Assembly (NCBI RefSeq): GCF_006065315.1
Contig: NZ_CP040749.1
Coordinates: forward strand, 1,750,501-1,814,500
Length of the DNA: 64,000 bases
Direction of reading: 5' to 3'
Source: Aureibaculum algae
Lineage (GTDB): Bacteria > Bacteroidota > Bacteroidia > Flavobacteriales > Flavobacteriaceae
Position numbers and translations under genes: made by a program
Part shown: piece by piece, positions 1 through 64,000 of the stretch
Numbering within the stretch: the first letter of the stretch is position 1
How the letters are laid out: each line of letters starts with the position of its first letter
Notes under the pieces: generated by a model
What the model saw: only the letters and a program-made list of their open reading frames with translations
The model's database searches: none
Told to the model about the DNA's origin: nothing

Positions 1-34
1 AGGGATGATACCACTGATTGTATTTCGAAGACAT
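1..34 (-). CDS. N-terminus of an unidentified gene leaving the window
   Basis: On the minus strand an ATG at 34-32 opens a frame that reads MSSKYNQWYHP before the window ends. A good TAnnTTTG promoter box lies 28 bases upstream (62-69, minus), so this looks like a genuine gene start. Eleven residues are not enough to name the product. Confidence 0.4.
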   Translation of the reverse strand, partial: MSSKYNQWYHP

Positions 35-61
35 AATTATTTTAATTTATTTTTGAAGCTA

Positions 62-69
62 CAAAAATA
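62..69 (-). promoter_or_regulatory. Promoter -7 box for the outgoing gene
   Basis: The minus strand reads TATTTTTG, matching the Bacteroidota -7 consensus TAnnTTTG. Transcription would start near position 57 and run leftward into the frame opening at 34. No clear -33 TTG was found. Confidence 0.5.
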
Positions 70-161
70 ATACAATTTATGACCGAAATTATGTATTTCG
101 AATAAGTTTTTATTGAGAATATGATAGTTTAACAGTCAAGAAACCTAATCTTAATAGTAGC

Positions 162-1649
162 TTATTTTTCAATAACAATTTTCTTGTTTATTATAGTATT
201 CTCAAGTTGTATGGTTAATAAGTATATTCCGCCCGAAATAGTGGAAACATCAATAGTGCTATTTGTTAGGTTTTGCGTTTTAATTTTTTGCCCTTTCATA
301 TTAAAAAAGGAGACGTTCTTAATTTTTTGCCCACTATCATTATTGATGGTAATTTGATCCTTAACGGGATTAGGATATATGTTTATTGAATTTTCTAAGA
401 TATTATCAGACACGGCTAATGCTGAGTTATAGATGGGTAGTTCTACTACATAGCAATCTATCGATTTGCCATCATCAGAGCCACTCCAGTCGGATCCAAA
501 AAGCACTCTAGTGCCGGTAGGACTTAAGACAGCATGTGGTTCACCCCAATAATCAAATTGATCTTCGTCAGCTCTATGGTGACCAATTCTATATACTTTA
601 ATATCATTTTTATCCGCTTTGGCAATGACCAGCTCTTGATCCAATAGTGTTTGTCCATTTTGTCCACCATCTTTATAGCCAACTAAAGAGGCTGCTACCC
701 ATCCGGGTTGTGTGTTTTTATGAGCAAGTGCAGATATATGAGTACCTGACTGTGTGTAATTATAACCTTGCGATTCGCTGATAATTGAAAAGCATTCTCC
801 GCTTGCCATGTCATGAGCCACAATGTCTCCAGTACAACCACCTTGTGATGTTGGGTCAAAAGCAACGGCGAAATAAGCATCGTTCCCATTCGCTAATTTT
901 CCCATACATGAATGTTCACCTTTTAATTCATTTAATGTGGTTTGTATATTTCCAGCCAAATTGTAAGATATTTTATCATGATAGAAGTAATTGCCAGATG
1001 GTGTTGGCATAGGGGCAAGGTAATTTATAGTGGTGATATTAAAAGAGGTTGTAATTCCTGTTGAAATTTTATAATAAAAAGCACCGCTATTATCGCACCT
1101 AAAACTAATAATGTCAGAGTCCCAAGACATCATTTGTACGTCATTGCCTAGACGTATATTACCATTGCAGCCTGATGCTGTATCTAAATTGACTAAAATT
1201 TCTTTAGAGTTGGTGTCTACATTGTATTTGATAAAATCATCGGACGTAGCTTCTAAATAATAAAAGTATTTGGGATTGTTAAAGTCCCAAAATAGTTGTT
1301 CTATATCATCTGGTTTAACATCCAATGTTTTAATAAATTGATAAGTTGTTCCGTTTAAAAGTAGATGACCTTTACCAACTTGATAAACAATCATATAAGT
1401 TTCATCTGCATTCCAAGCTTGTATAGTGCTATACATTGGTTTTATAATTTCGCCGTTAGCTGCATTGGTAATCCGTCTAATCGTGGTTCCAAAGGAAGGG
1501 TCGGTAATGGTTTGAAGATAACCAGGTTTGGTAATATCCTGCATTGGTCTGTTGGTTAAATCATTTGCAACAAGGCCATAGCCTAAATCTTGCGAATATG
1601 TAAAAATTGTAAAAGAAAAGGTCAATAAAAAAGCAATACAACTCCTCAT
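162..1649 (-). CDS. T9SS type A sorting-domain protein, beta-propeller-like
   Basis: Secreted protein of 495 residues from the ATG at 1649. A TTG eight codons upstream is possible, but the ATG gives a compact signal peptide (MRSCIAFLL... ending TYSQ, about residues 1-20). The middle has repeated beta-rich segments with WNADE- and LSPTGTRVLFGSDWSG-like motifs typical of TolB/PD40-type propellers. The last ~75 residues carry the type IX sorting signature: IYPNPVKD, a glycine-containing FNMKGQ strand, SGGIYLLTI and a terminal KKIVIEK. The protein should cross the outer membrane by the type IX system and be released or surface-anchored. Substrate and enzymatic role are not evident. It stands alone, with no obvious operon partner. 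Confidence 0.85.
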   Translation of the reverse strand: MRSCIAFLLTFSFTIFTYSQDLGYGLVANDLTNRPMQDITKPGYLQTITDPSFGTTIRRITNAANGEIIKPMYSTIQAWNADETYMIVYQVGKGHLLLNGTTYQFIKTLDVKPDDIEQLFWDFNNPKYFYYLEATSDDFIKYNVDTNSKEILVNLDTASGCNGNIRLGNDVQMMSWDSDIISFRCDNSGAFYYKISTGITTSFNITTINYLAPMPTPSGNYFYHDKISYNLAGNIQTTLNELKGEHSCMGKLANGNDAYFAVAFDPTSQGGCTGDIVAHDMASGECFSIISESQGYNYTQSGTHISALAHKNTQPGWVAASLVGYKDGGQNGQTLLDQELVIAKADKNDIKVYRIGHHRADEDQFDYWGEPHAVLSPTGTRVLFGSDWSGSDDGKSIDCYVVELPIYNSALAVSDNILENSINIYPNPVKDQITINNDSGQKIKNVSFFNMKGQKIKTQNLTNSTIDVSTISGGIYLLTIQLENTIINKKIVIEK

Positions 1650-1825
1650 AATGTTAGCGTTAAAAATTTTCAATTAATTTTTCACGATTAAGTAGGGGGT
1701 GAATTCAATCAAAATAATCGTAATATCTTTTAAAAGAAAAACACATAGAAGGGGAATGTGTTTAGCGTTTAAGAGCTAAAGATATTTAACGAATCTAAAG
1801 GAAATCTGAATTTAGAGAGTAGGTA

Positions 1826-2872
1826 TTATTTTTTGACAGGTAACGGAATTACCGTGTCGTTTCCGGAAATAATATTTGCTATTACTCTTGTTTCTGGGTA
1901 TTGTTCTAATATGATTTTTATGAATACTGTTATAGGAATAGACATAATCATTCCTGGAACACCCCAGATAAAGCCCCAAAACATTAGCATTACCAATACA
2001 GTGATAATATTTATAGAGAATGATTTTCCCATAAAAATTGGTTCTAAAATGCTACCAAATAAAACTTGTACTCCTGTAATTGTTAAGACAAAAAATAATA
2101 AAATACTATTAGGGTCTAATTCTACAAAAGCAAATATAGCTAATAGAATCACAGTTATAAAAGAGCCTATCATTTGAACAAAGTTTATGACAAAGGCAAA
2201 TAGTCCCCAGAAAATAGGAAAACTAACATCAAAAAAGTAACATGCTAATCCAGTGAAAATTCCCGTTCCTAAACTTACTAAAAATTTAACTTTAATAAAT
2301 TTTATTAAGTCTTTTTCAATTTTCATAAAAGTCTTTACAGAAGTATGCTTTTGTCTAAGGATGGTATTGTTCATTAGTTTTTGAACATTAATAGACTCAG
2401 CAAGCCATAAAACAACGAAAAATGCAGTCATCAACGTCATTGTTAATGTATTGCCAATATAACTAATGGTTGAGCCGAAATTGTCTTTATTTAGAAAGTG
2501 GTTTAAAAAGTTGGTATCTGTACCTTGTTCAACTCCAAAAAAATCTTGGTAAGAATTTAAAATAGCGACTAATTTTAGTTGGGCTTTTTCGATAAATGCT
2601 TCATTCGTCGCAATTATTTCTCTACTAGATAATTGTATCAGTTCGGCTATAATCTTTAATCCACCAATAATAATAAGGATAACTATAGAGATGCTTATGG
2701 CTTTAGCTATTCCTTTTTTCTGTAACCAACGCAACAATGGTAAAAATAATAATGCAATAAACATAGAGAATACCAATGGTATAAAAATAAACGAAAGTAT
2801 ATTTAGTAAATAGAATACTACTGGTACCACTAAAATTAGCAATAATGTATTTGTTGTTTTAAGATTATTCAT
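1826..2872 (-). CDS. AI-2E family transporter (PerM-like membrane protein)
   Basis: Integral membrane protein of 348 residues, usual length for the AI-2E/PerM family. Two hydrophobic hairpins lie in the first 75 residues (LLLILVVPVVFYLLNIL; ISIVILIIIGGLKII), then a soluble stretch, then at least four further membrane segments. The C-terminal part has the family-typical glycine- and proline-rich helices (GVQVLFGSILEPIFMG; FWGFIWGVPGMIMSIPI). Members export small molecules or act in ion antiport; the substrate cannot be read from sequence. It lies 31 bp downstream of prmC on the same strand but has its own TAACTTTG -7 box in the gap. Confidence 0.85.
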   Translation of the reverse strand: MNNLKTTNTLLLILVVPVVFYLLNILSFIFIPLVFSMFIALLFLPLLRWLQKKGIAKAISISIVILIIIGGLKIIAELIQLSSREIIATNEAFIEKAQLKLVAILNSYQDFFGVEQGTDTNFLNHFLNKDNFGSTISYIGNTLTMTLMTAFFVVLWLAESINVQKLMNNTILRQKHTSVKTFMKIEKDLIKFIKVKFLVSLGTGIFTGLACYFFDVSFPIFWGLFAFVINFVQMIGSFITVILLAIFAFVELDPNSILLFFVLTITGVQVLFGSILEPIFMGKSFSINIITVLVMLMFWGFIWGVPGMIMSIPITVFIKIILEQYPETRVIANIISGNDTVIPLPVKK

Positions 2873-2894
2873 TAATGTCGCAAAATTTAATTTG

Positions 2895-2902
2895 CAAAGT
2901 TA
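2895..2902 (-). promoter_or_regulatory. -7 box upstream of the AI-2E family gene
   Basis: The minus strand reads TAACTTTG, a full match to TAnnTTTG, 22 bases before the ATG at 2872. It suggests the transporter gene can be transcribed independently of prmC. Confidence 0.5.
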
Positions 2903-2903
2903 A

Positions 2904-3803
2904 TTAAAGATTTGATTTGTTAGTTGCTTTTAACATTCTTTTGTTTCCGTAGATATCTTCTCGTATTTCAATCCTATTAAATCCCTTTTGTTCTAACAAT
3001 GTAGCGGTTTCAGAAGCCAAATATTGATTGATCTCAAAATAAATCAATCCATTTTCTGTTAAGTTCTCTTTGGCAAATTCTGCTATTTTATTATAAAACA
3101 AAAGAGGGTTGTCGTTATCTACAAATAGAGCTAAATGAGGTTCGTTCTGTAATACATTGTTTTGCATTTCTTGTTTTTCCATTTCACGAACATATGGGGG
3201 ATTACTTACAATAATATCATACTTTTTAAATACGGTAGTGTTAAATTTAATAGGAAAGTTTAAAATGTCTTGTTCAATGAAATGAATAGCAACATCATTT
3301 GCTATTGCATTCTCTTTAGCTGTAATCAAAGCGTTTTTGGATACATCTAAAGCACTTACCTCACTGTTAGGGCATTTTTTAGCGAGGCTAATGGCAATAC
3401 AGCCGCTACCAGTTCCAATGTCTAGTATTGATGTTTGGCTGCTGCCTGAATCTTTTTGATTTGAAATATCAGAAATTCTATCTGAACAAATCCAATGAAC
3501 TAATTCTTCAGTTTCAGGTCTGGGGATCAATACGTTTTCATTAACTTTAAAGGTGAAGCCGCAAAATTCTGTGCTCCCTAAGAGGTGTTGAATTGGCTTT
3601 TCTTGTTTTAAAAGTGCTATAGAATTTTTAAACTCACTTAAATGCTGAGTAGATAGTTTAATAGTGGGCTCCAAAAACACTTCCTTTTTTTGTAAGTGCA
3701 ACAAACCTTCAATTAATAAATAATAAAAAGACAATATTTCCTCTTTAGGATAAGTATCCGTTAATTCATCTATAAAAAGAGATTTTAATTGTAATAAATT
3801 CAT
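2904..3803 (-). CDS. prmC: Release factor glutamine methyltransferase PrmC (HemK)
   Basis: PrmC methylates the glutamine of the GGQ motif in peptide-chain release factors RF1 and RF2, using S-adenosylmethionine, in the cytoplasm. The 299-residue protein has the N-terminal helical substrate-recognition domain (about 1-95), then a Rossmann-fold methyltransferase with the SAM loop ILDIGTGSGC near 125-135. The diagnostic NPPY catalytic motif is at 201-204. Length is normal for the family. The gene follows the GNAT gene directly (stop and start abut at 3803/3804), so the two are probably co-transcribed. Confidence 0.95.
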   Translation of the reverse strand: MNLLQLKSLFIDELTDTYPKEEILSFYYLLIEGLLHLQKKEVFLEPTIKLSTQHLSEFKNSIALLKQEKPIQHLLGSTEFCGFTFKVNENVLIPRPETEELVHWICSDRISDISNQKDSGSSQTSILDIGTGSGCIAISLAKKCPNSEVSALDVSKNALITAKENAIANDVAIHFIEQDILNFPIKFNTTVFKKYDIIVSNPPYVREMEKQEMQNNVLQNEPHLALFVDNDNPLLFYNKIAEFAKENLTENGLIYFEINQYLASETATLLEQKGFNRIEIREDIYGNKRMLKATNKSNL

Positions 3804-4280
3804 TTATAAAGTTTTTAACATCCAAACACTACATGAGCTGTGTCCAGTATCGCCTAAAGAAGTTTCTAATGCGGTGAAACCATTCTTTTTGTATAGGTGA
3901 ATTGCCGCCTCCATTCTCGGGTCGGTTTCTATGTAACATGCACTAAATCCGAAATTTTTCGCTTCTTGTAAGCATTTTTTTATAAGAACGCTACCTATAC
4001 CTTTTCCTCTGGCAATAGGGCTGAAGTACATTTTTTGAAGTTCGCAAACGCCTTCAGTATTATTTTTTAAAGCTTTGATTCCAGCACCGCCAACAATTTT
4101 ATTTTCGTTTTCTAAAACAAAATAAACTTCGTTATTTTGTTGATATGACGCATGCATTTTTGTGGTTTCTATATCTTCATAAGCAGTACCATTAGTAGGT
4201 AAGCCAAATTCTAATATAGTTTCTTTAATTATCTGCTCTATTTCTTGATTATCTTTCGGTTCTATTTTTCGAATAATCAT
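3804..4280 (-). CDS. GNAT family N-acetyltransferase
   Basis: Acetyl-CoA-dependent acetyltransferase of 158 residues. The acetyl-CoA pyrophosphate-binding motif A is clear (MYFSPIARGKGIGSVLIKKC, R-x-x-G-x-G type), followed by the motif B region ACYIETDPRMEAAIHLYKKNGF. The acceptor substrate is unknown. It directly precedes prmC on the minus strand and is divergent from ribD; both start regions share about 25 bp. Confidence 0.88.
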   Translation of the reverse strand: MIIRKIEPKDNQEIEQIIKETILEFGLPTNGTAYEDIETTKMHASYQQNNEVYFVLENENKIVGGAGIKALKNNTEGVCELQKMYFSPIARGKGIGSVLIKKCLQEAKNFGFSACYIETDPRMEAAIHLYKKNGFTALETSLGDTGHSSCSVWMLKTL

Positions 4281-4295
4281 ATCTTTTTAAATCTG

Positions 4296-4303
4296 TATTT
4301 TTG
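4296..4303 (+). promoter_or_regulatory. Promoter box of ribD, placed for a leaderless start
   Basis: TATTTTTG matches the -7 consensus. Exactly four bases separate it from the in-frame GTG at 4308. With the usual distance from this box to the transcription start, the first transcribed base would be the G of the GTG, giving a leaderless mRNA. This also decides the start codon of ribD. Confidence 0.6.
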
Positions 4304-4307
4304 CGAT

Positions 4308-5354
4308 GTGAAGATACATGAAAAATACATAAAACGCTGTTTAGAATTGGCAAAAAACGGATTGGGTTTAACAAGACCTAATCCCATGGTGGGTTGTGTT
4401 ATTATATGCGATGATGTTATTATTGGAGAAGGTTTTACCAGCCCATATGGAGGGAATCACGCAGAAGTAAACGCGATTAATTCAGTGGTAAACAAAAGTA
4501 AGTTGCAAAAATCAACGCTTTATGTGAGTTTAGAGCCTTGTAATCATTTTGGAAAAACACCTCCTTGTTCTGATTTGATTGTTAAGCATAAATTGCAAAA
4601 AGTTGTTGTGGGATGTGTAGATCCTTTTGAGGCAGTTGCAGGAAAAGGAATTGAAAAATTAAGAAAGTCGGGTTGTGAGGTTATTGTTGGTGTTTTAGAA
4701 AACGAATGTATAGCATTAAACCGTCGCTTTTTTACTTTTCATAATAAAAGAAGACCTTTTATTATATTAAAATGGGCAGAAACATCAGATGGCTTTATCG
4801 CTCCAGCTAAAAGAGTTGTAAAAAATGAACCGGTATGGATTACCAACCGATACTCACGTCAATTGGTGCATAAATGGAGAGCTGAAGAGCCGTCTATTTT
4901 AGTGGGGACGAATACTGTGTTGCAAGACAATCCTAAATTGGATGTCCGAGATTGGGCGGGACAAAACCCATTAAGATTGGTATTGGATAGAACATTGCGA
5001 ATTCCAGATAGTTGTCATGTGTTAGATGGGGTCAATAAGACTATAGTGTTTAACGAAGTTAAAAACAGGGAAGAGGAATCTTTGGTTTATTGTAAAATTG
5101 ATTTTTCAGAAAATGTTCCTCAGCAGATTTGTGATTATTTATATCAAAATGAAATTCAATCAGTCCTTGTAGAAGGAGGTGCTAAAACGTTACAATCTTT
5201 TATAGATGCCAATTTATGGGATGAAGCGAGGGTTTTTGTTGGAAATTCAACTTTTTATGAGGGAGTAAAAGCTCCTTATATTAAAGGAGTTGAAATTTCA
5301 AAAAAAGAAATTAAGTCTGATGCACTAAAAATTTTGGTTCCAAAGGTTTTGTAA
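4308..5354 (+). CDS. ribD: Bifunctional riboflavin biosynthesis deaminase/reductase RibD
   Basis: RibD deaminates the pyrimidine intermediate of riboflavin synthesis, then reduces its ribosyl side chain with NADPH. The N-terminal domain (about 1-145) is a zinc cytidine-deaminase fold. Its ligands are visible: H51 and catalytic E53 in HAEVNAI, C78 in PCNHFGK and C87 in TPPCSD. The C-terminal domain (about 150-348) is the RibD reductase, starting RRPFIILKWAETSDGFI and including VLVEGGAKTLQSF. An in-frame ATG at 4245 would add 21 hydrophobic residues and overlap the divergent gene. GTG at 4308 is preferred because the protein then begins KIHEKYIKRCLELAKNG, as family members do. Other rib genes are not in this window. 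Confidence 0.93.
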   Translation: MKIHEKYIKRCLELAKNGLGLTRPNPMVGCVIICDDVIIGEGFTSPYGGNHAEVNAINSVVNKSKLQKSTLYVSLEPCNHFGKTPPCSDLIVKHKLQKVVVGCVDPFEAVAGKGIEKLRKSGCEVIVGVLENECIALNRRFFTFHNKRRPFIILKWAETSDGFIAPAKRVVKNEPVWITNRYSRQLVHKWRAEEPSILVGTNTVLQDNPKLDVRDWAGQNPLRLVLDRTLRIPDSCHVLDGVNKTIVFNEVKNREEESLVYCKIDFSENVPQQICDYLYQNEIQSVLVEGGAKTLQSFIDANLWDEARVFVGNSTFYEGVKAPYIKGVEISKKEIKSDALKILVPKVL

Positions 5355-5370
5355 GTAAATTTGAGTAAAA

Positions 5371-5985
5371 ATTAAAATAATAAATATCGATACCTATAAA
5401 ACCATATTGAAACCTTCAGAAGAAGTAATATTTAAAGATAGAGGTAGTAAGTTTTTAGGCTATGCCTATCCATTAATCAATGAGGAAAATGTAAAGCAAC
5501 TTGTTGATAGCCTTAAAAGTCAACACCATAAGGCAAGGCATTGGTGTTATGCATGGCAAATTGGTGTAGAAGATGTGCATTATCGTGTAAATGATGATGG
5601 TGAGCCTAATAATTCTGCAGGCCAACCTATTTATGGACAAATACTGTCCAAAGACGTGACCAATGTTTTGGTGGTAGTAGTTCGTTATTTTGGAGGTACT
5701 AAATTGGGGGTTGGAGGTTTAGTCAATGCCTATAAAACAGCGGCACAACTTGCGTTGGAATCATCGAAAATAGTGATTAAGACTATAAATACGCAGTTTC
5801 AATTATCTTTTGAATACGCTCAAATGAACGTTGTAATGAGAATTATTAAAGAAACATCTGCAGATATAATAGAACAAATAATGGAAATGAAGTGCGAATT
5901 TGTAATTGCAATAAGAAAAAGTGAAGCTGAAAAGTTGCAATTAGCGTTAGAAGAATCGAGACATATCAATTGGAAAATTATTTAA
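5371..5985 (+). CDS. IMPACT/YigZ family protein
   Basis: YigZ/IMPACT family protein of about 204 residues. The core motifs are HHKARHWCYAW, NDDGEPNNSAGQPIYGQI and VVVVRYFGGTKLGVGGL. The E. coli and B. subtilis relatives have no settled biochemical role; eukaryotic IMPACT acts in translational control. The start is unusual. The first canonical start in frame is a TTG at 5407, but the frame continues upstream to a TGA at 5362-5364 and encodes INIDTYKTIL, a stretch that resembles the amino terminus of flavobacterial relatives as I remember them. No ATG, GTG or TTG lies in that extension, only ATT (5371), ATA and ATC. I extend to 5371 provisionally; 5407 is the conservative alternative. The stop abuts the stop of the convergent thioesterase gene. 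Confidence 0.85.
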   Translation: MKIINIDTYKTILKPSEEVIFKDRGSKFLGYAYPLINEENVKQLVDSLKSQHHKARHWCYAWQIGVEDVHYRVNDDGEPNNSAGQPIYGQILSKDVTNVLVVVVRYFGGTKLGVGGLVNAYKTAAQLALESSKIVIKTINTQFQLSFEYAQMNVVMRIIKETSADIIEQIMEMKCEFVIAIRKSEAEKLQLALEESRHINWKII

Positions 5986-6390
5986 TTAAAAATACGGATT
6001 AATTTTTTCTAATATGTATTCTGGAGCTTTTGTTGGTCTGTTACGTTTTATGTCAATAAAAACTAAAGTTGTGGTTGCTTTTGTTAATAACTCATCCGCT
6101 TCATTGTAAAGTTCATAGGCAAAATCAATTTTAAATCCAGGTAGTTTTGTCAATGTGGTTTTAAGGGTAAGTAAGTCGTCGTATTTGGCAGGTTTTAAAT
6201 AGTTAATATTCATATTGATAACGGGCAGCATAACACCAAATTCTTCCATCTTTTTATAGGACAAACCTAGGTTACGAAGCCATTCAACTCTACCCATTTC
6301 AAAGTATTGGGCGTAATTACCGTAGTAGACATATTTCATTTGATCGGTCTCTCCGTAACGTACTCTAATATTTATTTCATGGTTCAACAT
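5986..6390 (-). CDS. Acyl-CoA thioesterase, YbgC/4HBT hotdog family
   Basis: Hotdog-fold thioesterase of 134 residues that would hydrolyse acyl-CoA thioesters. The family pattern is clear near the N-terminus: VRYGETDQMKYVYYGNYAQY, whose aspartate belongs to the catalytic site of 4-hydroxybenzoyl-CoA thioesterase relatives, followed by the helix FEMGRVEWLRNLG. A longer frame to 6441 adds a phenylalanine-rich stretch unlike the family, so I use the ATG at 6390 (MLNHEINIRVRYGE). It is divergent from dnaA. The acyl substrate is unknown. Confidence 0.9.
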   Translation of the reverse strand: MLNHEINIRVRYGETDQMKYVYYGNYAQYFEMGRVEWLRNLGLSYKKMEEFGVMLPVINMNINYLKPAKYDDLLTLKTTLTKLPGFKIDFAYELYNEADELLTKATTTLVFIDIKRNRPTKAPEYILEKINPYF

Positions 6391-6468
6391 AAATTTGCTA
6401 TATTTGAAGACGAGTGTAATAAAAAAAAAGTTGAAAAACAAGTATAAAAAAATTTTTTATAATAAAAT

Positions 6469-6483
6469 TTATTCACATTTTTG
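6469..6483 (+). promoter_or_regulatory. Putative DnaA box overlapping the dnaA promoter
   Basis: TTATTCACA at 6469-6477 matches the DnaA-box consensus TTATNCACA. It overlaps CATTTTTG (6476-6483), one mismatch from the TAnnTTTG promoter box. The arrangement would allow DnaA to repress its own gene. The region just upstream (6440-6470) is almost pure A/T. One box alone does not establish an origin, and matches of this quality are expected by chance once or twice in 64 kb. Confidence 0.35.
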
Positions 6484-6555
6484 TAGCTCGTAATAAGAGA
6501 GAGTATAACCCCAATTTTTGGCTCTTTTTTTAACTAACAAAACTAAATAATTAGA

Positions 6556-7983
6556 ATGAGTAAAACTGCTACTTCAGTTTGGAATAATTGTTTGTCTTTT
6601 ATTAAAGATAACATTAAGCCCCAAGCATACAAAACATGGTTTGAACCAATTTTACCCGTAAAAATAGCTGGAGAAGCGTTAACTATTCAAGTTCCGAGTA
6701 AGTTCTTCTACGAATGGTTAGAAGAGCATTACATTAAATTGTTGAGAGTTGCTTTGGTAAGGGAGTTAGGTGACGATGCTAAATTAGTGTATGATGTTAG
6801 GATGGAAAATGCTTATAGTAGTAAAAATCCGCATACCGTAAAAATACCAAGCTCTAATAGAAAACCATTTAATAGTCAGGGAATTACTGTACCGTTAGAA
6901 ATTGATAAAAGAGAGTTAAGAAACCCTTTTATTATACCAGGTATTCAGAAAGTTAAAATAGAATCTCAACTTAACCCAAATTATAATTTCGATAGTTTTA
7001 TAGAAGGAGATTCAAACCGTTTAGCAAGATCTGCGAGTATGGCAGTTGCTAACAAACCAGGTGGCACTTCATTTAATCCTTTATTGATCTATGGGGGTGT
7101 TGGTTTAGGTAAAACGCATTTGTCTCACGCTATTGGTGTTGATATTAAAGATAAATACCCAGAAAAAACAGTATTGTATATCTCTGCTGAAAAATTCACA
7201 CAACAATATATAGATTCTGTAAAAGGAAACACGCGTAACGATTTTATTCATTTTTATCAGATGATAGATGTTTTAATTGTTGATGATGTGCAATTTTTGT
7301 CTGGTAAATCAGGTACGCAAGATGTCTTTTTCCATATTTTTAATCATTTACATCAAAACGGTAAACAGGTAATTTTGACATCTGACAAGGCTCCTGTTGA
7401 TATGCAAGATATAGAACAACGTTTGTTGTCACGTTTTAAATGGGGGTTGTCAGCTGAATTAATGGCACCTGATTATGAAACAAGAATTTTAATATTACAG
7501 AAAAAACTATTTAGAGACGGCGTAGAGATGCCTGATGAGATAGTTGAGTATATTGCTAAGAATATAAAATCGAACGTTAGGGAGTTAGAAGGAGTGCTTA
7601 TTTCTATGATTGCCCAAGCTTCTTTTAATAGAAAGGAATTTACGTTAGCTCTTACTAAACAGATAGTTGACAAGTTTGTAAAAAACACTAAACGTGAAGT
7701 TTCTATTGATTATATTCAGAAAGTTGTTTCTAAATATTTTGAAATGGACGTAACTACACTGCAATCTAAAACGCGTAAGCGTCATATTGTACAAGCTCGT
7801 CAATTAGCTATGTATTTTGCAAAACGTATGACTAAAGCTTCATTAGCTAGTATTGGTTCTCAAATAGGAAGTAGAGATCATGCTACGGTGTTGCATGCTT
7901 GTAAAACTGTAGATAACCTTACTGAGACTGATAAGCAATTTAAAAAATACGTTGAAGATATAACTAAAAAGTTATCATTTTAA
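6556..7983 (+). CDS. dnaA: Chromosomal replication initiator protein DnaA
   Basis: DnaA binds DnaA boxes at the origin, forms an ATP-dependent oligomer and opens the duplex. The 475-residue protein has domain I (about 1-85, including WNNCLSFIKDNIKPQAYKTWF), a short linker, then the AAA+ domain with Walker A GGVGLGKT at 180-187, Walker B LIVDDVQFL near 240 and the sensor region SRFKWGL. The C-terminal helix-turn-helix carries the signature GSRDHATVLHACK near 443-455. The downstream phosphatase gene starts 10 bp after the stop, so it is probably in the same operon. This gene order is common in Flavobacteriaceae. Confidence 0.98.
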   Translation: MSKTATSVWNNCLSFIKDNIKPQAYKTWFEPILPVKIAGEALTIQVPSKFFYEWLEEHYIKLLRVALVRELGDDAKLVYDVRMENAYSSKNPHTVKIPSSNRKPFNSQGITVPLEIDKRELRNPFIIPGIQKVKIESQLNPNYNFDSFIEGDSNRLARSASMAVANKPGGTSFNPLLIYGGVGLGKTHLSHAIGVDIKDKYPEKTVLYISAEKFTQQYIDSVKGNTRNDFIHFYQMIDVLIVDDVQFLSGKSGTQDVFFHIFNHLHQNGKQVILTSDKAPVDMQDIEQRLLSRFKWGLSAELMAPDYETRILILQKKLFRDGVEMPDEIVEYIAKNIKSNVRELEGVLISMIAQASFNRKEFTLALTKQIVDKFVKNTKREVSIDYIQKVVSKYFEMDVTTLQSKTRKRHIVQARQLAMYFAKRMTKASLASIGSQIGSRDHATVLHACKTVDNLTETDKQFKKYVEDITKKLSF

Positions 7984-7993
7984 TACCAATACA

Positions 7994-8455
7994 ATGACGC
8001 GTATTTTAATGGTTTGCCTCGGTAATATTTGTCGCTCACCATTAGCTGAAGGTATTTTAAAATCTAAAGTTGATTCGCAAAAAGTTTTTATAGACTCAGC
8101 CGGAACAGGAGGTTACCATATTGGTAAATTACCTGATAGTCGTTCTATTGCTGTTGCTGAAAAATATAACATTGACATTACAGATCAGCGTTGTAGAAAA
8201 TTTCAACAATCAGATTTTGATGAATTCGATTTGATTTATGTAATGGATGCTTTTAATAGAGACGATATTTTAAGCTTAGCAAGAAATGAAGATGATAGGG
8301 CTAAGGTTAAAATGATTCTCAATGAATTGTTTCCAAATGAAAATGTTGATGTTCCCGATCCGTATCATGATACAGAACGTGGTTTCGAAAATGTTTATCA
8401 AATGCTAGATAAGTCATGTGCAATAATTGCTAATACACTGAATGATGGAGAATAG
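7994..8455 (+). CDS. Low-molecular-weight protein-tyrosine phosphatase
   Basis: Cytoplasmic phosphatase of 153 residues. The P-loop C-X5-R is at the N-terminus (C8 to R14, VCLGNICRSP) and the general acid is D122 in VPDPYHDTE, as in eukaryotic and bacterial LMW-PTPs. Arsenate reductases of the same fold use extra cysteines not arranged that way here. The gene is sandwiched between dnaA (10 bp upstream) and the RsmI-like gene (14-bp overlap), implying one transcript. Confidence 0.93.
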   Translation: MTRILMVCLGNICRSPLAEGILKSKVDSQKVFIDSAGTGGYHIGKLPDSRSIAVAEKYNIDITDQRCRKFQQSDFDEFDLIYVMDAFNRDDILSLARNEDDRAKVKMILNELFPNENVDVPDPYHDTERGFENVYQMLDKSCAIIANTLNDGE

Positions 8456-9161
8456 TAAAGGGAAACTCTATTTAATACCTACAACTTTAGGTGATAATGA
8501 ACCTTTAGAGGTGTTACCGATGTCGGTGAAAAAAATAATTGAGCGAACGGATCATTATATTGTTGAAAATGAAAAAACAGCTCGACGATTTATAAAGAAA
8601 ATATCTCCTAGAAAGTCACAACCCAATTTAACGATATACCTTCTTGATAAATTTACAGATATCTTAGAGATTCAAAATTACTTAGACGTTTGTGCTAAGG
8701 GAGTAAATGTGGGATTATTGTCAGAAGCAGGTGTACCAGCCGTTGCTGATCCCGGAGCTTCAATAGTGCAGCTAGCACATCAAAAAGGTATTAGTGTTGT
8801 TCCTTTGGTAGGGCCATCTTCAATTATTATGGCAATGATGGCATCTGGATTAAACGGACAGAGCTTCGCGTTTAATGGTTATTTACCCATTGAAAAGGGA
8901 GAACGTAAGAAAAGTATTAAACAATTAGAGAAATTATCTTTCGATAAAAATCAATCACAAATTTTTATAGAAACACCCTATCGTAATGAGAAATTGCTTG
9001 AAGATTTGAAGCAAACGCTCTCTGGTCAAACAAAATTATGTATCGCAGTAGACATCACATTGTCTACAGAATTTATTAAGACAATGACGGTAAATGATTG
9101 GAAGAGGCAAAAAGTAAATTTACATAAAAGACCTGCTATTTTTATTATTCATAAAATGTAA
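8442..9161 (+). CDS. RsmI-like SAM-dependent methyltransferase (tetrapyrrole methylase fold)
   Basis: 239 residues with the tetrapyrrole-methylase fold used by RsmI, which 2'-O-methylates C1402 of 16S rRNA. Visible motifs are the N-terminal YLIPTTLGDNEP, the SAM loop VGLLSEAGVPAVADPGA, and VGPSSIIMAMMASGLNGQSFAFNGYLP, written here in pieces of the conserved RsmI pattern. It differs from classic RsmI by the shorter N-terminus (PTTLGD rather than PTPIGN) and lack of the C-terminal extension, so it may be a paralogue with another target. It overlaps the phosphatase gene by 14 bp and ends at a strong terminator. Confidence 0.82.
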   Translation: MMENSKGKLYLIPTTLGDNEPLEVLPMSVKKIIERTDHYIVENEKTARRFIKKISPRKSQPNLTIYLLDKFTDILEIQNYLDVCAKGVNVGLLSEAGVPAVADPGASIVQLAHQKGISVVPLVGPSSIIMAMMASGLNGQSFAFNGYLPIEKGERKKSIKQLEKLSFDKNQSQIFIETPYRNEKLLEDLKQTLSGQTKLCIAVDITLSTEFIKTMTVNDWKRQKVNLHKRPAIFIIHKM

Positions 9162-9190
9162 AAATCCCCAATGTAACATTGAGGATTTTT
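9160..9190 (+). terminator. Intrinsic terminator after the dnaA operon
   Basis: A 14-base arm beginning AAAAATCCCC pairs with CATTGAGGATTTTT around a 3-base loop, with one C-A mismatch, and ends in a T-run. The A-run on the other side lets it also serve the convergent gene ending at 9238. Confidence 0.85.
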
Positions 9191-9237
9191 GTTGATAGTT
9201 GTAATTATTTTTCTGATTTTAAGTTTAAATCAGTCTT

Positions 9238-9867
9238 TTATAAAACAGGATGTCTGTTTGCTTCGATAAACGAAGTATCATAGCCCGCAAATTTCTTAAT
9301 GTAATATTTTATGCTGCTTCCGTATGCATCTTCAAAAGTTATTTGACCATAGCTACGTAAATATGTTTTTACATTACCAGCACCAGCAAGGTGTGCAGCT
9401 GCTAAAATACCAGATTCAGTAATTTTAACGCCATTAATAGTTTTACCTACAAACCTTTTGATATCTCTTTTTAAGATCCATTTGTTTACAGAACATAAAG
9501 CTAAAAAAGCTTCTTCTTGTAATTGAGGGTCTTTTAAGAATTCAGCCGTATCATAGATTTTAAACCGTTTTAAGGTTCCTTTACCAAATTGGTACTTGCC
9601 TAAATAACCATAGGTGTTAATACTGTTATACTTTCCTTGCGATTCTTTAAAAGCCAACGCTTCTTTAAAACCAATAAAGGATTTACCAATATTTGGAGAG
9701 TCAAAATCAACAAAAGGTTCTGCAAGTTGAGGTACGGTAGCAAAATAATCTGCACTAGGCACATTGTATTTTGCTGTTTTAGTTTCTATTTTATACATAT
9801 CGGTAAAACCGTATATCGTAAAAATGGATACTAATAATACTAATAGTTTACTAGTTTTCTTTTTCAT
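9238..9867 (-). CDS. Putative secreted lysozyme-fold peptidoglycan hydrolase
   Basis: A 209-residue exported protein with an N-terminal hydrophobic signal (KLLVLLVSIFTIYGF). The central region resembles lysozyme-like transglycosylases: GFKEALAFKESQGKY contains a candidate catalytic glutamate (E75), followed by NTYGYLGKYQFGKGTL, in which a glycine/tyrosine loop precedes a YQF motif, and by the helix GILAAAHLAGAGNV. No LysM repeat is seen, although related proteins are sometimes named after LysM. Substrate is inferred as cell-wall glycan. The ATG at 9867 is used; an in-frame start at 9897 adds ten residues before the signal. Confidence 0.7.
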   Translation of the reverse strand: MKKKTSKLLVLLVSIFTIYGFTDMYKIETKTAKYNVPSADYFATVPQLAEPFVDFDSPNIGKSFIGFKEALAFKESQGKYNSINTYGYLGKYQFGKGTLKRFKIYDTAEFLKDPQLQEEAFLALCSVNKWILKRDIKRFVGKTINGVKITESGILAAAHLAGAGNVKTYLRSYGQITFEDAYGSSIKYYIKKFAGYDTSFIEANRHPVL

Positions 9868-9972
9868 TGTTGATGCATTAAAAGGGGTTAAACGCATTTT
9901 TCAAATCAGTCGGCAAATATATAACAATTTATTTAAACTAACCTAATTTTTAATCAATTAGAAATCAACAGT

Positions 9973-10947
9973 TTAAAAATATAGCATATGGAATTTGGTA
10001 CGCCCATTGGAGTTTATTTCGAGTGTTGGGGCTGGTATTTTGATAAAGTTTATCGTTGAGAAGAGTGTTTTAAGAAATTTTGATTTTGTTTTTATCTTTG
10101 ATAAATCGACATCTAAACTTAAATAAAATTGTCTGAGTCGTTGTGGCGGATTGATAATGGCATTATCGATAAAATAATCAGTATTGCTAGATATCATACC
10201 ATCGGCTCCATAACCAAAAGCAATATTCAGCCATTTAGGAAAACGACTCTCTTTTGCAAATGACCAGATATTTGCAGATAGCCAATACGTTTGGCCATTG
10301 TAATCCTTTAAGGTTTGTTCTAAAAAATTTTCACCTAATAGTTCTGGTCGACGGTTAGCGTATTTCGTCGAGTGAAAAGAGTATTTCATTAAAATACGTT
10401 GTTCATCCCATAATAATTCTTGTCCAATTAAAAGACCAGCACCCGTTGCATTTGCTAAAATATCTGATGGTGAAAATCCCCACTCTTTTGAAAACCCGTC
10501 AAAGATTTCTACAACACTTAAAAAACCAAAACCTAAGGTTGCACCGTATACCAATTGATTCTTTTTACTTTCACCTGCCCAATCTAAAACAGTCATCCCC
10601 ATTTTACCTACATAATACGCACTCATGGTATGTCCTGCTTTATCCATTTGTAACCAATCATTACTATCATTAATGGTATGAAAAGAAGAGGAATCATAAT
10701 TAGTATACCATAGCTGATGAATACCTAATAATGCTAAACTAGCTAGTGATCCTTCTGCTATATAAACGGCATTTTTTCTCTTAACATTAAGACTATCTGA
10801 TTTTGTCCAAAAAGTTGACTTATGTTGAGCTACCGATGTAAAACAAAAGAATAATAGGCAAATTGGGATAAAAATAATTCTAATTGAGCTTTCTTGAAAA
10901 GATTTGTTTTTGGCACAATCCGACATATACACATCACTCGAACTCAT
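9973..10947 (-). CDS. DUF2279 (YfiM-like) outer-envelope protein
   Basis: Protein with a delayed signal segment (IRIIFIPICLLFFCFTSVAQ) and the DUF2279/YfiM signature DKAGHTMSAYYVGKMGM, followed by WGFSPSDILANATGAGLLIGQ. The C-terminal half has alternating aromatic strands ending in a phenylalanine, compatible with outer-membrane localisation. The frame opens with TTG at 10977; ATGs at 10947 and 10926 are also possible, and I choose 10947 arbitrarily among them. Function of the family is unknown. It lies downstream of mltG on the same strand (39 bp to the TTG). Confidence 0.75.
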   Translation of the reverse strand: MSSSDVYMSDCAKNKSFQESSIRIIFIPICLLFFCFTSVAQHKSTFWTKSDSLNVKRKNAVYIAEGSLASLALLGIHQLWYTNYDSSSFHTINDSNDWLQMDKAGHTMSAYYVGKMGMTVLDWAGESKKNQLVYGATLGFGFLSVVEIFDGFSKEWGFSPSDILANATGAGLLIGQELLWDEQRILMKYSFHSTKYANRRPELLGENFLEQTLKDYNGQTYWLSANIWSFAKESRFPKWLNIAFGYGADGMISSNTDYFIDNAIINPPQRLRQFYLSLDVDLSKIKTKSKFLKTLFSTINFIKIPAPTLEINSNGRTKFHMLYF

Positions 10948-11016
10948 TTTATTCAATAAACTTTTGATTTTATTCAAAACGGAATACTTTTATCTAAGCG
11001 TTAAAAGTAATAACAA

Positions 11017-12051
11017 TTATCTATTCACACCTTGCTTATTAAGCCATTGTTGGTATTTTTTAGCATTTAGGTTATGCTGTGATAGTGTTCTCGCAAATTC
11101 ATGAGACCCTATATTTGATATGCTCGCACACATATAATAATATTCATGATTTTCAGAATTTAACACTGCGTCTATAGAAGAAATATCAGGCATCGCAATT
11201 GGAGCAGGAGGTAAGCCCGTATTCTTATAGGTATTGTAAGGTGAATCTATTAAAAGATCAGCATTTAATACACGCTTTACTTCATAGTCTTGACCATGTT
11301 TTTGCTTCAATGCAAATATTACGGTTGGATCGGCCTGTAATGCCCAACCATCTCTATAGCGATTTAAATAAAGTCCAGCCACTGTAGGGCGTTCACTTAC
11401 TTTAGCCGTTTCCTTTTGAACTATGGACGCTAAAGTAATGACATTATTCTTAGACATATTTAGTTTTTTGGCCTTTGCAATTCTATCTGTATTCCAAAAT
11501 CGGTCATATTCTTTTAACATTTTATTTCTAAAATTTTCAACAGAAGTATTCCAATAAAACTCATAAGAGTTGGGTATAAAAAGACCTAATACAGTAGCTT
11601 TAGTAAAATTATGTTCAGCTAAAAATTTGGAATCTGTTAAGGCTGTTAATATTTGAAGAGAGTCTGGTTCTATTTGAGCTGCTATTCTACCTGCTAATTT
11701 TTCTAAAGTATCTTGATTGTTAAATGTAAGTGTTAAAGGTGTTTGTTTTCCACTTCGTAATAAGTCAATTAAGGCGTTATTACTCATTCCTTTTTTAATA
11801 AGGTACTTACCTGATTTTATAACATTAGGATAGTTCTTTTGATTGGCGACCCAAACGAAGCTGTCAATATTACTCACCACAGGAGTTAAAACCTCTTTTA
11901 CTTCATCAAAAGAAGCATTTGTTGGGATATAAATAGCGGTATCCTCTTTTACATTAGTACCGTATATTTTTCCGTAGAATTGATAAGCAATTAGTCCTCC
12001 TCCAATAAGGAGTATTGCAATTACGGCTAGAATTATTTTTTTAAGCTTCAT
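11017..12051 (-). CDS. mltG: Endolytic murein transglycosylase MltG (YceG family)
   Basis: MltG cleaves nascent glycan strands at the inner membrane and is thought to set their length. The 344-residue protein has one N-terminal transmembrane helix (IILAVIAILLIGGGLIAYQF), a LysM-like periplasmic region, and the YceG catalytic domain with TLASIVQKETA, GLYLNRYRDGWALQADPTV and the C-terminal LPPAPIAMP. The glutamate of KET is retained; the residue two before it, often Glu in proteobacteria, is Gln here. It follows the GNAT gene by 68 bp and dapF upstream of that, so a dapF / GNAT / mltG cell-wall operon is likely. Confidence 0.93.
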   Translation of the reverse strand: MKLKKIILAVIAILLIGGGLIAYQFYGKIYGTNVKEDTAIYIPTNASFDEVKEVLTPVVSNIDSFVWVANQKNYPNVIKSGKYLIKKGMSNNALIDLLRSGKQTPLTLTFNNQDTLEKLAGRIAAQIEPDSLQILTALTDSKFLAEHNFTKATVLGLFIPNSYEFYWNTSVENFRNKMLKEYDRFWNTDRIAKAKKLNMSKNNVITLASIVQKETAKVSERPTVAGLYLNRYRDGWALQADPTVIFALKQKHGQDYEVKRVLNADLLIDSPYNTYKNTGLPPAPIAMPDISSIDAVLNSENHEYYYMCASISNIGSHEFARTLSQHNLNAKKYQQWLNKQGVNR

Positions 12052-12119
12052 TGAGATGTTTTTAAAGAATCTAATTAGTCTGTAATTAATTGTGTTTTTA
12101 GGATCTCTTCCAAAGGGTT

Positions 12120-12662
12120 TTAAGAATTTAGTAATTGATATAGAACTTCATCTTTGAATTCCCCTTCCATAAAAATCCACTCTTTTTTAGTACCAACTTC
12201 TTTAAAATGATATTTTTTAAACAGTTTTGTACTCTTTTTATTGTCTTTGGTGATGTTGGCGAATAGTTGATGTAAGTTTAGATTTTTAAAACTATAATCA
12301 ATCAACAATTCTAAAGCTTCAGAAGCATACCCTTTTTGTTGTTCATTTTCTAAAAGTAAAATACCAACTCCTGCACGTTTATGTTGTGGATTAAAATCGA
12401 AAAGGTCAATTAAACCAATAGGTTTATCAGATTTATTAATACCAATAACTAAACGAAGCTGTTTCGCCTCATAAATGTCTAAGTGGGCATTTGCTAAATA
12501 TTGTTGTAAAATATATTTTGAATAGGGGGTTTCTGTACTACTAACTTCCCAAAAAGTTGAATCATTTTCAATCTCGTATAAAAACTCTAGATCTTCTGGT
12601 TCTAAGGCTCTTAAGTGAACGTTATTTCCTGTTAGTGCTCGCATCTTCTTATTATAATTCAA
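12120..12662 (-). CDS. GNAT acetyltransferase, RimJ/RimL-like
   Basis: About 180 residues, the size and pattern of RimJ/RimL-type acetyltransferases: NVHLRALEPEDLEFLYEIEND at the front, then the acetyl-CoA loop HKRAGVGILLLENEQQKGYASEAL (quoted here only to identify the motif in two halves) and LHQLFANITKDNKKSTKLFKK. Such enzymes acetylate protein N-termini, polyamines or antibiotics; the target is not predictable. The ATG at 12662 overlaps the end of dapF by 11 bp, whereas a second ATG at 12644 does not. Either fits. Confidence 0.85.
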   Translation of the reverse strand: MNYNKKMRALTGNNVHLRALEPEDLEFLYEIENDSTFWEVSSTETPYSKYILQQYLANAHLDIYEAKQLRLVIGINKSDKPIGLIDLFDFNPQHKRAGVGILLLENEQQKGYASEALELLIDYSFKNLNLHQLFANITKDNKKSTKLFKKYHFKEVGTKKEWIFMEGEFKDEVLYQLLNS

Positions 12663-13434
12663 AAAAACCTTTAAATACCATTGTTGCTTTTCCTTTTAAA
12701 AACACCTTTTTATAAGAATTAGTATCTGTACCAAAAGAAACTTCTAATGTTCCACCTAGGGTTTCTAAAAAAACATTGTTTTTACTTGTTTTTTTTGAAT
12801 GGTATGCAGCTATCGCAACAGCAGTTGCACCTGTACCACAACTTAAGGTTTCATCTTCGACGCCACGCTCATAGGTACGGATTTTAAAAGTATTTTCATT
12901 TTGTTGCTCCACAAAGTTTACATTCGTTCCTTTTTCAAAATAAGGAGCACCATATCTAATACTTTTCCCTGTATTATAAACATCAAAATCCTGAATACCG
13001 TCTACAAAAGCAATATGATGAGGAGAGCCTGTATCTAAAAACATATAATCTGAAAATTGTTCAACTTCAGCTACATCTTTCATTTTTAAACTAACTATAC
13101 CGTCTTTAATATGAGCTTCATGTAAGCCATCAACGGCATCAAAAATTGTATCAGTTTCAATAACTTGTAGTTGTTTTGCAAAAGCCACTATACATCGCCC
13201 TCCATTGCCACACATACTACCTTCATTTCCGTCAGCATTATAATATTTCATGGTGAAATCATGCAATTTTGACAGTTCTAGAAGTATTAAACCATCTGCT
13301 CCTATGCCAAATTTTCGGTCGCACAGCTTCGCTATTAATTTGGTATCATTTTTGGGAAACTGTTGTTGGCGATTATCAATCATAACAAAATCGTTTCCTG
13401 TACCTTGATATTTATAAAATTCAATTTGACTCAT
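12652..13434 (-). CDS. dapF: Diaminopimelate epimerase DapF
   Basis: DapF interconverts LL- and meso-diaminopimelate, giving the peptidoglycan cross-linking residue and the lysine precursor. The 260-residue protein has the two catalytic cysteines in their conserved settings: C75 in GSMCGNGGRC and C199 in ETLSCGTGATA. The N-terminus FYKYQGTGNDFVMID is also standard. A TACATTTG box lies exactly four bases before the ATG, predicting a leaderless transcript. It heads an operon with a GNAT gene and mltG, and is divergent from the HtrA-like gene. Confidence 0.96.
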   Translation of the reverse strand: MSQIEFYKYQGTGNDFVMIDNRQQQFPKNDTKLIAKLCDRKFGIGADGLILLELSKLHDFTMKYYNADGNEGSMCGNGGRCIVAFAKQLQVIETDTIFDAVDGLHEAHIKDGIVSLKMKDVAEVEQFSDYMFLDTGSPHHIAFVDGIQDFDVYNTGKSIRYGAPYFEKGTNVNFVEQQNENTFKIRTYERGVEDETLSCGTGATAVAIAAYHSKKTSKNNVFLETLGGTLEVSFGTDTNSYKKVFLKGKATMVFKGFFEL

Positions 13435-13438
13435 GGTG

Positions 13439-13446
13439 CAAATGTA
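13439..13446 (-). promoter_or_regulatory. Promoter box of dapF, placed for a leaderless start
   Basis: The minus strand reads TACATTTG, then CACC, then the ATG of dapF. The four-base gap puts the predicted first transcribed base on the A of the start codon. Confidence 0.6.
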
Positions 13447-13482
13447 AACATTTTTTTAATCTGCCCAATTGATTTGTTTTTT

Positions 13483-13524
13483 GTTAAAGTACCGTTAATA
13501 ACGGCGTTAAAGTATCGTTAAAGT
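13483..13524 (+). promoter_or_regulatory. GTTAAAGT repeat array upstream of the HtrA-like gene
   Basis: GTTAAAGT occurs at 13483-13490, 13506-13513 and 13517-13524, spaced 23 and 11 bp, which is about two turns and one turn of the helix. A 13-bp inverted repeat CCGTTAATAACGG (13492-13504) is embedded between the first two. The array ends 24 bp before the -7 box at 13549 and lies between two divergent genes. It is a good candidate binding site for a regulator of the protease gene. Confidence 0.5.
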
Positions 13525-13548
13525 GGTTTTTACCATAAAATAAGTTGT

Positions 13549-13556
13549 TAATTTTG
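13549..13556 (+). promoter_or_regulatory. Promoter -7 box of the HtrA-like gene
   Basis: TAATTTTG matches TAnnTTTG fully. Transcription would start near 13561, leaving a ~41-base AT-rich leader before the ATG at 13602. The -33 position overlaps the GTTAAAGT repeats instead of a clear TTG, suggesting activator dependence. Confidence 0.55.
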
Positions 13557-13601
13557 AATGTTAATTAGAAATATAATTTAAAAATATAAAATTTTTAGAA
13601 A

Positions 13602-15041
13602 ATGAAAAAAATAGTAAGTTTAGTTTTCGCTTCCTTATTAGGAGGAGTTATTGCGTTAGGTGCCTACGTATTTGTTTTAAGTAATAATGAAAATATATAT
13701 AGTAATAAATCCTCAAATGAACCGAAAATAGTCCAAGCGAATTATAATATACCGAGCTCAAGTTATATTGCAGAGGCAACAGATTTTACAAAAGCAGCGG
13801 AAGCTACTGTGCATGCGGTGGTACATGTAAAAAACACTTCTGTTTCAAAGTCAAATCCTTTAGCAGAGTTTTTCTATGGTGAAGGAGCGGGTGGTGGAGG
13901 AAGAACAACTGTTGGTACAGGATCTGGCGTAATCATTTCACCAGATGGATATATAATTACAAATAATCATGTAATTAATGGAGCAAAAGAATTGCAAATT
14001 ACATTGAATGATCAGAAATCATATGTAGCTGAAGTTATAGGTTCTGATCCAAGTACTGATATTGCCTTGATAAAGATTGATGCAGAAGATTTGCCATTTG
14101 TTTCTTTTGCAAATTCAGATAATGTTAAGGTTGGCGAATGGGTATTGGCAGTTGGTAATCCTTTTAATTTAACATCAACGGTTACCGCTGGTATTGTTAG
14201 TGCTAAAGCTAGAAATATTAATATTTCCGGAGGTAAAATGGTAGAATCCTTTATACAAACGGATGCAGCAGTAAACCCTGGTAATAGTGGTGGAGCTTTA
14301 GTTAATGTTAGAGGAGAATTGGTAGGAATTAATACGGCAATTAGTTCTCAAACAGGTTCTTATGTAGGGTATTCTTTTGCTGTTCCTTCTAATATAGCTA
14401 AAAAAGTGATAGAAGACTTGATGGAGTATGGAGACGTACGTACTGCTTATTTAGGTATTCAATCTGCAGAATTAAACGGTGAATTGGCGAAAGAATTGAA
14501 TATTAATCAGACTCAAGGTGTTTTAGTGGCCGGTGTAACTGAGAGTGGAGGAGCAATTAAAGCAGGACTTGAAAAGAATGATATTATTATTCAAATGGAT
14601 AATATCAAAATAAACAAGTTTTCAGATTTGAAAGGGTTCTTAAGTACTAAAAGACCTGGAAATAAAGTTAAGGTTACTGTTTTAAGAGATAATGAAGAGA
14701 AACAGTTTGAAGTGAAATTGGGAAATCAATTTGGTAAAGAAACGATAGATGAATTAGATTTTTCTAAAAATCTGTTAGGTAGCTTAAAGAAAATTTCCAA
14801 AAAGGATGCTACTAAGTTCAGAATTAATTACGGACTACAATTAGAAAGAGTAAGAAGTGCCAACTTAAGAAAGAATGGTGTTAAAGATGGAGATATCATT
14901 TTAAACATTGCAGATACGAAAATCTATGAGGTACAAGATGCTGAAGATATTTTAAGACAGCATAAAGGTGAACAGGTAATTGTTCAAGTGTTAAATGATG
15001 AAGGCTATGTAGAATATTACAGAATAGCTGTAGGAAACTAA
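13602..15041 (+). CDS. HtrA/DegP-type periplasmic serine protease
   Basis: Do-like envelope protease/chaperone of 479 residues that would degrade misfolded periplasmic proteins. It has an N-terminal signal/anchor (IVSLVFASLLGGVIALGAYVF), a trypsin-like domain with the catalytic triad H123 (NNHVINGA), D153 (STDIALIKI) and S229 (NPGNSGGAL), and two PDZ domains (about 295-375 and 400-479). Length is normal for DegP/DegQ. The upstream repeat array and absence of a clear -33 element suggest stress control. A terminator follows at 15062. Confidence 0.94.
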   Translation: MKKIVSLVFASLLGGVIALGAYVFVLSNNENIYSNKSSNEPKIVQANYNIPSSSYIAEATDFTKAAEATVHAVVHVKNTSVSKSNPLAEFFYGEGAGGGGRTTVGTGSGVIISPDGYIITNNHVINGAKELQITLNDQKSYVAEVIGSDPSTDIALIKIDAEDLPFVSFANSDNVKVGEWVLAVGNPFNLTSTVTAGIVSAKARNINISGGKMVESFIQTDAAVNPGNSGGALVNVRGELVGINTAISSQTGSYVGYSFAVPSNIAKKVIEDLMEYGDVRTAYLGIQSAELNGELAKELNINQTQGVLVAGVTESGGAIKAGLEKNDIIIQMDNIKINKFSDLKGFLSTKRPGNKVKVTVLRDNEEKQFEVKLGNQFGKETIDELDFSKNLLGSLKKISKKDATKFRINYGLQLERVRSANLRKNGVKDGDIILNIADTKIYEVQDAEDILRQHKGEQVIVQVLNDEGYVEYYRIAVGN

Positions 15042-15061
15042 TAGTATTAATGGTTTAGTTG

Positions 15062-15092
15062 AAATCCTCCAATTGTATTGGGGGATTTTTTT
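15062..15092 (+). terminator. Intrinsic terminator after the HtrA-like gene
   Basis: AAATCCTCCAAT (15062-15073) pairs with ATTGGGGGATTT (15077-15088) across a TGT loop, with one G-T wobble, followed by a T-run. Confidence 0.85.
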
Positions 15093-15134
15093 ATTGAAAA
15101 TAAACTAAAACTTTTACGAAAAGGTTTGAAATAG

Positions 15135-15142
15135 TACTTTTG
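15135..15142 (+). promoter_or_regulatory. Promoter -7 box of the GAPDH gene
   Basis: TACTTTTG matches TAnnTTTG and lies 50 bases before the ATG at 15193. Confidence 0.5.
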
Positions 15143-15192
15143 TATTAAAATACTTCTCATTTGTAATGAAAGAGAATAAAACTAATTAAGCA

Positions 15193-16638
15193 ATGCCATT
15201 AGACCACACCTACGAATCAGAATTGGCTTTTCAGGCAGATAGAAGAAGAGCCACAGTTGAATTTATTAAAATTATTAGTGATCTCTGGTATGACAATGCC
15301 ATAGAATTAATACTTTTTAGAAACCAATTAATTAATAGAAATGTAAGTGAAATTCTAAACTTGATAGAATATGCTAGTGAGTTTGTGCAAAAACCTATTT
15401 CTATTTTTGATGCAGTTGAAATCTCTAGGGCTATTCAGGAAGTAGATTTACCACCTGCAAAATTAGATATTGGTAAACTAGCTTATGAGTTTCACCTTGC
15501 TGAAGAAGATGAGGATGTGATTGATTTTGTAAGTGACAAATTAAAAGGAGCAGAAAAAATTGATGATATTGAGCCTAAAGATGTTGTACTATACGGTTTT
15601 GGTAGAATTGGCAGATTAGTAGCTAGAGAATTAATGGTAAGAACAGGCAAAGGCAAGCAAATGCGATTGCGTGCTATTGTAACACGAGGAGAAATCACAG
15701 AGACCATATTAGAAAAAAGAGCTTCCTTATTAAGAAATGACTCTGTTCATGGTAATTTTCCAGGAACAGTAAAGACAGATGTTGAAAATAGTGCTTTAAT
15801 CATAAACGGTACAACTGTGTTTATGATCTCTGCCCGTAATCCTGAAGATATAGATTATACCAGATATAATATAAATGAAGCTCTTGTTATTGATAATACT
15901 GGAGCTTTTCGCGATAAAGAAGCATTAAGTCGTCATTTATTAAGTAAAGGAGCAGATAAGGTTTTACTTACGGCTCCAGGAAAAGGGATTCCTAATATAG
16001 TGCATGGTGTTAATCATTTTAATTATGACCCTGATAAAGTCTCAATTTTTTCGGCGGCATCTTGTACCACCAATGCCATTACTCCGATTTTAAAAGTAAT
16101 TGAGGATAGTTTTGGTATTATAAGCGGACATTTAGAAACTATTCATGCGTATACCAATGATCAGAATCTAGTAGATAATATGCATAAAAAGTATCGTAGA
16201 GGTAGAGCAGCAGCATTGAATATGGTAATTACAGAAACTGGTGCAGGTAGTGCGGTTGCAAAAGCGTTACCATCTTTGGAAGGAAAATTATCATCAAATG
16301 CCATTCGTGTGCCAGTTCCAAATGGATCTTTAGCTATATTAAATTTACGTTTAGATAATTCAACCAGTAAATTAAGCCTTAATTCGGTAATGAAAAAATA
16401 TGCCTTAGAGGGTGATTTGGTAGAGCAAATTCAATATTCTTTAAGTAATGAATTGGTTTCTTCTGATATTGTTGGTGCTTCCGCTCCTGCAATATTTGAT
16501 AGTAATGCGACTATAGTCACTGATGGTGGTAAAAATGCAATAGTTTATGTTTGGTATGATAACGAATATGGCTATAGCCATCAGGTAATTAGATTGGCGA
16601 AACATATTTCTAAAGTGAGACGTTTTACCTATTATTAG
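15193..16638 (+). CDS. Glyceraldehyde-3-phosphate dehydrogenase, long form
   Basis: Glycolytic/gluconeogenic GAPDH with the catalytic cysteine C291 in SAASCTTNAITP and the NAD-binding loop GFGRIGR starting at residue 135. The C-terminus WYDNEYGYSHQVIRLA is canonical. At 481 residues it exceeds the ~335 of ordinary GAPDH because of an N-terminal extension of about 125 residues that is mostly helical and acidic. Comparable long GAPDHs occur in Bacteroidota. The extension's role is not known from sequence; regulation or partner binding is possible. It has its own promoter and no operon partner. Confidence 0.93.
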   Translation: MPLDHTYESELAFQADRRRATVEFIKIISDLWYDNAIELILFRNQLINRNVSEILNLIEYASEFVQKPISIFDAVEISRAIQEVDLPPAKLDIGKLAYEFHLAEEDEDVIDFVSDKLKGAEKIDDIEPKDVVLYGFGRIGRLVARELMVRTGKGKQMRLRAIVTRGEITETILEKRASLLRNDSVHGNFPGTVKTDVENSALIINGTTVFMISARNPEDIDYTRYNINEALVIDNTGAFRDKEALSRHLLSKGADKVLLTAPGKGIPNIVHGVNHFNYDPDKVSIFSAASCTTNAITPILKVIEDSFGIISGHLETIHAYTNDQNLVDNMHKKYRRGRAAALNMVITETGAGSAVAKALPSLEGKLSSNAIRVPVPNGSLAILNLRLDNSTSKLSLNSVMKKYALEGDLVEQIQYSLSNELVSSDIVGASAPAIFDSNATIVTDGGKNAIVYVWYDNEYGYSHQVIRLAKHISKVRRFTYY

Positions 16639-16770
16639 TGAGGTAGATTGAGGTTGAAAAACCGAAGAGTAACAAATATATAACGATTTTTTGAATACCC
16701 TTTCTCCAGTTTATGTATTCAAATTCTTTGCATATTGAACATAAAATATTCTGTCTATCAAAAATTTACA

Positions 16771-16778
16771 TACCTTTA
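16771..16778 (+). promoter_or_regulatory. Possible -7 box of the downstream GNAT gene
   Basis: TACCTTTA fits TAnnTTTG except for the last base. It lies 42 bases before the ATG at 16821 and inside the longer open frame starting at 16713, which argues against that earlier start. Confidence 0.35.
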
Positions 16779-16820
16779 AAATATAAAATATTTTTTTCTC
16801 TCAAAACAAACAATATAATC

Positions 16821-17246
16821 ATGAAAGTTTCCATTCTAAAAGCTTCTGAAGTCAATGAAAATTTATCAAAACAAGTTAAAGCACTTTTCGGTGAATTAAA
16901 TTCAGAAATTAATCAAATTGATTTAGCGACTTTATTTAACCCAAAGAACGATATTGTTTTTGCCTATTGTATGGATGGTGAAAAATTAGCAGGTATGGCT
17001 TTAATGTGTAACTATACTGTTATTTCTGGTTATAAAGGTTGGGTGGAAGATGTGGTGGTCGATCATAATTATAGAGGTAAAGGTTTGGGTAGAAAACTAA
17101 TGAATAGGTTATTGGAGGAAGGTAAGAAAAAGGGACTGTCGGAGATTTTACTTTTTAGTAATGAGAAACGACAAGCAGCCATTAGCCTTTATAAGAGCCT
17201 TGACTTTAAACAAAAACATAGTGGACTTTACATTTTAAAAATGTAA
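16821..17246 (+). CDS. GNAT family N-acetyltransferase
   Basis: A 141-residue acetyltransferase with the acetyl-CoA motif VVDHNYRGKGLGRKLMNRLL and a C-terminal ISLYKSLDFKQKHSGLYIL. The frame is open from 16713, but those first 36 residues are AT-driven and the family pattern starts at MKVSILKASEV, so the ATG at 16821 is used. The acceptor is unknown. Confidence 0.87.
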   Translation: MKVSILKASEVNENLSKQVKALFGELNSEINQIDLATLFNPKNDIVFAYCMDGEKLAGMALMCNYTVISGYKGWVEDVVVDHNYRGKGLGRKLMNRLLEEGKKKGLSEILLFSNEKRQAAISLYKSLDFKQKHSGLYILKM

Positions 17247-17318
17247 TTATGTTTTATTGATCTAACATTTTAAATTAAGGACAAGAAGTGCAATGGCATT
17301 ATTTACTTAAATGATAAA

Positions 17319-17465
17319 ATGCTTTTCAACGCTGCTTTTATTGTCATATTACTTTTTTGTCCTAAAATTTATAGGGATAGTACAGGTGAAATTCCTGTTT
17401 TCAATATTTCAGCCCCGTTATTAATACAATTTTTATATATAATTGTATCTTTAGGGTTCAATTAA
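17319..17465 (+). CDS. Possible small two-helix membrane protein (48 aa)
   Basis: A short frame from ATG 17319 to TAA 17463-17465 encodes two hydrophobic segments (AFIVILLFCPKIY and LLIQFLYIIVSL) joined by the polar loop RDSTGEIPVFNISAP. The loop looks more like real protein than random AT-rich translation. Against it, the end of the frame contains the probable promoter box of the next gene (17446), and there is no promoter or ribosome site I can identify upstream. It could be a chance frame or a gene remnant. Confidence 0.22.
   Translation: MLFNAAFIVILLFCPKIYRDSTGEIPVFNISAPLLIQFLYIIVSLGFN
17446..17453 (+). promoter_or_regulatory. Possible -7 box of the S9 peptidase gene
   Basis: TATCTTTA matches TAnnTTTG except for the last base, 24 bases before the ATG at 17478. 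Confidence 0.35.
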
Positions 17466-17477
17466 CCCCTTATAATT

Positions 17478-20309
17478 ATGTTAAAAAAGATCACCTTATC
17501 TTTAATAGTATTGAGTTTTTCATTGAGTTACGCTCAGCAAAAAAGAAGTCTTACGCACGATGATTACGATTTATGGAAAAGAATAGAAAGTCCCCAAGTT
17601 TCTGACAATGGTAAATTAGTAGTTACTTCGGTGAGTACTGCTATAACTAGAGGTGATGGCTATTTGAAAATTTACAATGTAAAAACAGGTAAATCTAGTA
17701 AATTTCACAATGGAAGTGGAGCCAAAATTTCTAACGATAATAAATTTGTATTCTTTCTTCAAAAACCAGACCATCAAACTATCAGAGTAGAGAAGAAAAA
17801 AGAGGTGAAAAAGGAGAAACAGTCTAAAAATAAGCTCTTAATTTATGATGTGGCCACTAATAAAATTATAGATAGTGTTTTAAGAGTTAAAAGTTTTGAT
17901 GTTCCCAAAAAATATAATGATTGGCTTATTATTGAAAAAATAAAAAATTTAAAACCACCAAAAGATACAACTCAAACAAAATCAAAAGAAGCTAAGGATG
18001 CCAAAGAAAAGAAAAAAGATAGCATAAAAGTTAAAAACCCAGCACTCGAGGCCGATTATGCCTTGGTTTATAATCTTATAAGTAAAACTTCAGATACTAT
18101 TTTTTATATCAAATCTTTAAAATTAGCAGAAGACGCACTCGCCTTATATTTTACAAAAACCAAAACTAAAAAGAAAGGAGATATTGGTATTTATCAATAT
18201 GATTTTGCGAATGGCAATGAGAAAGTTATTGATACAGGCAGGTATGCGTATGATAGATTAGCAATTGATAAAAGAGGTGATTATTTAACATTTTTATCTG
18301 CTAAAGACTCTATTGGGAAAGATTCTTTAAAATATGAATTATTTTATCTTACAAAGAATAATTTAAAACAAGTTACAGATACGTTAGGAAAGAATTTACG
18401 TACAGATTGGGAATTGAGTGGTGCTCAAAATCCTTATTTTTCAGAACATTCAAAACGGTTATATTTTTATACTAAACCAATAGTCAATTATGATATTGAC
18501 ACAACGTTGTTAAAAGAAGAAATTCCAGAAGTTGATGTTTGGAATTATAAAGATAAGTTAATCCAGCCTGAGCAAAAATCGAAACTAGCATCTTTAAAGG
18601 ATAAAGCCTATTTATCTTACATTAATTTGAGCAATGATAACGTAATACAATTGCAAGACGAATCAATTAATAATATGCTTTTTGATACTGATAAAGAGCA
18701 GAAATATGTATTAGGAAATTCTTCTAGTCCTTATGATGTGGAACGTTCTTGGGAGTACCCTTGGTTATCTGATTATTATATTATAAATACAGAAACGGGT
18801 ATGAAACAATTGGCCATGGAAGGTACTTCTGCTCGCCCTTATTTATCACCAGATGGTAATTTTTCTGTTTATTTTGAAGGGAAGAGCCAACATTGGTGGG
18901 CTTTAGATTTAACAAACAACAAGAAAATAAATTTAACTCAAAATATTGGTGTTCCTTTTTATGATGTTGAAGATGATCATCCAGCGACCGCCGGATCTTA
19001 TGGTTTTGGAGGTTTTGATAAAGAGGGTTTTGCTTTGTTAAATGATCAATTTGATATTTGGAAGGTTGATTTAAAGAGTATTAAATCACCAATAAATATA
19101 ACTAAAGATGGAAGAAAAAAGAATGTTGAATACAGAACATTACGTTTGGATGTAAAAAATAGAAATAAAGCCTCATATTTTAAAAAGCAATTATTAATAG
19201 AGGTATTTGACAGAACACATAAAACAAATACGATTGTTGGACTGAATGCTAAAAGTTATCGTGCAAAAGAAATAGTAAGTGCTGATAAAATGCTTTTAGG
19301 TGGATTTAGAAAAGCCAGTGAAGCCGATATTCTATTATACACTGAAGAGAATTTTAATGTCTTTCCGGATTTACATTGTTTTGATGGAAAAAAATCGAAA
19401 CAAATTACTGATGCTAATCCACAGCAAAAGGACTTTTTATGGGGAACTTCTGAGAAATTTAGTTGGACGGCATATGACGGTACAAAGTTAGATGGTATTA
19501 TATACAAACCTGAAAATTTTGATGCCACTAAAAAATATCCATTAATTAGTTATTTCTATGAAAAACGAAGTAATAGTTTAAATAGTTATCATACCCCAAG
19601 ACCAAGTGCTTCAACGGTAAATATGAGTTATTTGGTGAGTAATGATTATGTGGTTTTCGTACCAGATATTGTTTATACAGATGGTAAGCCTGGTCAAAGT
19701 GCTTATAATTGCATTGTTTCTGGTGTTGATGCTGTTGAGAAATTAGGCTATATAGATAGTGATAATATGGCTATCCAGGGCCAAAGTTGGGGTGGTTATC
19801 AAGTTGCGTATTTAGTGACTGTAACAAATAAATTTAAAGCGGCTATGGCAGGTGCACCTGTAAGTAACATGACTTCTGCCTATGGAGGAATTCGCTGGCA
19901 GAGTGGTTTAAGCCGAGCCTTTCAATACGAAAAAACACAAAGTAGAATTGGTAAGACGCTTTGGGAAGGTTTTGATTTATATGTCGAAAATTCACCTGTA
20001 TTTGGTATTCCGAAGATTGAAACACCATTGTTGATGATGCATAATGATGCAGATGGAGCGGTACCTTACTATCAAGGTATTGAAATGTTTATGGGAATGC
20101 GTAGGCTAAATAAACCAGCTTGGTTATTGGTTTATAATAACGAGGCACATAATTTAAGAAAGCAAAAAAATAGACAAGATTTATCCATAAGAATGATGCA
20201 ATTTTTTGATCATTATTTAAAAGGAGCTCCTGCTCCAAAGTGGATGACAGAAGGGGTGTCTCAAGTCAGAAAAGGAAAAGATTTTGGCTACGAATTAGAG
20301 GACAAGTAA
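17478..20309 (+). CDS. Exported S9 family prolyl oligopeptidase-like peptidase
   Basis: A 943-residue serine peptidase with a signal peptide (ITLSLIVLSFSLSYAQ). The N-terminal two thirds form a beta-propeller; it contains two lysine/glutamate-rich insertions near 108-125 and 160-190. The C-terminal alpha/beta-hydrolase domain has the nucleophile S770 in GQSWGGY, acid near D859 in HNDADGAVP and H891 in NNEAHNL, the usual S9 triad. Length is greater than for a typical S9 enzyme (~700), mainly in the propeller. It probably degrades peptides in the periplasm. It stands alone and shares a bidirectional terminator with pepD. Confidence 0.93.
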   Translation: MLKKITLSLIVLSFSLSYAQQKRSLTHDDYDLWKRIESPQVSDNGKLVVTSVSTAITRGDGYLKIYNVKTGKSSKFHNGSGAKISNDNKFVFFLQKPDHQTIRVEKKKEVKKEKQSKNKLLIYDVATNKIIDSVLRVKSFDVPKKYNDWLIIEKIKNLKPPKDTTQTKSKEAKDAKEKKKDSIKVKNPALEADYALVYNLISKTSDTIFYIKSLKLAEDALALYFTKTKTKKKGDIGIYQYDFANGNEKVIDTGRYAYDRLAIDKRGDYLTFLSAKDSIGKDSLKYELFYLTKNNLKQVTDTLGKNLRTDWELSGAQNPYFSEHSKRLYFYTKPIVNYDIDTTLLKEEIPEVDVWNYKDKLIQPEQKSKLASLKDKAYLSYINLSNDNVIQLQDESINNMLFDTDKEQKYVLGNSSSPYDVERSWEYPWLSDYYIINTETGMKQLAMEGTSARPYLSPDGNFSVYFEGKSQHWWALDLTNNKKINLTQNIGVPFYDVEDDHPATAGSYGFGGFDKEGFALLNDQFDIWKVDLKSIKSPINITKDGRKKNVEYRTLRLDVKNRNKASYFKKQLLIEVFDRTHKTNTIVGLNAKSYRAKEIVSADKMLLGGFRKASEADILLYTEENFNVFPDLHCFDGKKSKQITDANPQQKDFLWGTSEKFSWTAYDGTKLDGIIYKPENFDATKKYPLISYFYEKRSNSLNSYHTPRPSASTVNMSYLVSNDYVVFVPDIVYTDGKPGQSAYNCIVSGVDAVEKLGYIDSDNMAIQGQSWGGYQVAYLVTVTNKFKAAMAGAPVSNMTSAYGGIRWQSGLSRAFQYEKTQSRIGKTLWEGFDLYVENSPVFGIPKIETPLLMMHNDADGAVPYYQGIEMFMGMRRLNKPAWLLVYNNEAHNLRKQKNRQDLSIRMMQFFDHYLKGAPAPKWMTEGVSQVRKGKDFGYELEDK

Positions 20310-20332
20310 TTGTCAATATTTAGTACAATAAA

Positions 20333-20375
20333 AAAGAATACCATTAAACCTATATTGAGTTTAATGGTATTCTTT
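20333..20375 (+). terminator. Bidirectional terminator between the S9 peptidase gene and pepD
   Basis: A perfect 16-bp stem (arm AAAGAATACCATTAAA at 20333-20348, partner at 20360-20375) with an 11-base loop, flanked by A-rich and T-rich sequence on both sides. It separates two convergent genes. Confidence 0.85.
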
Positions 20376-20379
20376 AGTT

Positions 20380-21831
20380 TTAAGCCTTTTCAGGAATCTC
20401 TTTTAAAATCTCCAACACATATTTCCAAAATTTCTGTGTAGAACTAATACTTGCTCTTTCATCAGGTGAGTGTGCTCCCTTTATCGTTGGACCAAAAGAA
20501 ATCATATCCATTTTAGGATAATTTTGTCCTAAGATACCACACTCTAAACCTGCATGACAGGCCATAACGTGAGGCTTTTCATTGAATAAATCTTGATAGG
20601 TTTTTTCTAAGACTTTTAGAATGTTAGAATCAGGATTTGGTTTCCAGCCAGGATAAGTACCTGAGGTTCTTACAGAATAATGAGCCAATTCAAATACAGA
20701 TGAAATAGTGTTCACTAAATTGTCTTTACCAGAATCTACAGAGCTACGTGTTAAACATAGTATTTTAATTTGCCCATCTTTAACCAAGACGCGGGCAACA
20801 TTATTAGAAGTCTCTACTAAATCTTTAATATCAGGACTCATTCTAAAAACACCATTATGAATTGCATATATAACTTTCAATAATGTATTTTGATCTTGTT
20901 TTGAAAGAGCATTTACGGGTTTATCGCAACCATTACACGTAATTTCTATATCTTTTTCAATTGATTTATATTCTGCAATTATTGATTTAGAAATGTCATT
21001 AAACTGAGCCGTAAAGTCATCTGAATTATTTGTTACAACAATGGCATTACTTTCTCTTGGAATGGCATTTCGTAAACCACCTCCATCTATCTCTGAAATA
21101 GACATTACCTTTTTAAGATCAAAGAGAATACGATTCATGAGTTTATTAGCATTACCAAAACCTTTATGAATATCCATACCTGAATGTCCACCTTGTAATC
21201 CATTTACGGTTATTTTAAAAGCGGTAACATTATCAGAAGTTCTAACTGGTTTATATGATTTTGAAGCGGTAATGTCAATACCTCCGGCACAGCCAACACC
21301 AATTTCATCATCATCTTCAGTATCTAGGTTTAAAAGTATTTCACCATTTAACCATCCTCCTTCTAGTCCCATGGCACCTGTCATTCCCGTTTCTTCGTCA
21401 ATAGTAAATAAGGCTTCAAGAGCAGGGTGTTGTATATCTGTACTTTGTAAGATGCTCATTATAGTAGCCACTCCCAAACCATTGTCTGCTCCTAACGTAG
21501 TACCTTTAGCTTTTACCCAATCGCCATCAACAATCATTTGTATTCCTTGTTTGCTGAAATCAAAATTGGTTTCATTATTTTTTTGATGTACCATATCTAA
21601 ATGGGACTGTAAAACCACGGTCTTTTTATTTTCCATACCTGCTGTTGCAGGTTTTGTAATGATAACATTACCTACATTATCTACCTTAGTGGTTAAACCT
21701 AAGTTTTTACCAAAATTTACCATAAACTGAATAACACGTTCTTCCTTTTTAGACGCTCTAGGTACAGCATTCAAATCAGCAAAATTGTTCCAAATAGCTT
21801 TGGGTTCTAGGTTTCTTATTTCATTGTTCAT
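20380..21831 (-). CDS. pepD: Aminoacyl-histidine dipeptidase PepD (M20)
   Basis: Cytoplasmic zinc metallopeptidase of 483 residues, the usual PepD size, hydrolysing Xaa-His dipeptides such as carnosine. Metal and catalytic motifs are present: LQSHLDMVHQK, GADNGLGVA, DEETGMTGAMGL, LDTEDDDE and ACHAGLECGIL. The central region GGHSGMDIHKG matches the M20 dimerisation domain. It is monocistronic by context. Confidence 0.94.
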   Translation of the reverse strand: MNNEIRNLEPKAIWNNFADLNAVPRASKKEERVIQFMVNFGKNLGLTTKVDNVGNVIITKPATAGMENKKTVVLQSHLDMVHQKNNETNFDFSKQGIQMIVDGDWVKAKGTTLGADNGLGVATIMSILQSTDIQHPALEALFTIDEETGMTGAMGLEGGWLNGEILLNLDTEDDDEIGVGCAGGIDITASKSYKPVRTSDNVTAFKITVNGLQGGHSGMDIHKGFGNANKLMNRILFDLKKVMSISEIDGGGLRNAIPRESNAIVVTNNSDDFTAQFNDISKSIIAEYKSIEKDIEITCNGCDKPVNALSKQDQNTLLKVIYAIHNGVFRMSPDIKDLVETSNNVARVLVKDGQIKILCLTRSSVDSGKDNLVNTISSVFELAHYSVRTSGTYPGWKPNPDSNILKVLEKTYQDLFNEKPHVMACHAGLECGILGQNYPKMDMISFGPTIKGAHSPDERASISSTQKFWKYVLEILKEIPEKA

Positions 21832-21962
21832 TTTCTATCTTGTTTAATCGTTTATAATCAATTTAATTGTCAATTTGTTAATGAAGAGTCCGTTTTAAAT
21901 CTAATACGGTGGTTAAAGATGAATTAATTTCACCGTTCTTTGAAAACTATTAGATGTAATAA

Positions 21963-22595
21963 TTATTTCCTTATTACTGTATTTTCAACAGGTTTTCTTA
22001 CTTTTTTTAGAGTACTCATAAAATCGTCATCTGCTCTGTATCCAACAGGTAAAACTAAAACTGATTTTAAGCTGTCTTCTTTTAAATCTAAAACTTCATC
22101 AAATTTCTGAGCATTAAAGCCTTCCATAGGGCAGGCATCTATTTTTTCTATAGCACAAACCGTCATTAAATTACCCAAGGCAATATAGGCTTGATTAATA
22201 GCTGACTCTTGTTTTTCGATGGTAGATTTATTTGAAAATATACCTTTTAATTGTTTTCTATATTTTTCTATAATATCTTCTGAAGTGCCTCTTATTTCTT
22301 TTTCAAGATCAAAATATTTATCAATATCTTCTAAAGTGAAATAATCTTGAATACATAGAACTAGTACATGTGATGCCGTAGACAGTTGTTGTTGATTAAA
22401 AGAATGCGTCATCAATTGTTTTTGCAATTCCTTATTCTTTACAATAAGCATTTTTATGGGTTGTAGCCCGAAAGAGGTTGCTGTAAGATTAAAGGCTTCT
22501 GATAAAATATCAATTTTGTCTTCAGACAATATTTTTGTTTCATCAAATTTTTTGCAGGCATAACGCCATTTTAGGCTATCAATTGTATTGTTCAA
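21963..22595 (-). CDS. NAD(P)H-dependent nitroreductase-family oxidoreductase
   Basis: FMN-dependent nitroreductase-like protein of 210 residues, similar to the NfsB group. It has the N-terminal SLKWRYACKKFDETKILSED, the flavin-binding LSEAFNLTATSFGLQPIK and a C-terminal LPVGYRADDDFM. Enzymes of this type reduce quinones or nitro compounds. No ATG is available; the start is the TTG at 22595 (NNTIDSLKWRY). A TACTTTTG box lies about 40 bases upstream. Confidence 0.88.
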   Translation of the reverse strand: MNNTIDSLKWRYACKKFDETKILSEDKIDILSEAFNLTATSFGLQPIKMLIVKNKELQKQLMTHSFNQQQLSTASHVLVLCIQDYFTLEDIDKYFDLEKEIRGTSEDIIEKYRKQLKGIFSNKSTIEKQESAINQAYIALGNLMTVCAIEKIDACPMEGFNAQKFDEVLDLKEDSLKSVLVLPVGYRADDDFMSTLKKVRKPVENTVIRK

Positions 22596-22634
22596 TGTTT
22601 CAGATTTTAAGGATTAGGATTTTAAATTTTAGAT

Positions 22635-22642
22635 CAAAAGTA
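22635..22642 (-). promoter_or_regulatory. -7 box of the nitroreductase gene
   Basis: The minus strand reads TACTTTTG, a full TAnnTTTG match, 39 bases before the TTG start. Confidence 0.5.
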
Positions 22643-22660
22643 ACTTTGAACTTTACTTAA

Positions 22661-24487
22661 CTATCCTAGTGACTGCATTTCAACTAGTTTTCTATAGATA
22701 CCGTTATTGGCCATTAATTCTGAATGTTTGCCTTGCTCCATAATAACACCTTTTTGAAGTACTACAATGGTATCTGCTTTTTGAATCGTTGATAAGCGAT
22801 GAGCAATAACCAATGACGTTCTATTTTTCATCATATTTTCCAACGCAACTTGTACTAATCTTTCTGATTCAGTATCTAATGCAGATGTTGCTTCGTCTAA
22901 GACCATAATTGGAGGGTTTTTAAGAACGGCTCTTGCAATGCTTAAACGTTGTTTTTGTCCACCTGAGAGTTTACCTCCTGAATCACCAATATTAGTGTCT
23001 ATTCCCTTTGGTAATTCACTTACGAATTCCCATGCATTAGCAATTTTTAACGCTTCTATAATTTGTTCATCAGTAGCATTTTCATCACCTAAAAGGAGGT
23101 TGTTTTTTATAGAATCATTAAATAGAATGGCGTCTTGGGTAACAATACCCAATTGAGCACGTAACGATTTTATGGTTAACTCTTTAATGTCCAACCCGTC
23201 TATAGTGATACTTCCAGAATTCACATCATAAAAGCGAGTAATTAAATTCGCTAAGGTCGATTTTCCGCTACCCGATTGTCCAACTAAAGCCACGGTTTTC
23301 CCTTTAGGGATGGTAAGTGAAAAATCTTTTAAAACAAATTCCTCATCATATTTAAAGGATATATGATCAAACTTAACTTCATCATAAAAGCCATCAATTA
23401 CAATAGCATTTTCTTTATCTTTTAAAGGATTTTCGGTTTCAATTATTTCTAATACGCGTTCTGCGGCAGCATTCCCTTTTTTTACACTATAGCTAGCTTT
23501 AGAAATTGCTTTTGCAGGAGTTAGAATGTTATATGCCAAGCCCATAAAAGCTAAAAAAGCTTCACTACTTAAAGATTTATCAACTAAAACTAAAGTACCA
23601 CCATACCATAAAAGGACAGCAATAACTCCGATACCCAAAAATTCACTCGTCGGGCTGGCTAAATTTGTTCTGTTTAGTAAACTATTGGAGAATTTATTAA
23701 ATCTACTTGTTGATTCGTTGAATTTTTTGTTAAAGATGCCTTCAGCGTTAAAACCTTTAATAATACGAAGCCCACTTAATGTTTCTTCAATTAAAGATAA
23801 AAAGTATCCCTGTTCTTTTTGTACTCTATCCGATTTTCGTTTTAAGTTTTTACCAACTAAAGAAATTAGAAAACCTGATATGGGAATAAATATAAAAACG
23901 AATAATGTAAGCTGAGGGCTTAGTGTTAACATAAAAATTATTGTAAAAATAATGGTCAACGGCTCTCTAAACAGCAGTTCTAAAATAGAAAGAAAAGAAT
24001 GTTGTATTTCTAAAACATCGGTACCTATTCTTGCCATAATATCACCTTTTCTCTTTTCAGAAAAGTAGGAGAGGGGTAATTCTACTGTTTTTTTGTATAG
24101 TTGGTTTCTTAAATCTTTTAAAACGCCATTACGTAAAAACGTAATATAATACATGGCTAAATAATTGAATATGTTTTTTAAGAAAAACACAATCATAATC
24201 AATACAATAACCACTAACAATGCCTTAGACTTATCGTCACCTGCAATTGATGTAATTTGGTAGCTTACATAATTGTTAAAAAAATCAGATAAAGAATTAA
24301 TGCCTTCATACATTGGTTTTTCAGTAACTTGATTAAGTTCAGGATTAAATATAACTTTCAATAGTGGCATTAATACCATAAAAGATAAGCCACTAAATAA
24401 GGCATATAAAACATTAAAAATAATATTTAATATGCCATATATTTTATAAGGATAAGCAAAGCGTAAAATCTTTTTAAAATACTCCAT
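22661..24487 (-). CDS. MsbA-like ABC exporter (fused permease and ATPase)
   Basis: A 608-residue half-transporter, typical of MsbA/LmrA-type exporters that act as homodimers. Six membrane helices lie within about 1-330. The ATPase domain has Walker A GQSGSGKST near 402-410, signature LSGGQKQR near 506, Walker B IMVLDEATSALD near 527 and a H-loop IAHRLST. Lipid A flipping is the likely role by family, but other lipids or peptides are possible. Its start overlaps by one base the stop of the phosphohexomutase gene upstream, so they are co-transcribed. Confidence 0.92.
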   Translation of the reverse strand: MEYFKKILRFAYPYKIYGILNIIFNVLYALFSGLSFMVLMPLLKVIFNPELNQVTEKPMYEGINSLSDFFNNYVSYQITSIAGDDKSKALLVVIVLIMIVFFLKNIFNYLAMYYITFLRNGVLKDLRNQLYKKTVELPLSYFSEKRKGDIMARIGTDVLEIQHSFLSILELLFREPLTIIFTIIFMLTLSPQLTLFVFIFIPISGFLISLVGKNLKRKSDRVQKEQGYFLSLIEETLSGLRIIKGFNAEGIFNKKFNESTSRFNKFSNSLLNRTNLASPTSEFLGIGVIAVLLWYGGTLVLVDKSLSSEAFLAFMGLAYNILTPAKAISKASYSVKKGNAAAERVLEIIETENPLKDKENAIVIDGFYDEVKFDHISFKYDEEFVLKDFSLTIPKGKTVALVGQSGSGKSTLANLITRFYDVNSGSITIDGLDIKELTIKSLRAQLGIVTQDAILFNDSIKNNLLLGDENATDEQIIEALKIANAWEFVSELPKGIDTNIGDSGGKLSGGQKQRLSIARAVLKNPPIMVLDEATSALDTESERLVQVALENMMKNRTSLVIAHRLSTIQKADTIVVLQKGVIMEQGKHSELMANNGIYRKLVEMQSLG

Positions 24488-26208
24488 TAATTTAATTGCA
24501 TCTCTTTGATGATTCTGTCAATTTTCTGAGTGAGTAATTTGTCAACAATAGTAGCATCTTCAGTTTTTTCTAAAGGAAGATTAACACTAAAATAGAACTT
24601 AATTTTAGGTTCAGTTCCACTAGGTCTTGCTGCTACTTTTGTGCCATCTTTAGTTTGGTAAATTAACACATTAGATTTTGGCAAATCTATAGCTGTTTTT
24701 TCTCCAGTTAATAAATTTGTACAAATAGAAGATTCATAATCAAATAAAAATTCTACTGGTGATCCATCTATATTTTTCAAAGGACTATTTCGCATATCCA
24801 CCATCATTTGGCTTATTTGCTGAGCCCCATCCATTCCCTTTTTGGTTAATGAGATTAAATACTCTTTATAATACCCATGTTTAGAATACAAGTTCAACAA
24901 TTCTTTATAGATTGTTGAATTGTTGTTTTTTGCATGAGCAGCAATTTCACATGCGAGTAGCGTGGCCGTTACAGCATCTTTATCTCGAATAAAATCGCCT
25001 ACCATATATCCGAAACTTTCTTCACCACCACCAATAAATTCCTGTTCACCCTCTGCTTCTCTTATTAAATCAGCAATCCATTTAAATCCTGTCAAACAAA
25101 TTTTAGTGACAACATTATAACTTTGAGCAATTTTTTCGATTAAATTAGTAGAAACAATGGTAGTTGCAACAAATTGATTTCCGTTTAATCTTCCATCTTC
25201 ATGCCATTGTTTAATTAAATAGTCAGTCATTACTGCCATGGTTTGGTTACCATTTAGTAATACTAATTTATTTTCTAAATTTCTAACGGCAATACCTAAT
25301 CTATCAGAATCAGGATCAGTACCTATTACAATATCAGCACCAATTTTTTCAGCCAAATCAGTTGCCATTTTTAAGGCAGCTGGTTCTTCTGGATTTGGAG
25401 AAGCAACAGTAGGAAAATCACCATCTGGTTTCTCTTGTTCTTTTACAATATGTACATCTTTAAAGCCAGCCATTTTCAACACTTTAGGAACTGACATTAT
25501 AGAAGTTCCATGTAATGAAGTAAAGACAATTTTTAATTTATTTCTATTTGGAGTGTTAAAAGTACCATTAGCAACAGATGCTTTATTAAATGCCTCATCA
25601 ACTTCTTTACCAATGATACTTAATAAGTTTTCATTGGCTTTAAAATTAATTTTATCAAAATTTACAGAGCTTACTTCTTCAATTATTTTTTTATCATGAG
25701 GTGGAACTATTTGTCCACCATCGTTCCAATATACTTTATACCCATTATATTCTGGTGGATTATGTGAAGCCGTTAAAACGATACCCGCGTCGCAACCTAA
25801 ATGTCTAACTGCAAAAGAAAGTTCTGGAGTTGTTCTTAGGTCCTCGAACAATAAGGCTCTAATATTATTAGCTGTAATTACGTCAGCTACTATTTTTGCT
25901 AATGATTTACTATTATGACGACAATCAAAAGCAATGGCAACTTTCAGTTCTTTGTCAGGAAAAGTTTGATGTAAATAATTTGCCAAACCCTGTGTGGCTC
26001 TACCCAATGTATATTGATTGATACGATTAGTACCTACCCCCATGATACCACGCATACCACCGGTACCAAATTCCATATCTTTATAGAAACTTTCAGTTAA
26101 GTTGTTGTCATTATTATCAATTAATTTCTGTACTTTTTCTTGAGTAGTAGCATCAAAAGGTGCAACTAACCATTGTTTAGCTTTTTCTAGTATTTGTTGA
26201 GTGCTCAT
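24487..26208 (-). CDS. Phosphohexomutase (phosphoglucomutase/phosphomannomutase)
   Basis: 573-residue alpha-D-phosphohexomutase that interconverts hexose 1- and 6-phosphates. Motifs are complete: active-site serine near 146 in TASHNPPEYNGYKVY, the metal loop GTDPDSDRLGIAV, the sugar-binding GGGEESFGY and the phosphate-binding ARPSGTEPKIK. Its length and motifs match the PgcA/PGM2-like group. The frame is open to 26289, but those 27 residues are hydrophobic and non-conserved, so the ATG at 26208 (MSTQQILEKAKQWL) is used. A TATATTTG box lies just upstream. Confidence 0.93.
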   Translation of the reverse strand: MSTQQILEKAKQWLVAPFDATTQEKVQKLIDNNDNNLTESFYKDMEFGTGGMRGIMGVGTNRINQYTLGRATQGLANYLHQTFPDKELKVAIAFDCRHNSKSLAKIVADVITANNIRALLFEDLRTTPELSFAVRHLGCDAGIVLTASHNPPEYNGYKVYWNDGGQIVPPHDKKIIEEVSSVNFDKINFKANENLLSIIGKEVDEAFNKASVANGTFNTPNRNKLKIVFTSLHGTSIMSVPKVLKMAGFKDVHIVKEQEKPDGDFPTVASPNPEEPAALKMATDLAEKIGADIVIGTDPDSDRLGIAVRNLENKLVLLNGNQTMAVMTDYLIKQWHEDGRLNGNQFVATTIVSTNLIEKIAQSYNVVTKICLTGFKWIADLIREAEGEQEFIGGGEESFGYMVGDFIRDKDAVTATLLACEIAAHAKNNNSTIYKELLNLYSKHGYYKEYLISLTKKGMDGAQQISQMMVDMRNSPLKNIDGSPVEFLFDYESSICTNLLTGEKTAIDLPKSNVLIYQTKDGTKVAARPSGTEPKIKFYFSVNLPLEKTEDATIVDKLLTQKIDRIIKEMQLN

Positions 26209-26224
26209 AAGGTTTAATTTTAAA

Positions 26225-26232
26225 CAAATATA
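26225..26232 (-). promoter_or_regulatory. -7 box of the phosphohexomutase/exporter operon
   Basis: The minus strand reads TATATTTG, 16 bases before the ATG at 26208; the predicted leader is only about 12 bases. Confidence 0.5.
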
Positions 26233-26336
26233 AGGATTAATTGAAAGAATGAAAGGGTAAAAAATAAGATTCAAAAAGTAGCAATACAAAAATACTGCAC
26301 ATGTAGTTTTTAAAGTATCTTTTGCTGCTTATTAAA

Positions 26337-27278
26337 TCAAACTACTTCGCTAATTTTATAACGCTCGTCATTTCTTTTAGAACGAAGTATAAGTTCACCT
26401 AAAAATCCTGCTAAGAATAGTTGTGTTCCAATAATCATGGCAACAATGGCAGCATAAAATTGAGGTCGTTCAGTAAGTAATCTGCCTGAAGTATTGAAAA
26501 ACATCTTGTCAATACCTAAGTATAAGGCAAAACATAATCCGATAAAAAACATAAAACTACCCAATAAACCAAACAGGTGCATAGGTCGTTTGGCGAACTT
26601 GGACAAAAACCAAATGGTAATCAAATCTAAAAATCCGTTGACGAATCTATCTATTCCGAATTTTGTAGTTCCATATTTTCTGGCTTGATGTTGTACTACT
26701 TTCTCATCAATTTTAGTGAAACCTTCATTTTTTGCCAAAACAGGAATGTAACGGTGCATTTCCCCATAAACATCAACACTTTTAATGACAATACTTTTAT
26801 AAGCTTTTAGTCCGCAATTAAAGTCGTGTAGTTTTAGGCCTGATGTTTTTCTTGCGGCGGCATTAAACAGTTTTGAAGGTATATTTTTTCTTATTTTAGA
26901 ATCGTAGCGTTTCTTTTTCCAACCAGAAACAAGATCTAAGTTATTTTTAGTAATCAGTTCGTAAAGTTCTGGAATTTCATCCGGGCTGTCCTGCAAATCA
27001 GCATCCATGGTAATAACCACATCACCTTTTGTTATTTTAAATCCGGCATTTAAAGCTTGAGATTTACCATAGTTTTTTTGAAAACGAATTCCTTTGACAG
27101 CGGAGTCCTTTTTTGATAAATTCTCGATGACTTGCCAAGAATTATCTGTGCTACCATCATCAATAAAGATAATTTCATAACTAAACTGATGGGCTTGCAT
27201 AACTTTTGCAATCCAATCATATAATTCGCCTAAAGACTCGTCTTCGTTAAGTAGTGGGATAACTACTGAAATGTTCAT
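26337..27278 (-). CDS. Membrane-anchored family 2 glycosyltransferase (DPM1/ArnC-like)
   Basis: 313-residue GT2 enzyme that transfers a sugar from a nucleotide or dolichol/undecaprenyl-type donor. The N-terminal domain begins ISVVIPLLNEDESLGEL and carries the metal-binding DADLQDSP; two C-terminal membrane helices (FGLLGSFMFFIGLCFALYLG and AAIVAMIIGTQLFLAGFLGE) place it at the inner membrane. The usual reaction for this subgroup is formation of a polyprenyl-phosphate sugar. It lies 14 bp downstream of the DUF4199 gene, implying a two-gene operon. Confidence 0.92.
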   Translation of the reverse strand: MNISVVIPLLNEDESLGELYDWIAKVMQAHQFSYEIIFIDDGSTDNSWQVIENLSKKDSAVKGIRFQKNYGKSQALNAGFKITKGDVVITMDADLQDSPDEIPELYELITKNNLDLVSGWKKKRYDSKIRKNIPSKLFNAAARKTSGLKLHDFNCGLKAYKSIVIKSVDVYGEMHRYIPVLAKNEGFTKIDEKVVQHQARKYGTTKFGIDRFVNGFLDLITIWFLSKFAKRPMHLFGLLGSFMFFIGLCFALYLGIDKMFFNTSGRLLTERPQFYAAIVAMIIGTQLFLAGFLGELILRSKRNDERYKISEVV

Positions 27279-27292
27279 ATTCTATTCGTTGT

Positions 27293-27817
27293 TTAGTATT
27301 GATCTTCTTTTTTTTGCATTGCTAATGAAACTATCAAAGACACTACAAAGCCCAGGAATATGCTGAAAATTAAAATAGAACCTATTGTATAAGCAAAGAA
27401 ATATTGTCGTGTGTTTTCCCCAATAGTATCTATCATTTCTTCAGCCATTTTAGGATTTTCTAAGAATTTTTGTCTTTGTATTTCAATAATATTATCAACA
27501 AAATCTGGTTCAATAAATTTTGCAAAAACATAAATATAGATTGCTGAGATAATCGCGGAAATTAAGGCAATACCAACACCTACTTTAAGTCCTTGTCCTA
27601 AGGATAAAAAACTACCATTTTGTTTCTTATATTCTTTTATTCCTAAAAAAATCGCAACAACCATTGCGATTAATGAGATAACATTAATTGACCAATGTGG
27701 TTCATAAGCATTACCAAAAGCATAATTAATTACGCTTACAATAATTGTAAAAAAAGCTAATAGTAAACCATAGTTCAGCATTACACCTTTTCTTTTTGAA
27801 TTATCTTGATTTTCCAT
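27293..27817 (-). CDS. DUF4199 membrane protein
   Basis: 174-residue protein with four hydrophobic segments and the DUF4199 pattern YGLLLAFFTIIVSVINYAFG ... GQGLKVGVGIALISAIIS. No function is known for the family. It is common next to GT2 genes in Flavobacteriaceae, as here, and precedes the glycosyltransferase gene by 14 bp. Confidence 0.88.
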   Translation of the reverse strand: MENQDNSKRKGVMLNYGLLLAFFTIIVSVINYAFGNAYEPHWSINVISLIAMVVAIFLGIKEYKKQNGSFLSLGQGLKVGVGIALISAIISAIYIYVFAKFIEPDFVDNIIEIQRQKFLENPKMAEEMIDTIGENTRQYFFAYTIGSILIFSIFLGFVVSLIVSLAMQKKEDQY

Positions 27818-27844
27818 TGTTTTGAGTTTTTTTGGTTAGTGGAG

Positions 27845-27852
27845 CAAATATA
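27845..27852 (-). promoter_or_regulatory. -7 box of the DUF4199/GT2 operon
   Basis: The minus strand reads TATATTTG, 27 bases before the ATG at 27817. Confidence 0.5.
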
Positions 27853-27907
27853 AATATTTAAGAATTAGTATCTTATTTTTTAAAGATTAAAATATTGCAA
27901 AAAAAAC

Positions 27908-27937
27908 TTGCAGAGAACGAAATTGATTGTATTTTTG
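27908..27937 (+). promoter_or_regulatory. Complete promoter of the SRP RNA gene
   Basis: Both elements of the Bacteroidota consensus are present: TTG at 27908-27910, a 19-bp spacer, and TATTTTTG at 27930-27937. Four bases later, at 27942, begins the GGGTAAG arm of the SRP RNA. This fixes the distance from box to start at four bases and supports the other start assignments in this window. Confidence 0.8.
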
Positions 27938-27941
27938 CCGT

Positions 27942-28037
27942 GGGTAAGTCCTACACAACCAGCTCCCTTTGAATCCTCCAGGGCAGGAATGCAGCAAAGG
28001 TATTAGGTCGTAGCGGTGTGATGTAGGTCGCTTACCC
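27942..28037 (+). ncRNA. ffs: Signal recognition particle RNA, small (4.5S-type)
   Basis: About 96 nt. The 5' arm GGGTAAG pairs with 3' CTTACCC (28031-28037). The conserved domain IV tip is recognisable: CCTCCAGGGCAGGAATGCAG with the GGAA tetraloop (27993-27996 region) and the following AAAGG strand. This RNA binds Ffh and targets membrane proteins to the translocon. A T-run follows the closing stem. The gene sits between divergent DUF4199 and SDR genes. Confidence 0.93.
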
Positions 28038-28144
28038 ATTTTTTATTTAATTTATTTAGTAGGTTAAATAGCTTCAGAAGAAATCAGTTTATCCACAATA
28101 GCTACATTTAATAATTTCTTACATTTACATTTTAAACAAATAGC

Positions 28145-28948
28145 ATGTCAAAAGTTGTTTTAATTACTGGTGCTTCATCAGGAATTGGTAAAAGTATTGC
28201 CGAATATTTACATCAAAAAGGTATGGTTGTTTATGGTACGAGTCGCAACCCTAAAGAGCCCATTATCAATGGAGTAAAAATGCTTGCTTTAAATGTGCTG
28301 GAAGTAGTTAGTATTGAAAAAGCAGTGGATACAATTGTGAAAAATGAAGGCCATTTAGATATATTAATCAATAATGCAGGTATGGGTATTACTGGGCCTA
28401 TAGAAGATACGCCTACTGATGAGATGCGTGCCGTTTTTAATACGAACCTTTTTGGACCAATTGATGTGATGAAAGCGGTTTTACCTCAAATGCGTCAACA
28501 AAAATCTGGGTTAATTATCAATATTACGTCAATAGCTGGTTATATGGGCTTGCCTTTTCGGGGAATTTACTCAGCGAGTAAAGGTGCCTTGGAGGTCATT
28601 ACCGAAGCTACACGGATGGAGGTTAAAGAATTTGGAATACATATTACAAATGTGGCTCCAGGTGATTTTGCTACAAATATTGCGGCAGGTAGATATCATA
28701 CTCCTGTTTTTGATACTTCTGCATATAAAGAAAAGTATGCTGAAAACTTAGCGTTAATGGATCAACATGTTGATGGAGGGCTAGACCCTGAAGTGATGGC
28801 TCATTCTATTTATAAGATCATACAGCAAAAACAACCAAAAATTCATTACAAAGTTGGTGGGTTTATGGAGAAGTTTTCAATAGTTTTAAAACGTATTTTA
28901 CCAGATTCTTGGTATGAAAAATTACTAATGAACCATTATAAATTATAG
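28145..28948 (+). CDS. Short-chain dehydrogenase/reductase
   Basis: 267-residue NAD(P)-dependent SDR. The cofactor motif TGASSGIGKSIA is at 7-18, NNAG follows, and the catalytic pair Y142/K146 lies in YSASKGALE. The C-terminal half (IYKIIQQKQPKIHYKVGGFMEKFS) resembles SDRs acting on lipids or retinoid-like substrates; the substrate is not identifiable. It is probably monocistronic. Confidence 0.9.
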   Translation: MSKVVLITGASSGIGKSIAEYLHQKGMVVYGTSRNPKEPIINGVKMLALNVLEVVSIEKAVDTIVKNEGHLDILINNAGMGITGPIEDTPTDEMRAVFNTNLFGPIDVMKAVLPQMRQQKSGLIINITSIAGYMGLPFRGIYSASKGALEVITEATRMEVKEFGIHITNVAPGDFATNIAAGRYHTPVFDTSAYKEKYAENLALMDQHVDGGLDPEVMAHSIYKIIQQKQPKIHYKVGGFMEKFSIVLKRILPDSWYEKLLMNHYKL

Positions 28949-29085
28949 GTGTTAGTATTCTTTTAAAGAAATTTTTGGATACTCTATTTCATTTTGGTTT
29001 TAATTATTCTTTGACGTACTTATGTTTAATATCTTGAATAATTTATGCTTTCAGTAATATGTTATTAAGTTAAACGTTATCTTAA

Positions 29086-29119
29086 TAAGCAAAATTTATC
29101 ACAGATTTATTTTTGCTTA
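29086..29119 (+). promoter_or_regulatory. Promoter of the FSA-like gene, within an inverted repeat
   Basis: TATTTTTG at 29108-29115 matches TAnnTTTG, 28 bases before the ATG at 29144. A 9-bp inverted repeat, TAAGCAAAA (29086-29094) and TTTTGCTTA (29111-29119), overlaps it and could be an operator, though its AT content makes chance plausible. Confidence 0.45.
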
Positions 29120-29143
29120 ATTAAACTTAACGAAGGATAAAGC

Positions 29144-29797
29144 ATGAAGTTTTTTATAGATACAGCAAACTTAGATCAAATTAAAGAAGCCCAAGAATTA
29201 GGTGTTTTAGATGGTGTTACTACCAATCCGACTTTAATGGCTAAAGAAGGAATCACAGGGTACAATAATATCATAAACCATTACAAAGCTATTTGTGAAA
29301 TTGTAGAAGGAGATGTAAGTGCTGAAGTTATTTCTACAGATTTTGAAGGAATGGTAAGAGAAGGTGAAGCATTGGCAGAACTACATTCTCAAATTGTAGT
29401 AAAAATACCAATGATACGAGAAGGTATTAAGGCGATTAAGTATTTTTCTGATAAAGGAATAAAAACAAATTGTACGCTAGTGTTTTCAGCTGGACAAGCT
29501 TTATTAGCGGCAAAAGCGGGAGCTACCTATGTATCGCCATTTATTGGTCGTTTGGATGATATTTCAACGGATGGATTAGGTTTAATTCAAGAAATAAGAT
29601 TAATCTATGACAACTATGGTTTTGATACTCAGATATTAGCAGCTTCTATTAGACATACCATGCATGTTATTGATTGTGCTAAAATTGGTGCAGATGTTAT
29701 GACGGGTCCAATAAGTGCAATAGATGGATTGTTAAATCATCCGCTGACTGACATTGGTTTAGCCACATTCTTAGCTGATTATAAAAAAGGTAATTAA
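29144..29797 (+). CDS. Fructose-6-phosphate aldolase / small transaldolase
   Basis: 217-residue class I aldolase of the small transaldolase (FSA/TalC) type. It starts MKFFIDTANLDQIKEA and contains DGVTTNPTL; the Schiff-base lysine is K87 in VVKIPM; and AASIRHTMHVIDCAKIGAD precedes the C-terminal helix. Members either cleave fructose 6-phosphate or act as transaldolases in the pentose phosphate pathway; sequence alone does not decide here. A strong terminator follows. Confidence 0.9.
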   Translation: MKFFIDTANLDQIKEAQELGVLDGVTTNPTLMAKEGITGYNNIINHYKAICEIVEGDVSAEVISTDFEGMVREGEALAELHSQIVVKIPMIREGIKAIKYFSDKGIKTNCTLVFSAGQALLAAKAGATYVSPFIGRLDDISTDGLGLIQEIRLIYDNYGFDTQILAASIRHTMHVIDCAKIGADVMTGPISAIDGLLNHPLTDIGLATFLADYKKGN

Positions 29798-29825
29798 ATT
29801 AATATTTAGTAATTTAATGCGTAAT

Positions 29826-29855
29826 AAAAATCCCGCCTATTGGTGGGATTTTTTA
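29826..29855 (+). terminator. Bidirectional terminator between the FSA-like and lactonase genes
   Basis: AAAAATCCCGCC (29826-29837) pairs with GGTGGGATTTTT after a TATT loop, with one G-T wobble. It separates convergent genes. Confidence 0.88.
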
Positions 29856-29877
29856 TTTTATAATCACTAAAAGGAAA

Positions 29878-31014
29878 TTAAAATAGAATACAAACGGGTG
29901 AAGGCACATTAATTTCTTCAACAAATGTTAGTAATCCCGTTACTTTGTCTCGTTTAAATGACACTATGTTTTCTGAACGTTGGTTAGCCACTAATAAAAA
30001 ATCATTATTAGGAGAAAGAGCAAAATTTCTAGGCCAATCACCTTTTACTGACTCATATCCAATAGCTGTTAACTCACCAGATTCTTGATTAATTTCAAAA
30101 ATGGCGATACTGTTATGTCCGCGATTCGAAGCATATAAAAATTTTCCATCTTTTGAAATATGAATATCTGCACAGAAACTTTTTTCGGAATAACCATCTG
30201 GCAAGGTAGAAACTGAAGACTGTACCGTGTACTTTCCATTTTCACCTTTCTTAATCAAAGCAATAGTACTATTCAATTCGTTAATAACATACATCCAATC
30301 TTTTTGTGGTTGAAATGCAATATGTCTCGGTCCTGGTTTAGGATCTACACCTATTCTCAACGTTTCTTCTATGGTTCCTTTTAATTTATTTTCTACCGTA
30401 TCTAAAGTGTAAAACCAAAGATCATTTGTTCCCAAATCTGCTGATACAATGAGTGAATCATTTATAAAATAGGCAGAATGTGCATGAGGTTCCCACTGTC
30501 CTTTTTCTACATGATTATTTGTGTAGTGTTGCTTTTTATCGAGTAAGTCTGACAAATCACCCTCTTTGTTTAATTTAAACAGGCCCAAGTTTCCACTTGA
30601 ATAGTTGGCCGTTAAAACAAATCCATTCTGATTTATACCTACAAAACAGGGGTGTGCTCCACCTGAAGATTGTCTACTCATAAACGCTAAACTATCACCT
30701 GTAATTTTATAAGCCTCCACAGTACCCATACTATCCACAGAATTAATTTCATTTACGGCTAATAAGAATTTACCATCTACAGATTTCGCTAAAAAGGATG
30801 GATTTTCCGTTTTTGCTGCCAGTTTTATTTTTTTTATGTTACCACTATTCGAAAGCGAATAAGAATAAATGCCTTCACTTAAACTATCTGTATAGGTACC
30901 CACAAAAAAGGAGATTAGTTTTTCATTTTCTGAAGAAGGTTTTATATCTTTTTGTGTATTATTTTTACAACCAATAACAGTAGTAATAATCAGCATAAGA
31001 CTAAGGTATTTCAT
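29878..31014 (-). CDS. Lactonase-type seven-bladed beta-propeller lipoprotein
   Basis: 378-residue protein of the 6-phosphogluconolactonase/carboxymuconate-cyclase (YbhE) propeller family. It has a lipoprotein signal with the lipobox cysteine in TTVIGCKN, so unlike cytosolic Pgl it should sit in the envelope. Recurrent blade motifs are seen (GKFLLAVNEINS, HPCFVGIN, GPRHIAFQP, GKFLYASNRGHNSIAIF). The catalytic substrate is unknown. It lies one base downstream of the DUF1569 gene, in a three-gene operon. Confidence 0.88.
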   Translation of the reverse strand: MKYLSLMLIITTVIGCKNNTQKDIKPSSENEKLISFFVGTYTDSLSEGIYSYSLSNSGNIKKIKLAAKTENPSFLAKSVDGKFLLAVNEINSVDSMGTVEAYKITGDSLAFMSRQSSGGAHPCFVGINQNGFVLTANYSSGNLGLFKLNKEGDLSDLLDKKQHYTNNHVEKGQWEPHAHSAYFINDSLIVSADLGTNDLWFYTLDTVENKLKGTIEETLRIGVDPKPGPRHIAFQPQKDWMYVINELNSTIALIKKGENGKYTVQSSVSTLPDGYSEKSFCADIHISKDGKFLYASNRGHNSIAIFEINQESGELTAIGYESVKGDWPRNFALSPNNDFLLVANQRSENIVSFKRDKVTGLLTFVEEINVPSPVCILF

Positions 31015-31015
31015 T

Positions 31016-31477
31016 TTAAAGGGCTTTAAGTATATCGTTTATAATTTTTATATGATGCGTAGTATGCAACTCTAAAAAACGAATTGTTTTTTTTAAGTGT
31101 AATTGTCCGAAAATAGGATGTTCAAAATGACTTTTAGAAGGTAGTTTTTCTATATCAGTTAAGTTTTTATGAACCTCTTTTAGTTGTGATTTTAAGTCTT
31201 CTAATTTAATAATTTCAGGAGGGCGAACATGTTTTGGAGCTTTTACTTTACCTCTTGGGAAAGATCCTTTTATAAAGATTATAAATCTCCATTTGTTAAA
31301 CTTCCATTTGTATTTAGAAGGATCAGAAGCTATTATTACCATGCTAACGTTATGAATGACTTTTAAGGAATGATCAATATGCCAAGCGACGTTACTCGAA
31401 GATACATTTGAGGCGAGCTTATCTGAATGTTTTATTGCTTTCTCTAATTCTGATAATTCAATTTGAAGTATTGACAT
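31016..31477 (-). CDS. DUF1569 (DinB-like fold) protein
   Basis: 153 residues with the DUF1569 pattern: WHIDHSLKVIHNVS near residue 32, and HFEHPIFGQLHLKKTIRFLELHTTHH near the C-terminus (quoted only to locate it). The conserved histidines could bind a metal as in the DinB fold. No function is established. It is the middle gene of the operon, 12 bp after the hypothetical gene and 1 bp before the lactonase gene. Confidence 0.82.
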   Translation of the reverse strand: MSILQIELSELEKAIKHSDKLASNVSSSNVAWHIDHSLKVIHNVSMVIIASDPSKYKWKFNKWRFIIFIKGSFPRGKVKAPKHVRPPEIIKLEDLKSQLKEVHKNLTDIEKLPSKSHFEHPIFGQLHLKKTIRFLELHTTHHIKIINDILKAL

Positions 31478-31489
31478 GGGTTCTCTTTT

Positions 31490-31963
31490 CTAAATGATCT
31501 CTTCTAATTCTATATTATAATCGTATTGTAAGTCCTCGTGCAATGTACCAATTGCTTTTTTTATGAGTATAATTTGCCTGTCAAATATATTTAACAAACT
31601 GGTGTTTCTTTCCATTGGAGGATGCATTTCTTTTAGTACTGTACAGAAATAAATTAATAATTCTACTTCAGTTTCTTTCTTTTTTGAATAGCGGATGTAT
31701 TTTTTTACCATCCTCAAAATTTTACGAACACTTTTCTTAATATAAAAGTAGCTAGCGGTGTTTATTTGATTGAATAATTCAGAAACTTCATCTTTTACAC
31801 TCTGAATAAAAGCCTCTTCATCTGAAGCTTCAAATAAAAGATAGGTGAGTAACTCTTTATTTTCTTTTTTAAATTTAGATAATGTTAAGCATAAATTTAA
31901 AAGTTCGTCATTAGATTTATACTTTAATTCTTTTTTCAGTACTGTTACTGTAGCTGTTTTCAT
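31490..31963 (-). CDS. Hypothetical helical protein
   Basis: 157 residues from the ATG at 31963, highly charged and helical, with no signal or membrane segment. Segments such as YFYIKKSVRKILRMVKKYIRY are strongly basic amphipathic helices. I do not recognise a family. A longer frame to 31993 is open but the added residues (LQISLNLNL) look non-coding. It heads the operon with the DUF1569 and lactonase genes. Confidence 0.75.
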   Translation of the reverse strand: MKTATVTVLKKELKYKSNDELLNLCLTLSKFKKENKELLTYLLFEASDEEAFIQSVKDEVSELFNQINTASYFYIKKSVRKILRMVKKYIRYSKKKETEVELLIYFCTVLKEMHPPMERNTSLLNIFDRQIILIKKAIGTLHEDLQYDYNIELEEII

Positions 31964-31994
31964 AAGATTCAAATTTAAACTAATTTGAAGCATA

Positions 31995-32027
31995 AAAAAA
32001 ACCTTGCCGTTAGAACAAGGTTTTTTA
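31995..32027 (-). terminator. Terminator downstream of the M28 peptidase gene
   Basis: A stem with core ACCTTG (32001-32006) pairs with CAAGGT (32016-32021), extended by A-run and T-run on both sides. It lies between the stop of the M28 gene and the start of the next operon. Confidence 0.8.
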
Positions 32028-32041
32028 TTATTTTATATTTA

Positions 32042-33613
32042 TTATTTTTTCTCAGTAGGTTTGTCAACTACAATACGCTGATCACGATTTGCTAATTCCC
32101 AAGCAGTATGAAAAACTAAACGAGATCTGTTTTCTAATAAATCATATTCTATTTTGTCTGGAGTATCAGTATGTTGATGATAATCATCATGGGTTCCATT
32201 AAAATAAAAAATTACAGGGATATTATTTTTGGCAAAATTATAATGATCTGAACGATAGTAAAATCTATTCGGATCATTTTCATCATTATATGTATAATCT
32301 AATTCTACATTGGTATACTTTTTATTTACTTCTTCTGAAATATTATGCAAATCACTACTTAATTTATCACTTCCAATTAGGTAAACATAATTTCTATCAC
32401 CTTCTGTTCTTTTAGGGTCAGAACGACCAACCATATCTATATTTAAATCTACAACTGTATTTTCAAGAGGAAATATAGGATCAACATCAGCATAATAACG
32501 AGAACCTAATAACCCTTTTTCTTCTCCTGTTACATGAAGAAATACAACCGATCTTTTAGGAGTTTGTCCATTATCTGCAGCTTTTTTAAAAGCTTCTGCA
32601 ATTTCTAAAATAGCTACTGTACCAGAACCGTCGTCGTCAGCACCATTATAAACGTTTCCGTCTTTTACACCAACATGGTCTAAATGAGCAGAGATAATAA
32701 CATATTCGTCAGGTTTTTCAGATCCTTTAATATATGCGACTACATTTTCAGAATTAAAATCCTCTACATTTGATTTGTAAGTTAAAACAGCTGGAATTTT
32801 CACTGCTTTAGATGTTGAATTTGTGGTAATATCACTAACAATAGCTTCAGCTAATGCAGTGTTAACCATTAAGAAGTTTATTTTACTATCCTTTTTTTCG
32901 GTACTTTTTAGTCCCATTCTTGTTCTTCCAGAACCAAATCGTTTAGCAATATTAGCATAAGCATCAGGATTGTAATATAAAGCTGCTTTCGCACCTTTCT
33001 CCTTAGCAATATCCGTTTTAGAACTAAATTCTTGACGCATATTAGACCATTTTCCAGTACTTTCTTCAGTTCCAGAAATAATATAGTTACCGTCTTTATC
33101 TTTTGGTTCACCATTTTTGAACAACACTATTTTACCAGTAACATCTATATTCTTATAATCAGAATATTTTTCATCGTCAATACCGTAACCAACAAATATT
33201 ACTTCTTCAGCATTAATTGTTCCATTGCTTCCAGAAAATGAAACAAAATCGTCGACTGATTTATAATCTTTACCATTAATATGCACTGTAACCTCAGGAG
33301 AACTTGTACGTTCTAATGGTACTTTTTGAAAATACTCATCATTTGGCAACGCTGATGGTACATTTAAAGCGACATAATGTTTCTTTATAAATTCTATTGC
33401 TTTTTTCTGACCTGGTTCGCCAGTATCTCTTCCTTCGTATTCATCTGATGCGTATACATATAAGGCCTCTTTTAATTCTTCGGCCGTAATTGATTTCGCG
33501 TAATCTTCAACCGTTAAAGCTGGTTTAGCCGGAGTAGCCGAAGTTGTCTTTTTAGTACTATTACAGCTTACAAGTACAGCAGCTATTGCTAATAGGGATA
33601 AAATTTTTTTCAT
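32042..33613 (-). CDS. M28 family zinc peptidase, lipoprotein
   Basis: 523-residue envelope peptidase with a lipobox (LAIAAVLVSCNS). The dinuclear zinc site is complete: SAHLDHVG, GADDDGSGT, TGEEKGLLGSRYY, NIDMVGR and the final histidine in DDYHQHTD. A PA-like insertion precedes the catalytic domain (about 130-270). Members are aminopeptidases. The gene is monocistronic, ends at a terminator and has no strong promoter box that I can place. Confidence 0.93.
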   Translation of the reverse strand: MKKILSLLAIAAVLVSCNSTKKTTSATPAKPALTVEDYAKSITAEELKEALYVYASDEYEGRDTGEPGQKKAIEFIKKHYVALNVPSALPNDEYFQKVPLERTSSPEVTVHINGKDYKSVDDFVSFSGSNGTINAEEVIFVGYGIDDEKYSDYKNIDVTGKIVLFKNGEPKDKDGNYIISGTEESTGKWSNMRQEFSSKTDIAKEKGAKAALYYNPDAYANIAKRFGSGRTRMGLKSTEKKDSKINFLMVNTALAEAIVSDITTNSTSKAVKIPAVLTYKSNVEDFNSENVVAYIKGSEKPDEYVIISAHLDHVGVKDGNVYNGADDDGSGTVAILEIAEAFKKAADNGQTPKRSVVFLHVTGEEKGLLGSRYYADVDPIFPLENTVVDLNIDMVGRSDPKRTEGDRNYVYLIGSDKLSSDLHNISEEVNKKYTNVELDYTYNDENDPNRFYYRSDHYNFAKNNIPVIFYFNGTHDDYHQHTDTPDKIEYDLLENRSRLVFHTAWELANRDQRIVVDKPTEKK

Positions 33614-33713
33614 AAAAATAAATTGAGTTAATAGTAGTTGTTGATTATTAGAAATTTCAATTTACGATATTACGAAAAAAAAATGATATTTTTTTTAGGT
33701 ATAAAAGAGCTAA

Positions 33714-35477
33714 TTACCAACTTCCGCCACCACCGCCACCAAAACCACCACCTGATGATCCGCCACCAGAAGAACTACCGCTGTTACTGGAAGGGGAGCT
33801 TACCATAGTAGAGGTTGTGTTTGACATAACACTTGAAAACGATTTTGAAAAGCTATTCATTGATAGGTAGTTACCGGTTGTTGAACTATACCATTTTGGA
33901 GGTTCTATGTTTAAGGCATCAAATTTATTGGCCCATTTTTTAAACATACCAAATGCTAAAGCATATGCCATTGTGGTTTCAAAATAACCTGGATCTTCTT
34001 TCAACAGCATTTTTAATTTATTTTCTTCCGCAATTTTTATAAACTGTTTAAAGCCTTTTAATTCAGAAAACACTTTGTTTCCTTTACTGTTTTTTTTAAT
34101 CATATAAGTGTTAAAGAAAATCAATACAATAGATGTAATTACTATAGCGATGGTTGCTATCGGACCCCAGAAAAATAATCCAACTAATCCCAAAACTATC
34201 GCCATTAACATCAAAAGGATATAGGTAATTGTTCTTATTTTTTTTGATTCAGCCTCATAATAAAGTTGAGCATTTTCTTTTAACATGCTTCCGGCACTTG
34301 CCATTGTGGTATAGAAAGTTTCCTTTAAGCTACTGACCAATATTTCATTAGCATCTAGTTTAACTGTTTCAACACCCAATATATCGTTAAGAAAACTTTT
34401 CGTTTTACCTTTATTACTTAGTTGTAAAGAACCACCAAACAGTCCATCAAATATTTCATGCTCATACGAAGATGCGGAATTTGGTATTGGTTTTAACTTG
34501 ATAAGTTTAGTATCAGCTTTACTAAATAGACCTCCCTTTGGAATTTCTTCAATTTTCAAATAACCATTAGCTCCCCAAAAGGGTAATAATGATATTATAT
34601 CAGAAGTATCGTTTCTATCATTTATTAAGAAACCAGCCATGGGTGGATCAATGTTTTCTGGCGGATAATAACTCGTTGTACTGACTACGTCATCATCTTT
34701 TCCATATTTTTTCCAAACATTATAGAATCCTGCGATCAACCCCATAACAATAAAAGACCAGCCGTAATTAGTCCAAAAAGGCCATAACGGTTTTATTTCT
34801 GCAATAGAATTTTTAGGAAGGTTAAGTAAAACCGTTACACTTTCGCCTGGGTTTGATTGAAAATCAAGGTTGCTTGTACCCGAAAAAATATTATTTTTAT
34901 AGGATAAAACAAACGCATCACTTTTTTCAGTAGTACCTGTAGGTCCAGAATAAACGAAGCAATTATCTGCATTTAAGGGAATGTCTTTAGGTACATGTAT
35001 GTTGAAATTCAGCTTGTAAAAACTAGCATTCCATCCATCAGGTTTTATATTCCAATAAAAACGGATTTGGTTGTCTTCAAAAAGAAAGGCATTATGGACA
35101 CGATATTTTATTTGGTATTGTTGAGGACCAATTACGAATTTATCTTTATCGCCAATTTTTATCTCTAGAGATTTACTTAACCGTTGTTCAAAATCGAATG
35201 GTTTTTCAAAATTATATCCAGGAACTTCAATAGTACTGATTCTAATTTTTCTTTTTTCTTTCTTTTGATCGTAGGTTACTAGATCATATTCGATATTAAT
35301 TGTACGAAAAATACCATGTTTTTGTGCTTCAAAATTCAGATTGTAATTTTCTACAACATCAAAATATCCTTTTTGATTGATAAAAATATCTACCGAACAG
35401 CTATCAACCGTAAAATCTTGAGAAAACCCTAAGGCAGAAGTGAAAATGAATAAGTATATAGTTAGAATTTTCTTCAT
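33714..35477 (-). CDS. DUF2207 membrane protein with Gly/Ser-rich tail
   Basis: 587 residues: a signal peptide (ILTIYLFIFTSALGFSQ), a large DUF2207 extracytoplasmic domain (to about 230), a membrane helix near 240 (GWSFIVMGLIAGFYNVW), then two further helices near 420-450 and a C-terminal low-complexity tail of serine and glycine ending GGGSW. The role of the family is not known. The gene follows lemA-like by 52 bp and the pair is widely conserved, suggesting a joint membrane function. Confidence 0.9.
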   Translation of the reverse strand: MKKILTIYLFIFTSALGFSQDFTVDSCSVDIFINQKGYFDVVENYNLNFEAQKHGIFRTINIEYDLVTYDQKKEKRKIRISTIEVPGYNFEKPFDFEQRLSKSLEIKIGDKDKFVIGPQQYQIKYRVHNAFLFEDNQIRFYWNIKPDGWNASFYKLNFNIHVPKDIPLNADNCFVYSGPTGTTEKSDAFVLSYKNNIFSGTSNLDFQSNPGESVTVLLNLPKNSIAEIKPLWPFWTNYGWSFIVMGLIAGFYNVWKKYGKDDDVVSTTSYYPPENIDPPMAGFLINDRNDTSDIISLLPFWGANGYLKIEEIPKGGLFSKADTKLIKLKPIPNSASSYEHEIFDGLFGGSLQLSNKGKTKSFLNDILGVETVKLDANEILVSSLKETFYTTMASAGSMLKENAQLYYEAESKKIRTITYILLMLMAIVLGLVGLFFWGPIATIAIVITSIVLIFFNTYMIKKNSKGNKVFSELKGFKQFIKIAEENKLKMLLKEDPGYFETTMAYALAFGMFKKWANKFDALNIEPPKWYSSTTGNYLSMNSFSKSFSSVMSNTTSTMVSSPSSNSGSSSGGGSSGGGFGGGGGGSW

Positions 35478-35529
35478 GTCTAAAATGAATCTAATTCACA
35501 AACATATTTTGTTTGTAAATACAAAGTTT

Positions 35530-36090
35530 TTATGAAAAATCTACTTTTACATTTTCTCTACTAACTTCATCGGTTTCAAAATAGTCAAAATGTTGATAGT
35601 TGAACATTCCGGCAACAAGAACTCCAGGGAAACTTTCTCCATAGGTATTATTTTCTCTGACTGTACCGTTGTAATATCTACGGCTACGTTCAAGGTTCTC
35701 TTCTATAGTATTTAGTTTTTCTTGTAAATCTAAATAATTGGTATTGGCTTTTAAATCAGGATAGGCCTCGCTTAAAGCAAAAATACTACGTAAGGTTTGT
35801 TGCAACTGGTTTTCTGCTTTTATTTTAGCATTAATATCACCTGTAGGTACTTCCATAGCTGCATTACGAGCACTTATTACGGCTTCTAAGGTAGATTTTT
35901 CATGTTTGGCATATCCCTTTACCGTTTCTACTAAGTTGGGTATTAGGTCATAACGACGTTTTAGAGCAACATCAATATTACTCCATGCATCTTTAACGAC
36001 GTTTTTATTTTTTACAAATTTGTTGAAAACAGAAATAAGGAAAAGGGCAATTAGAACGATAATTCCGCCGATAACAATAAATGGTACCAT
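35530..36090 (-). CDS. LemA family protein
   Basis: 186 residues with an N-terminal membrane anchor (VPFIVIGGIIVLIALFLISV) and the LemA helical bundle: AWSNIDVALKRRYDLIPNLV, then NYLDLQEKLNTIEENLERSRRYYNGTVRE. The C-terminus FNYQHFDYFE matches the family. Function unknown; it is cotranscribed with the DUF2207 gene in many genomes, as here. Confidence 0.95.
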   Translation of the reverse strand: MVPFIVIGGIIVLIALFLISVFNKFVKNKNVVKDAWSNIDVALKRRYDLIPNLVETVKGYAKHEKSTLEAVISARNAAMEVPTGDINAKIKAENQLQQTLRSIFALSEAYPDLKANTNYLDLQEKLNTIEENLERSRRYYNGTVRENNTYGESFPGVLVAGMFNYQHFDYFETDEVSRENVKVDFS

Positions 36091-36364
36091 AATTTATAGA
36101 TTAGGTTGTTAATATAATAGGAGTCTAATTTAATGTTTTTTAGTTAGAATTTAATTCAATAAATAATTTTATTAATGTAATTTTTAAACTCTTGTTTAAT
36201 TATTGAAATAGTGGTTATTTATTTTATGATAAGAAGAATAAAAAACAAATTATAATTCAGATTTTATTTGTGGAATGATGAAAATTTAAATATAATTTTT
36301 AAGTGTATTTGTCGTTTGATTTTAAGGAACTTTATTTAATATGGTAATTTTAAAAAACAATACT

Positions 36365-36946
36365 ATGAAAATAAAAAATTTGATAATGATATTTTTTTTT
36401 AGTGCTACATTAATGTTAAGTGCACAAAAAGGGGAATCTAATATAGGAATAAAAGGAGGTTATAATCTAGCATCGGTGAGTTTTGATGGTGATGGAGAAA
36501 CGGATCAGCGACATAGTTTTCACGTTGGCTTTTTTGGAGAATCATTTGTTAGTGACTATTTATCTATACAATCTGAACTATTATATTCTCAGCAAGGTTA
36601 TGAAGTAAAGTACAATAGTGCTACTTTTACTCAGAAGTTAAATTATATAAATTTACCTATCTTATTAAAGGCGTATCCTAGCAAAAACTTTTATGTTGAA
36701 ATTGGACCACAAATAGGATTAGCCATCACACATAAGGAAGAATTTGATAGTGGATTTGATCTTTTTGATATTTCTCAAGAATTTGAACCGAGTAATTTTG
36801 ATTGGGGATTGAATTTTGGAGGTGGAGTAAAAACCAATTCAGGCGTAAGCTTCGGAGTCCGTTACCATTTGGGATTGGGAGATATATATGAAGATAACAA
36901 CCCCCAAAATAGAGTATGGCAGTTTTCTGTAGGTTTTAGTCTTTAA
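36365..36946 (+). CDS. Small outer-membrane beta-barrel protein (porin-like)
   Basis: 193 residues from the ATG at 36365, which begins a signal peptide (LIMIFFFSATLMLSAQ); an earlier in-frame ATG at 36341 adds eight residues. The mature part shows eight short amphipathic strands, from GIKGGYNLASV through FGESFVSDYLSIQSELLYSQQGY and YFVEIGPQIGLAI-like segments, ending VWQFSVGFSL with a terminal aromatic strand. This is the outer-membrane OmpX/PorT-like barrel class. No ligand can be assigned. Confidence 0.88.
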   Translation: MKIKNLIMIFFFSATLMLSAQKGESNIGIKGGYNLASVSFDGDGETDQRHSFHVGFFGESFVSDYLSIQSELLYSQQGYEVKYNSATFTQKLNYINLPILLKAYPSKNFYVEIGPQIGLAITHKEEFDSGFDLFDISQEFEPSNFDWGLNFGGGVKTNSGVSFGVRYHLGLGDIYEDNNPQNRVWQFSVGFSL

Positions 36947-37325
36947 CAGACAAAAAAGATTATGTAATTAGTTTATTTGCTCTTAAAATTTCTTGTAAAA
37001 ATTATACTAACAGGATTTACAATTGATTTGCAAATTTAAATCTATTAAAAAATCACATTCCAATGCTTTAAGTTATGTTTATGTCAGTTGGTTACATAGA
37101 AGCCTAATAGTGTGAATCTTTCCAAAATAGAACCAATTATCAATTTTAATTTATACGATTAATATTGATAATTGGTCAATAATTCCTGAGGTTCTTATAG
37201 CAATTTTATTTTAGAATTCAGGCATAAGGGTATTTATTAGGTTCAAATCATTATAAGAAATGGTTTAAAGTTTCTATAAGATTAGACAAAATAAAAAATT
37301 CGGTTCGTTTAAAGTTAGGAGGAGG
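36947..37325. other. Non-coding gap with an inverted repeat
   Basis: 379 bp between the convergent barrel and PorP/SprF genes. I see no frame with coding character. The only structure is a 13-bp perfect inverted repeat, ACCAATTATCAAT at 37132-37144 and its partner at 37164-37176, with a 19-base AT-rich loop and no T-run. Confidence 0.6.
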
Positions 37326-38252
37326 TTAGAAAAAACGAACGGCACCTGATTTCCTCTTAGCATTACCGCCTGAGTATTTTAAAATAATTTCATGGGAACC
37401 GTTATTGTAGTCACTTAAATCTGTTAAAGTATAGTCATAAGAATAACCTACAAAAATACGTTGCCCCAATTGAAGACCAATTATTCCACTAACCGCATCG
37501 TTAAATCGATATGCTGCACCAAGGGTTATTTTGTCTTGGATTAAGAAATTAGCAGAAGCATCTATGGAAACGGGAGACCCTTCTATAACTTTTGCTAAAA
37601 CTGCTGGTTTAAATTTTAAGTCTCGTGATACATCGAAAATGTAACCACCCATTAAGTAATAATGATTAACACGTTCAATTACTTGCTCACCGTCATTTTT
37701 TGCGTTAAATGAATTTAAACCGAGTAGGTTAGGAGCAGATACACCTAAATACCATTTTTCTCCATACAAAAACGATCCAGCACCTACGATTGGTCTAATT
37801 TCATTCACATTTTCATTAAAAATTGGATCTTGATTGTCGTAATACAATCCTTTTGACCAATCAACATTATAGAAATCAATTCCTAAATTAAGACCTAAAG
37901 AGAGACGTGTGTTTTGCCCTAACATTACTTCATAAGCAAAAATCCCATTGATATTTACCTCATTTGAGGGGCCAATCTTTTCATTATAAGCACCTAAACC
38001 TAAACTAATACGTTGACCAACTTTACCATCAATGGATAGGGATTGGGTTACTGGAGCTCCAGTAACGCCAACCCATTGAGATCTATGCAATAAGGTAGCT
38101 TCTAATCCTTCATTTGTTCCTGCATAGGCAGGATTTAAGGCGGTGGTATTATACATGTGTTGCGTATATTGAGGTTGCTGTTGTGCCATTGTCAAGTTGC
38201 AGATGAATACAAATAATATGGACACACCGAATTTTATGTTTTTACTTTTCAT
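37326..38252 (-). CDS. PorP/SprF family type IX secretion membrane protein
   Basis: 308-residue outer-membrane protein with a signal peptide (GVSILFVFICNLTMAQQQ) and the family-typical beginning PQYTQHMYNTTALNPAYAG. The remainder is beta-strand-rich (RLSLGLNLGIDFYNV, IGLQLGQRIFVGYSYDYTLTDL). SprF of Flavobacterium is needed to secrete and anchor the gliding adhesin SprB, and genome copies are usually next to a type-B CTD protein. Here the upstream 1368-residue gene, 58 bp away on the same strand, is the obvious partner. Confidence 0.94.
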   Translation of the reverse strand: MKSKNIKFGVSILFVFICNLTMAQQQPQYTQHMYNTTALNPAYAGTNEGLEATLLHRSQWVGVTGAPVTQSLSIDGKVGQRISLGLGAYNEKIGPSNEVNINGIFAYEVMLGQNTRLSLGLNLGIDFYNVDWSKGLYYDNQDPIFNENVNEIRPIVGAGSFLYGEKWYLGVSAPNLLGLNSFNAKNDGEQVIERVNHYYLMGGYIFDVSRDLKFKPAVLAKVIEGSPVSIDASANFLIQDKITLGAAYRFNDAVSGIIGLQLGQRIFVGYSYDYTLTDLSDYNNGSHEIILKYSGGNAKRKSGAVRFF

Positions 38253-38310
38253 GATCTTTAAGTTTTCTGGTTGCTTTTATTTTGATTTAATTCTTAAAAG
38301 TGTAAATCTG

Positions 38311-41300
38311 TTATTTCGCTAAGAATAACCATCCTGTTAATTCTTTATCAAAATCCTTGATTTTAAGGACATAGAAATAAGTTCCTGATGGTAATGCTTC
38401 CCCTTTTCTCACAACACCACTAACATTTGCAATACCTTTCCAATTGTTTTTATAGCTAGAAGTACTATATACAAGACTGCCATATCTGTTGAAAATTTTT
38501 AAGGTGTTTAAAGGATATTGTTCAATACATTTAATTTTAAAAGTATCGTTGGCTCCATCGTTATTTGGTGAAAACTCATTATATATAGTCAAACAACTTC
38601 GTGTAATGGTCACCGTGTCTGAATTGTTATCAATATTCGTTTCTTCAGGATCAGAAGAAATGATAGTTGCTGTATTGGATGTATCTCCGCTGGTATTCAC
38701 TTTAACGGTAACCATCAATGTGGCCGTTTCATTAATGTCTAATTGAGAAATGGTCCAAATACCTTGAGCCGAATTATATTCACCTACTGAAACGGTTGAA
38801 TTTAAGAAGGTAAACCCATCTCTAATTTGCTCATCAACTAAAATTTCATTTAAGTTAGTTTCACCAGAATTATGTACTGTAATCGTAAATACGATCGTTT
38901 CACCAATCAATGGGGTTAGTACATTAACAGTTTTAGTAATAGTAAGGTCTGATGTTACTGCTTCAATAACTAATTCATCCGCAGTTGCATCATTTGCCGT
39001 ATGACCGTCATTATCAGATACTGTAACAGCAACATCATAGGTTCCTTCTGGTAACGCATTCGATTCAGGAATTGTTAAGCTCCAGCTATCGTCACCATGA
39101 TCTACTAAATCGCCATCATTTTCGGTATAGTCAATTCCGTTTACTCGAACTGTTAAGTTATCTGCTGAATCTGCAGTACCAGTGATAATCGGTGTACTGT
39201 CATTAGATTGTTGAGCGTTTACCGTTGGTACCGTAAGAACTACTGCATTCGCTTCAATAACCAATTCATCCGCAGTTGCATCATTTGCCGTATGACCGTC
39301 ATTATCAGATACTGTAACAGCAACATCATAGGATCCTTCTGGTAAAGCATTGGGTTCAGGAATTGTTAAACTCCAAGTATTATCACCATGATCTACTAAA
39401 TCTCCGTCATTTTCGGTATAATTAATTCCGTTGACTTCAACTATTAAATTATCTGCAGAATCTGCAGTACCTGTAACAATCGGAGTACCATCATTGGTTT
39501 GTTGAGCGTTTACCGTTGGTACCGTAAGAACTACTGCATTGGCATCAATAACTAATTCATCAGTTGTTGCATCATTTGCCGTATGACCTTCATTATCAGA
39601 TACTGTAACAGCAACATCATAGGTTCCTTCTTGTAACGCATTGGATTCAGGAATTGTTAAGCTCCAGGTATCATCACCATGATCTACTAAATCGCCATCA
39701 TTTTCGGTATAATCAATTCCGTTGACTTCAACTATTAAATTATCTGCAGAATCTGCAGTACCAGTAATAATTGGAGTGCTGTCATTAGATTGTTGAGCGT
39801 TTACCGTTGGTATGGTAAGAACTACTGCATTCGCTTCAATAACCAATTCATCAGTTGTTGCATCATTTGCCGTATGGCTGTCATCGTCAGTTACTGTAAC
39901 AGCAACATCATAGGTTCCTGCTGGCAACGCATTGGGTTCAGGAATTGTTAAGCTCCAGGTATCATCACCATGATCCACTAAATCGCCATCATTTTCGGTA
40001 AAATTAATTCCGTTGACTTCAACTATTAAATTATCTGCTGAATCTGCAGTACCTGTAACAATCGGAGTACCATCATTGGTTTGTTGAGCGTTTACCGTTG
40101 GTACAGTAAGAACTACTGCATTCGCTTCAATAACTAATTCATCAGTTGTTGCATCATTTGCCGTATGACCTTCATTATCAGATACTGTAACAGCAACATC
40201 ATAGGTTCCTTCTGGTAACGCATTGGATTCAGGAATTGTTAAACTCCAGGTATCATCACCATGATCTACTAAATCGCCATCATTTTCGGTATAGTCAATT
40301 CCGTTTACTCGAACTGTTAAATTATCATCTGAATCTGCAGTACCAGTAATAATCGGACTGCTATCATTAGATTGTTGAGCGTTTACCGTTGGTACCGTAA
40401 GGGTTATACTATTCAATGCATATGAATCTGAGTCCGCCGCAGTACTAGAACAGGTTCCGTTCGTTGTTTTTAATAGGGCATCAATTGTTAGGTCATCATC
40501 CTCCGCCAAATCGCTACCATCTACGCCGATTTCAAAGGTGTAATTGTCTTTGACGGCAGTGGTATATGTATTGTTATTAATAAAAAGGTTTATAACATCA
40601 CCTATTTGGGCATCACTACTTACTGTACCTGATATTATTATGATTTCCGAAGCTTCAACTTCAGAAATTGTATCGTCTGCAGTTGTATTTTCATCTAAAC
40701 TTATGATTGGAACTAAGTTGCCATTAATTATAGATACAGAAGTCATTTTAAGATCACCTAGAGCATTAGAACATCCCTTTTCATTTGTCAATCCAACATA
40801 ATAGTTATAAGGAGAATTTGCCACTGATAAACCATCAATACTTAATGTACCATTAGTATCAATACTATAAGTGACACCATTTTGAATTAGACCATTGGTT
40901 ATTTTTAAAGTTTTATTTGCATCAAAATACCAGCTAAATATTCCTTTCTCCGAACTTTCAGGAGTAAGGACAACAAGACTCGATGAACAAAATGGAGCTT
41001 CGTTCCCTCGAATTAAAATATCATCCGATGAAGGTGTAGCCAGTGCAGTAATATGAACAGCAACTCTGGCAGATTCTATAGGACATCCAGGTTTTCCAGC
41101 AGCAACATAATAGGTGTGGTCTCCTTGTATTTCTGGAGTAGTAAATGCTTCTCCTGTACTATGAATTGCCAACGGGTTTTCAGATTCCAATTCTTCATAC
41201 CATCTTAGCTCCAAACTAGCATCATTAGAAGTAGCAACCAAGTTGGCTGTTGAACCTTTACAGGCTGTTTGGTTTAGGTTAACAGACGCTATTGTTGGAA

Positions 41301-42417
41301 GCTCAGGAGACCTTTCAATACCATAAAAATCCAAACGTTGTGTCAAATTAACATTAAGAAGCGATATATATTTTATTGTAATTCTGTCAATTTTCGATTC
41401 TGGGGAAAAAGGAATTTTAGCTATTCTATTTCCTTGAAGTAACGTTAGTAAATCAGCATTTAGAAGACTTGAAAGAGATATATTAGCGACTTCATTGGTT
41501 CCATTTTTTGCAATGATGTGAATGGAATTGGCAACGCCAACTGTAAGTAAAGAAGGGTCTAGTTTTAAACGAATATTATAATTGTCATTGATGTTCGATA
41601 AGCCTTCAAAATATATAGTTTGTGAAATAGAACCCGCTGCACTTAAAATACCCATACTTAATTCTGAAAAATTATCAGGATTAGCATCAATGGCATACTC
41701 AGGGTGAGTAACACCAACGCCACCAATATTTAATGCATCCAGATTAAGACCGTAACCGTCATATGAGGTATAAGCAGCCTGGCCACATTCATTTGGACTA
41801 CTGTTATAAAAGGCACCATAAACATTCAGTCGTTTGGTATTGTTCAATCCTAAAAGAGAACCTATACGATTTGTTATTTTAATTTTGTCATAGGCCTGAT
41901 TGGGTGTCACAGCAATAAAATATTCATTTAAAGCATTTACAACCAGTCTTATATTTGGCTTGGCAAAATCACCATCGATTTGTGAATTTGCAGAAAGTAA
42001 CTCTGTAGTTCCATTAAGCACTTGAATACTAAATTCTTGATTCCCGATTAGTACGGTACCTAAAATATCATCAATTAGATGACCTAAGTTGCCTCCTAAA
42101 AGTGCTGGGAATAAATTATCATCGGCATCAATTTTAATGTAGGAAGTAGTATTGGCCGAAACCGTTGCAGGAAACTTTAGTTCTAATTGCCCAGAATATG
42201 CACCAATACCCAACGCGGTACCAGTATTAGCTCTAATAACTGCTTTAGTTTGTAAATCGGAATCCACGGCATTCTCAAAATCAGTTGTATGATTGCGGTT
42301 AGACACTGTAGTTGCAAAAACTTTTGTTTGAGCAAAAACTTCAGATTGTCCCAGTATTAAGAATATGGGTACAAAAAGAAATGGAAATAATAAACGAGTG
42401 TTGAATTTAAATCTCAT
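38311..42417 (-). CDS. Large secreted repeat protein with gliding-motility type C-terminal domain
   Basis: 1368-residue surface or secreted protein with a signal peptide (LLFPFLFVPIFLILGQSEVFAQ region). The N-terminal ~650 residues contain several beta-domains, including an Ig-like stretch with paired cysteines. Residues 673-1153 are five tandem repeats of 97 residues (291 bp each), near-identical, with asparagine- and aspartate-rich motifs such as NAQQSNDSTPIITGTADS and VNGIDYTENDGDLVDHGDD, resembling calcium-binding Ig-like bacterial domains. A DUF11-like domain follows (about 1154-1275), then the C-terminal CHU_C domain (about 1280-1368: NEFSPNNDGANDTFKI ... PSGTYFYVLKI), a type-B T9SS signal. 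Probable adhesin, exported with the PorP/SprF protein encoded next. Confidence 0.92.
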   Translation of the reverse strand: MRFKFNTRLLFPFLFVPIFLILGQSEVFAQTKVFATTVSNRNHTTDFENAVDSDLQTKAVIRANTGTALGIGAYSGQLELKFPATVSANTTSYIKIDADDNLFPALLGGNLGHLIDDILGTVLIGNQEFSIQVLNGTTELLSANSQIDGDFAKPNIRLVVNALNEYFIAVTPNQAYDKIKITNRIGSLLGLNNTKRLNVYGAFYNSSPNECGQAAYTSYDGYGLNLDALNIGGVGVTHPEYAIDANPDNFSELSMGILSAAGSISQTIYFEGLSNINDNYNIRLKLDPSLLTVGVANSIHIIAKNGTNEVANISLSSLLNADLLTLLQGNRIAKIPFSPESKIDRITIKYISLLNVNLTQRLDFYGIERSPELPTIASVNLNQTACKGSTANLVATSNDASLELRWYEELESENPLAIHSTGEAFTTPEIQGDHTYYVAAGKPGCPIESARVAVHITALATPSSDDILIRGNEAPFCSSSLVVLTPESSEKGIFSWYFDANKTLKITNGLIQNGVTYSIDTNGTLSIDGLSVANSPYNYYVGLTNEKGCSNALGDLKMTSVSIINGNLVPIISLDENTTADDTISEVEASEIIIISGTVSSDAQIGDVINLFINNNTYTTAVKDNYTFEIGVDGSDLAEDDDLTIDALLKTTNGTCSSTAADSDSYALNSITLTVPTVNAQQSNDSSPIITGTADSDDNLTVRVNGIDYTENDGDLVDHGDDTWSLTIPESNALPEGTYDVAVTVSDNEGHTANDATTDELVIEANAVVLTVPTVNAQQTNDGTPIVTGTADSADNLIVEVNGINFTENDGDLVDHGDDTWSLTIPEPNALPAGTYDVAVTVTDDDSHTANDATTDELVIEANAVVLTIPTVNAQQSNDSTPIITGTADSADNLIVEVNGIDYTENDGDLVDHGDDTWSLTIPESNALQEGTYDVAVTVSDNEGHTANDATTDELVIDANAVVLTVPTVNAQQTNDGTPIVTGTADSADNLIVEVNGINYTENDGDLVDHGDNTWSLTIPEPNALPEGSYDVAVTVSDNDGHTANDATADELVIEANAVVLTVPTVNAQQSNDSTPIITGTADSADNLTVRVNGIDYTENDGDLVDHGDDSWSLTIPESNALPEGTYDVAVTVSDNDGHTANDATADELVIEAVTSDLTITKTVNVLTPLIGETIVFTITVHNSGETNLNEILVDEQIRDGFTFLNSTVSVGEYNSAQGIWTISQLDINETATLMVTVKVNTSGDTSNTATIISSDPEETNIDNNSDTVTITRSCLTIYNEFSPNNDGANDTFKIKCIEQYPLNTLKIFNRYGSLVYSTSSYKNNWKGIANVSGVVRKGEALPSGTYFYVLKIKDFDKELTGWLFLAK
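38959..40401 (-). repeat. Five tandem 291-bp coding repeats
   Basis: Units run 40401-40111, 40110-39820, 39819-39529, 39528-39238 and 39237-38959 (the last lacks four codons). Each begins with LTVPTVNAQQ or LTIPTVNAQQ and differs from the others at a few percent of positions. They form the beta-domain array of the CHU_C protein gene. Confidence 0.95.
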
Positions 42418-43023
42418 AATAGTGATGATTTATAGGTTATATAAAAATGTGTATGGGTATTTATTGAAATGTGTATAAGTATAACCAGGCTTAGCCCGAT
42501 TTTGAATTATTGGAATTTGGAGGTGTTGATTTTTTTGACGTATAAGAAATCATCACAATGGTGAGATTTATTTGAATACATTTTTTTTGTAAATTTTCTA
42601 AATACATAACAGCTTCTTTTTTTTCTAAAAACAATTTGAAATGAATTTATCCTGAAAAAAATTAGTTTTTTATGAAACCCTTTAGTGTATGTTACTCATT
42701 ATTGGTGTTTTGTAGTTTGTTTTTTTTTATTCATTTTTCGTAGAAATGACTAGATGAAAACAATTTGCTCATCTTTAGTTTATTTTTTGTAAAAATATAT
42801 TATCCTAGATATCATTTTCAGCATCGGAATTTGATTTATGTCTGTTGTTAGTGAACCTAGGTTACAGAGTGTAATTTTATAAAGCTGATTTTGAGTAGGA
42901 TAACTTTAATGAATGAAGAAAAAGGAAGAATTTTTAGGATATTTTACGATTAGGTTGTTTTTATGTTAAACGGTCTAAAACTACAAATGGCCAATTAAAA
43001 GTCTTCTTAAATTTAATAGCTAA
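42418..43023. other. Long non-coding gap upstream of the CHU_C protein gene
   Basis: No credible reading frame, RNA gene or promoter was found here, apart from a 10-bp palindrome AACCTAGGTT at 42854-42863. The gap should contain the promoter of the CHU_C/PorP operon, but no TAnnTTTG match faces that gene. Confidence 0.5.
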
Positions 43024-43049
43024 AAAAGCCGTCTGAAGAGACGGCTTTT
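43024..43049 (-). terminator. Terminator downstream of uvrB
   Basis: AAAAGCCGTCT (43024-43034) pairs perfectly with AGACGGCTTTT (43039-43049) around a GAAG loop, with A-runs and T-runs outside, so it works on both strands. It lies 125 bp after the uvrB stop. Confidence 0.88.
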
Positions 43050-43173
43050 ATTTACACTTTGATTCATAAGATTAAAAAAAGAATATCCCAACAGTAATTA
43101 GTCATGGGGTACTTTACTGAAATTGACATCAGTGTTGACGATTTATAATCCTACAAATCGTTATAGAAAAACG

Positions 43174-45162
43174 TTACAACTGCTCTTTCAACACTTTTAT
43201 TTCATCTCTTAATTGAGCGGCAACTAAAAAGTCTAATGCTTTGGCAGCTTTTTCCATCATTTTTTGACGATCTCTAATGCGTTTTTCAATTTCAGGTTTT
43301 GGTAAATATTCTAAATCCTCTTCAGCAGCTTTAGTTGCAGCGGCATCATAATGAAAAGAACTAATATTATTTTTACTTAAACTATCGTCTAGACTCTTTT
43401 TAATTTGCGTTGGGGTAATGTTATGTTTTGTATTGTATGCAATTTGCTTTTCACGCCGTCCGTTAGTTGCGTCAATAGTCAACTGCATGCTATTGGTAAT
43501 TTTATCGGCATACATAATAGCTCTACCGTTAATGTTTCTTGCAGCTCTACCAACTGTTTGGGTTAAAGAGCGTTGGCTACGTAAAAAACCTTCTTTATCG
43601 GCATCTAAAATAGCAACTAACGAAACTTCAGGTAGATCTAATCCTTCTCTTAGTAGGTTTACACCTACTAACACATCAAACAGGCCTTTACGAAGGTGTT
43701 GCATAATTTCTACGCGTTCCAAGGTATCAACATCACTGTGAATATAACGACATCGAATGTTAATTCTACTTAAATATTTGGTCAGTTCTTCTGCCATTCG
43801 TTTCGTTAAAGTAGTAACCAATGTCCGCTCGTCTCTTTCTACACGTAATTGAATTTCCTCGATTAAATCATCAATCTGATTTAAACTAGGTCTGATTTCA
43901 ATTTCTGGGTCCAATAAACCAGTAGGACGGATAATCTGTTCTACAAAAACACCTTCTGTCTTTTGCAATTCATAATCTGCAGGTGTGGCACTAACATAAA
44001 TTACCTGATTCTGAATTTCTTCAAATTCTTCAAATTTTAGTGGTCGGTTATCCATAGCAGCGGGTAAGCGGAATCCGTATTCTACTAAATTTTCTTTTCG
44101 AGAACGGTCACCTCCATACATAGCATGGGTTTGCGGTATGGTAACATGACTTTCATCAATCACCATTAAATAGTCCTCAGGAAAATAATCTAATAAACAG
44201 AAGGGGCGTGTACCAGGTTGTCTTCCGTCAAGGTAACGCGAGTAATTTTCTATCCCACTGCAATATCCTAATTCACGAATCATTTCTAAATCAAACTCGG
44301 TACGTTCCTTTAAACGTTTCGCTTCAAGATGTTTACCTATTTCTTTAAAGTAATCAACCTGCTTAACCATGTCTTCTTGTATGGCATGAATTGCATTTTG
44401 CAATACATCTGGCGAAGTCACAAATAAATTGGCAGGATATATCGTTAGTTTTTCAAATTTTTCAATGATTTGATTATTGACAATATCGAAACTTTCCATT
44501 TCTTCTATTTCATCACCAAAGAAATGAACACGATAGCCATAATCTCCATAGGAAGGGAAAATAGTAATTGTATCTCCTTTTACTTTAAAAGTCCCGCTTT
44601 TTACCTCAAATTCTGTTCTAGAATATAAGCTGGTAACCAATTGATGTAAAAACTTGGTCCGAGGAATCTTTTGATCAACCTCAATATGGATCACATTCTT
44701 TTTAAATTCAACGGGATTACCGATACCATATAAACAAGAAACGGAGGCTACTACTAATACATCTCTACGACCAGATAATAACGAAGATGTCGTGCTTAAT
44801 CGGAGTCGTTCAATATCATCATTTATAGAAAGATCTTTTTCAATATACAATCCACTTGAAGGAATATAGGCTTCAGGTTGATAATAGTCATAATAGGATA
44901 CAAAATATTCTACCGCATTATTAGGAAAAAAATGTTTAAACTCAGAATACAATTGTGCGGCCAACGTTTTATTATGAGCCAATACCAAAGTAGGTCGTTG
45001 AATATTATTAACAACATTGGCCACTGTAAAAGTTTTACCAGAACCCGTAACACCTAACAAGGTTTGATAGTTTTCGCCTGAAGCTATAGCTTCTGTAAGT
45101 TGTCTAATGGCTTCAGGTTGATCTCCTGTAGGTTTAAATTCTGATTTTAAGTCGAATTGCAT
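43174..45162 (-). CDS. uvrB: Excinuclease ABC subunit UvrB
   Basis: UvrB verifies DNA damage after loading by UvrA and recruits UvrC in nucleotide excision repair. The 662-residue protein has Walker A GVTGSGKT at 37-44, the beta-hairpin region FVSYYDYYQPEAYIPSS, the DESH box near 336-339, SQRSLTQTVGRAARN in the helicase domain 2, and a C-terminal UVR motif (KMMEKAAKALDFLVAAQLRDE). Length is standard. TATTTTTG stands exactly four bases before the ATG, predicting a leaderless transcript. Confidence 0.98.
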   Translation of the reverse strand: MQFDLKSEFKPTGDQPEAIRQLTEAIASGENYQTLLGVTGSGKTFTVANVVNNIQRPTLVLAHNKTLAAQLYSEFKHFFPNNAVEYFVSYYDYYQPEAYIPSSGLYIEKDLSINDDIERLRLSTTSSLLSGRRDVLVVASVSCLYGIGNPVEFKKNVIHIEVDQKIPRTKFLHQLVTSLYSRTEFEVKSGTFKVKGDTITIFPSYGDYGYRVHFFGDEIEEMESFDIVNNQIIEKFEKLTIYPANLFVTSPDVLQNAIHAIQEDMVKQVDYFKEIGKHLEAKRLKERTEFDLEMIRELGYCSGIENYSRYLDGRQPGTRPFCLLDYFPEDYLMVIDESHVTIPQTHAMYGGDRSRKENLVEYGFRLPAAMDNRPLKFEEFEEIQNQVIYVSATPADYELQKTEGVFVEQIIRPTGLLDPEIEIRPSLNQIDDLIEEIQLRVERDERTLVTTLTKRMAEELTKYLSRINIRCRYIHSDVDTLERVEIMQHLRKGLFDVLVGVNLLREGLDLPEVSLVAILDADKEGFLRSQRSLTQTVGRAARNINGRAIMYADKITNSMQLTIDATNGRREKQIAYNTKHNITPTQIKKSLDDSLSKNNISSFHYDAAATKAAEEDLEYLPKPEIEKRIRDRQKMMEKAAKALDFLVAAQLRDEIKVLKEQL

Positions 45163-45166
45163 CTTA

Positions 45167-45174
45167 CAAAAATA
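45167..45174 (-). promoter_or_regulatory. Promoter box of uvrB, placed for a leaderless start
   Basis: The minus strand reads TATTTTTG, then TAAG, then the ATG of uvrB at 45162. The four-base distance places the transcription start on the A of ATG. Confidence 0.6.
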
Positions 45175-45276
45175 ATGAACTAATTTGTATTAATAGCATA
45201 TGGTAAACGCTTTAAGTATGAACTAATATGAATTCATAATTTGGTGTATAATACGATGAAAAAGAGTTTAAGATAT

Positions 45277-45292
45277 ACGATAACGTTATCGT
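45277..45292. promoter_or_regulatory. 16-bp perfect palindrome, operator-like
   Basis: ACGATAACGTTATCGT is its own reverse complement, with a central CG as in operators bound by LacI-family repressors. It lies between the divergent uvrB promoter and the first small-RNA promoter (68 bp upstream of its -7 box). It is not repeated at the second copy. No regulator gene is nearby. Confidence 0.4.
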
Positions 45293-45367
45293 TAACATTA
45301 ATTAACACTAAGTATAAATTGTTTAATACTAATTTAACATTAAACGATGAATTCCGCCTTAAATTTG
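45293..45367 (+). promoter_or_regulatory. Promoter region of small RNA copy 1
   Basis: TAAATTTG at 45360-45367 is a full TAnnTTTG match. Upstream, about 65 bp rich in TTAACATTAA-type words (45293-45357) is conserved at the second copy, suggesting an activator site in place of a clear -33 TTG. Confidence 0.6.
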
Positions 45368-45371
45368 CGGT

Positions 45372-45434
45372 ATATTATTTGAGTTAGTTAGTTAAATAAT
45401 GGGTGTTGGTTCATAAACAATGCCCATTTTTTTT
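45372..45434 (+). ncRNA. Predicted small RNA, copy 1
   Basis: A ~63-nt RNA is predicted to start four bases after the -7 box. Hairpin 1 pairs ATTATTT (45374-45380) with AAATAAT (45394-45400) around a 13-base loop carrying GTTAGTTAGTT. Hairpin 2 is an intrinsic terminator: an 11-bp stem, AATGGGTGTTG (45398-45408) with CAATGCCCATT (45418-45428), including two G-T wobbles, then a T-run to 45435. No frame of protein-coding character is present. The near-identical second copy 266 bp downstream supports function. Confidence 0.65.
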
Positions 45435-45558
45435 TGAATATAACTTCAATACGTATTTTAAAATACACGATTTTCTGGAAAACTTACTGTTTTAGATTTC
45501 TACGCTTCTAAATGAAATTGATAATTTTCCATATAATTCAATTTAAATCTTAAAATTT

Positions 45559-45633
45559 TAACAATTATTAACATTAATCGTAAATTGTTTAATAGTAATT
45601 TAACATTAATCAAAAAATTCTGCCTTAAATTTG
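45559..45633 (+). promoter_or_regulatory. Promoter region of small RNA copy 2
   Basis: TAAATTTG at 45626-45633 repeats the -7 box of copy 1, with the same upstream words (TAACATTAAT, TAAATTGTTTAATA) in the preceding 65 bp. Confidence 0.6.
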
Positions 45634-45637
45634 TTGT

Positions 45638-45700
45638 ATATTATTTGAGTTAGTTAGTTAAATAATGGGTATTGGTTCATAAACAATACCCATTTTTTTT
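45638..45700 (+). ncRNA. Predicted small RNA, copy 2
   Basis: Transcribed part matches copy 1 at all but two positions. Both changes lie in the terminator stem and turn G-T wobbles into A-T pairs: AATGGGTATTG (45664-45674) now pairs perfectly with CAATACCCATT (45684-45694). The first hairpin and the GTTAGTTAGTT loop are unchanged. It is followed by the convergent ABC permease gene. Confidence 0.65.
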
Positions 45701-45760
45701 GCTCAATATTTAAAAAGTGTAACTGATCACTTTAGTTGTTTTTGAGTTAAAGATAGCGTT

Positions 45761-46639
45761 CTACAAATCTCTTTTCTTTAATATGGCGTAAGAAGCATAA
45801 ATAAAAATAAATATCCAAACAGTAGCAATTACAATTTGATACCAATGTACACTAACATCAAAAGCAAAATTTTGCCCTAATTGTTTTCCGGCAGTTTGTA
45901 TCGCATTTAGTTTTGTAAAAGGTTGTTTTATCAAGTTAGCCATAGACTCTAATGGGAAAAACTGCATGATATCATTTACACCAATGGAAGATAACGAGTC
46001 GCTATTAACGGTATTATTTGATACGAGTTTATCGGAATTAAATTTCCAATATAGAAATCCCTTAAAAATATTTTCTACAAAAAACCATACGAGAATACCT
46101 CCAACCGCAAAGGCTGATCGTTTCACTAGAATCCCCATAAAAAGACCAAACGAAAAGAAAGCAGTTAATTTTATAAAGAATGCCAAAAGATAACCGAGAT
46201 CAGAAAAAATAATACTTAACTCATTAAAATCTGAATAAATTAGGCCTAAGATCATTGATACTACAAATACAAAAAATGTAGAAATTGCAGCAAAAACAAT
46301 TACAGTATAAAATTTTGATAGAATAAATTCCTTTTTACTTAAACCGTCAATTAAGTTTTGCTTCAATGTTTTATTACTATACTCATTTGCCATCATAGAG
46401 ACTATTACCAAGAGTAAAAAGAACTTAAAGATAGATGCCATATAAGTATTGAAATGCCAGATATAAGGAAAGTTAAAAATACCTTGATCGGCTAAATGGA
46501 ATTTTATAACACCAATATCAAATTTTATAGCTGCGATTAATGCAATTGATGTAAGTAGAGCAAAGTAGATGATAGTAAGCACTCTACTGGCTCTGTTGTG
46601 TTTTAGTTTGTGAAATTCTATGTTTAAAAGTCGTAACAT
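45761..46639 (-). CDS. ABC-2 type transporter permease
   Basis: 292-residue membrane protein with six hydrophobic segments (for example FKFFLLLVIVSMMANEYSNK, AISTFFVFVVSMILGLIY, LVWFFVENIFKGFLYW), the ABC-2 permease arrangement. N-terminal LNIEFHKLKHNR is typical of the NatB/bacitracin-like subgroup. Substrate unknown. It is 18 bp downstream of its ATPase gene and convergent with the second small RNA. Confidence 0.9.
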   Translation of the reverse strand: MLRLLNIEFHKLKHNRASRVLTIIYFALLTSIALIAAIKFDIGVIKFHLADQGIFNFPYIWHFNTYMASIFKFFLLLVIVSMMANEYSNKTLKQNLIDGLSKKEFILSKFYTVIVFAAISTFFVFVVSMILGLIYSDFNELSIIFSDLGYLLAFFIKLTAFFSFGLFMGILVKRSAFAVGGILVWFFVENIFKGFLYWKFNSDKLVSNNTVNSDSLSSIGVNDIMQFFPLESMANLIKQPFTKLNAIQTAGKQLGQNFAFDVSVHWYQIVIATVWIFIFIYASYAILKKRDL

Positions 46640-46657
46640 TATGTGGTAGCTTATAGG

Positions 46658-47557
46658 TTAGTTGTTGTTGGTAAGGGTTAAAAACTGTTGCTCTAAACTT
46701 GGCATTCGTTTGACTAAATGCGATAGCGTTATTCCGTTTTTAAATAAATAAGCATTGATTTCAGATGCTGACAATTCATTTTCCAAGGAGGCTATTAATT
46801 TTCCTTCTTCTTCTTTTATGTTAGCAATTGCGGGATGCTTTTCTAATAATTCCTTAAGTTTTTCAGAATCGGCCTCCGTGTTTAATTCAAAATAGCCATT
46901 TGTAGCCGTAATACCATCAACAGCTCCAGAATAAAGTTTAACACCATTACGGATAACAACCACATGGGAACATACTTTTTCTACTTCATCTAATAAGTGA
47001 GATGCTAAAAGAATTGTAGTGCCATTACGGGCAATGTCTTTAATAATTTTACGAATTTCATGAATTCCTTGTGGATCGAGTCCGTTGGTAGGTTCATCAA
47101 GAATTAAAATTTCAGGATCATTTAATAGGGCCGAGGCAATAGCTAATCGTTGTTTCATACCTAAAGAATAGGTTTTAAATTTGCTATCTCTACGCTCAAA
47201 TAAATTAACAACTTTTAGTTTTTCATCAATCTTATCATAAGAAACGCCTTTGATTTTGCAAATAAGTTTTAGATTTTGCACCGCTGTCATGTACGGATAG
47301 AAATTAGGACGCTCTATAATTGCTCCAACTTTTTTTAAGGCTTCATGTGTAGAAATATTTCCGTCAAACCAACTGAATTCTCCAGAGGTTTTATTAACAA
47401 CATTTAAGATGATTCCTAAAGTAGTAGATTTTCCACTACCATTTGGACCTAAAATGCCATAAACATTACCTTTTTCAATATCAAAGGATAAGTTGTTTAC
47501 CGCATGTACACTTCCAAATTTTTTATCTAAATTTCTGAGGGATAAGATGGTTTCCAA
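46658..47557 (-). CDS. ABC transporter ATP-binding protein
   Basis: 299-residue ATPase of the CcmA/NatA-like drug and antibiotic subgroup. Walker A is GPNGSGKST, the signature is YSLGMKQRLAIA, Walker B is ILILDEPTNGLDP and the switch region follows. The C-terminal ~80 residues form the extra domain found in this subgroup. The start is a TTG at 47557 (METILSLRN); no ATG is in frame. It pairs with the downstream permease. Confidence 0.93.
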   Translation of the reverse strand: METILSLRNLDKKFGSVHAVNNLSFDIEKGNVYGILGPNGSGKSTTLGIILNVVNKTSGEFSWFDGNISTHEALKKVGAIIERPNFYPYMTAVQNLKLICKIKGVSYDKIDEKLKVVNLFERRDSKFKTYSLGMKQRLAIASALLNDPEILILDEPTNGLDPQGIHEIRKIIKDIARNGTTILLASHLLDEVEKVCSHVVVIRNGVKLYSGAVDGITATNGYFELNTEADSEKLKELLEKHPAIANIKEEEGKLIASLENELSASEINAYLFKNGITLSHLVKRMPSLEQQFLTLTNNN

Positions 47558-47723
47558 GATTGTGATTATTTGATTACATTAAATAAGACGAACGAAATTG
47601 AATTTCGTAACAGAAAAAAAAGTTTTTCTCCTTTCTTTAGTTAATTTAATCAATAAATTTTAATCTCAAAAATTGAATTAAGGGTTCGGGATATTGGCTA
47701 AACACAAATGTGTTCGATCATTC

Positions 47724-48239
47724 TTAATTCATCAACTCATCGAAGTTGTCGAAGTCAAAATCATCAAAATTTTCTAGTGTATCGAAGTCATCGTCATCAT
47801 CACCATTAGAACTATCCTCACTGATAAATTCCTTATCTGGAGCTTCGCTTGGTACCACTCCCACTGAAAGTAATATACTTGGTAATTCAACTTGTGGCGT
47901 CTTTTCTTCAGAACTTATCAACTCTACATAGAATGTCCACATTGAAAAGAAATCATATACATATAGCAGTTTACCTTTATCCTCAGTTAAAATGTCTCTA
48001 AGAATAAAACCTTGCATAGAAATATTAGCTTCCGTTTCGTTCATATCAAACAAAGGGATTTCTTCACCTTGGTTCCAATCATCGTCTGTAAGATAAAAAG
48101 CAGCCATTTCTGTACCATCAAAACCAAAGGCATTGGTAATAGCATTATGCAAGTCTTCTAATGAATCGTTAAAATCAATAGCTATATCTCTTACAACATC
48201 TTCTTTAGTATCTAATATCAATCTTATTTTATATATCAT
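47724..48239 (-). CDS. pRiA4b ORF-3-like domain protein
   Basis: 171 residues with the pRiA4b ORF-3-like (MM3350) fold: IYKIRLILDTKEDVVRDIAI, then GFDGTEMAAFYLTDDDW and LLYVYDFFSMWTFYVELI. The C-terminal ~35 residues are extremely acidic (runs of D with F). Database names for this family often mention plasmid or IS1096 passenger genes, but nothing mobile is next to it here. Function unknown. It has its own TAACTTTG promoter box. Confidence 0.85.
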   Translation of the reverse strand: MIYKIRLILDTKEDVVRDIAIDFNDSLEDLHNAITNAFGFDGTEMAAFYLTDDDWNQGEEIPLFDMNETEANISMQGFILRDILTEDKGKLLYVYDFFSMWTFYVELISSEEKTPQVELPSILLSVGVVPSEAPDKEFISEDSSNGDDDDDFDTLENFDDFDFDNFDELMN

Positions 48240-48256
48240 AGCATTCTAATCTGGGG

Positions 48257-48264
48257 CAAAGTTA
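48257..48264 (-). promoter_or_regulatory. -7 box of the pRiA4b ORF-3-like gene
   Basis: The minus strand reads TAACTTTG, 17 bases before the ATG at 48239. Confidence 0.5.
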
Positions 48265-48322
48265 TGTATTTGTTATAAATAATAAGAACTGAAAGTAACT
48301 TTTTCTTTTATAGTCTTTTCAT

Positions 48323-48330
48323 TACTTTTA
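48323..48330 (+). promoter_or_regulatory. Probable -7 box of the menaquinone operon
   Basis: TACTTTTA matches TAnnTTTG except for the final base and lies 19 bases before the ATG at 48350. Confidence 0.35.
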
Positions 48331-48349
48331 CGGCAAATAGAACTGTTTT

Positions 48350-48769
48350 ATGGATAAAGTAGCATTATTAGAAGAACTAAATAGTCGTACAGAGAATACC
48401 TTGATGGTAACATTGAATATTGTGTATACAGATATTGGTGAGGATTATCTAGTCGCAACTATGCCTGTCAATGCTCGAGTGCATCAGCCAGCAGGTTTGT
48501 TGCATGGAGGTGCTTCAGTGGCCTTAGCAGAAAGTGTAGGTAGTACCGCAGCTCATTTTTCTATTGATATCAATACACAAGAAATACGTGGATTGGAAAT
48601 CACTGCAAATCATATTCGTGGTATAAGAGACGGAGTAGTTACCGCAATAGCAAAACCTATCCATAAAGGTAGAACAACACAATTATGGGAAATTAGGATT
48701 GTTGATGAACAAGAAAAATTGATTTCTATTTGTAAGCTTACTGTAATTGTTCTGAATAGAAAAGGATAA
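48350..48769 (+). CDS. PaaI/MenI-like hotdog thioesterase
   Basis: 139-residue hotdog thioesterase. The family loop HQPAGLLHGGASVALAESVGS (residues about 44-64) carries the catalytic glutamate and HGG motif of PaaI/YdiI proteins. Its place immediately before an isochorismate synthase gene suggests it is the 1,4-dihydroxy-2-naphthoyl-CoA thioesterase of menaquinone synthesis (MenI); that is inference from context. Its stop overlaps the next start by one base. Confidence 0.85.
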   Translation: MDKVALLEELNSRTENTLMVTLNIVYTDIGEDYLVATMPVNARVHQPAGLLHGGASVALAESVGSTAAHFSIDINTQEIRGLEITANHIRGIRDGVVTAIAKPIHKGRTTQLWEIRIVDEQEKLISICKLTVIVLNRKG

Positions 48770-49632
48770 TGATGCCGAAAAGAATCAAGAAGATTTTAAA
48801 AGTTATCGGGATTGTTCTTTTGGTATTTTTTACTGGTATAGTGATTGCCGCTCATATTTTTTTAAGTCCAACATCTGATAAAAAAGCCTTAACGGAATTA
48901 TCTATAAATAGTTTACATCCTAAAATTATCCACAAAACATATAATGGGTTTGAATATCGTGTGGCGGAAATGCAGCAAAAAATTGATACCAGTTTGTCAA
49001 CATTAGTTTTTGTACATGGCTCTCCTGGAGATTTTTTAGACTATAAAAGGTATTTAACAGATAGCACATTAAATGCAAGGGCGAATATATTGAGTTATGA
49101 CAGGATAGGGTATGGTACGGAAAATACTGGTAATGTTCAAGGAACTCTAGCTTTTGAATTGGGTCTTTTGAATGCAGTCACTAATGGTATTCCTGCTGAG
49201 AAAATTATATTAATTGGTTATTCTTATGGGGGCTCAATCGTTTTAGCTTCACCCAAAAATTACAAGTATAAAGTATCTTTGGCTAGTGCTGTAAATGCTG
49301 ATTTAGAACCAATTTTTTGGGGATTAAAAATTTATGATTGGAAATTAACACGATGGATTCTGCCTAAAAAAGTACAAGCGGCAGCGAAAGAAAAATATTC
49401 ACACCTATTTGATTTGCCCAAGTATGAGAATTTATGGAATAAAAGCCCTTCACCAATTGTAAATATTCAAGGTGATGCTGATTGGATTGTACCTTATGAG
49501 AATTCAATTTTTTTACAACATAAAATTGATGTAGATAAATTTAAAATGATTACCCTTGATGGTGTTGGTCATGAATTAGTTTGGTCAAATTTTGATTTGA
49601 TAAAAAGTGAAATTTTAAAAACACTTAAATAG
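48769..49632 (+). CDS. Membrane-anchored alpha/beta hydrolase
   Basis: 287 residues with an N-terminal anchor (ILKVIGIVLLVFFTGIVIAAH) and an alpha/beta-hydrolase domain: oxyanion FVHGSPGDFLDY, nucleophile elbow IGYSYGGS near residue 150, acid near GDADWIVPY and histidine in GVGHELVW. It lies between a MenI-like thioesterase gene (1-base overlap) and an isochorismate synthase gene (1-bp gap), so it may act in or near the menaquinone pathway, but it is not MenH by sequence and its position outside the cytoplasmic face is unexplained. Either the first or the second ATG (48772) could be used. Confidence 0.85.
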   Translation: MMPKRIKKILKVIGIVLLVFFTGIVIAAHIFLSPTSDKKALTELSINSLHPKIIHKTYNGFEYRVAEMQQKIDTSLSTLVFVHGSPGDFLDYKRYLTDSTLNARANILSYDRIGYGTENTGNVQGTLAFELGLLNAVTNGIPAEKIILIGYSYGGSIVLASPKNYKYKVSLASAVNADLEPIFWGLKIYDWKLTRWILPKKVQAAAKEKYSHLFDLPKYENLWNKSPSPIVNIQGDADWIVPYENSIFLQHKIDVDKFKMITLDGVGHELVWSNFDLIKSEILKTLK

Positions 49633-49633
49633 A

Positions 49634-50740
49634 ATGTTTGAAAATAAATCTATAAATGAACTTTTCGCAAAGGTTCAACAAGCTTTTGAAACTAAAAAAC
49701 CTTTTGTTGTATATAGGCAGCCTGAGAGTGATGTTGTTAAAGGTTTTTTTCAAAAAAATAATGACCTTTATAATACCAAAGACTATTTAGATTCAGGTTT
49801 CGTTTTTGCACCTTTTGACAATGCTTTACCTTCTATTTTATTTCCATTATCAGAATCTGAACTATACGCTTCTAAATTCACCGATGCTCATTTTATAAAT
49901 AAGCAAAATGATTTGTCTGTGGTGTCTAATTTAGAAAGTTCAAAAGCGGGGCATGTAGCATTGGTTGAAAAGGGGATTAAATTTTTAGAAAATAACAAGT
50001 ATAAAAAAGTGGTGCTCTCTAGAAAACAGACTATTCCTACTCCGGAATTTAATCTAGTTGAAACCTTTAAAAAACTACTTGTAAGTTATAATAATGCATT
50101 AGTGTATTGTTGGTTTCATCCTAAAGTGGGGTTGTGGCTAGGAGCAACACCTGAAACTTTGTTAAAGGTTAGTAAAACTACCTTTGCTACAATGGCATTG
50201 GCTGGAACACAGGTTTTTGATAATAAAAAATATTCTTCAGATCAAGATTCAGACTACAAAGATGTAGTATGGAAAGAGAAAGAGATAAAAGAACAAAAAC
50301 ATGTCACAGACTTTATATTAGAACAGTTCGAGCAGGGACGAGTACTAAATGATTTTAGGGTATCTAAGCCTTATACTACAAAAGCTGGAAATTTACTGCA
50401 CCTTCGAACTGATATCTCAGGAGAATTATCACCAGAACTAACGTTAAAAAATATAATTAATTTATTACATCCAACACCCGCTGTGTGTGGAGTACCTAAG
50501 CAAGAAGCGAAAGATTTTATTTTACAAAATGAAAATTATAACCGTGAATATTATACTGGGTTTTTAGGAGAATTAAACTTAGCAGGAACTTCAAATCTAT
50601 ATGTTAATTTAAGATGTATGCAACTTATAAAAAATACTATTGATATTTATATTGGTGGCGGTATTACAAATGATAGTAACCCTGAAAATGAATGGGAAGA
50701 AACCGTAGCTAAAAGTAAAGTAATGTTAAAAGTATTATAA
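49634..50740 (+). CDS. menF: Isochorismate synthase (chorismate-utilising enzyme)
   Basis: MenF converts chorismate to isochorismate, the first committed step to menaquinone. The 368-residue protein has the chorismate-binding fold: VVLSRKQTIP, WLGATPETLL, MALAGTQVFD, KEIKEQKHVTDFI, HLRTDISGEL, LLHPTPAVCGVPK and NREYYTGFLGELN. The shorter N-terminus is usual in Bacteroidota. Salicylate or anthranilate synthase activity is possible in principle, but the MenI-like neighbour supports menaquinone. Confidence 0.9.
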   Translation: MFENKSINELFAKVQQAFETKKPFVVYRQPESDVVKGFFQKNNDLYNTKDYLDSGFVFAPFDNALPSILFPLSESELYASKFTDAHFINKQNDLSVVSNLESSKAGHVALVEKGIKFLENNKYKKVVLSRKQTIPTPEFNLVETFKKLLVSYNNALVYCWFHPKVGLWLGATPETLLKVSKTTFATMALAGTQVFDNKKYSSDQDSDYKDVVWKEKEIKEQKHVTDFILEQFEQGRVLNDFRVSKPYTTKAGNLLHLRTDISGELSPELTLKNIINLLHPTPAVCGVPKQEAKDFILQNENYNREYYTGFLGELNLAGTSNLYVNLRCMQLIKNTIDIYIGGGITNDSNPENEWEETVAKSKVMLKVL

Positions 50741-50852
50741 TTTCACTTTATATTTAGCTCGGTCACTATTTGTATTTGGTTCTAAGAATTTTTATCTTTT
50801 AAGGTTGCTTTCAAAGTGTACGGATTGTAAAATTAGTGTACTTTTAATTGAA

Positions 50853-51572
50853 TTAAGGATTTGTAGACCATAAGGCTGCACTTTTAAGCATAGCTCTTCT
50901 TGGTAGTTTTAATCCTGCCACTATTAATTCTGCAAAATCTTCAGGTTGTAAAACACTATCTTGAGAATCTTTGGTTGCAATACCGAGTTCAATTGACATA
51001 TCAGATGCTATAGTACTTGGAGTTAATGTACAAACTCTAATATTATTTTTACGAACTTCTTTCATTAAGGATTCTGACATTCCAATTACTGCGAATTTTG
51101 ATGCAGAATAAGCTGAGGTACTGGCATTTCCATTTAATCCAGCTGTAGACGAAACATTAATAATATCACCTTCATTTTTTGCTATTAAATGAGGTAAAAT
51201 TTCTTTCGTCACATAATACATCCCCATCACATTAGTTTGAATAATTTGACTCCATTGGTTAACTTCCATTTCATTAAAAGTCCCGAATGCTGCAATTCCT
51301 GCATTATTTACCAAAATATCAACTGAACCTAAGGTTTTTATAATACTTTTAATACTATGTTTGACATCTTCGTAGTTGCTTACATCAAATACGGAATAAA
51401 TTGCTTTAATACCATAAGCTTCTAATTCAGAAACTGTTTCTTTTAAAATAGCTTCATTTCTTCCAGTTATAGCAACATCTATTCCTTCTTTCGCAAATGC
51501 AATAGCTGTAGCTTTACCAAGTCCCCTTCCGCCGCCGGTAATTATTGCTTTTTTATTTTTTAAATCTTTCAT
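50853..51572 (-). CDS. FabG-like short-chain dehydrogenase
   Basis: 239-residue SDR: cofactor motif TGGGRGLGKATA near 10-21, NNAGIAAFG, catalytic SAYSASKFAVIG (Tyr and Lys near 150-155), and PSTIASDMS. It resembles 3-oxoacyl-ACP reductases but sits alone, convergent with menF, without fatty-acid genes, so the substrate is uncertain. Confidence 0.9.
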   Translation of the reverse strand: MKDLKNKKAIITGGGRGLGKATAIAFAKEGIDVAITGRNEAILKETVSELEAYGIKAIYSVFDVSNYEDVKHSIKSIIKTLGSVDILVNNAGIAAFGTFNEMEVNQWSQIIQTNVMGMYYVTKEILPHLIAKNEGDIINVSSTAGLNGNASTSAYSASKFAVIGMSESLMKEVRKNNIRVCTLTPSTIASDMSIELGIATKDSQDSVLQPEDFAELIVAGLKLPRRAMLKSAALWSTNP

Positions 51573-51933
51573 ATGAGTTTATAGAATAAGTATTTATAAT
51601 AATTGTTTATAACCGTTTTATCCAATAGTCGTAATACGTTAAAAAGACATAATTTTTTCATTATTTTTTTTTAACTAATGTTTTAATTTTAACTTTTATA
51701 TTAAAGCGAATAGAACGACCACGAAGATATAAAATGAAGTTGAAAACGAATTATATAAATTCTAAAATTTAGCTTAAGACCTTGATGTTAATTCATACAA
51801 ATTACCTAATCAAAACAATTACTTCATCGAAATGAGTAATGAACCTTTATCTTTAAGTTTTATGATAATTCATGTGGCTTTATAATTCTTAAATAAAAGA
51901 CTGATTGTTGTTATAGTTAATGTATTTATAAAG
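51573..51933. other. Non-coding gap before the hairpin
   Basis: AT-rich sequence between the SDR start and the long hairpin at 51934. I found no frame with coding character, no RNA gene and no clear promoter box toward the SDR. Confidence 0.5.
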
Positions 51934-51983
51934 CTATCGTAATTTTATTAAGAATTGAAAATAATAAAATTACGATAGTTTTT
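51934..51983. terminator. Long hairpin downstream of the TonB receptor gene
   Basis: A perfect 17-bp stem (arm CTATCGTAATTTTATTA at 51934-51950, partner at 51962-51978) with an 11-base loop. It begins 10 bp after the receptor stop on the minus strand. T5 follows on the plus side; the minus side has only CTTTAT, so termination in the gene's own direction may be partial. Confidence 0.6.
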
Positions 51984-51987
51984 CAGA

Positions 51988-54255
51988 CTAAATATTAAAT
52001 TTTAGACCTAACATTGCAGTTCTTCCAATATTATAAATGCCTTCACTTTTTAAACGTGATAAATGCGAAATATACTCTGTATCTAAGGCGTTGTTAAGTG
52101 TAAAGCTGAGGTTAAACTTAGTGTTGTTAATTTTTACATCTCCACCAAGACCTAAATGTAATAATTGGTAACCATCAGATTTTGTTTCAAACAGTCCCAC
52201 GTTGTTTTGGTTTAATACACTTTCCAATTTTATGGATGCATACCCATTAGAAATCCAGTTTTTAATATCAAACTCACCACGTAAGGTGTTATTAAATTGA
52301 TTTGCCGGTATTAGTGGTAAGTAATCTCCATTGTCTTGTTTTCCAATTACCATTTCAAAACTACTTTCTAAATGCAACCAATCTAAAGGGTGAGGGTGTA
52401 AGTGGAATCCAAATTCACTACCATACAACTTCGAGTCATCTTGTATGTATGTATAGGCATCAATATCGTCAATAGTTGTTCCTGTAGGAGTTAAAAATAT
52501 ATAATTCTTAATCACATTTAAGAAACCATTGGCAAAAAATTCAATGTGTTCGTTTTTATATTCAAATGCTAAATCTATTTGATAATTTTGTTCGTTATTT
52601 AAATCAGAATTTCCTATTTCATATCTATTTGTACCATGATGTACACCATTTGAAGTCAACTCTGCTAAATTAGGAGCACGAAAACCTGTAGCTAAATTTA
52701 ATCGCGTCTCTACCTTATCAAATAATGTAGTTTTGTAACCTAAAGAAGCAGTGAAACTGTTGTATGAATTATCAATGGCATCAAATATATGTTCATCTCC
52801 CTCGTGTTCTACAATATGCTTTTCTGTATTAATATTTCTTGTGTCAAAGCGAATACCTCCTTGTAAAAAATGGGTATCCCATTTTGTATTTACCATAGCA
52901 AATACACCCAAATCATTCATGTTGGCATCGGGTATTAATAACTCTTCTCCCAAATTAGTATTGCTTTGTGTTAAACCTTGGACACCTAAAATACTCTCGA
53001 ACTGACCTATTGTGGGTAAATGATATTGCACATCATAAGTAAACGTTTTTAGCTTCATTTGTAATGAAGGTTCTAAATGTTCTTCATGCTCTTCTTCATG
53101 CTCTTCTTCCTCGTGTTCTTCTTCATGTTCATGCTCATCTTCAAATTCTCTTCTATTATTAGCGGTATAACCTAAATGAATATCTAAATTAGAATCATTA
53201 AAATAGATGTGATTATGAGAACTAATAATATAATTGTCAATTCTTTGATACGGATTTTGAGGAATAATATGAGAGTTTTGCACACCAATTCCTTCAGCGA
53301 TACCGATGTTTGATGAGGTTAAATTAAAACGATTGTCAGAACTGAAATTTTTCAACTCGAAACCTAAAGCAGATTTTACGTCAAACTCATTAAATCGAGA
53401 ATTGGTAACATGCGTTCCGTCTGGTATTTTATAATCGTGATGAGAATTATAGCCCATAGACGCTATAAATTTTATAGTTTCAGAAGAAGATTTAAAATTA
53501 AATGAAGTATTACTTCCCATAGTATTGGTAAAATATTTTTGACTAATGGTGGCAGTAGTAATATTCGCATTAGCATACTTTTCAGGATTAAAATACAAGA
53601 CCCCCCCTAAAGCATCAGATCCGTATAAAAGGGAAGCCGGACCTTTAATAATTTCTACACTTTCAACGCCATTATCATTTAATCCCAGCCCGTGTTCATC
53701 TCCAAACTGTTGATTTTCTAAGCGTACCCCTTGCGAATAAACCAATACTCTATTGCCGCTTAAACCTCTAATTACAGGTTTTCCAATACCCATACCTGTT
53801 GAAATTTGAGAAACCCCAGCAACATTAGAAATACCCTCAATAAGACTTACTGCTCCCGAGCGTTGTAATTGTTGAACTGTTTTGTGTTCTACCTTCATTA
53901 CATTTTCGCTTTGTAATTTATTAAATGGAGTAGATAATATGACTTCGTCCATATTAAAGACAGATTCTTCTAGAGTTACATCTAATACCGTACTTTCTTC
54001 AGTAATTTCTACTGTTACGGATTTTGAATTAAACCCGACATAACCGATAACAATTGTTAAAGAGCCTTTTGGTAAATTTTTTAAGATATAATTACCGTCC
54101 ATATCTGTTATTGTGCCTTTATGCAACTCTGGAGCATAAACATCGGCTTCAATAAGAGGCTGGTTATTGGTGTCAATAATTTTTCCTGAAAGCGTGTGTT
54201 GAGCATGTAATACAAGGCCACACCATACCATAAGTATAGATAAATAAATTTTCAT
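51988..54255 (-). CDS. TonB-dependent receptor with His/Glu-rich loop
   Basis: 755-residue outer-membrane transporter: signal peptide (YLSILMVWCGLVLHAQ), CarboxypepD_reg-like domain (about 20-100: SGKIIDTNNQPLIEADVYAP), plug (about 110-230: KPVIRGLSGNRVLVYSQGVR, KGPASLLYGSDALGGVLYF) and 22-strand barrel with a terminal aromatic strand (MLGLKFNI). An extracellular loop near residues 370-398 is almost entirely His and Glu, with repeated HEEE/EEHEEH words. That suggests capture of a divalent metal, zinc or copper most likely. It follows a small exported His/Cys protein gene (43 bp away), which is likely part of the same uptake operon. Confidence 0.93.
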   Translation of the reverse strand: MKIYLSILMVWCGLVLHAQHTLSGKIIDTNNQPLIEADVYAPELHKGTITDMDGNYILKNLPKGSLTIVIGYVGFNSKSVTVEITEESTVLDVTLEESVFNMDEVILSTPFNKLQSENVMKVEHKTVQQLQRSGAVSLIEGISNVAGVSQISTGMGIGKPVIRGLSGNRVLVYSQGVRLENQQFGDEHGLGLNDNGVESVEIIKGPASLLYGSDALGGVLYFNPEKYANANITTATISQKYFTNTMGSNTSFNFKSSSETIKFIASMGYNSHHDYKIPDGTHVTNSRFNEFDVKSALGFELKNFSSDNRFNLTSSNIGIAEGIGVQNSHIIPQNPYQRIDNYIISSHNHIYFNDSNLDIHLGYTANNRREFEDEHEHEEEHEEEEHEEEHEEHLEPSLQMKLKTFTYDVQYHLPTIGQFESILGVQGLTQSNTNLGEELLIPDANMNDLGVFAMVNTKWDTHFLQGGIRFDTRNINTEKHIVEHEGDEHIFDAIDNSYNSFTASLGYKTTLFDKVETRLNLATGFRAPNLAELTSNGVHHGTNRYEIGNSDLNNEQNYQIDLAFEYKNEHIEFFANGFLNVIKNYIFLTPTGTTIDDIDAYTYIQDDSKLYGSEFGFHLHPHPLDWLHLESSFEMVIGKQDNGDYLPLIPANQFNNTLRGEFDIKNWISNGYASIKLESVLNQNNVGLFETKSDGYQLLHLGLGGDVKINNTKFNLSFTLNNALDTEYISHLSRLKSEGIYNIGRTAMLGLKFNI

Positions 54256-54298
54256 TTTTGTAAATTTTATTATTGTTAATGCGTTGATAAAAAACTAA

Positions 54299-54625
54299 TT
54301 AAGCAATAATAGAAGGGGGTGCTCTTGAAGATTTTGTACTCTCAAATGAATAAAAGTAAGTTTGAGTATACGAATCAAAAAGTTGAAAATAAATATGGGG
54401 TTTGATTAACGTAAAGCTACTACTAAAATCAAATGAATTGTAAGTGATTTTTAAATGGTAAAAATGACAATCAATTTGCTTTTTATGGAAGTGTTTTTCT
54501 AATTTAGCATTACAAAAATAATGTTCATGACCTTCTAAAGCATGTAGTGTTTGAAATGCAAAGGGCAAAAGAACAACTATGGCTACAAGTGTAGATAGAA
54601 TTTTATGTGAATACTTTTTTCTCAA
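54299..54625 (-). CDS. Small exported His/Cys protein, partner of the TonB receptor
   Basis: 108 residues with an N-terminal signal (ILSTLVAIVVLLPFAFQTLHA) and a short metal-binding-like stretch: HEHYFCNAKLEKHFHKK, then DCHFYHLK. It ends with a polar tail. I do not recognise a family. The only start in frame is TTG at 54625, and a TATCTTTG promoter box lies exactly four bases before it, so the mRNA may be leaderless. It probably heads the receptor operon. Confidence 0.7.
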   Translation of the reverse strand: MRKKYSHKILSTLVAIVVLLPFAFQTLHALEGHEHYFCNAKLEKHFHKKQIDCHFYHLKITYNSFDFSSSFTLIKPHIYFQLFDSYTQTYFYSFESTKSSRAPPSIIA

Positions 54626-54629
54626 GTTG

Positions 54630-54637
54630 CAAAGATA
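54630..54637 (-). promoter_or_regulatory. Promoter box of the metal-uptake pair, placed for a leaderless start
   Basis: The minus strand reads TATCTTTG, then CAAC, then the TTG start. The four-base spacing matches ribD, dapF and uvrB. Confidence 0.5.
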
Positions 54638-54657
54638 CTAAAATCTTAAATAGTTTT

Positions 54658-55545
54658 TTACTTCTTTATTTTTTTCCAGATAAATTTAAAACTATTTAAA
54701 ACAAATAATGCAACAAAGCCAATGACTAGCCCAAAAATAAACTCTTTCAGAATTGATGGTACAGATGATAATAAGTCCTCTGAAACATGATGAAAAAAGT
54801 CAATATAATGAACAAAAATACCACCTGCTACTAATAATAAAGCGATTGTTCCAATAATACCTAACGCTCTAATCACCATCGGTAACGCTTTTATTAAAAA
54901 TGTACCAATATAATAGGATATGTTTTTCTTGTCTTTACTAAGTTTAATAAACCTGACGCCTAAATCATCCATTCTAACGATTAGGGCTACAATGCCATAA
55001 ACACCAATTGTTGCAATAATAGCTACCACCGAAACTACCATTATTTGCGTGAGAAGGGGTTTGTCGAGTACAGTACCTAGTGCAATAATTACAATTTCAA
55101 TAGATAAAATAAAATCTGTAATAATGGCTGATCTTATTTTTGTCTTTTCAAGTGCTAATACTTCTTCTTTTGTGAGCTCTGTTTCTTCAACAATAACAGT
55201 TTCATGATGGTGAGGTACAATAAGTTCATATATTTTTTCGGCACCTTCATAGGCTAAATAAACACCACCTAAAATTAATATAAGTGTTACCGCCCAAGGT
55301 AAAAAAGCACTTAATAAAAATGCAATAGGTAAAATAATTAGTTTATTCAAAAAAGAACCTTTTGTAATAGCCCACAATACAGGAATTTCTCTTGAAGATA
55401 TAAAGCCTGATGCTTTTTCAGCATTAACGGCTAAATCATCACCTAATATTCCAGCTGTTTTTTTTGTTGCAATTTTGCCCATAACGGCAACGTCATCCAT
55501 CAATGCTGCAATATCATCAAGTAAGGCAAAAAATCCTGTAGCCAT
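54658..55545 (-). CDS. DUF808 (YedI-like) membrane protein
   Basis: 295-residue integral membrane protein of the DUF808 family: N-terminal GFFALLDDIAALMDDVAVMGK, then several membrane helices (LIILPIAFLLSAFLPWAVT, AIITDFILSIEIVIIALG, FIFGLVIGFVALFVLNSFKF). Function is unknown. It lies 35 bp downstream of a lipoprotein gene and may be in the purB transcription unit. Confidence 0.92.
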   Translation of the reverse strand: MATGFFALLDDIAALMDDVAVMGKIATKKTAGILGDDLAVNAEKASGFISSREIPVLWAITKGSFLNKLIILPIAFLLSAFLPWAVTLILILGGVYLAYEGAEKIYELIVPHHHETVIVEETELTKEEVLALEKTKIRSAIITDFILSIEIVIIALGTVLDKPLLTQIMVVSVVAIIATIGVYGIVALIVRMDDLGVRFIKLSKDKKNISYYIGTFLIKALPMVIRALGIIGTIALLLVAGGIFVHYIDFFHHVSEDLLSSVPSILKEFIFGLVIGFVALFVLNSFKFIWKKIKK

Positions 55546-55580
55546 AATTTTCTAAATTGTAATTTAATAATTGTTAATTA

Positions 55581-55970
55581 TTATTCGTTTTGTCCTTCCA
55601 AACTATTGTCTAGAACTTTAATTGCCGTTCCTTTTTGTTTAAAATTAGAACCTTTATAATGAGCAGTAAAAGAATAGGAATTGTCTTTAATTCCTGTTAT
55701 TTTTACAATAAATGGTGTACTATCTAATTGCGTTTTTGGCTTGAGTTTTGTCAACTCATACTCAAAGTTTGAATTCCATTTAATAGCAAAAGTATCCTTT
55801 ACATTGTCATAAGTTTCAATTTGAATATTTTCATTTCTAAAAGCAACAGATGTAGCATCTGAATCATCTAAATGGGTTTTAAATGTGCCAATTTTAAATT
55901 GATTTACATCTCCTTGTTTAGCACAAGAATAAATGAGGATAAAAGTTAATATAACAATTAAGTATCGCAT
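55581..55970 (-). CDS. Small lipoprotein of unknown function
   Basis: 129 residues with a lipobox (ILIYSCAKQ) and a beta-rich mature part. The start ATG overlaps the purB stop by one base, so it is translationally linked to purB. It is a conserved companion of purB in related genomes as far as I recall, but I cannot assign a role. Confidence 0.75.
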   Translation of the reverse strand: MRYLIVILTFILIYSCAKQGDVNQFKIGTFKTHLDDSDATSVAFRNENIQIETYDNVKDTFAIKWNSNFEYELTKLKPKTQLDSTPFIVKITGIKDNSYSFTAHYKGSNFKQKGTAIKVLDNSLEGQNE

Positions 55971-57313
55971 TAAATTCCAGTGTAATTAGACGGAGTAATT
56001 GCTTTTAGCTCTGTTTTTATGCTATCATTAACTTCTAAGCTATCAATAAAGTCAGCCATTGATTTTTGATTAATCACAGCATTAGTTCTCGTCAATCCTT
56101 TTAAGGCTTCATATGGATTTGGATAACTTTCTCTACGTAAAATGGTTTGAATGGCCTCCGCAACAACAGCCCAATTGTTTTCTAAATCTTCTTCAAATTT
56201 TTCTTTATTTAACAATAACTTGCTAAGTCCTTTTAAGGTAGAAGAAAAACCAATTAATGTATGAGCAAAAGGAACGCCCACATTTCTTAGTACTGTTGAG
56301 TCGGTTAAATCACGTTGCAATCTAGAAATTGGAAGTTTTGCAGACAAGTGCTCAAAAATAGCATTAGCCATTCCTAAATTACCTTCCGAATTTTCAAAAT
56401 CTATTGGATTTACCTTATGTGGCATTGCAGAAGAGCCCACTTCGCCAGCTTTTATTTTTTGTTTAAAATAATTCATAGAAATATAAGTCCATATATCCCT
56501 ATCTAAATCTATTACTATTGTGTTTATTCGCTTTAAGGCATCAAAAATACCAGCAATGTGATCGTAATGTTCAATTTGAGTGGTAGGAAAAGAATGATGT
56601 AGTCCTAAGATGTTTTCTACGAAATTAGTACCAAATTTTTTCCAATCTATAGTAGGATAAGCAACTTTATGAGCATTAAAATTACCTGTTGCTCCACCAA
56701 ATTTAGCGGCATACGGTATATTCTGCAATTGCTTTACTTGTTGTTCAATACGTTCTACAAAAACCATAAACTCTTTACCTAGTCTAGTTGGTGATGCTGG
56801 TTGGCCATGTGTACGTGCTAACATGGGGATTTCTGCCCAGTCATTAGATAAGGTTCTTAATTTTTCAATTAATGTTGCTAAATCAGGATAGTAAACGACA
56901 TCAAAAGCATCATGAATAGAAAGTGGAATTGCAGTATTGTTTATGTCTTGCGATGTAAGTCCGAAATGGATAAACTCTTTGAACTTCTTTAAATTTAAAA
57001 TGTCAAATTTTTCTTTTATAAAATATTCAACAGCCTTTACATCATGGTTAGTGACTTTTTCAATATCCTTGATACTTTGGGCATCTTTTGTTGAAAAATC
57101 TATATAAATAGCACGAAGTGCAGTATTTGTATTTTTATCGTAATCACTTAATTGTGGAAGTGGTATTTCAGTTAAGGCAATAAAATATTCAATTTCTACT
57201 TTAACACGATATTTTATTAAAGCTTCTTCCGAAAAAAAAGGAGCTAAATTTGATATTTTATTTCTGTATCTACCATCAATTGGTGAAACGGCACTTAATT
57301 CGTTAAGGATCAT
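55970..57313 (-). CDS. purB: Adenylosuccinate lyase PurB
   Basis: PurB cleaves SAICAR and adenylosuccinate in purine synthesis. The 447-residue protein carries the fumarase-superfamily signature GSSAMPHKVNP, the TSQDINNTAIPL segment and the catalytic region ARTHGQPASPT. Length fits the ~450-residue bacterial group. It is followed by the small lipoprotein and preceded by a helical-repeat protein gene, 65 bp upstream. Confidence 0.96.
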   Translation of the reverse strand: MILNELSAVSPIDGRYRNKISNLAPFFSEEALIKYRVKVEIEYFIALTEIPLPQLSDYDKNTNTALRAIYIDFSTKDAQSIKDIEKVTNHDVKAVEYFIKEKFDILNLKKFKEFIHFGLTSQDINNTAIPLSIHDAFDVVYYPDLATLIEKLRTLSNDWAEIPMLARTHGQPASPTRLGKEFMVFVERIEQQVKQLQNIPYAAKFGGATGNFNAHKVAYPTIDWKKFGTNFVENILGLHHSFPTTQIEHYDHIAGIFDALKRINTIVIDLDRDIWTYISMNYFKQKIKAGEVGSSAMPHKVNPIDFENSEGNLGMANAIFEHLSAKLPISRLQRDLTDSTVLRNVGVPFAHTLIGFSSTLKGLSKLLLNKEKFEEDLENNWAVVAEAIQTILRRESYPNPYEALKGLTRTNAVINQKSMADFIDSLEVNDSIKTELKAITPSNYTGI

Positions 57314-57378
57314 TTAGTCTAAATTAGACTGTAAAAATAAATGAAAACTAATGAACAGAAAAGTAATTAAGAGCTTTT

Positions 57379-57975
57379 CTAAGCAACGGTTGTTTTTTCA
57401 ATTAAATCCAATACTTTTTTAGCTTTTGACGCATAATTGGCACTTTCATTCGCAATGTTTTTATTAATTATCAATTTCATTTCATAATGAATCCATCCAA
57501 TTTTTTTACCAATGTAGAATAATGTGTCCATTGCATTGGTTTTGGTATTTGATTTATAATCTTTTAACATCCAATCAAAACATGTTTCAATTATTTCAGA
57601 TAATTGTTCATGTGTTAATATCAACTTAATTGGCGAATCGAATTTAGAAGTATATTCTTGTGCTATTAAACTACATATTTTAGATACTGATTTAATAGCA
57701 TTCTCATCACTTAACTTGGAGATGTTCTTTGTAAAATAGGATAAATTATAGGCTATCCAATCAAGACGTTGCTCAACAACAATCTCTAATGTGGCTATAG
57801 CTTTTAATGAAATATCATTATCATAATCAAATGATATCTCTACCAATGATTCAAATAAAGACTGATCTGTAAGAATAATTTTTGATAGTTTCTTAAGACT
57901 TTCTCTATTTGTATTTGGTATTATGTTTAGTTCTTTTATTAAAGAATATTTGTTCATATTTTTAACTGCGTTCAT
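57379..57975 (-). CDS. HEAT-repeat-like protein upstream of purB
   Basis: 198 residues, almost entirely helical, with repeated units such as LVEISFDYDNDISLKAIATL and KSVSKICSLIAQEYTSKF, an arrangement typical of HEAT/ARM solenoids. No catalytic motif is seen. An ATG at 57957 is an alternative start. Role unknown; proximity to purB suggests co-expression only. Confidence 0.75.
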   Translation of the reverse strand: MNAVKNMNKYSLIKELNIIPNTNRESLKKLSKIILTDQSLFESLVEISFDYDNDISLKAIATLEIVVEQRLDWIAYNLSYFTKNISKLSDENAIKSVSKICSLIAQEYTSKFDSPIKLILTHEQLSEIIETCFDWMLKDYKSNTKTNAMDTLFYIGKKIGWIHYEMKLIINKNIANESANYASKAKKVLDLIEKTTVA

Positions 57976-58189
57976 ATACTACATTAAGAATTAAAAACTG
58001 TTTTAATCTCCACATTTTGGATGTATTTTAACAGAAAAAAAAGGAAAATATTATAAATATTAACTTTTTTTTTGTATACCAGTTATTAATATTCTTCATT
58101 ATCTCTATAATTTATCATTGAATGTTGCGTTAAATTGTTATAAAAATCAAAGTTGGAACATTATTTGTTTAACTAATTAGAAAAGAACA

Positions 58190-58915
58190 ATGTTTATGAA
58201 AAAAATTAAACTACCCTATATATTTATGATAGTCGCTATTTTGGGCTCTCAGTTGTCGTTCTCACAAGATGATAGTAATCAATTAGATGAAAATGGTAAT
58301 AGACATGGAGTTTGGAAAAAATATTACAGTAATAGTAGAATTCGTTATAGAGGAACTTTTGAACATGGCAAGGAAGTAGGTACCTTTAAATATTACTCAG
58401 CTGCTCAGTCTGATTATCCCAATGTAATAAAGAAATTCGAAAATAATGACGGTATTGCTGATGTTAGCTTTTATAGTGATGAAGGATTATTGCTAAGTAG
58501 TGGTAAAATGGATGGTAAAAAAAGAGTAGGGAAGTGGCAATATTTTCATGAAGATGGTAAAACAATTATGTCAGAAGAAAATTATGTAGATGGTAAGTTA
58601 GAAGGAGACTATAAAACTTTTTATAATACAGGTAAACCTACAGAAGTTGGGTATTTTAAAGACGGTAAATTAGATAGTGTTTACAGAAAGTATTCTATAA
58701 AGGGGCATTTATATCAACACTTTAATTATAAGAATGGTTTGTTAAATGGAAAAGCGGTTTACTATAATAGAAAAACAGGTGAACTTACAACAAAAGGAGA
58801 ATTTAAAGATGATAAGAAAGTAGGAACTTGGGAAAATTATGCAGATGGAGAGTTAATTAGTACTGAGCAACCTAACAAAAAGAAAGAGCGTCCAAAAAAA
58901 CAAGAAAAAAATTAA
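58190..58915 (+). CDS. MORN-repeat (YwqK-like) exported protein
   Basis: 241 residues with a signal peptide (LPYIFMIVAILGSQLSFSQ) and about six MORN-type repeats, for example HGVWKKYYSNSRIRYRGTF, GKWQYFHEDGK, GDYKTFYNTGKPTEVGYF and VGTWENYADGEL. Family names mention a YwqK antitoxin, but the signal peptide and lack of a toxin gene argue against a toxin-antitoxin role here. The gene's original terminator has been interrupted by the insertion sequence downstream. Confidence 0.88.
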   Translation: MFMKKIKLPYIFMIVAILGSQLSFSQDDSNQLDENGNRHGVWKKYYSNSRIRYRGTFEHGKEVGTFKYYSAAQSDYPNVIKKFENNDGIADVSFYSDEGLLLSSGKMDGKKRVGKWQYFHEDGKTIMSEENYVDGKLEGDYKTFYNTGKPTEVGYFKDGKLDSVYRKYSIKGHLYQHFNYKNGLLNGKAVYYNRKTGELTTKGEFKDDKKVGTWENYADGELISTEQPNKKKERPKKQEKN

Positions 58916-58928
58916 ACGTTCAATATAG

Positions 58929-58943
58929 AAAAAGGCCTTAATA
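58929..58943 (+). repeat. Left fragment of the interrupted terminator with target duplication
   Basis: A-run and GGCCTTAATA ending at 58943. CCTTAATA (58936-58943) is repeated at 60297-60304 on the other side of the insertion sequence, an 8-bp target-site duplication. This is the 5' half of a former hairpin. Confidence 0.85.
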
Positions 58944-60296
58944 GGGACTGTGCAATATTTTGTGTTTTAGCGATTATTTAGTTGAAAAATGATTTTGAAA
59001 TTCATAGGCAAAAAATTTACCTTTAAATTTTTATCTTATGAACACAGAATTAGAAAAACAGTTGGAAGCCTTACTTGGTAAAATCACTAACAAAGAAGAC
59101 TTTGATCAAGTCAAAGAACAATTACTTAAACGCGGTATTGAATCACTTTTAAGAGCAGAAATGACGGCTCATTTAGGTTACCAAAAAGGTGATTCCATAA
59201 TTGCAAACAACCAGCGTAATGGTTTTTCACAGAAGACCATAAAAACGCAAAATGGAGAACAACGTATCCAAATCCCAAGAGATAGAGAGGCTAGTTTTGA
59301 TCCAGTTATAGTTCCAAAACATCAGTCGATCAGTCAAGAATTAGAAGACTGTATCCAATTGCTTTACGCTAAGGGTATGAGCAATTTGGATATAATCGAC
59401 TTTATCCACCGTACCTATGGTGTTAATTATTCAACATCACAGGTATCGATTATTACCAATCAATTATTAGAGGACATCAAGCTCTGGCAGAATAGGCCTT
59501 TAGAAGACGTTTATCCTATAATTTGGATAGATGCCATTCACTATAAAATAAGACAGGAAGGCAAGGTTATCTCTAAAGCTTGTATGATAGTTTTAGGTGT
59601 TAATACCGAAGGGCAACAGGATATTTTGAGCATGCATATTGTTGAAACCGAAAAAGCATCTGCTTGGATGTCTATTTTAGATGATCTGCGCTCTCGTGGA
59701 GTGAAAGATATTTTCTTTTTATGCTCGGATAACCTACCAGGACTTGACAAAGCGGTAGAAGCTATTTTCCCGGATAGCATAAGACAGATCTGTATTGTAC
59801 ATCAAATTAGAAACTCACTAAAATACGTGAGTTACAAAGACAGAAAAGCAATAATGACGGATATTAAAGGCATTTACCAAGCAGATAATGAACAGTTCGC
59901 TTTAGAAGCTCTCCAAATATTTAAACAAAATTGGGAACATAAATACGTATCTGCCGTACAGTCTTGGGAGAATAATTGGGATAACTTGACCGCTTTTTTA
60001 AATTATCCTAAAGAAATAAGAAAACTTATTTACACAACTAATATCATTGAAAGTTTTAATGCAAGTCTTAGAAAATATACGCGTAACAAAAAAGTGTTCC
60101 CTAATGATGATGCAGCCTTGAAATCCATCTATTTAGCGGCACAAAGCATCAGTGCAAAATGGAAGAAAACACGTTTTAAATGGGGACAAATCTACAATCA
60201 ATTGTATATTTGTTTTCCAAACAGGTTATAAATCAAAAAAGTTAACCTATGAATTTTGAAATTATTTTTCAAAAACACAAAATTTTGGATAAACTC
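58944..60296 (+). mobile_element. IS256-family insertion sequence, apparently intact (1353 bp)
   Basis: The element carries one full-length transposase gene. Terminal inverted repeats of 25 bp align without gaps at 19 positions: the left starts GGGACTGTGC (58944-58968) and the right, read on the minus strand, starts GAGTTTATCC (60272-60296). Eight-base duplications CCTTAATA flank it, as expected for this family. A second, subterminal pair of 27-bp repeats (58982-59008 and 60246-60272) matches at about 24 positions. Confidence 0.92.
59038..60231 (+). CDS. IS256-family transposase
   Basis: 397-residue DDE transposase. The catalytic residues fit the family: D165 (IIWIDAIHYK), D231 (LCSDNLPGLDKAV) and E338 (TNIIESFNASLRK). 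The N-terminal region (FDQVKEQLLKRGIESLLRAEM) binds the ends. The frame is complete, so the copy should be active if expressed. Read-through from the MORN gene, whose terminator it disrupts, could help transcription; a TACCTTTA box also lies just before the start. Confidence 0.96.
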   Translation: MNTELEKQLEALLGKITNKEDFDQVKEQLLKRGIESLLRAEMTAHLGYQKGDSIIANNQRNGFSQKTIKTQNGEQRIQIPRDREASFDPVIVPKHQSISQELEDCIQLLYAKGMSNLDIIDFIHRTYGVNYSTSQVSIITNQLLEDIKLWQNRPLEDVYPIIWIDAIHYKIRQEGKVISKACMIVLGVNTEGQQDILSMHIVETEKASAWMSILDDLRSRGVKDIFFLCSDNLPGLDKAVEAIFPDSIRQICIVHQIRNSLKYVSYKDRKAIMTDIKGIYQADNEQFALEALQIFKQNWEHKYVSAVQSWENNWDNLTAFLNYPKEIRKLIYTTNIIESFNASLRKYTRNKKVFPNDDAALKSIYLAAQSISAKWKKTRFKWGQIYNQLYICFPNRL

Positions 60297-60324
60297 CCTT
60301 AATACAATTGTATTAAGGCCTTTT
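60297..60324. terminator. Right half of the interrupted palindromic terminator
   Basis: Beginning with the duplicated CCTTAATA, the sequence forms a 22-base palindrome (9-bp stem, AATT loop) and ends GGCCTTTT. Joined to 58929-58935, it restores a perfect 34-base palindrome with A-run and T-run, the likely shared terminator of the convergent MORN and fasciclin genes. On the fasciclin side the downstream T-run has been replaced by insertion-sequence DNA. Confidence 0.8.
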
Positions 60325-60360
60325 AACTAACTAACTAACTAACTAACTAACCAACCAAAC
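60325..60360. repeat. AACT tetranucleotide tract
   Basis: Six AACT units (60325-60348), two AACC units and AAAC. On the minus strand, in the 3' end of the fasciclin mRNA, it reads GGTTAGTTAGTT repeatedly and leads directly into the terminator hairpin. The same GTTAGTTAGTTAAA words occur in the loops of the two small RNAs at 45.4 and 45.7 kb. Confidence 0.9.
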
Positions 60361-60366
60361 TATATT

Positions 60367-61347
60367 TTAATTTAATGGAGGTAATATCACTTTATCTATT
60401 ACGTGTATTACTCCATTTGCAGCTTGAACATCCACAGCTACTATATTGCTTACTCTATCATTAGCATCTGTTAATGTAGCACCTCCAGTAACATTTGCTG
60501 TTATATTTCCACCAAGTGTTCCAACTATCATATTATCTGTTAAAGCAGAAGATAAAACATTAGCACCTGCTACCACATGATGTTGTAAAGTGGCTGTCAA
60601 TGTTTCTTCATCTATATCTTCAAGTCCAGAAGCTCCTAATTCATCTAATAAACTACCGAAAGCATCATTGGTTGGTGCAAAAACTGTAAAAGGTGCAGGG
60701 TCTGTTCCATTTGCCGTGGACAATGTAGCTACAAAATCAGGTTGATCTGCTCTTGTTAAAGCAGCTACCAACGTTGAAAAATTAGGATCTGCAGTGGCAA
60801 AAGTTACAATTGTAGGTAACCCGATTACCTTGTCAACCAAATGCACCACACCATTTTCTAAAATGTTATCTGCTGCAGTTACCTTCGATATACCATTTAA
60901 GGTAACTCCGCCTTCAGTATTTACATGCATGTTTAGATTTCCTGAACCAGGAGATAACGTAGATAAGGTCTCAATATATCCAGTTGATAAACCTGTTGAT
61001 TTAACAGCTCCGCTAACAACATGATTTAAAAGAATTTGAGTTAAGACATCGGATGGTACGGCATCTATATTTGCAAAACCGTTAGAAGAAAGAAAGGCTG
61101 TAAATGCAACGTCGTTAGGAGCAAAAACAGTAAAAGGTCCCGGTCCGTCAAGTACTGTTGCCAATCCTCCATCTGCTTTGGTCAATGCTTCAAGTAAAAG
61201 TCCGTAATTGGCTTCATTTGCTTGAACAAAATCAGTTATGGTTTTAATTTCTGGTTGTTTAGGATCATCATCGTCATCACAAGATACAAATGAGAATACA
61301 AGGAATATGGCTAGAAATGCTGGTAATAATTTTGATAGTTTTTTCAT
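60367..61347 (-). CDS. Fasciclin (FAS1) domain lipoprotein
   Basis: 326 residues from the ATG at 61347, with a lipobox (LVFSFVSCDDDDDP) and two FAS1 domains (about 25-170 and 175-320). Each has the paired conserved motifs: GPFTVFAPNDVAFTAF and LLNHVVSGAVK in the first; APFTVFAPTNDAFGSL and LQHHVVAGANVL in the second, with VIHVIDKVILPP at the end. FAS1 lipoproteins mediate adhesion or carry ligands at the surface. An earlier start at 61392 would place extra residues before the signal. A TATATTTG box is upstream. Confidence 0.93.
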   Translation of the reverse strand: MKKLSKLLPAFLAIFLVFSFVSCDDDDDPKQPEIKTITDFVQANEANYGLLLEALTKADGGLATVLDGPGPFTVFAPNDVAFTAFLSSNGFANIDAVPSDVLTQILLNHVVSGAVKSTGLSTGYIETLSTLSPGSGNLNMHVNTEGGVTLNGISKVTAADNILENGVVHLVDKVIGLPTIVTFATADPNFSTLVAALTRADQPDFVATLSTANGTDPAPFTVFAPTNDAFGSLLDELGASGLEDIDEETLTATLQHHVVAGANVLSSALTDNMIVGTLGGNITANVTGGATLTDANDRVSNIVAVDVQAANGVIHVIDKVILPPLN

Positions 61348-61370
61348 CGTTTTTATGTTTAAAGTTTCGA

Positions 61371-61378
61371 CAAATATA
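61371..61378 (-). promoter_or_regulatory. -7 box of the fasciclin gene
   Basis: The minus strand reads TATATTTG, 23 bases before the ATG at 61347. Confidence 0.5.
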
Positions 61379-61521
61379 TAAATAAATTTCAATATTGTTT
61401 AATCATTTTGAAAAAAAGTTAAACAAAACGTGAGTTTTAACATTTTTTTAGTAAAAATTGAATTTGTATTTCTGCAATACATCTTAATGAATGAGGTGTT
61501 TTTTATATCCTTCGCTATGCT

Positions 61522-61529
61522 TATCTTTG
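61522..61529 (+). promoter_or_regulatory. -7 box of mnmA
   Basis: TATCTTTG matches TAnnTTTG and lies 19 bases before the ATG at 61549. Confidence 0.5.
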
Positions 61530-61548
61530 CATTTAAATTGATTTAAAA

Positions 61549-62736
61549 ATGAAAAGAGTCGTAGTAGGACTTTCAGGAGGTGTAGATTCTAGTGTTGCCG
61601 CTTATTTATTGAAAGAACAGGGGTATGAAGTTATTGGCTTATTTATGAAAAATTGGCATGATGATTCGGTTACCATATCTAATGAATGTCCATGGTTAGA
61701 AGATAGTAATGATGCTATGCTAGTTGCTGAAAAATTAGGAATACCTTTTCAGGTTGTAGATTTGAGTGAAGAATACAAGGAACGTATAGTTGATTATATG
61801 TTTCGTGAATATGAAATAGGAAGAACGCCAAACCCTGATGTACTATGTAATAGAGAAATAAAATTTGATGTTTTTTTAAAAATAGCATTAGAATTGGGTG
61901 CTGATTTTGTAGCAACGGGTCATTATTGTCGTAAAGGGATTATTAAGACTAATGATCAAGAAACATATCAATTGTTGGCCGGTAAGGATGTTAATAAAGA
62001 TCAATCTTATTTTCTATGTCAATTATCTCAAGAACAATTGGCTACAACACTTTTTCCTATTGGAGAACTAACGAAACCTGAAGTTAGACAAATTGCTACT
62101 GATTTAGATTTAATTACAGCAGAAAAGAAAGATTCACAAGGGTTATGTTTTATTGGTAAAGTACGTTTACCAGAATTTTTACAGCAAAAATTACAACCTA
62201 AAGAAGGTGTTATTGTGCAAATACCAAATGATGCCCAAGTTTTTAATAGATCTAAAACTGAGTTTGAATCTAAAGAAGAGGAATTGGCCTATAAAGCTAC
62301 AAAATATGAATATCATTTAAATGATGGAAAAGTAGTTGGTAAACATCAAGGGGCTCATTATTTTACTAAAGGTCAACGAAAAGGCTTAGCTGTTGGTGGA
62401 ACGGTAGAACCACTATTTGTTATAGAAACTGATGTAGATGAAAATATTATTTATACTGGTGAAGGGAAAAACCATAAAGGACTCTATAGAAATGTTCTTT
62501 TTGTAAATAATAATGAAATTCATTGGGTTCGTGAGGATTTAGCATTAAAGGATGGTGAACAATTACAAGTAAAGGCTAGAATAAGATATAGGCAAGCGTT
62601 GGAAAATGCAACGATATATAAGATAAGTGGTGGACTATATGTGGAATTCGAAAATCAACAATCAGCTATCACAGAAGGTCAATTTGTGGCCTGGTATCAA
62701 GATGATGAGTTGTTAGGGTCTGGAGTAATTTCTTAA
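61549..62736 (+). CDS. mnmA: tRNA 2-thiouridylase MnmA
   Basis: MnmA inserts sulfur at U34 of Lys, Glu and Gln tRNAs, with ATP. The 395-residue protein has the PP-loop SGGVDS at 9-14, the catalytic cysteine C100 in [12 protein letters not shown] and the persulfide cysteine C200 in SQGLCFIGK. The C-terminal RNA-binding part follows the family. It precedes the nitronate monooxygenase-like gene by 9 bp, so they are co-transcribed. Confidence 0.97.
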
Positions 62737-62745
62737 ATTAAAGCA

Positions 62746-63693
62746 ATGTTAGAAAATAATAAAATCACAAAATTATTTGATATAAAGTATCCGCTAATTC
62801 AAGCGGGAATGGTATGGGCTAGTGGTTGGCGATTAGTTTCTGCGGTGAGTAATGCTGGCGGACTCGGATTGATAGGAGCAGGATCTATGTATCCAGATGT
62901 ATTAAAGGAGCACATTCAGAAGTGTAAAAAAGCTACAGATAAGCCCTTTGGTATAAATGTGCCCATGTTATATCCAAACATAAAAGAACTACTTCAAATT
63001 ATAATTGACGAAGAAGTCAAAATAGTTTTTACATCTGCGGGTAATCCAAAGACGTATACTTCTTTTCTAAAAGAAAATGGTATTACTGTAGTGCATGTTG
63101 TCAGTTCTTTGAAATTTGCTTTAAAGGCTCAAGAAGCTGGAGTTGATGCAATTGTAGCTGAAGGTTTTGAAGCAGGAGGCCATAATGGTCGTGATGAGAC
63201 TACTACATTTACGCTAATCCCCATGGTAAAAGAAAAAATAAAGATTCCACTTATTGCTGCTGGAGGAATAGCAACTGGAAGAGGAATGTTAGCCGCTATG
63301 GTGTTGGGGGCAGATGCTGTTCAAATTGGGAGTAGGTTTGTTGCTAGTGAAGAAGCATCTTCGCATATTAATTTTAAACAAAAAGTTGTAGAGGCCAAGG
63401 AAGGAGATACGCAATTGACGTTAAAAGAACTAGCTCCCGTTCGTTTGTTAAAGAATAAGTTTTTTAATGATGTTCAAGATTTGTATAAAAAGAACCCTAC
63501 AATCGATGAACTAAAAGATTTACTAGGTAGGGCAAGAGCCAAAAAAGGTATGTTTGAAGGTGATTTAGAAGAGGGTGAATTAGAAATAGGGCAAATAGCA
63601 GGATTAATCCATACCATAAAACCAGCTTCTGAAATTGTAAGTGAAATTATGTCAGACTTTGATAGTGCAAGAAAAGAAATGGCATTCTATTAA
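62746..63693 (+). CDS. Nitronate monooxygenase-like FMN protein
   Basis: 315-residue TIM-barrel flavoprotein of the 2-nitropropane dioxygenase/FabK superfamily: YPLIQAGMVWASGWRLVSAVS, VVAEGFEAGGHNGRD-like region near 140 (IVAEGFEAGGHNGRDETT), AAGGIATGRGMLAAMVLGAD and QIGSRFVAS. The catalytic histidine is in GGHNGRD. Members oxidise nitronates or reduce enoyl-ACP (FabK); this one cannot be assigned with certainty. It follows mnmA by 9 bp, an unusual pairing. Confidence 0.88.
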   Translation: MLENNKITKLFDIKYPLIQAGMVWASGWRLVSAVSNAGGLGLIGAGSMYPDVLKEHIQKCKKATDKPFGINVPMLYPNIKELLQIIIDEEVKIVFTSAGNPKTYTSFLKENGITVVHVVSSLKFALKAQEAGVDAIVAEGFEAGGHNGRDETTTFTLIPMVKEKIKIPLIAAGGIATGRGMLAAMVLGADAVQIGSRFVASEEASSHINFKQKVVEAKEGDTQLTLKELAPVRLLKNKFFNDVQDLYKKNPTIDELKDLLGRARAKKGMFEGDLEEGELEIGQIAGLIHTIKPASEIVSEIMSDFDSARKEMAFY

Positions 63694-63738
63694 AGGAATA
63701 ACCTATATAACAGAGAGCAATATCAAATCTATTAAAGA

Positions 63739-64000
63739 TTACTTAGGTATATCTATATAATAAACCTTACGTGATTTATTATTCAATTTATTTTCACGTA
63801 ACCATGGGTTTAAAATTTTCAATTCCCTGTAAGTTGTATTATGTTCTTTTGCAAATTGTGCTAAATTCGCTATAGCTGTATCTACTTTGATCGTCGTGTG
63901 TTCCGGATATGTATATAAATCAGACTCATCAAATTGAAAGCCATATTTTTTAGGGTTGCTTAAGATATACTTCGCTGCTAAAATTCTAGGTAAATAACGT
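63739..64000 (-). CDS. Lytic transglycosylase, C-terminal part
   Basis: An 86-codon frame on the minus strand enters from the right edge and stops at 63741-63739. It reads RYLPRILAAKYILSNPKKYGF, then IAQFA-type region, NPWLRENKLNNKSRKVYYIDIPK. The first segment matches the end of MltD-type catalytic domains; the following part resembles a short LysM-like or linker region. Only the C-terminus is in the window. Confidence 0.75.
   Translation of the reverse strand, partial: RYLPRILAAKYILSNPKKYGFQFDESDLYTYPEHTTIKVDTAIANLAQFAKEHNTTYRELKILNPWLRENKLNNKSRKVYYIDIPK

Follow-up and report, generated by a model that had tools for sequence, protein, structure and literature searches.

A tandem pair of predicted small RNAs in Aureibaculum algae is best read as two standalone sRNAs of a new family in flavobacteria, with transcription predicted from the DNA. 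The pair lies in the window, by which we mean the whole 64,000-nt stretch of DNA that was analyzed. A sequence-only reading of the window had proposed a paralogous pair of trans-acting RNAs. This is still the best reading, given a promoter box in each copy, a conserved core, a compensated terminator, a conserved locus with 1 to 3 copies per genome, and complementarity to susC leaders. The core reaches beyond the single window of that first reading, and also stands at the 3' ends of operons, PULs among them.

Two tandem units with a promoter box, a conserved core and a terminator

The locus contains a direct repeat of two 143-nt units with 89% identity (45292-45434 and 45558-45700). Repeat analysis confirmed the previously described spacing of 266 bp between the units. 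Each unit has a promoter box, TAAATTTG, and a predicted RNA of approximately 63 nt with a terminator at its end. The box, said earlier to be perfect in each copy, was indeed present at 45360-45367 and 45626-45633, and we take it to be the -7 type box of Bacteroidota. The duplication had been described as limited to box and RNA, with unrelated DNA between the copies, but approximately 78 nt 5' of each RNA belong to it as well. The features of the locus are as follows.

45292..45370, plus strand: upstream region of copy 1, with TTAACA-type repeats, a TTGTTTAATA block and the box TAAATTTG (45360-45367); from the 143-nt direct repeat, alignable in 14 tandem-locus copies of 9 genus genomes
45371..45434, plus strand: predicted sRNA copy 1, approximately 63 nt; from the box, fold, copy comparison and genus alignment, with a predicted start site
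45375..45389, plus strand: conserved core TTATTTGAGTTAGTT (seed) of copy 1; exact match, core of the alignment
45399..45435, plus strand: terminator hairpin and T-run of copy 1; from the fold and pair counts
45558..45636, plus strand: upstream region of copy 2, with the box TAAATTTG (45626-45633); from the direct repeat and genus alignment
45637..45700, plus strand: predicted sRNA copy 2, approximately 63 nt; from the box, fold, copy comparison and genus alignment, with a predicted start site
45641..45655, plus strand: conserved core TTATTTGAGTTAGTT (seed) of copy 2; exact match
45665..45700, plus strand: terminator hairpin and T-run of copy 2; from the fold and pair counts
43174..45162, minus strand: uvrB, divergent flanking gene; next to the sRNA at all 8 of the 8 genus loci that were tested
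45761..46639, minus strand: ABC-type permease-like gene, convergent with the sRNAs; present in 7 of 8 genus loci tested

TTAACA repeats with a spacing of approximately 10 bp lie 5' of both boxes (45292-45359 and 45558-45625) and are conserved in the genus. They are possibly a regulator site or an UP-like element.

Because both neighbors, uvrB and the ABC gene, lie on the minus strand, we rejected a 5' leader or riboswitch of a neighboring gene, as the first reading had done for a 5' leader. A small ORF inside the RNA was also rejected; the frame in question has five codons, begins with an ATG in the terminator stem, and is not kept in relatives.

Structure of the predicted RNAs

The RNA parts of the two copies are identical at 61 of 63 positions. 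The two differences, which had been noted from the letters alone as the only ones, both turn a G-U wobble in the terminator stem into an A-U pair. The predicted fold is a weak first hairpin, which covers the seed, followed by a strong terminator hairpin with a T-run. The fold energies are -15.6 and -16.6 kcal/mol (z of -3.5 and -4.0 relative to dinucleotide shuffles), and 0 of 200 and 1 of 200 shuffles folded as well as the copies. Folding by itself leaves the strand unfixed, since a stable fold (z of -3.3) is also predicted for the opposite strand of copy 2. A simple terminator scan missed both terminators because the predicted loop has 9 bases and the scan was limited to loops of 8.

We analyzed base pairing over 12 distinct rows of the alignment. 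In the terminator stem, 100% of cells were paired and three pairs were compensated; in the outer helix of the first hairpin, 83% of cells were paired and there were no compensatory changes. For the whole structure, three of five measures (paired cells, cells with changes in both partners, covariation score) were greater than in every shuffle; the counts of compensated pairs (218 of 500 shuffles) and of pair types (495 of 500) were not above shuffles. Thus, of the two hairpins and T-run terminator that had been described, the terminator held up well and the first hairpin less so. On the evidence of the alignment, the conserved feature is the linear sequence, with the first hairpin weakly supported. 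Given the lack of compensatory change in its outer helix, we rejected the first hairpin as the key part of the RNA. The proposal that its loop is the active part found no support for the same reason, and it is the linear core that is conserved.

Conservation of the locus in Aureibaculum

Of 60 related genomes searched at the DNA level, nine contain the unit, all of them among the 17 genomes of the genus and including that of A. algae itself; others were from A. luteum, A. flavum and A. marinum. There were no matches in the 43 genomes of relatives outside the genus at E 1e-4. The numbers of tandem-locus copies in the nine genomes are 2, 2, 2, 3, 1, 1, 1, 1 and 1 (14 in total), and one genome (G007) has one more short match outside the tandem locus. 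The position between uvrB and the ABC gene, which the first reading had treated as a mark of a genuine locus, was consistent (8 of 8 and 7 of 8 genus loci tested, respectively). Kept in the alignments are the long upstream region, with its TTAACA repeats and TTGTTTAATA, the core TTATTTGAGTTAGTT and the terminator. The core differs by one base in one copy (L022), and the invariant feature is a linear core that reads UUAUUUGAGUUAGUU almost without exception. Conserved relatives with a covarying structure had been anticipated, and we found conservation of the locus in 9 of 17 genus genomes and covariation in the terminator; the first hairpin did not share in it.

One A. flavum copy (L011) has a seed that is 12 nt longer, with three additional GTTA-type units. 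It is a natural variant in seed length.

The core as a 3'-end element in the A. algae genome

The core often stands at the end of polysaccharide-utilization (susCD) operons in the A. algae genome. The exact 15-mer core is present at 11 sites, compared to none for the reversed control, and all but one of them (10 of 11) lead into an intrinsic terminator, as judged by eye. Besides the tandem pair, seven exact sites come after stop codons: five of SusD genes, one of a GH92 gene and one of a 185-aa ORF. Another lies approximately 105 nt past a lipoyl-synthase-like gene, and one (L052) has neither the upstream gene nor the terminator of the other sites. A looser search added sites past DUF3823, alkaline phosphatase, CotH and RskA_C genes. 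The core was within 60 nt of the stop codon in 8 of 29 SusD genes (five exact, one with two mismatches, and two with only the center, TTTTGAGTTA, also given as TTTGAGTT), and in certain other PULs it sits past a later gene.

In 22 PUL-centered stretches of the genome (475,422 bases), the core with at most 3 mismatches was found at 9 of 52 terminators, compared to 0.6 per shuffled core. Relaxed counts over the genome gave no excess over reversed controls. With 2 mismatches allowed, the 15-mer had 85 matches and its control 79; a 16-mer had 18 and its control 21; and the core followed by a gap and a T-run gave 20 rows, from 16 distinct starts, compared to 15. Our analysis therefore rests on exact or terminator-linked sites.

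Two further sites may be sRNA genes. Near 1,473,766 on the minus strand (L045), core and terminator lie approximately 105 nt past a lipoyl-synthase-like gene and are preceded by TGGCATGGAACTTGC, which looks like a sigma-54 site; the locus may hold one more standalone sRNA, controlled by a different sigma factor. At 2,376,750 on the plus strand (L059), TAAATTTG is directly 5' of a one-mismatch core and terminator approximately 115 nt past a SusD-like ORF, making this site a candidate for another standalone sRNA.

The core directly precedes terminators and contains TGA and TAG. It could be a terminator accessory or a feature of mRNA ends, such as stop codons in two frames or a processing site, that has no function in trans, with the tandem loci as relics. 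We regard this as improbable. Even in the PUL-centered stretches, a minority of terminators carry the core (the 9 of 52 above), and the sRNA loci retain the promoter region, the core and the compensated terminator. Any stop-rich text would serve such a function, yet the exact core is kept across genera.

The core in other genomes

We scanned one genome per species from 84,980 species with a 19-mer of the core and found 80 sites in 77 stretches of public genomes. Two of the stretches are from clearly unrelated organisms (L116 and L170). The remaining stretches have flavobacterial or unspecific Bacteroidota titles, including Winogradskyella, Psychroserpens, Allomuricauda, Croceivirga, Sinomicrobium, Aureibaculum and others; one metagenome-assembled genome is titled Algicola. 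A terminator was found within 45 nt in 69 of the 80 sites, compared to 112 of 1600 positions drawn at random from these stretches. At 60 of the 80 sites, an ORF of at least 60 aa ends at most 260 nt upstream. The proteins from these 60 ORFs include 36 ankyrin-repeat proteins, 6 with Laminin_G_3 and a few SusD proteins. That 36 of the 60 are ankyrin-repeat rather than PUL proteins is a point against a PUL-centered model, and ankyrin-repeat genes are a non-PUL home of the core element.

Many Winogradskyella and Psychroserpens species (among L106-L176) have the core and terminator past an exported-looking ankyrin-repeat gene of approximately 130 aa. In four Sinomicrobium records (L154, L166, L168 and L171), which by eye look like one conserved locus, the core and terminator have no upstream ORF; these are probably standalone sRNAs of another genus.

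Within the family, the exact 15-mer had 56 matches in 249 genomes, compared to 8 for the reversed control, and 40 compared to 8 when the genus Aureibaculum was omitted. There was no enrichment of the exact core in 266 genomes outside the family (9 matches versus 15 for the control).

Same-sense copies of the core are shared by the sRNAs and the 3' UTRs, in other genera the core is found at genes outside PULs, and UUAG-type repeats resemble single-stranded protein sites. These points would fit a site for a putative RNA-binding protein or nuclease that acts on PUL 3' UTRs, with the tandem sRNAs as sponges and the susC match secondary. We consider this explanation unlikely. It leaves the enrichment of core-complementary stretches in susC leaders (below) unexplained, and the genome has zero RRM-1 proteins at E 0.001, a count that concerns the RRM-1 fold only.

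Complementarity of the core to susC leaders

We read the leaders of 25 susC ORFs of at least 700 aa, found in the DNA 5' of 29 SusD genes. Four of the 29 PULs had no 700-aa susC ORF in the stretch; three (L214, L217 and L221) were left unscored, and one (L204) was added by hand later. Many susC leaders have ACTAACTCAA, TTAACTCAAA or ACTAACTTAA directly 5' of the ATG; the complementarity of these stretches to the core includes G-U pairs in some cases. A duplex of -11 kcal/mol or stronger was predicted for 11 of the 25 susC leaders, compared to 3 of 114 other leaders, and one of these three is probably a susC leader missed by the ORF cut-off (L204, by eye). The other 14 susC leaders were weaker than -11 kcal/mol, which counts against a model of action on susC. 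None of 300 shuffled seeds reached the mean energy of the susC leaders.

The same analysis was done with susC leaders from other genomes, using the best-scoring 30 susC genes per search; a usable start was present at 29 of 30 loci in the sets from other genera and the outgroup. In three genomes of the genus, 18 of 30 leaders, a set that includes orthologs of the A. algae genes, were at -11 kcal/mol or stronger (0 of 500 shuffled seeds matched this). The number was 9 of 29 in four genomes of other core-bearing genera (2 of 500 shuffled seeds). Four outgroup genomes from other families gave 2 of 29, no different from shuffles (58 of 500), and with a leader G+C content of 0.34, versus 0.22, this outgroup is an imperfect control. 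Most sites of -10 kcal/mol or stronger start within 28 nt of the ATG (10 of 12 in A. algae and 19 of 21 in the genus).

Counts of exact words gave a similar picture within the genus. An exact 7-mer of the reverse complement of the seed was present in 14 of 24 A. algae susC leaders, with L199 left out (shuffled mean of 4.6, 0 of 500 as high), and in 22 of 30 genus susC leaders (shuffled mean of 5.1, 0 of 500). The number was not significant in other genera (10 of 29 leaders; shuffled mean of 6.5, 93 of 500), and the outgroup had 5 of 29 (116 of 500). Among other A. algae leaders, 28 of 300 had such a word, with a shuffled mean of 57. In a word count made without reference to the seed, exact reverse-complement words accounted for 7 of the 14 leading 6-mers and 5 of the 14 leading 7-mers in the A. 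algae susC leaders. The top 6-mer (TTAACT) and 7-mer (TACTAAC) are near, but not exact, words of the reverse complement. In two sets of orthologs (A and B), the site is retained and the DNA further upstream has diverged; in several further sets the whole leader is near-identical and uninformative. The susC motif is only partly present in other genera, and one Winogradskyella susC checked beside a 3' core had no site. By these comparisons, the link to susC outside Aureibaculum is weak.

Could the leader motif (ACTAACTCAA, ACTAACTTAA and similar) be a translation or transcription signal of susC itself, with coincidental complementarity to the sRNAs? In its favor, the regions just before start codons in this phylum are rich in A and U and may contain enhancers, the first word of each enrichment list falls short of an exact complement of the seed, and other genera have part of the motif only. 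Against this, the partner element was found first and independently, an exact 7-mer of its complement is missing from 272 of 300 other A. algae leaders, susC leaders of the outgroup are no different from shuffles (58 of 500), and the motif and the 3' core occur together in PULs, by a grouping made by hand. We judge that a leader signal of this kind has little chance of being the explanation.

Over 325 gene starts of A. algae (from the PUL-centered stretches and the window), 13 reached -12 kcal/mol, compared to 3.2 expected from shuffled seeds, and 22 reached -10.5, compared to 12.2 expected. Eight of the 13 are scored susC genes and two more are susC or TonB-receptor-like by eye. The others, also named by eye, are an FtsY-like ORF, a 124-aa ORF and a lipoprotein-like ORF with its ATG at 33613, which is a predicted target in the window.

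33614..33640, minus strand: predicted target, the leader of the 523-aa lipoprotein-like ORF (by eye; ATG 33613), in which a TTAACTCAATTTA stretch is predicted to pair with the seed at -12.6 kcal/mol

At 2,919,245 (L035), the leader of a 280-aa exported protein, DUF2911-like by eye, has 19 consecutive base pairs with the seed (-19.3 kcal/mol). This was the strongest leader in the energy test of the 25 susC and 114 other leaders and is the strongest non-PUL target predicted in this analysis.

Relation between 3' cores and susC sites of the same PULs

The mean energy of the susC site was -11.5 in PULs with a 3' core and -8.4 in PULs without one (12 versus 12, p of 0.007). The two groups were assigned by hand after the energies were known, not all operons were traced to their ends, and L199 (overlap) and L203 (uncertain start) were left out. 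The core showed no preference for the susC of its own operon (permutation p of 0.96 over 11 PULs). We therefore rejected looping in cis of the 3' core onto its own susC; the lack of preference fits a shared network acting in trans better.

In one PUL (L199; 750,084-750,113), a core-like sequence with two mismatches and a terminator overlap a susC leader on the opposite strand. This is a cis-antisense version of the same complementarity. The strong site of this leader is the overlap itself, which counts against its use as evidence.

A model for action on susC translation

At the level of sequence we have the duplication, its conservation, the compensation in the terminator, the core before terminators at the ends of PUL and surface-protein operons, and the enrichment at susC starts in Aureibaculum. 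We think it somewhat probable that the standalone sRNA pair and the PUL 3' UTRs carry an anti-susC seed that acts in trans on susC translation. Each RNA would consist of a short 5' seed, UUAUUUGAGUUAGUUAGUU, directly joined to an intrinsic terminator, and both would be transcribed. The seed would pair with the susC leader, at most sites no more than 28 nt from the ATG, and pairing would block ribosome loading and lower susC(D) translation in trans. Copies in 3' UTRs would act likewise, either as processed 3'-UTR-derived sRNAs or within the mRNA, so that transcription of one PUL would damp the importers of other PULs. Repression as the outcome is suggested by the position of the sites and by analogy with FopS.

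Comparison with known RNAs

The first reading had not recognized the RNA family, and no Rfam family, including flavo-1, matched the tandem locus at cut-off. A Bacteroidales small SRP RNA (RF04183) at 27935-28041 of the window (plus strand) was the only window match at gathering score. At E values up to 5 there were seven chance-level matches (E 1.5-4.7), all far below cut-offs. FopS, if included in that Rfam release, was not among these seven. A scan of 16 of the 77 named contigs found two tRNAs and nothing at the core. With no match for the RNAs at gathering cut-off in the window or in the 16 contigs, a known Rfam family was rejected. We found no earlier report of this RNA among the matches listed in open-licence literature.

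OmrA and OmrB are Proteobacterial, Hfq-dependent RNAs with genes arranged in tandem. Like our pair, they are paralogous sRNA genes with a shared seed (PMC11697453).

The closest parallel is with FopS and GibS. As described in PMC11697453 and PMC7366714, these RNAs are multicopy and have a single-stranded, conserved 5' seed followed by a terminator, as do the RNAs described here. Both groups pair at translation start regions, susC in particular, the pairing here being computational only. According to PMC11697453, FopS sRNAs repress susC translation in Bacteroides thetaiotaomicron and may extend to further PULs, so the new RNAs would resemble a known system in action. Our two standalone copies and the 3'-end copies of the core parallel the multicopy nature of FopS, but just 1 of the 14 FopS members described there is derived from a 3' UTR, whereas here the core is in many operon 3' ends. 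RbpB, the partner of FopS and GibS, is an RRM-1 domain protein, and none was found here: RRM-1 (PF00076) had 0 matches at E 0.001 in the A. algae genome and was present in a Bacteroides control genome. An RbpB-type RRM partner was therefore rejected. Because there was no Rfam match and no RRM-1 partner was found, we did not file the tandem RNAs as FopS members; the parallel between the two groups concerns layout and predicted action.

DonS, as described in PMC7366714, is another case of RNA control of susC in PULs and is encoded in cis-antisense to the susC that it controls. No susC adjoins the tandem pair, whose action would be in trans; the PUL with an overlapping opposite-strand core (L199) has the DonS-like layout. 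Rfp18 of Flavobacterium psychrophilum is a conserved sRNA from the same bacterial family that is thought to act in trans, but it is tied to metalloproteases through a third stem-loop (PMC9723704).

Implications for polysaccharide use in Flavobacteriaceae

The analysis yields a concrete, testable seed, together with a site in susC leaders that it may target and a candidate regulon. It also provides a candidate new RNA family with a core that doubles as an operon-end marker. If the proposed action on susC is correct, it would be a flavobacterial counterpart of FopS-like susC control that uses a different RNA and no RRM-1 protein, and PUL 3' UTRs would regulate other PULs.

Marine Flavobacteriaceae degrade much of the algal polysaccharide of the ocean, and to our knowledge little is known of how dozens of PULs are ranked post-transcriptionally. 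We tentatively suggest, as a possibility that is still doubtful, a pan-PUL RNA network in these bacteria in which many PUL mRNAs end in a shared anti-susC seed, an inhibitor of the importers of other PULs that each active PUL would either release or display, the standalone pair sets a base level, and no RRM-1 protein takes part. In such a network, the hierarchy of sugars would be set by competition of 3' UTRs for a common site in susC leaders.
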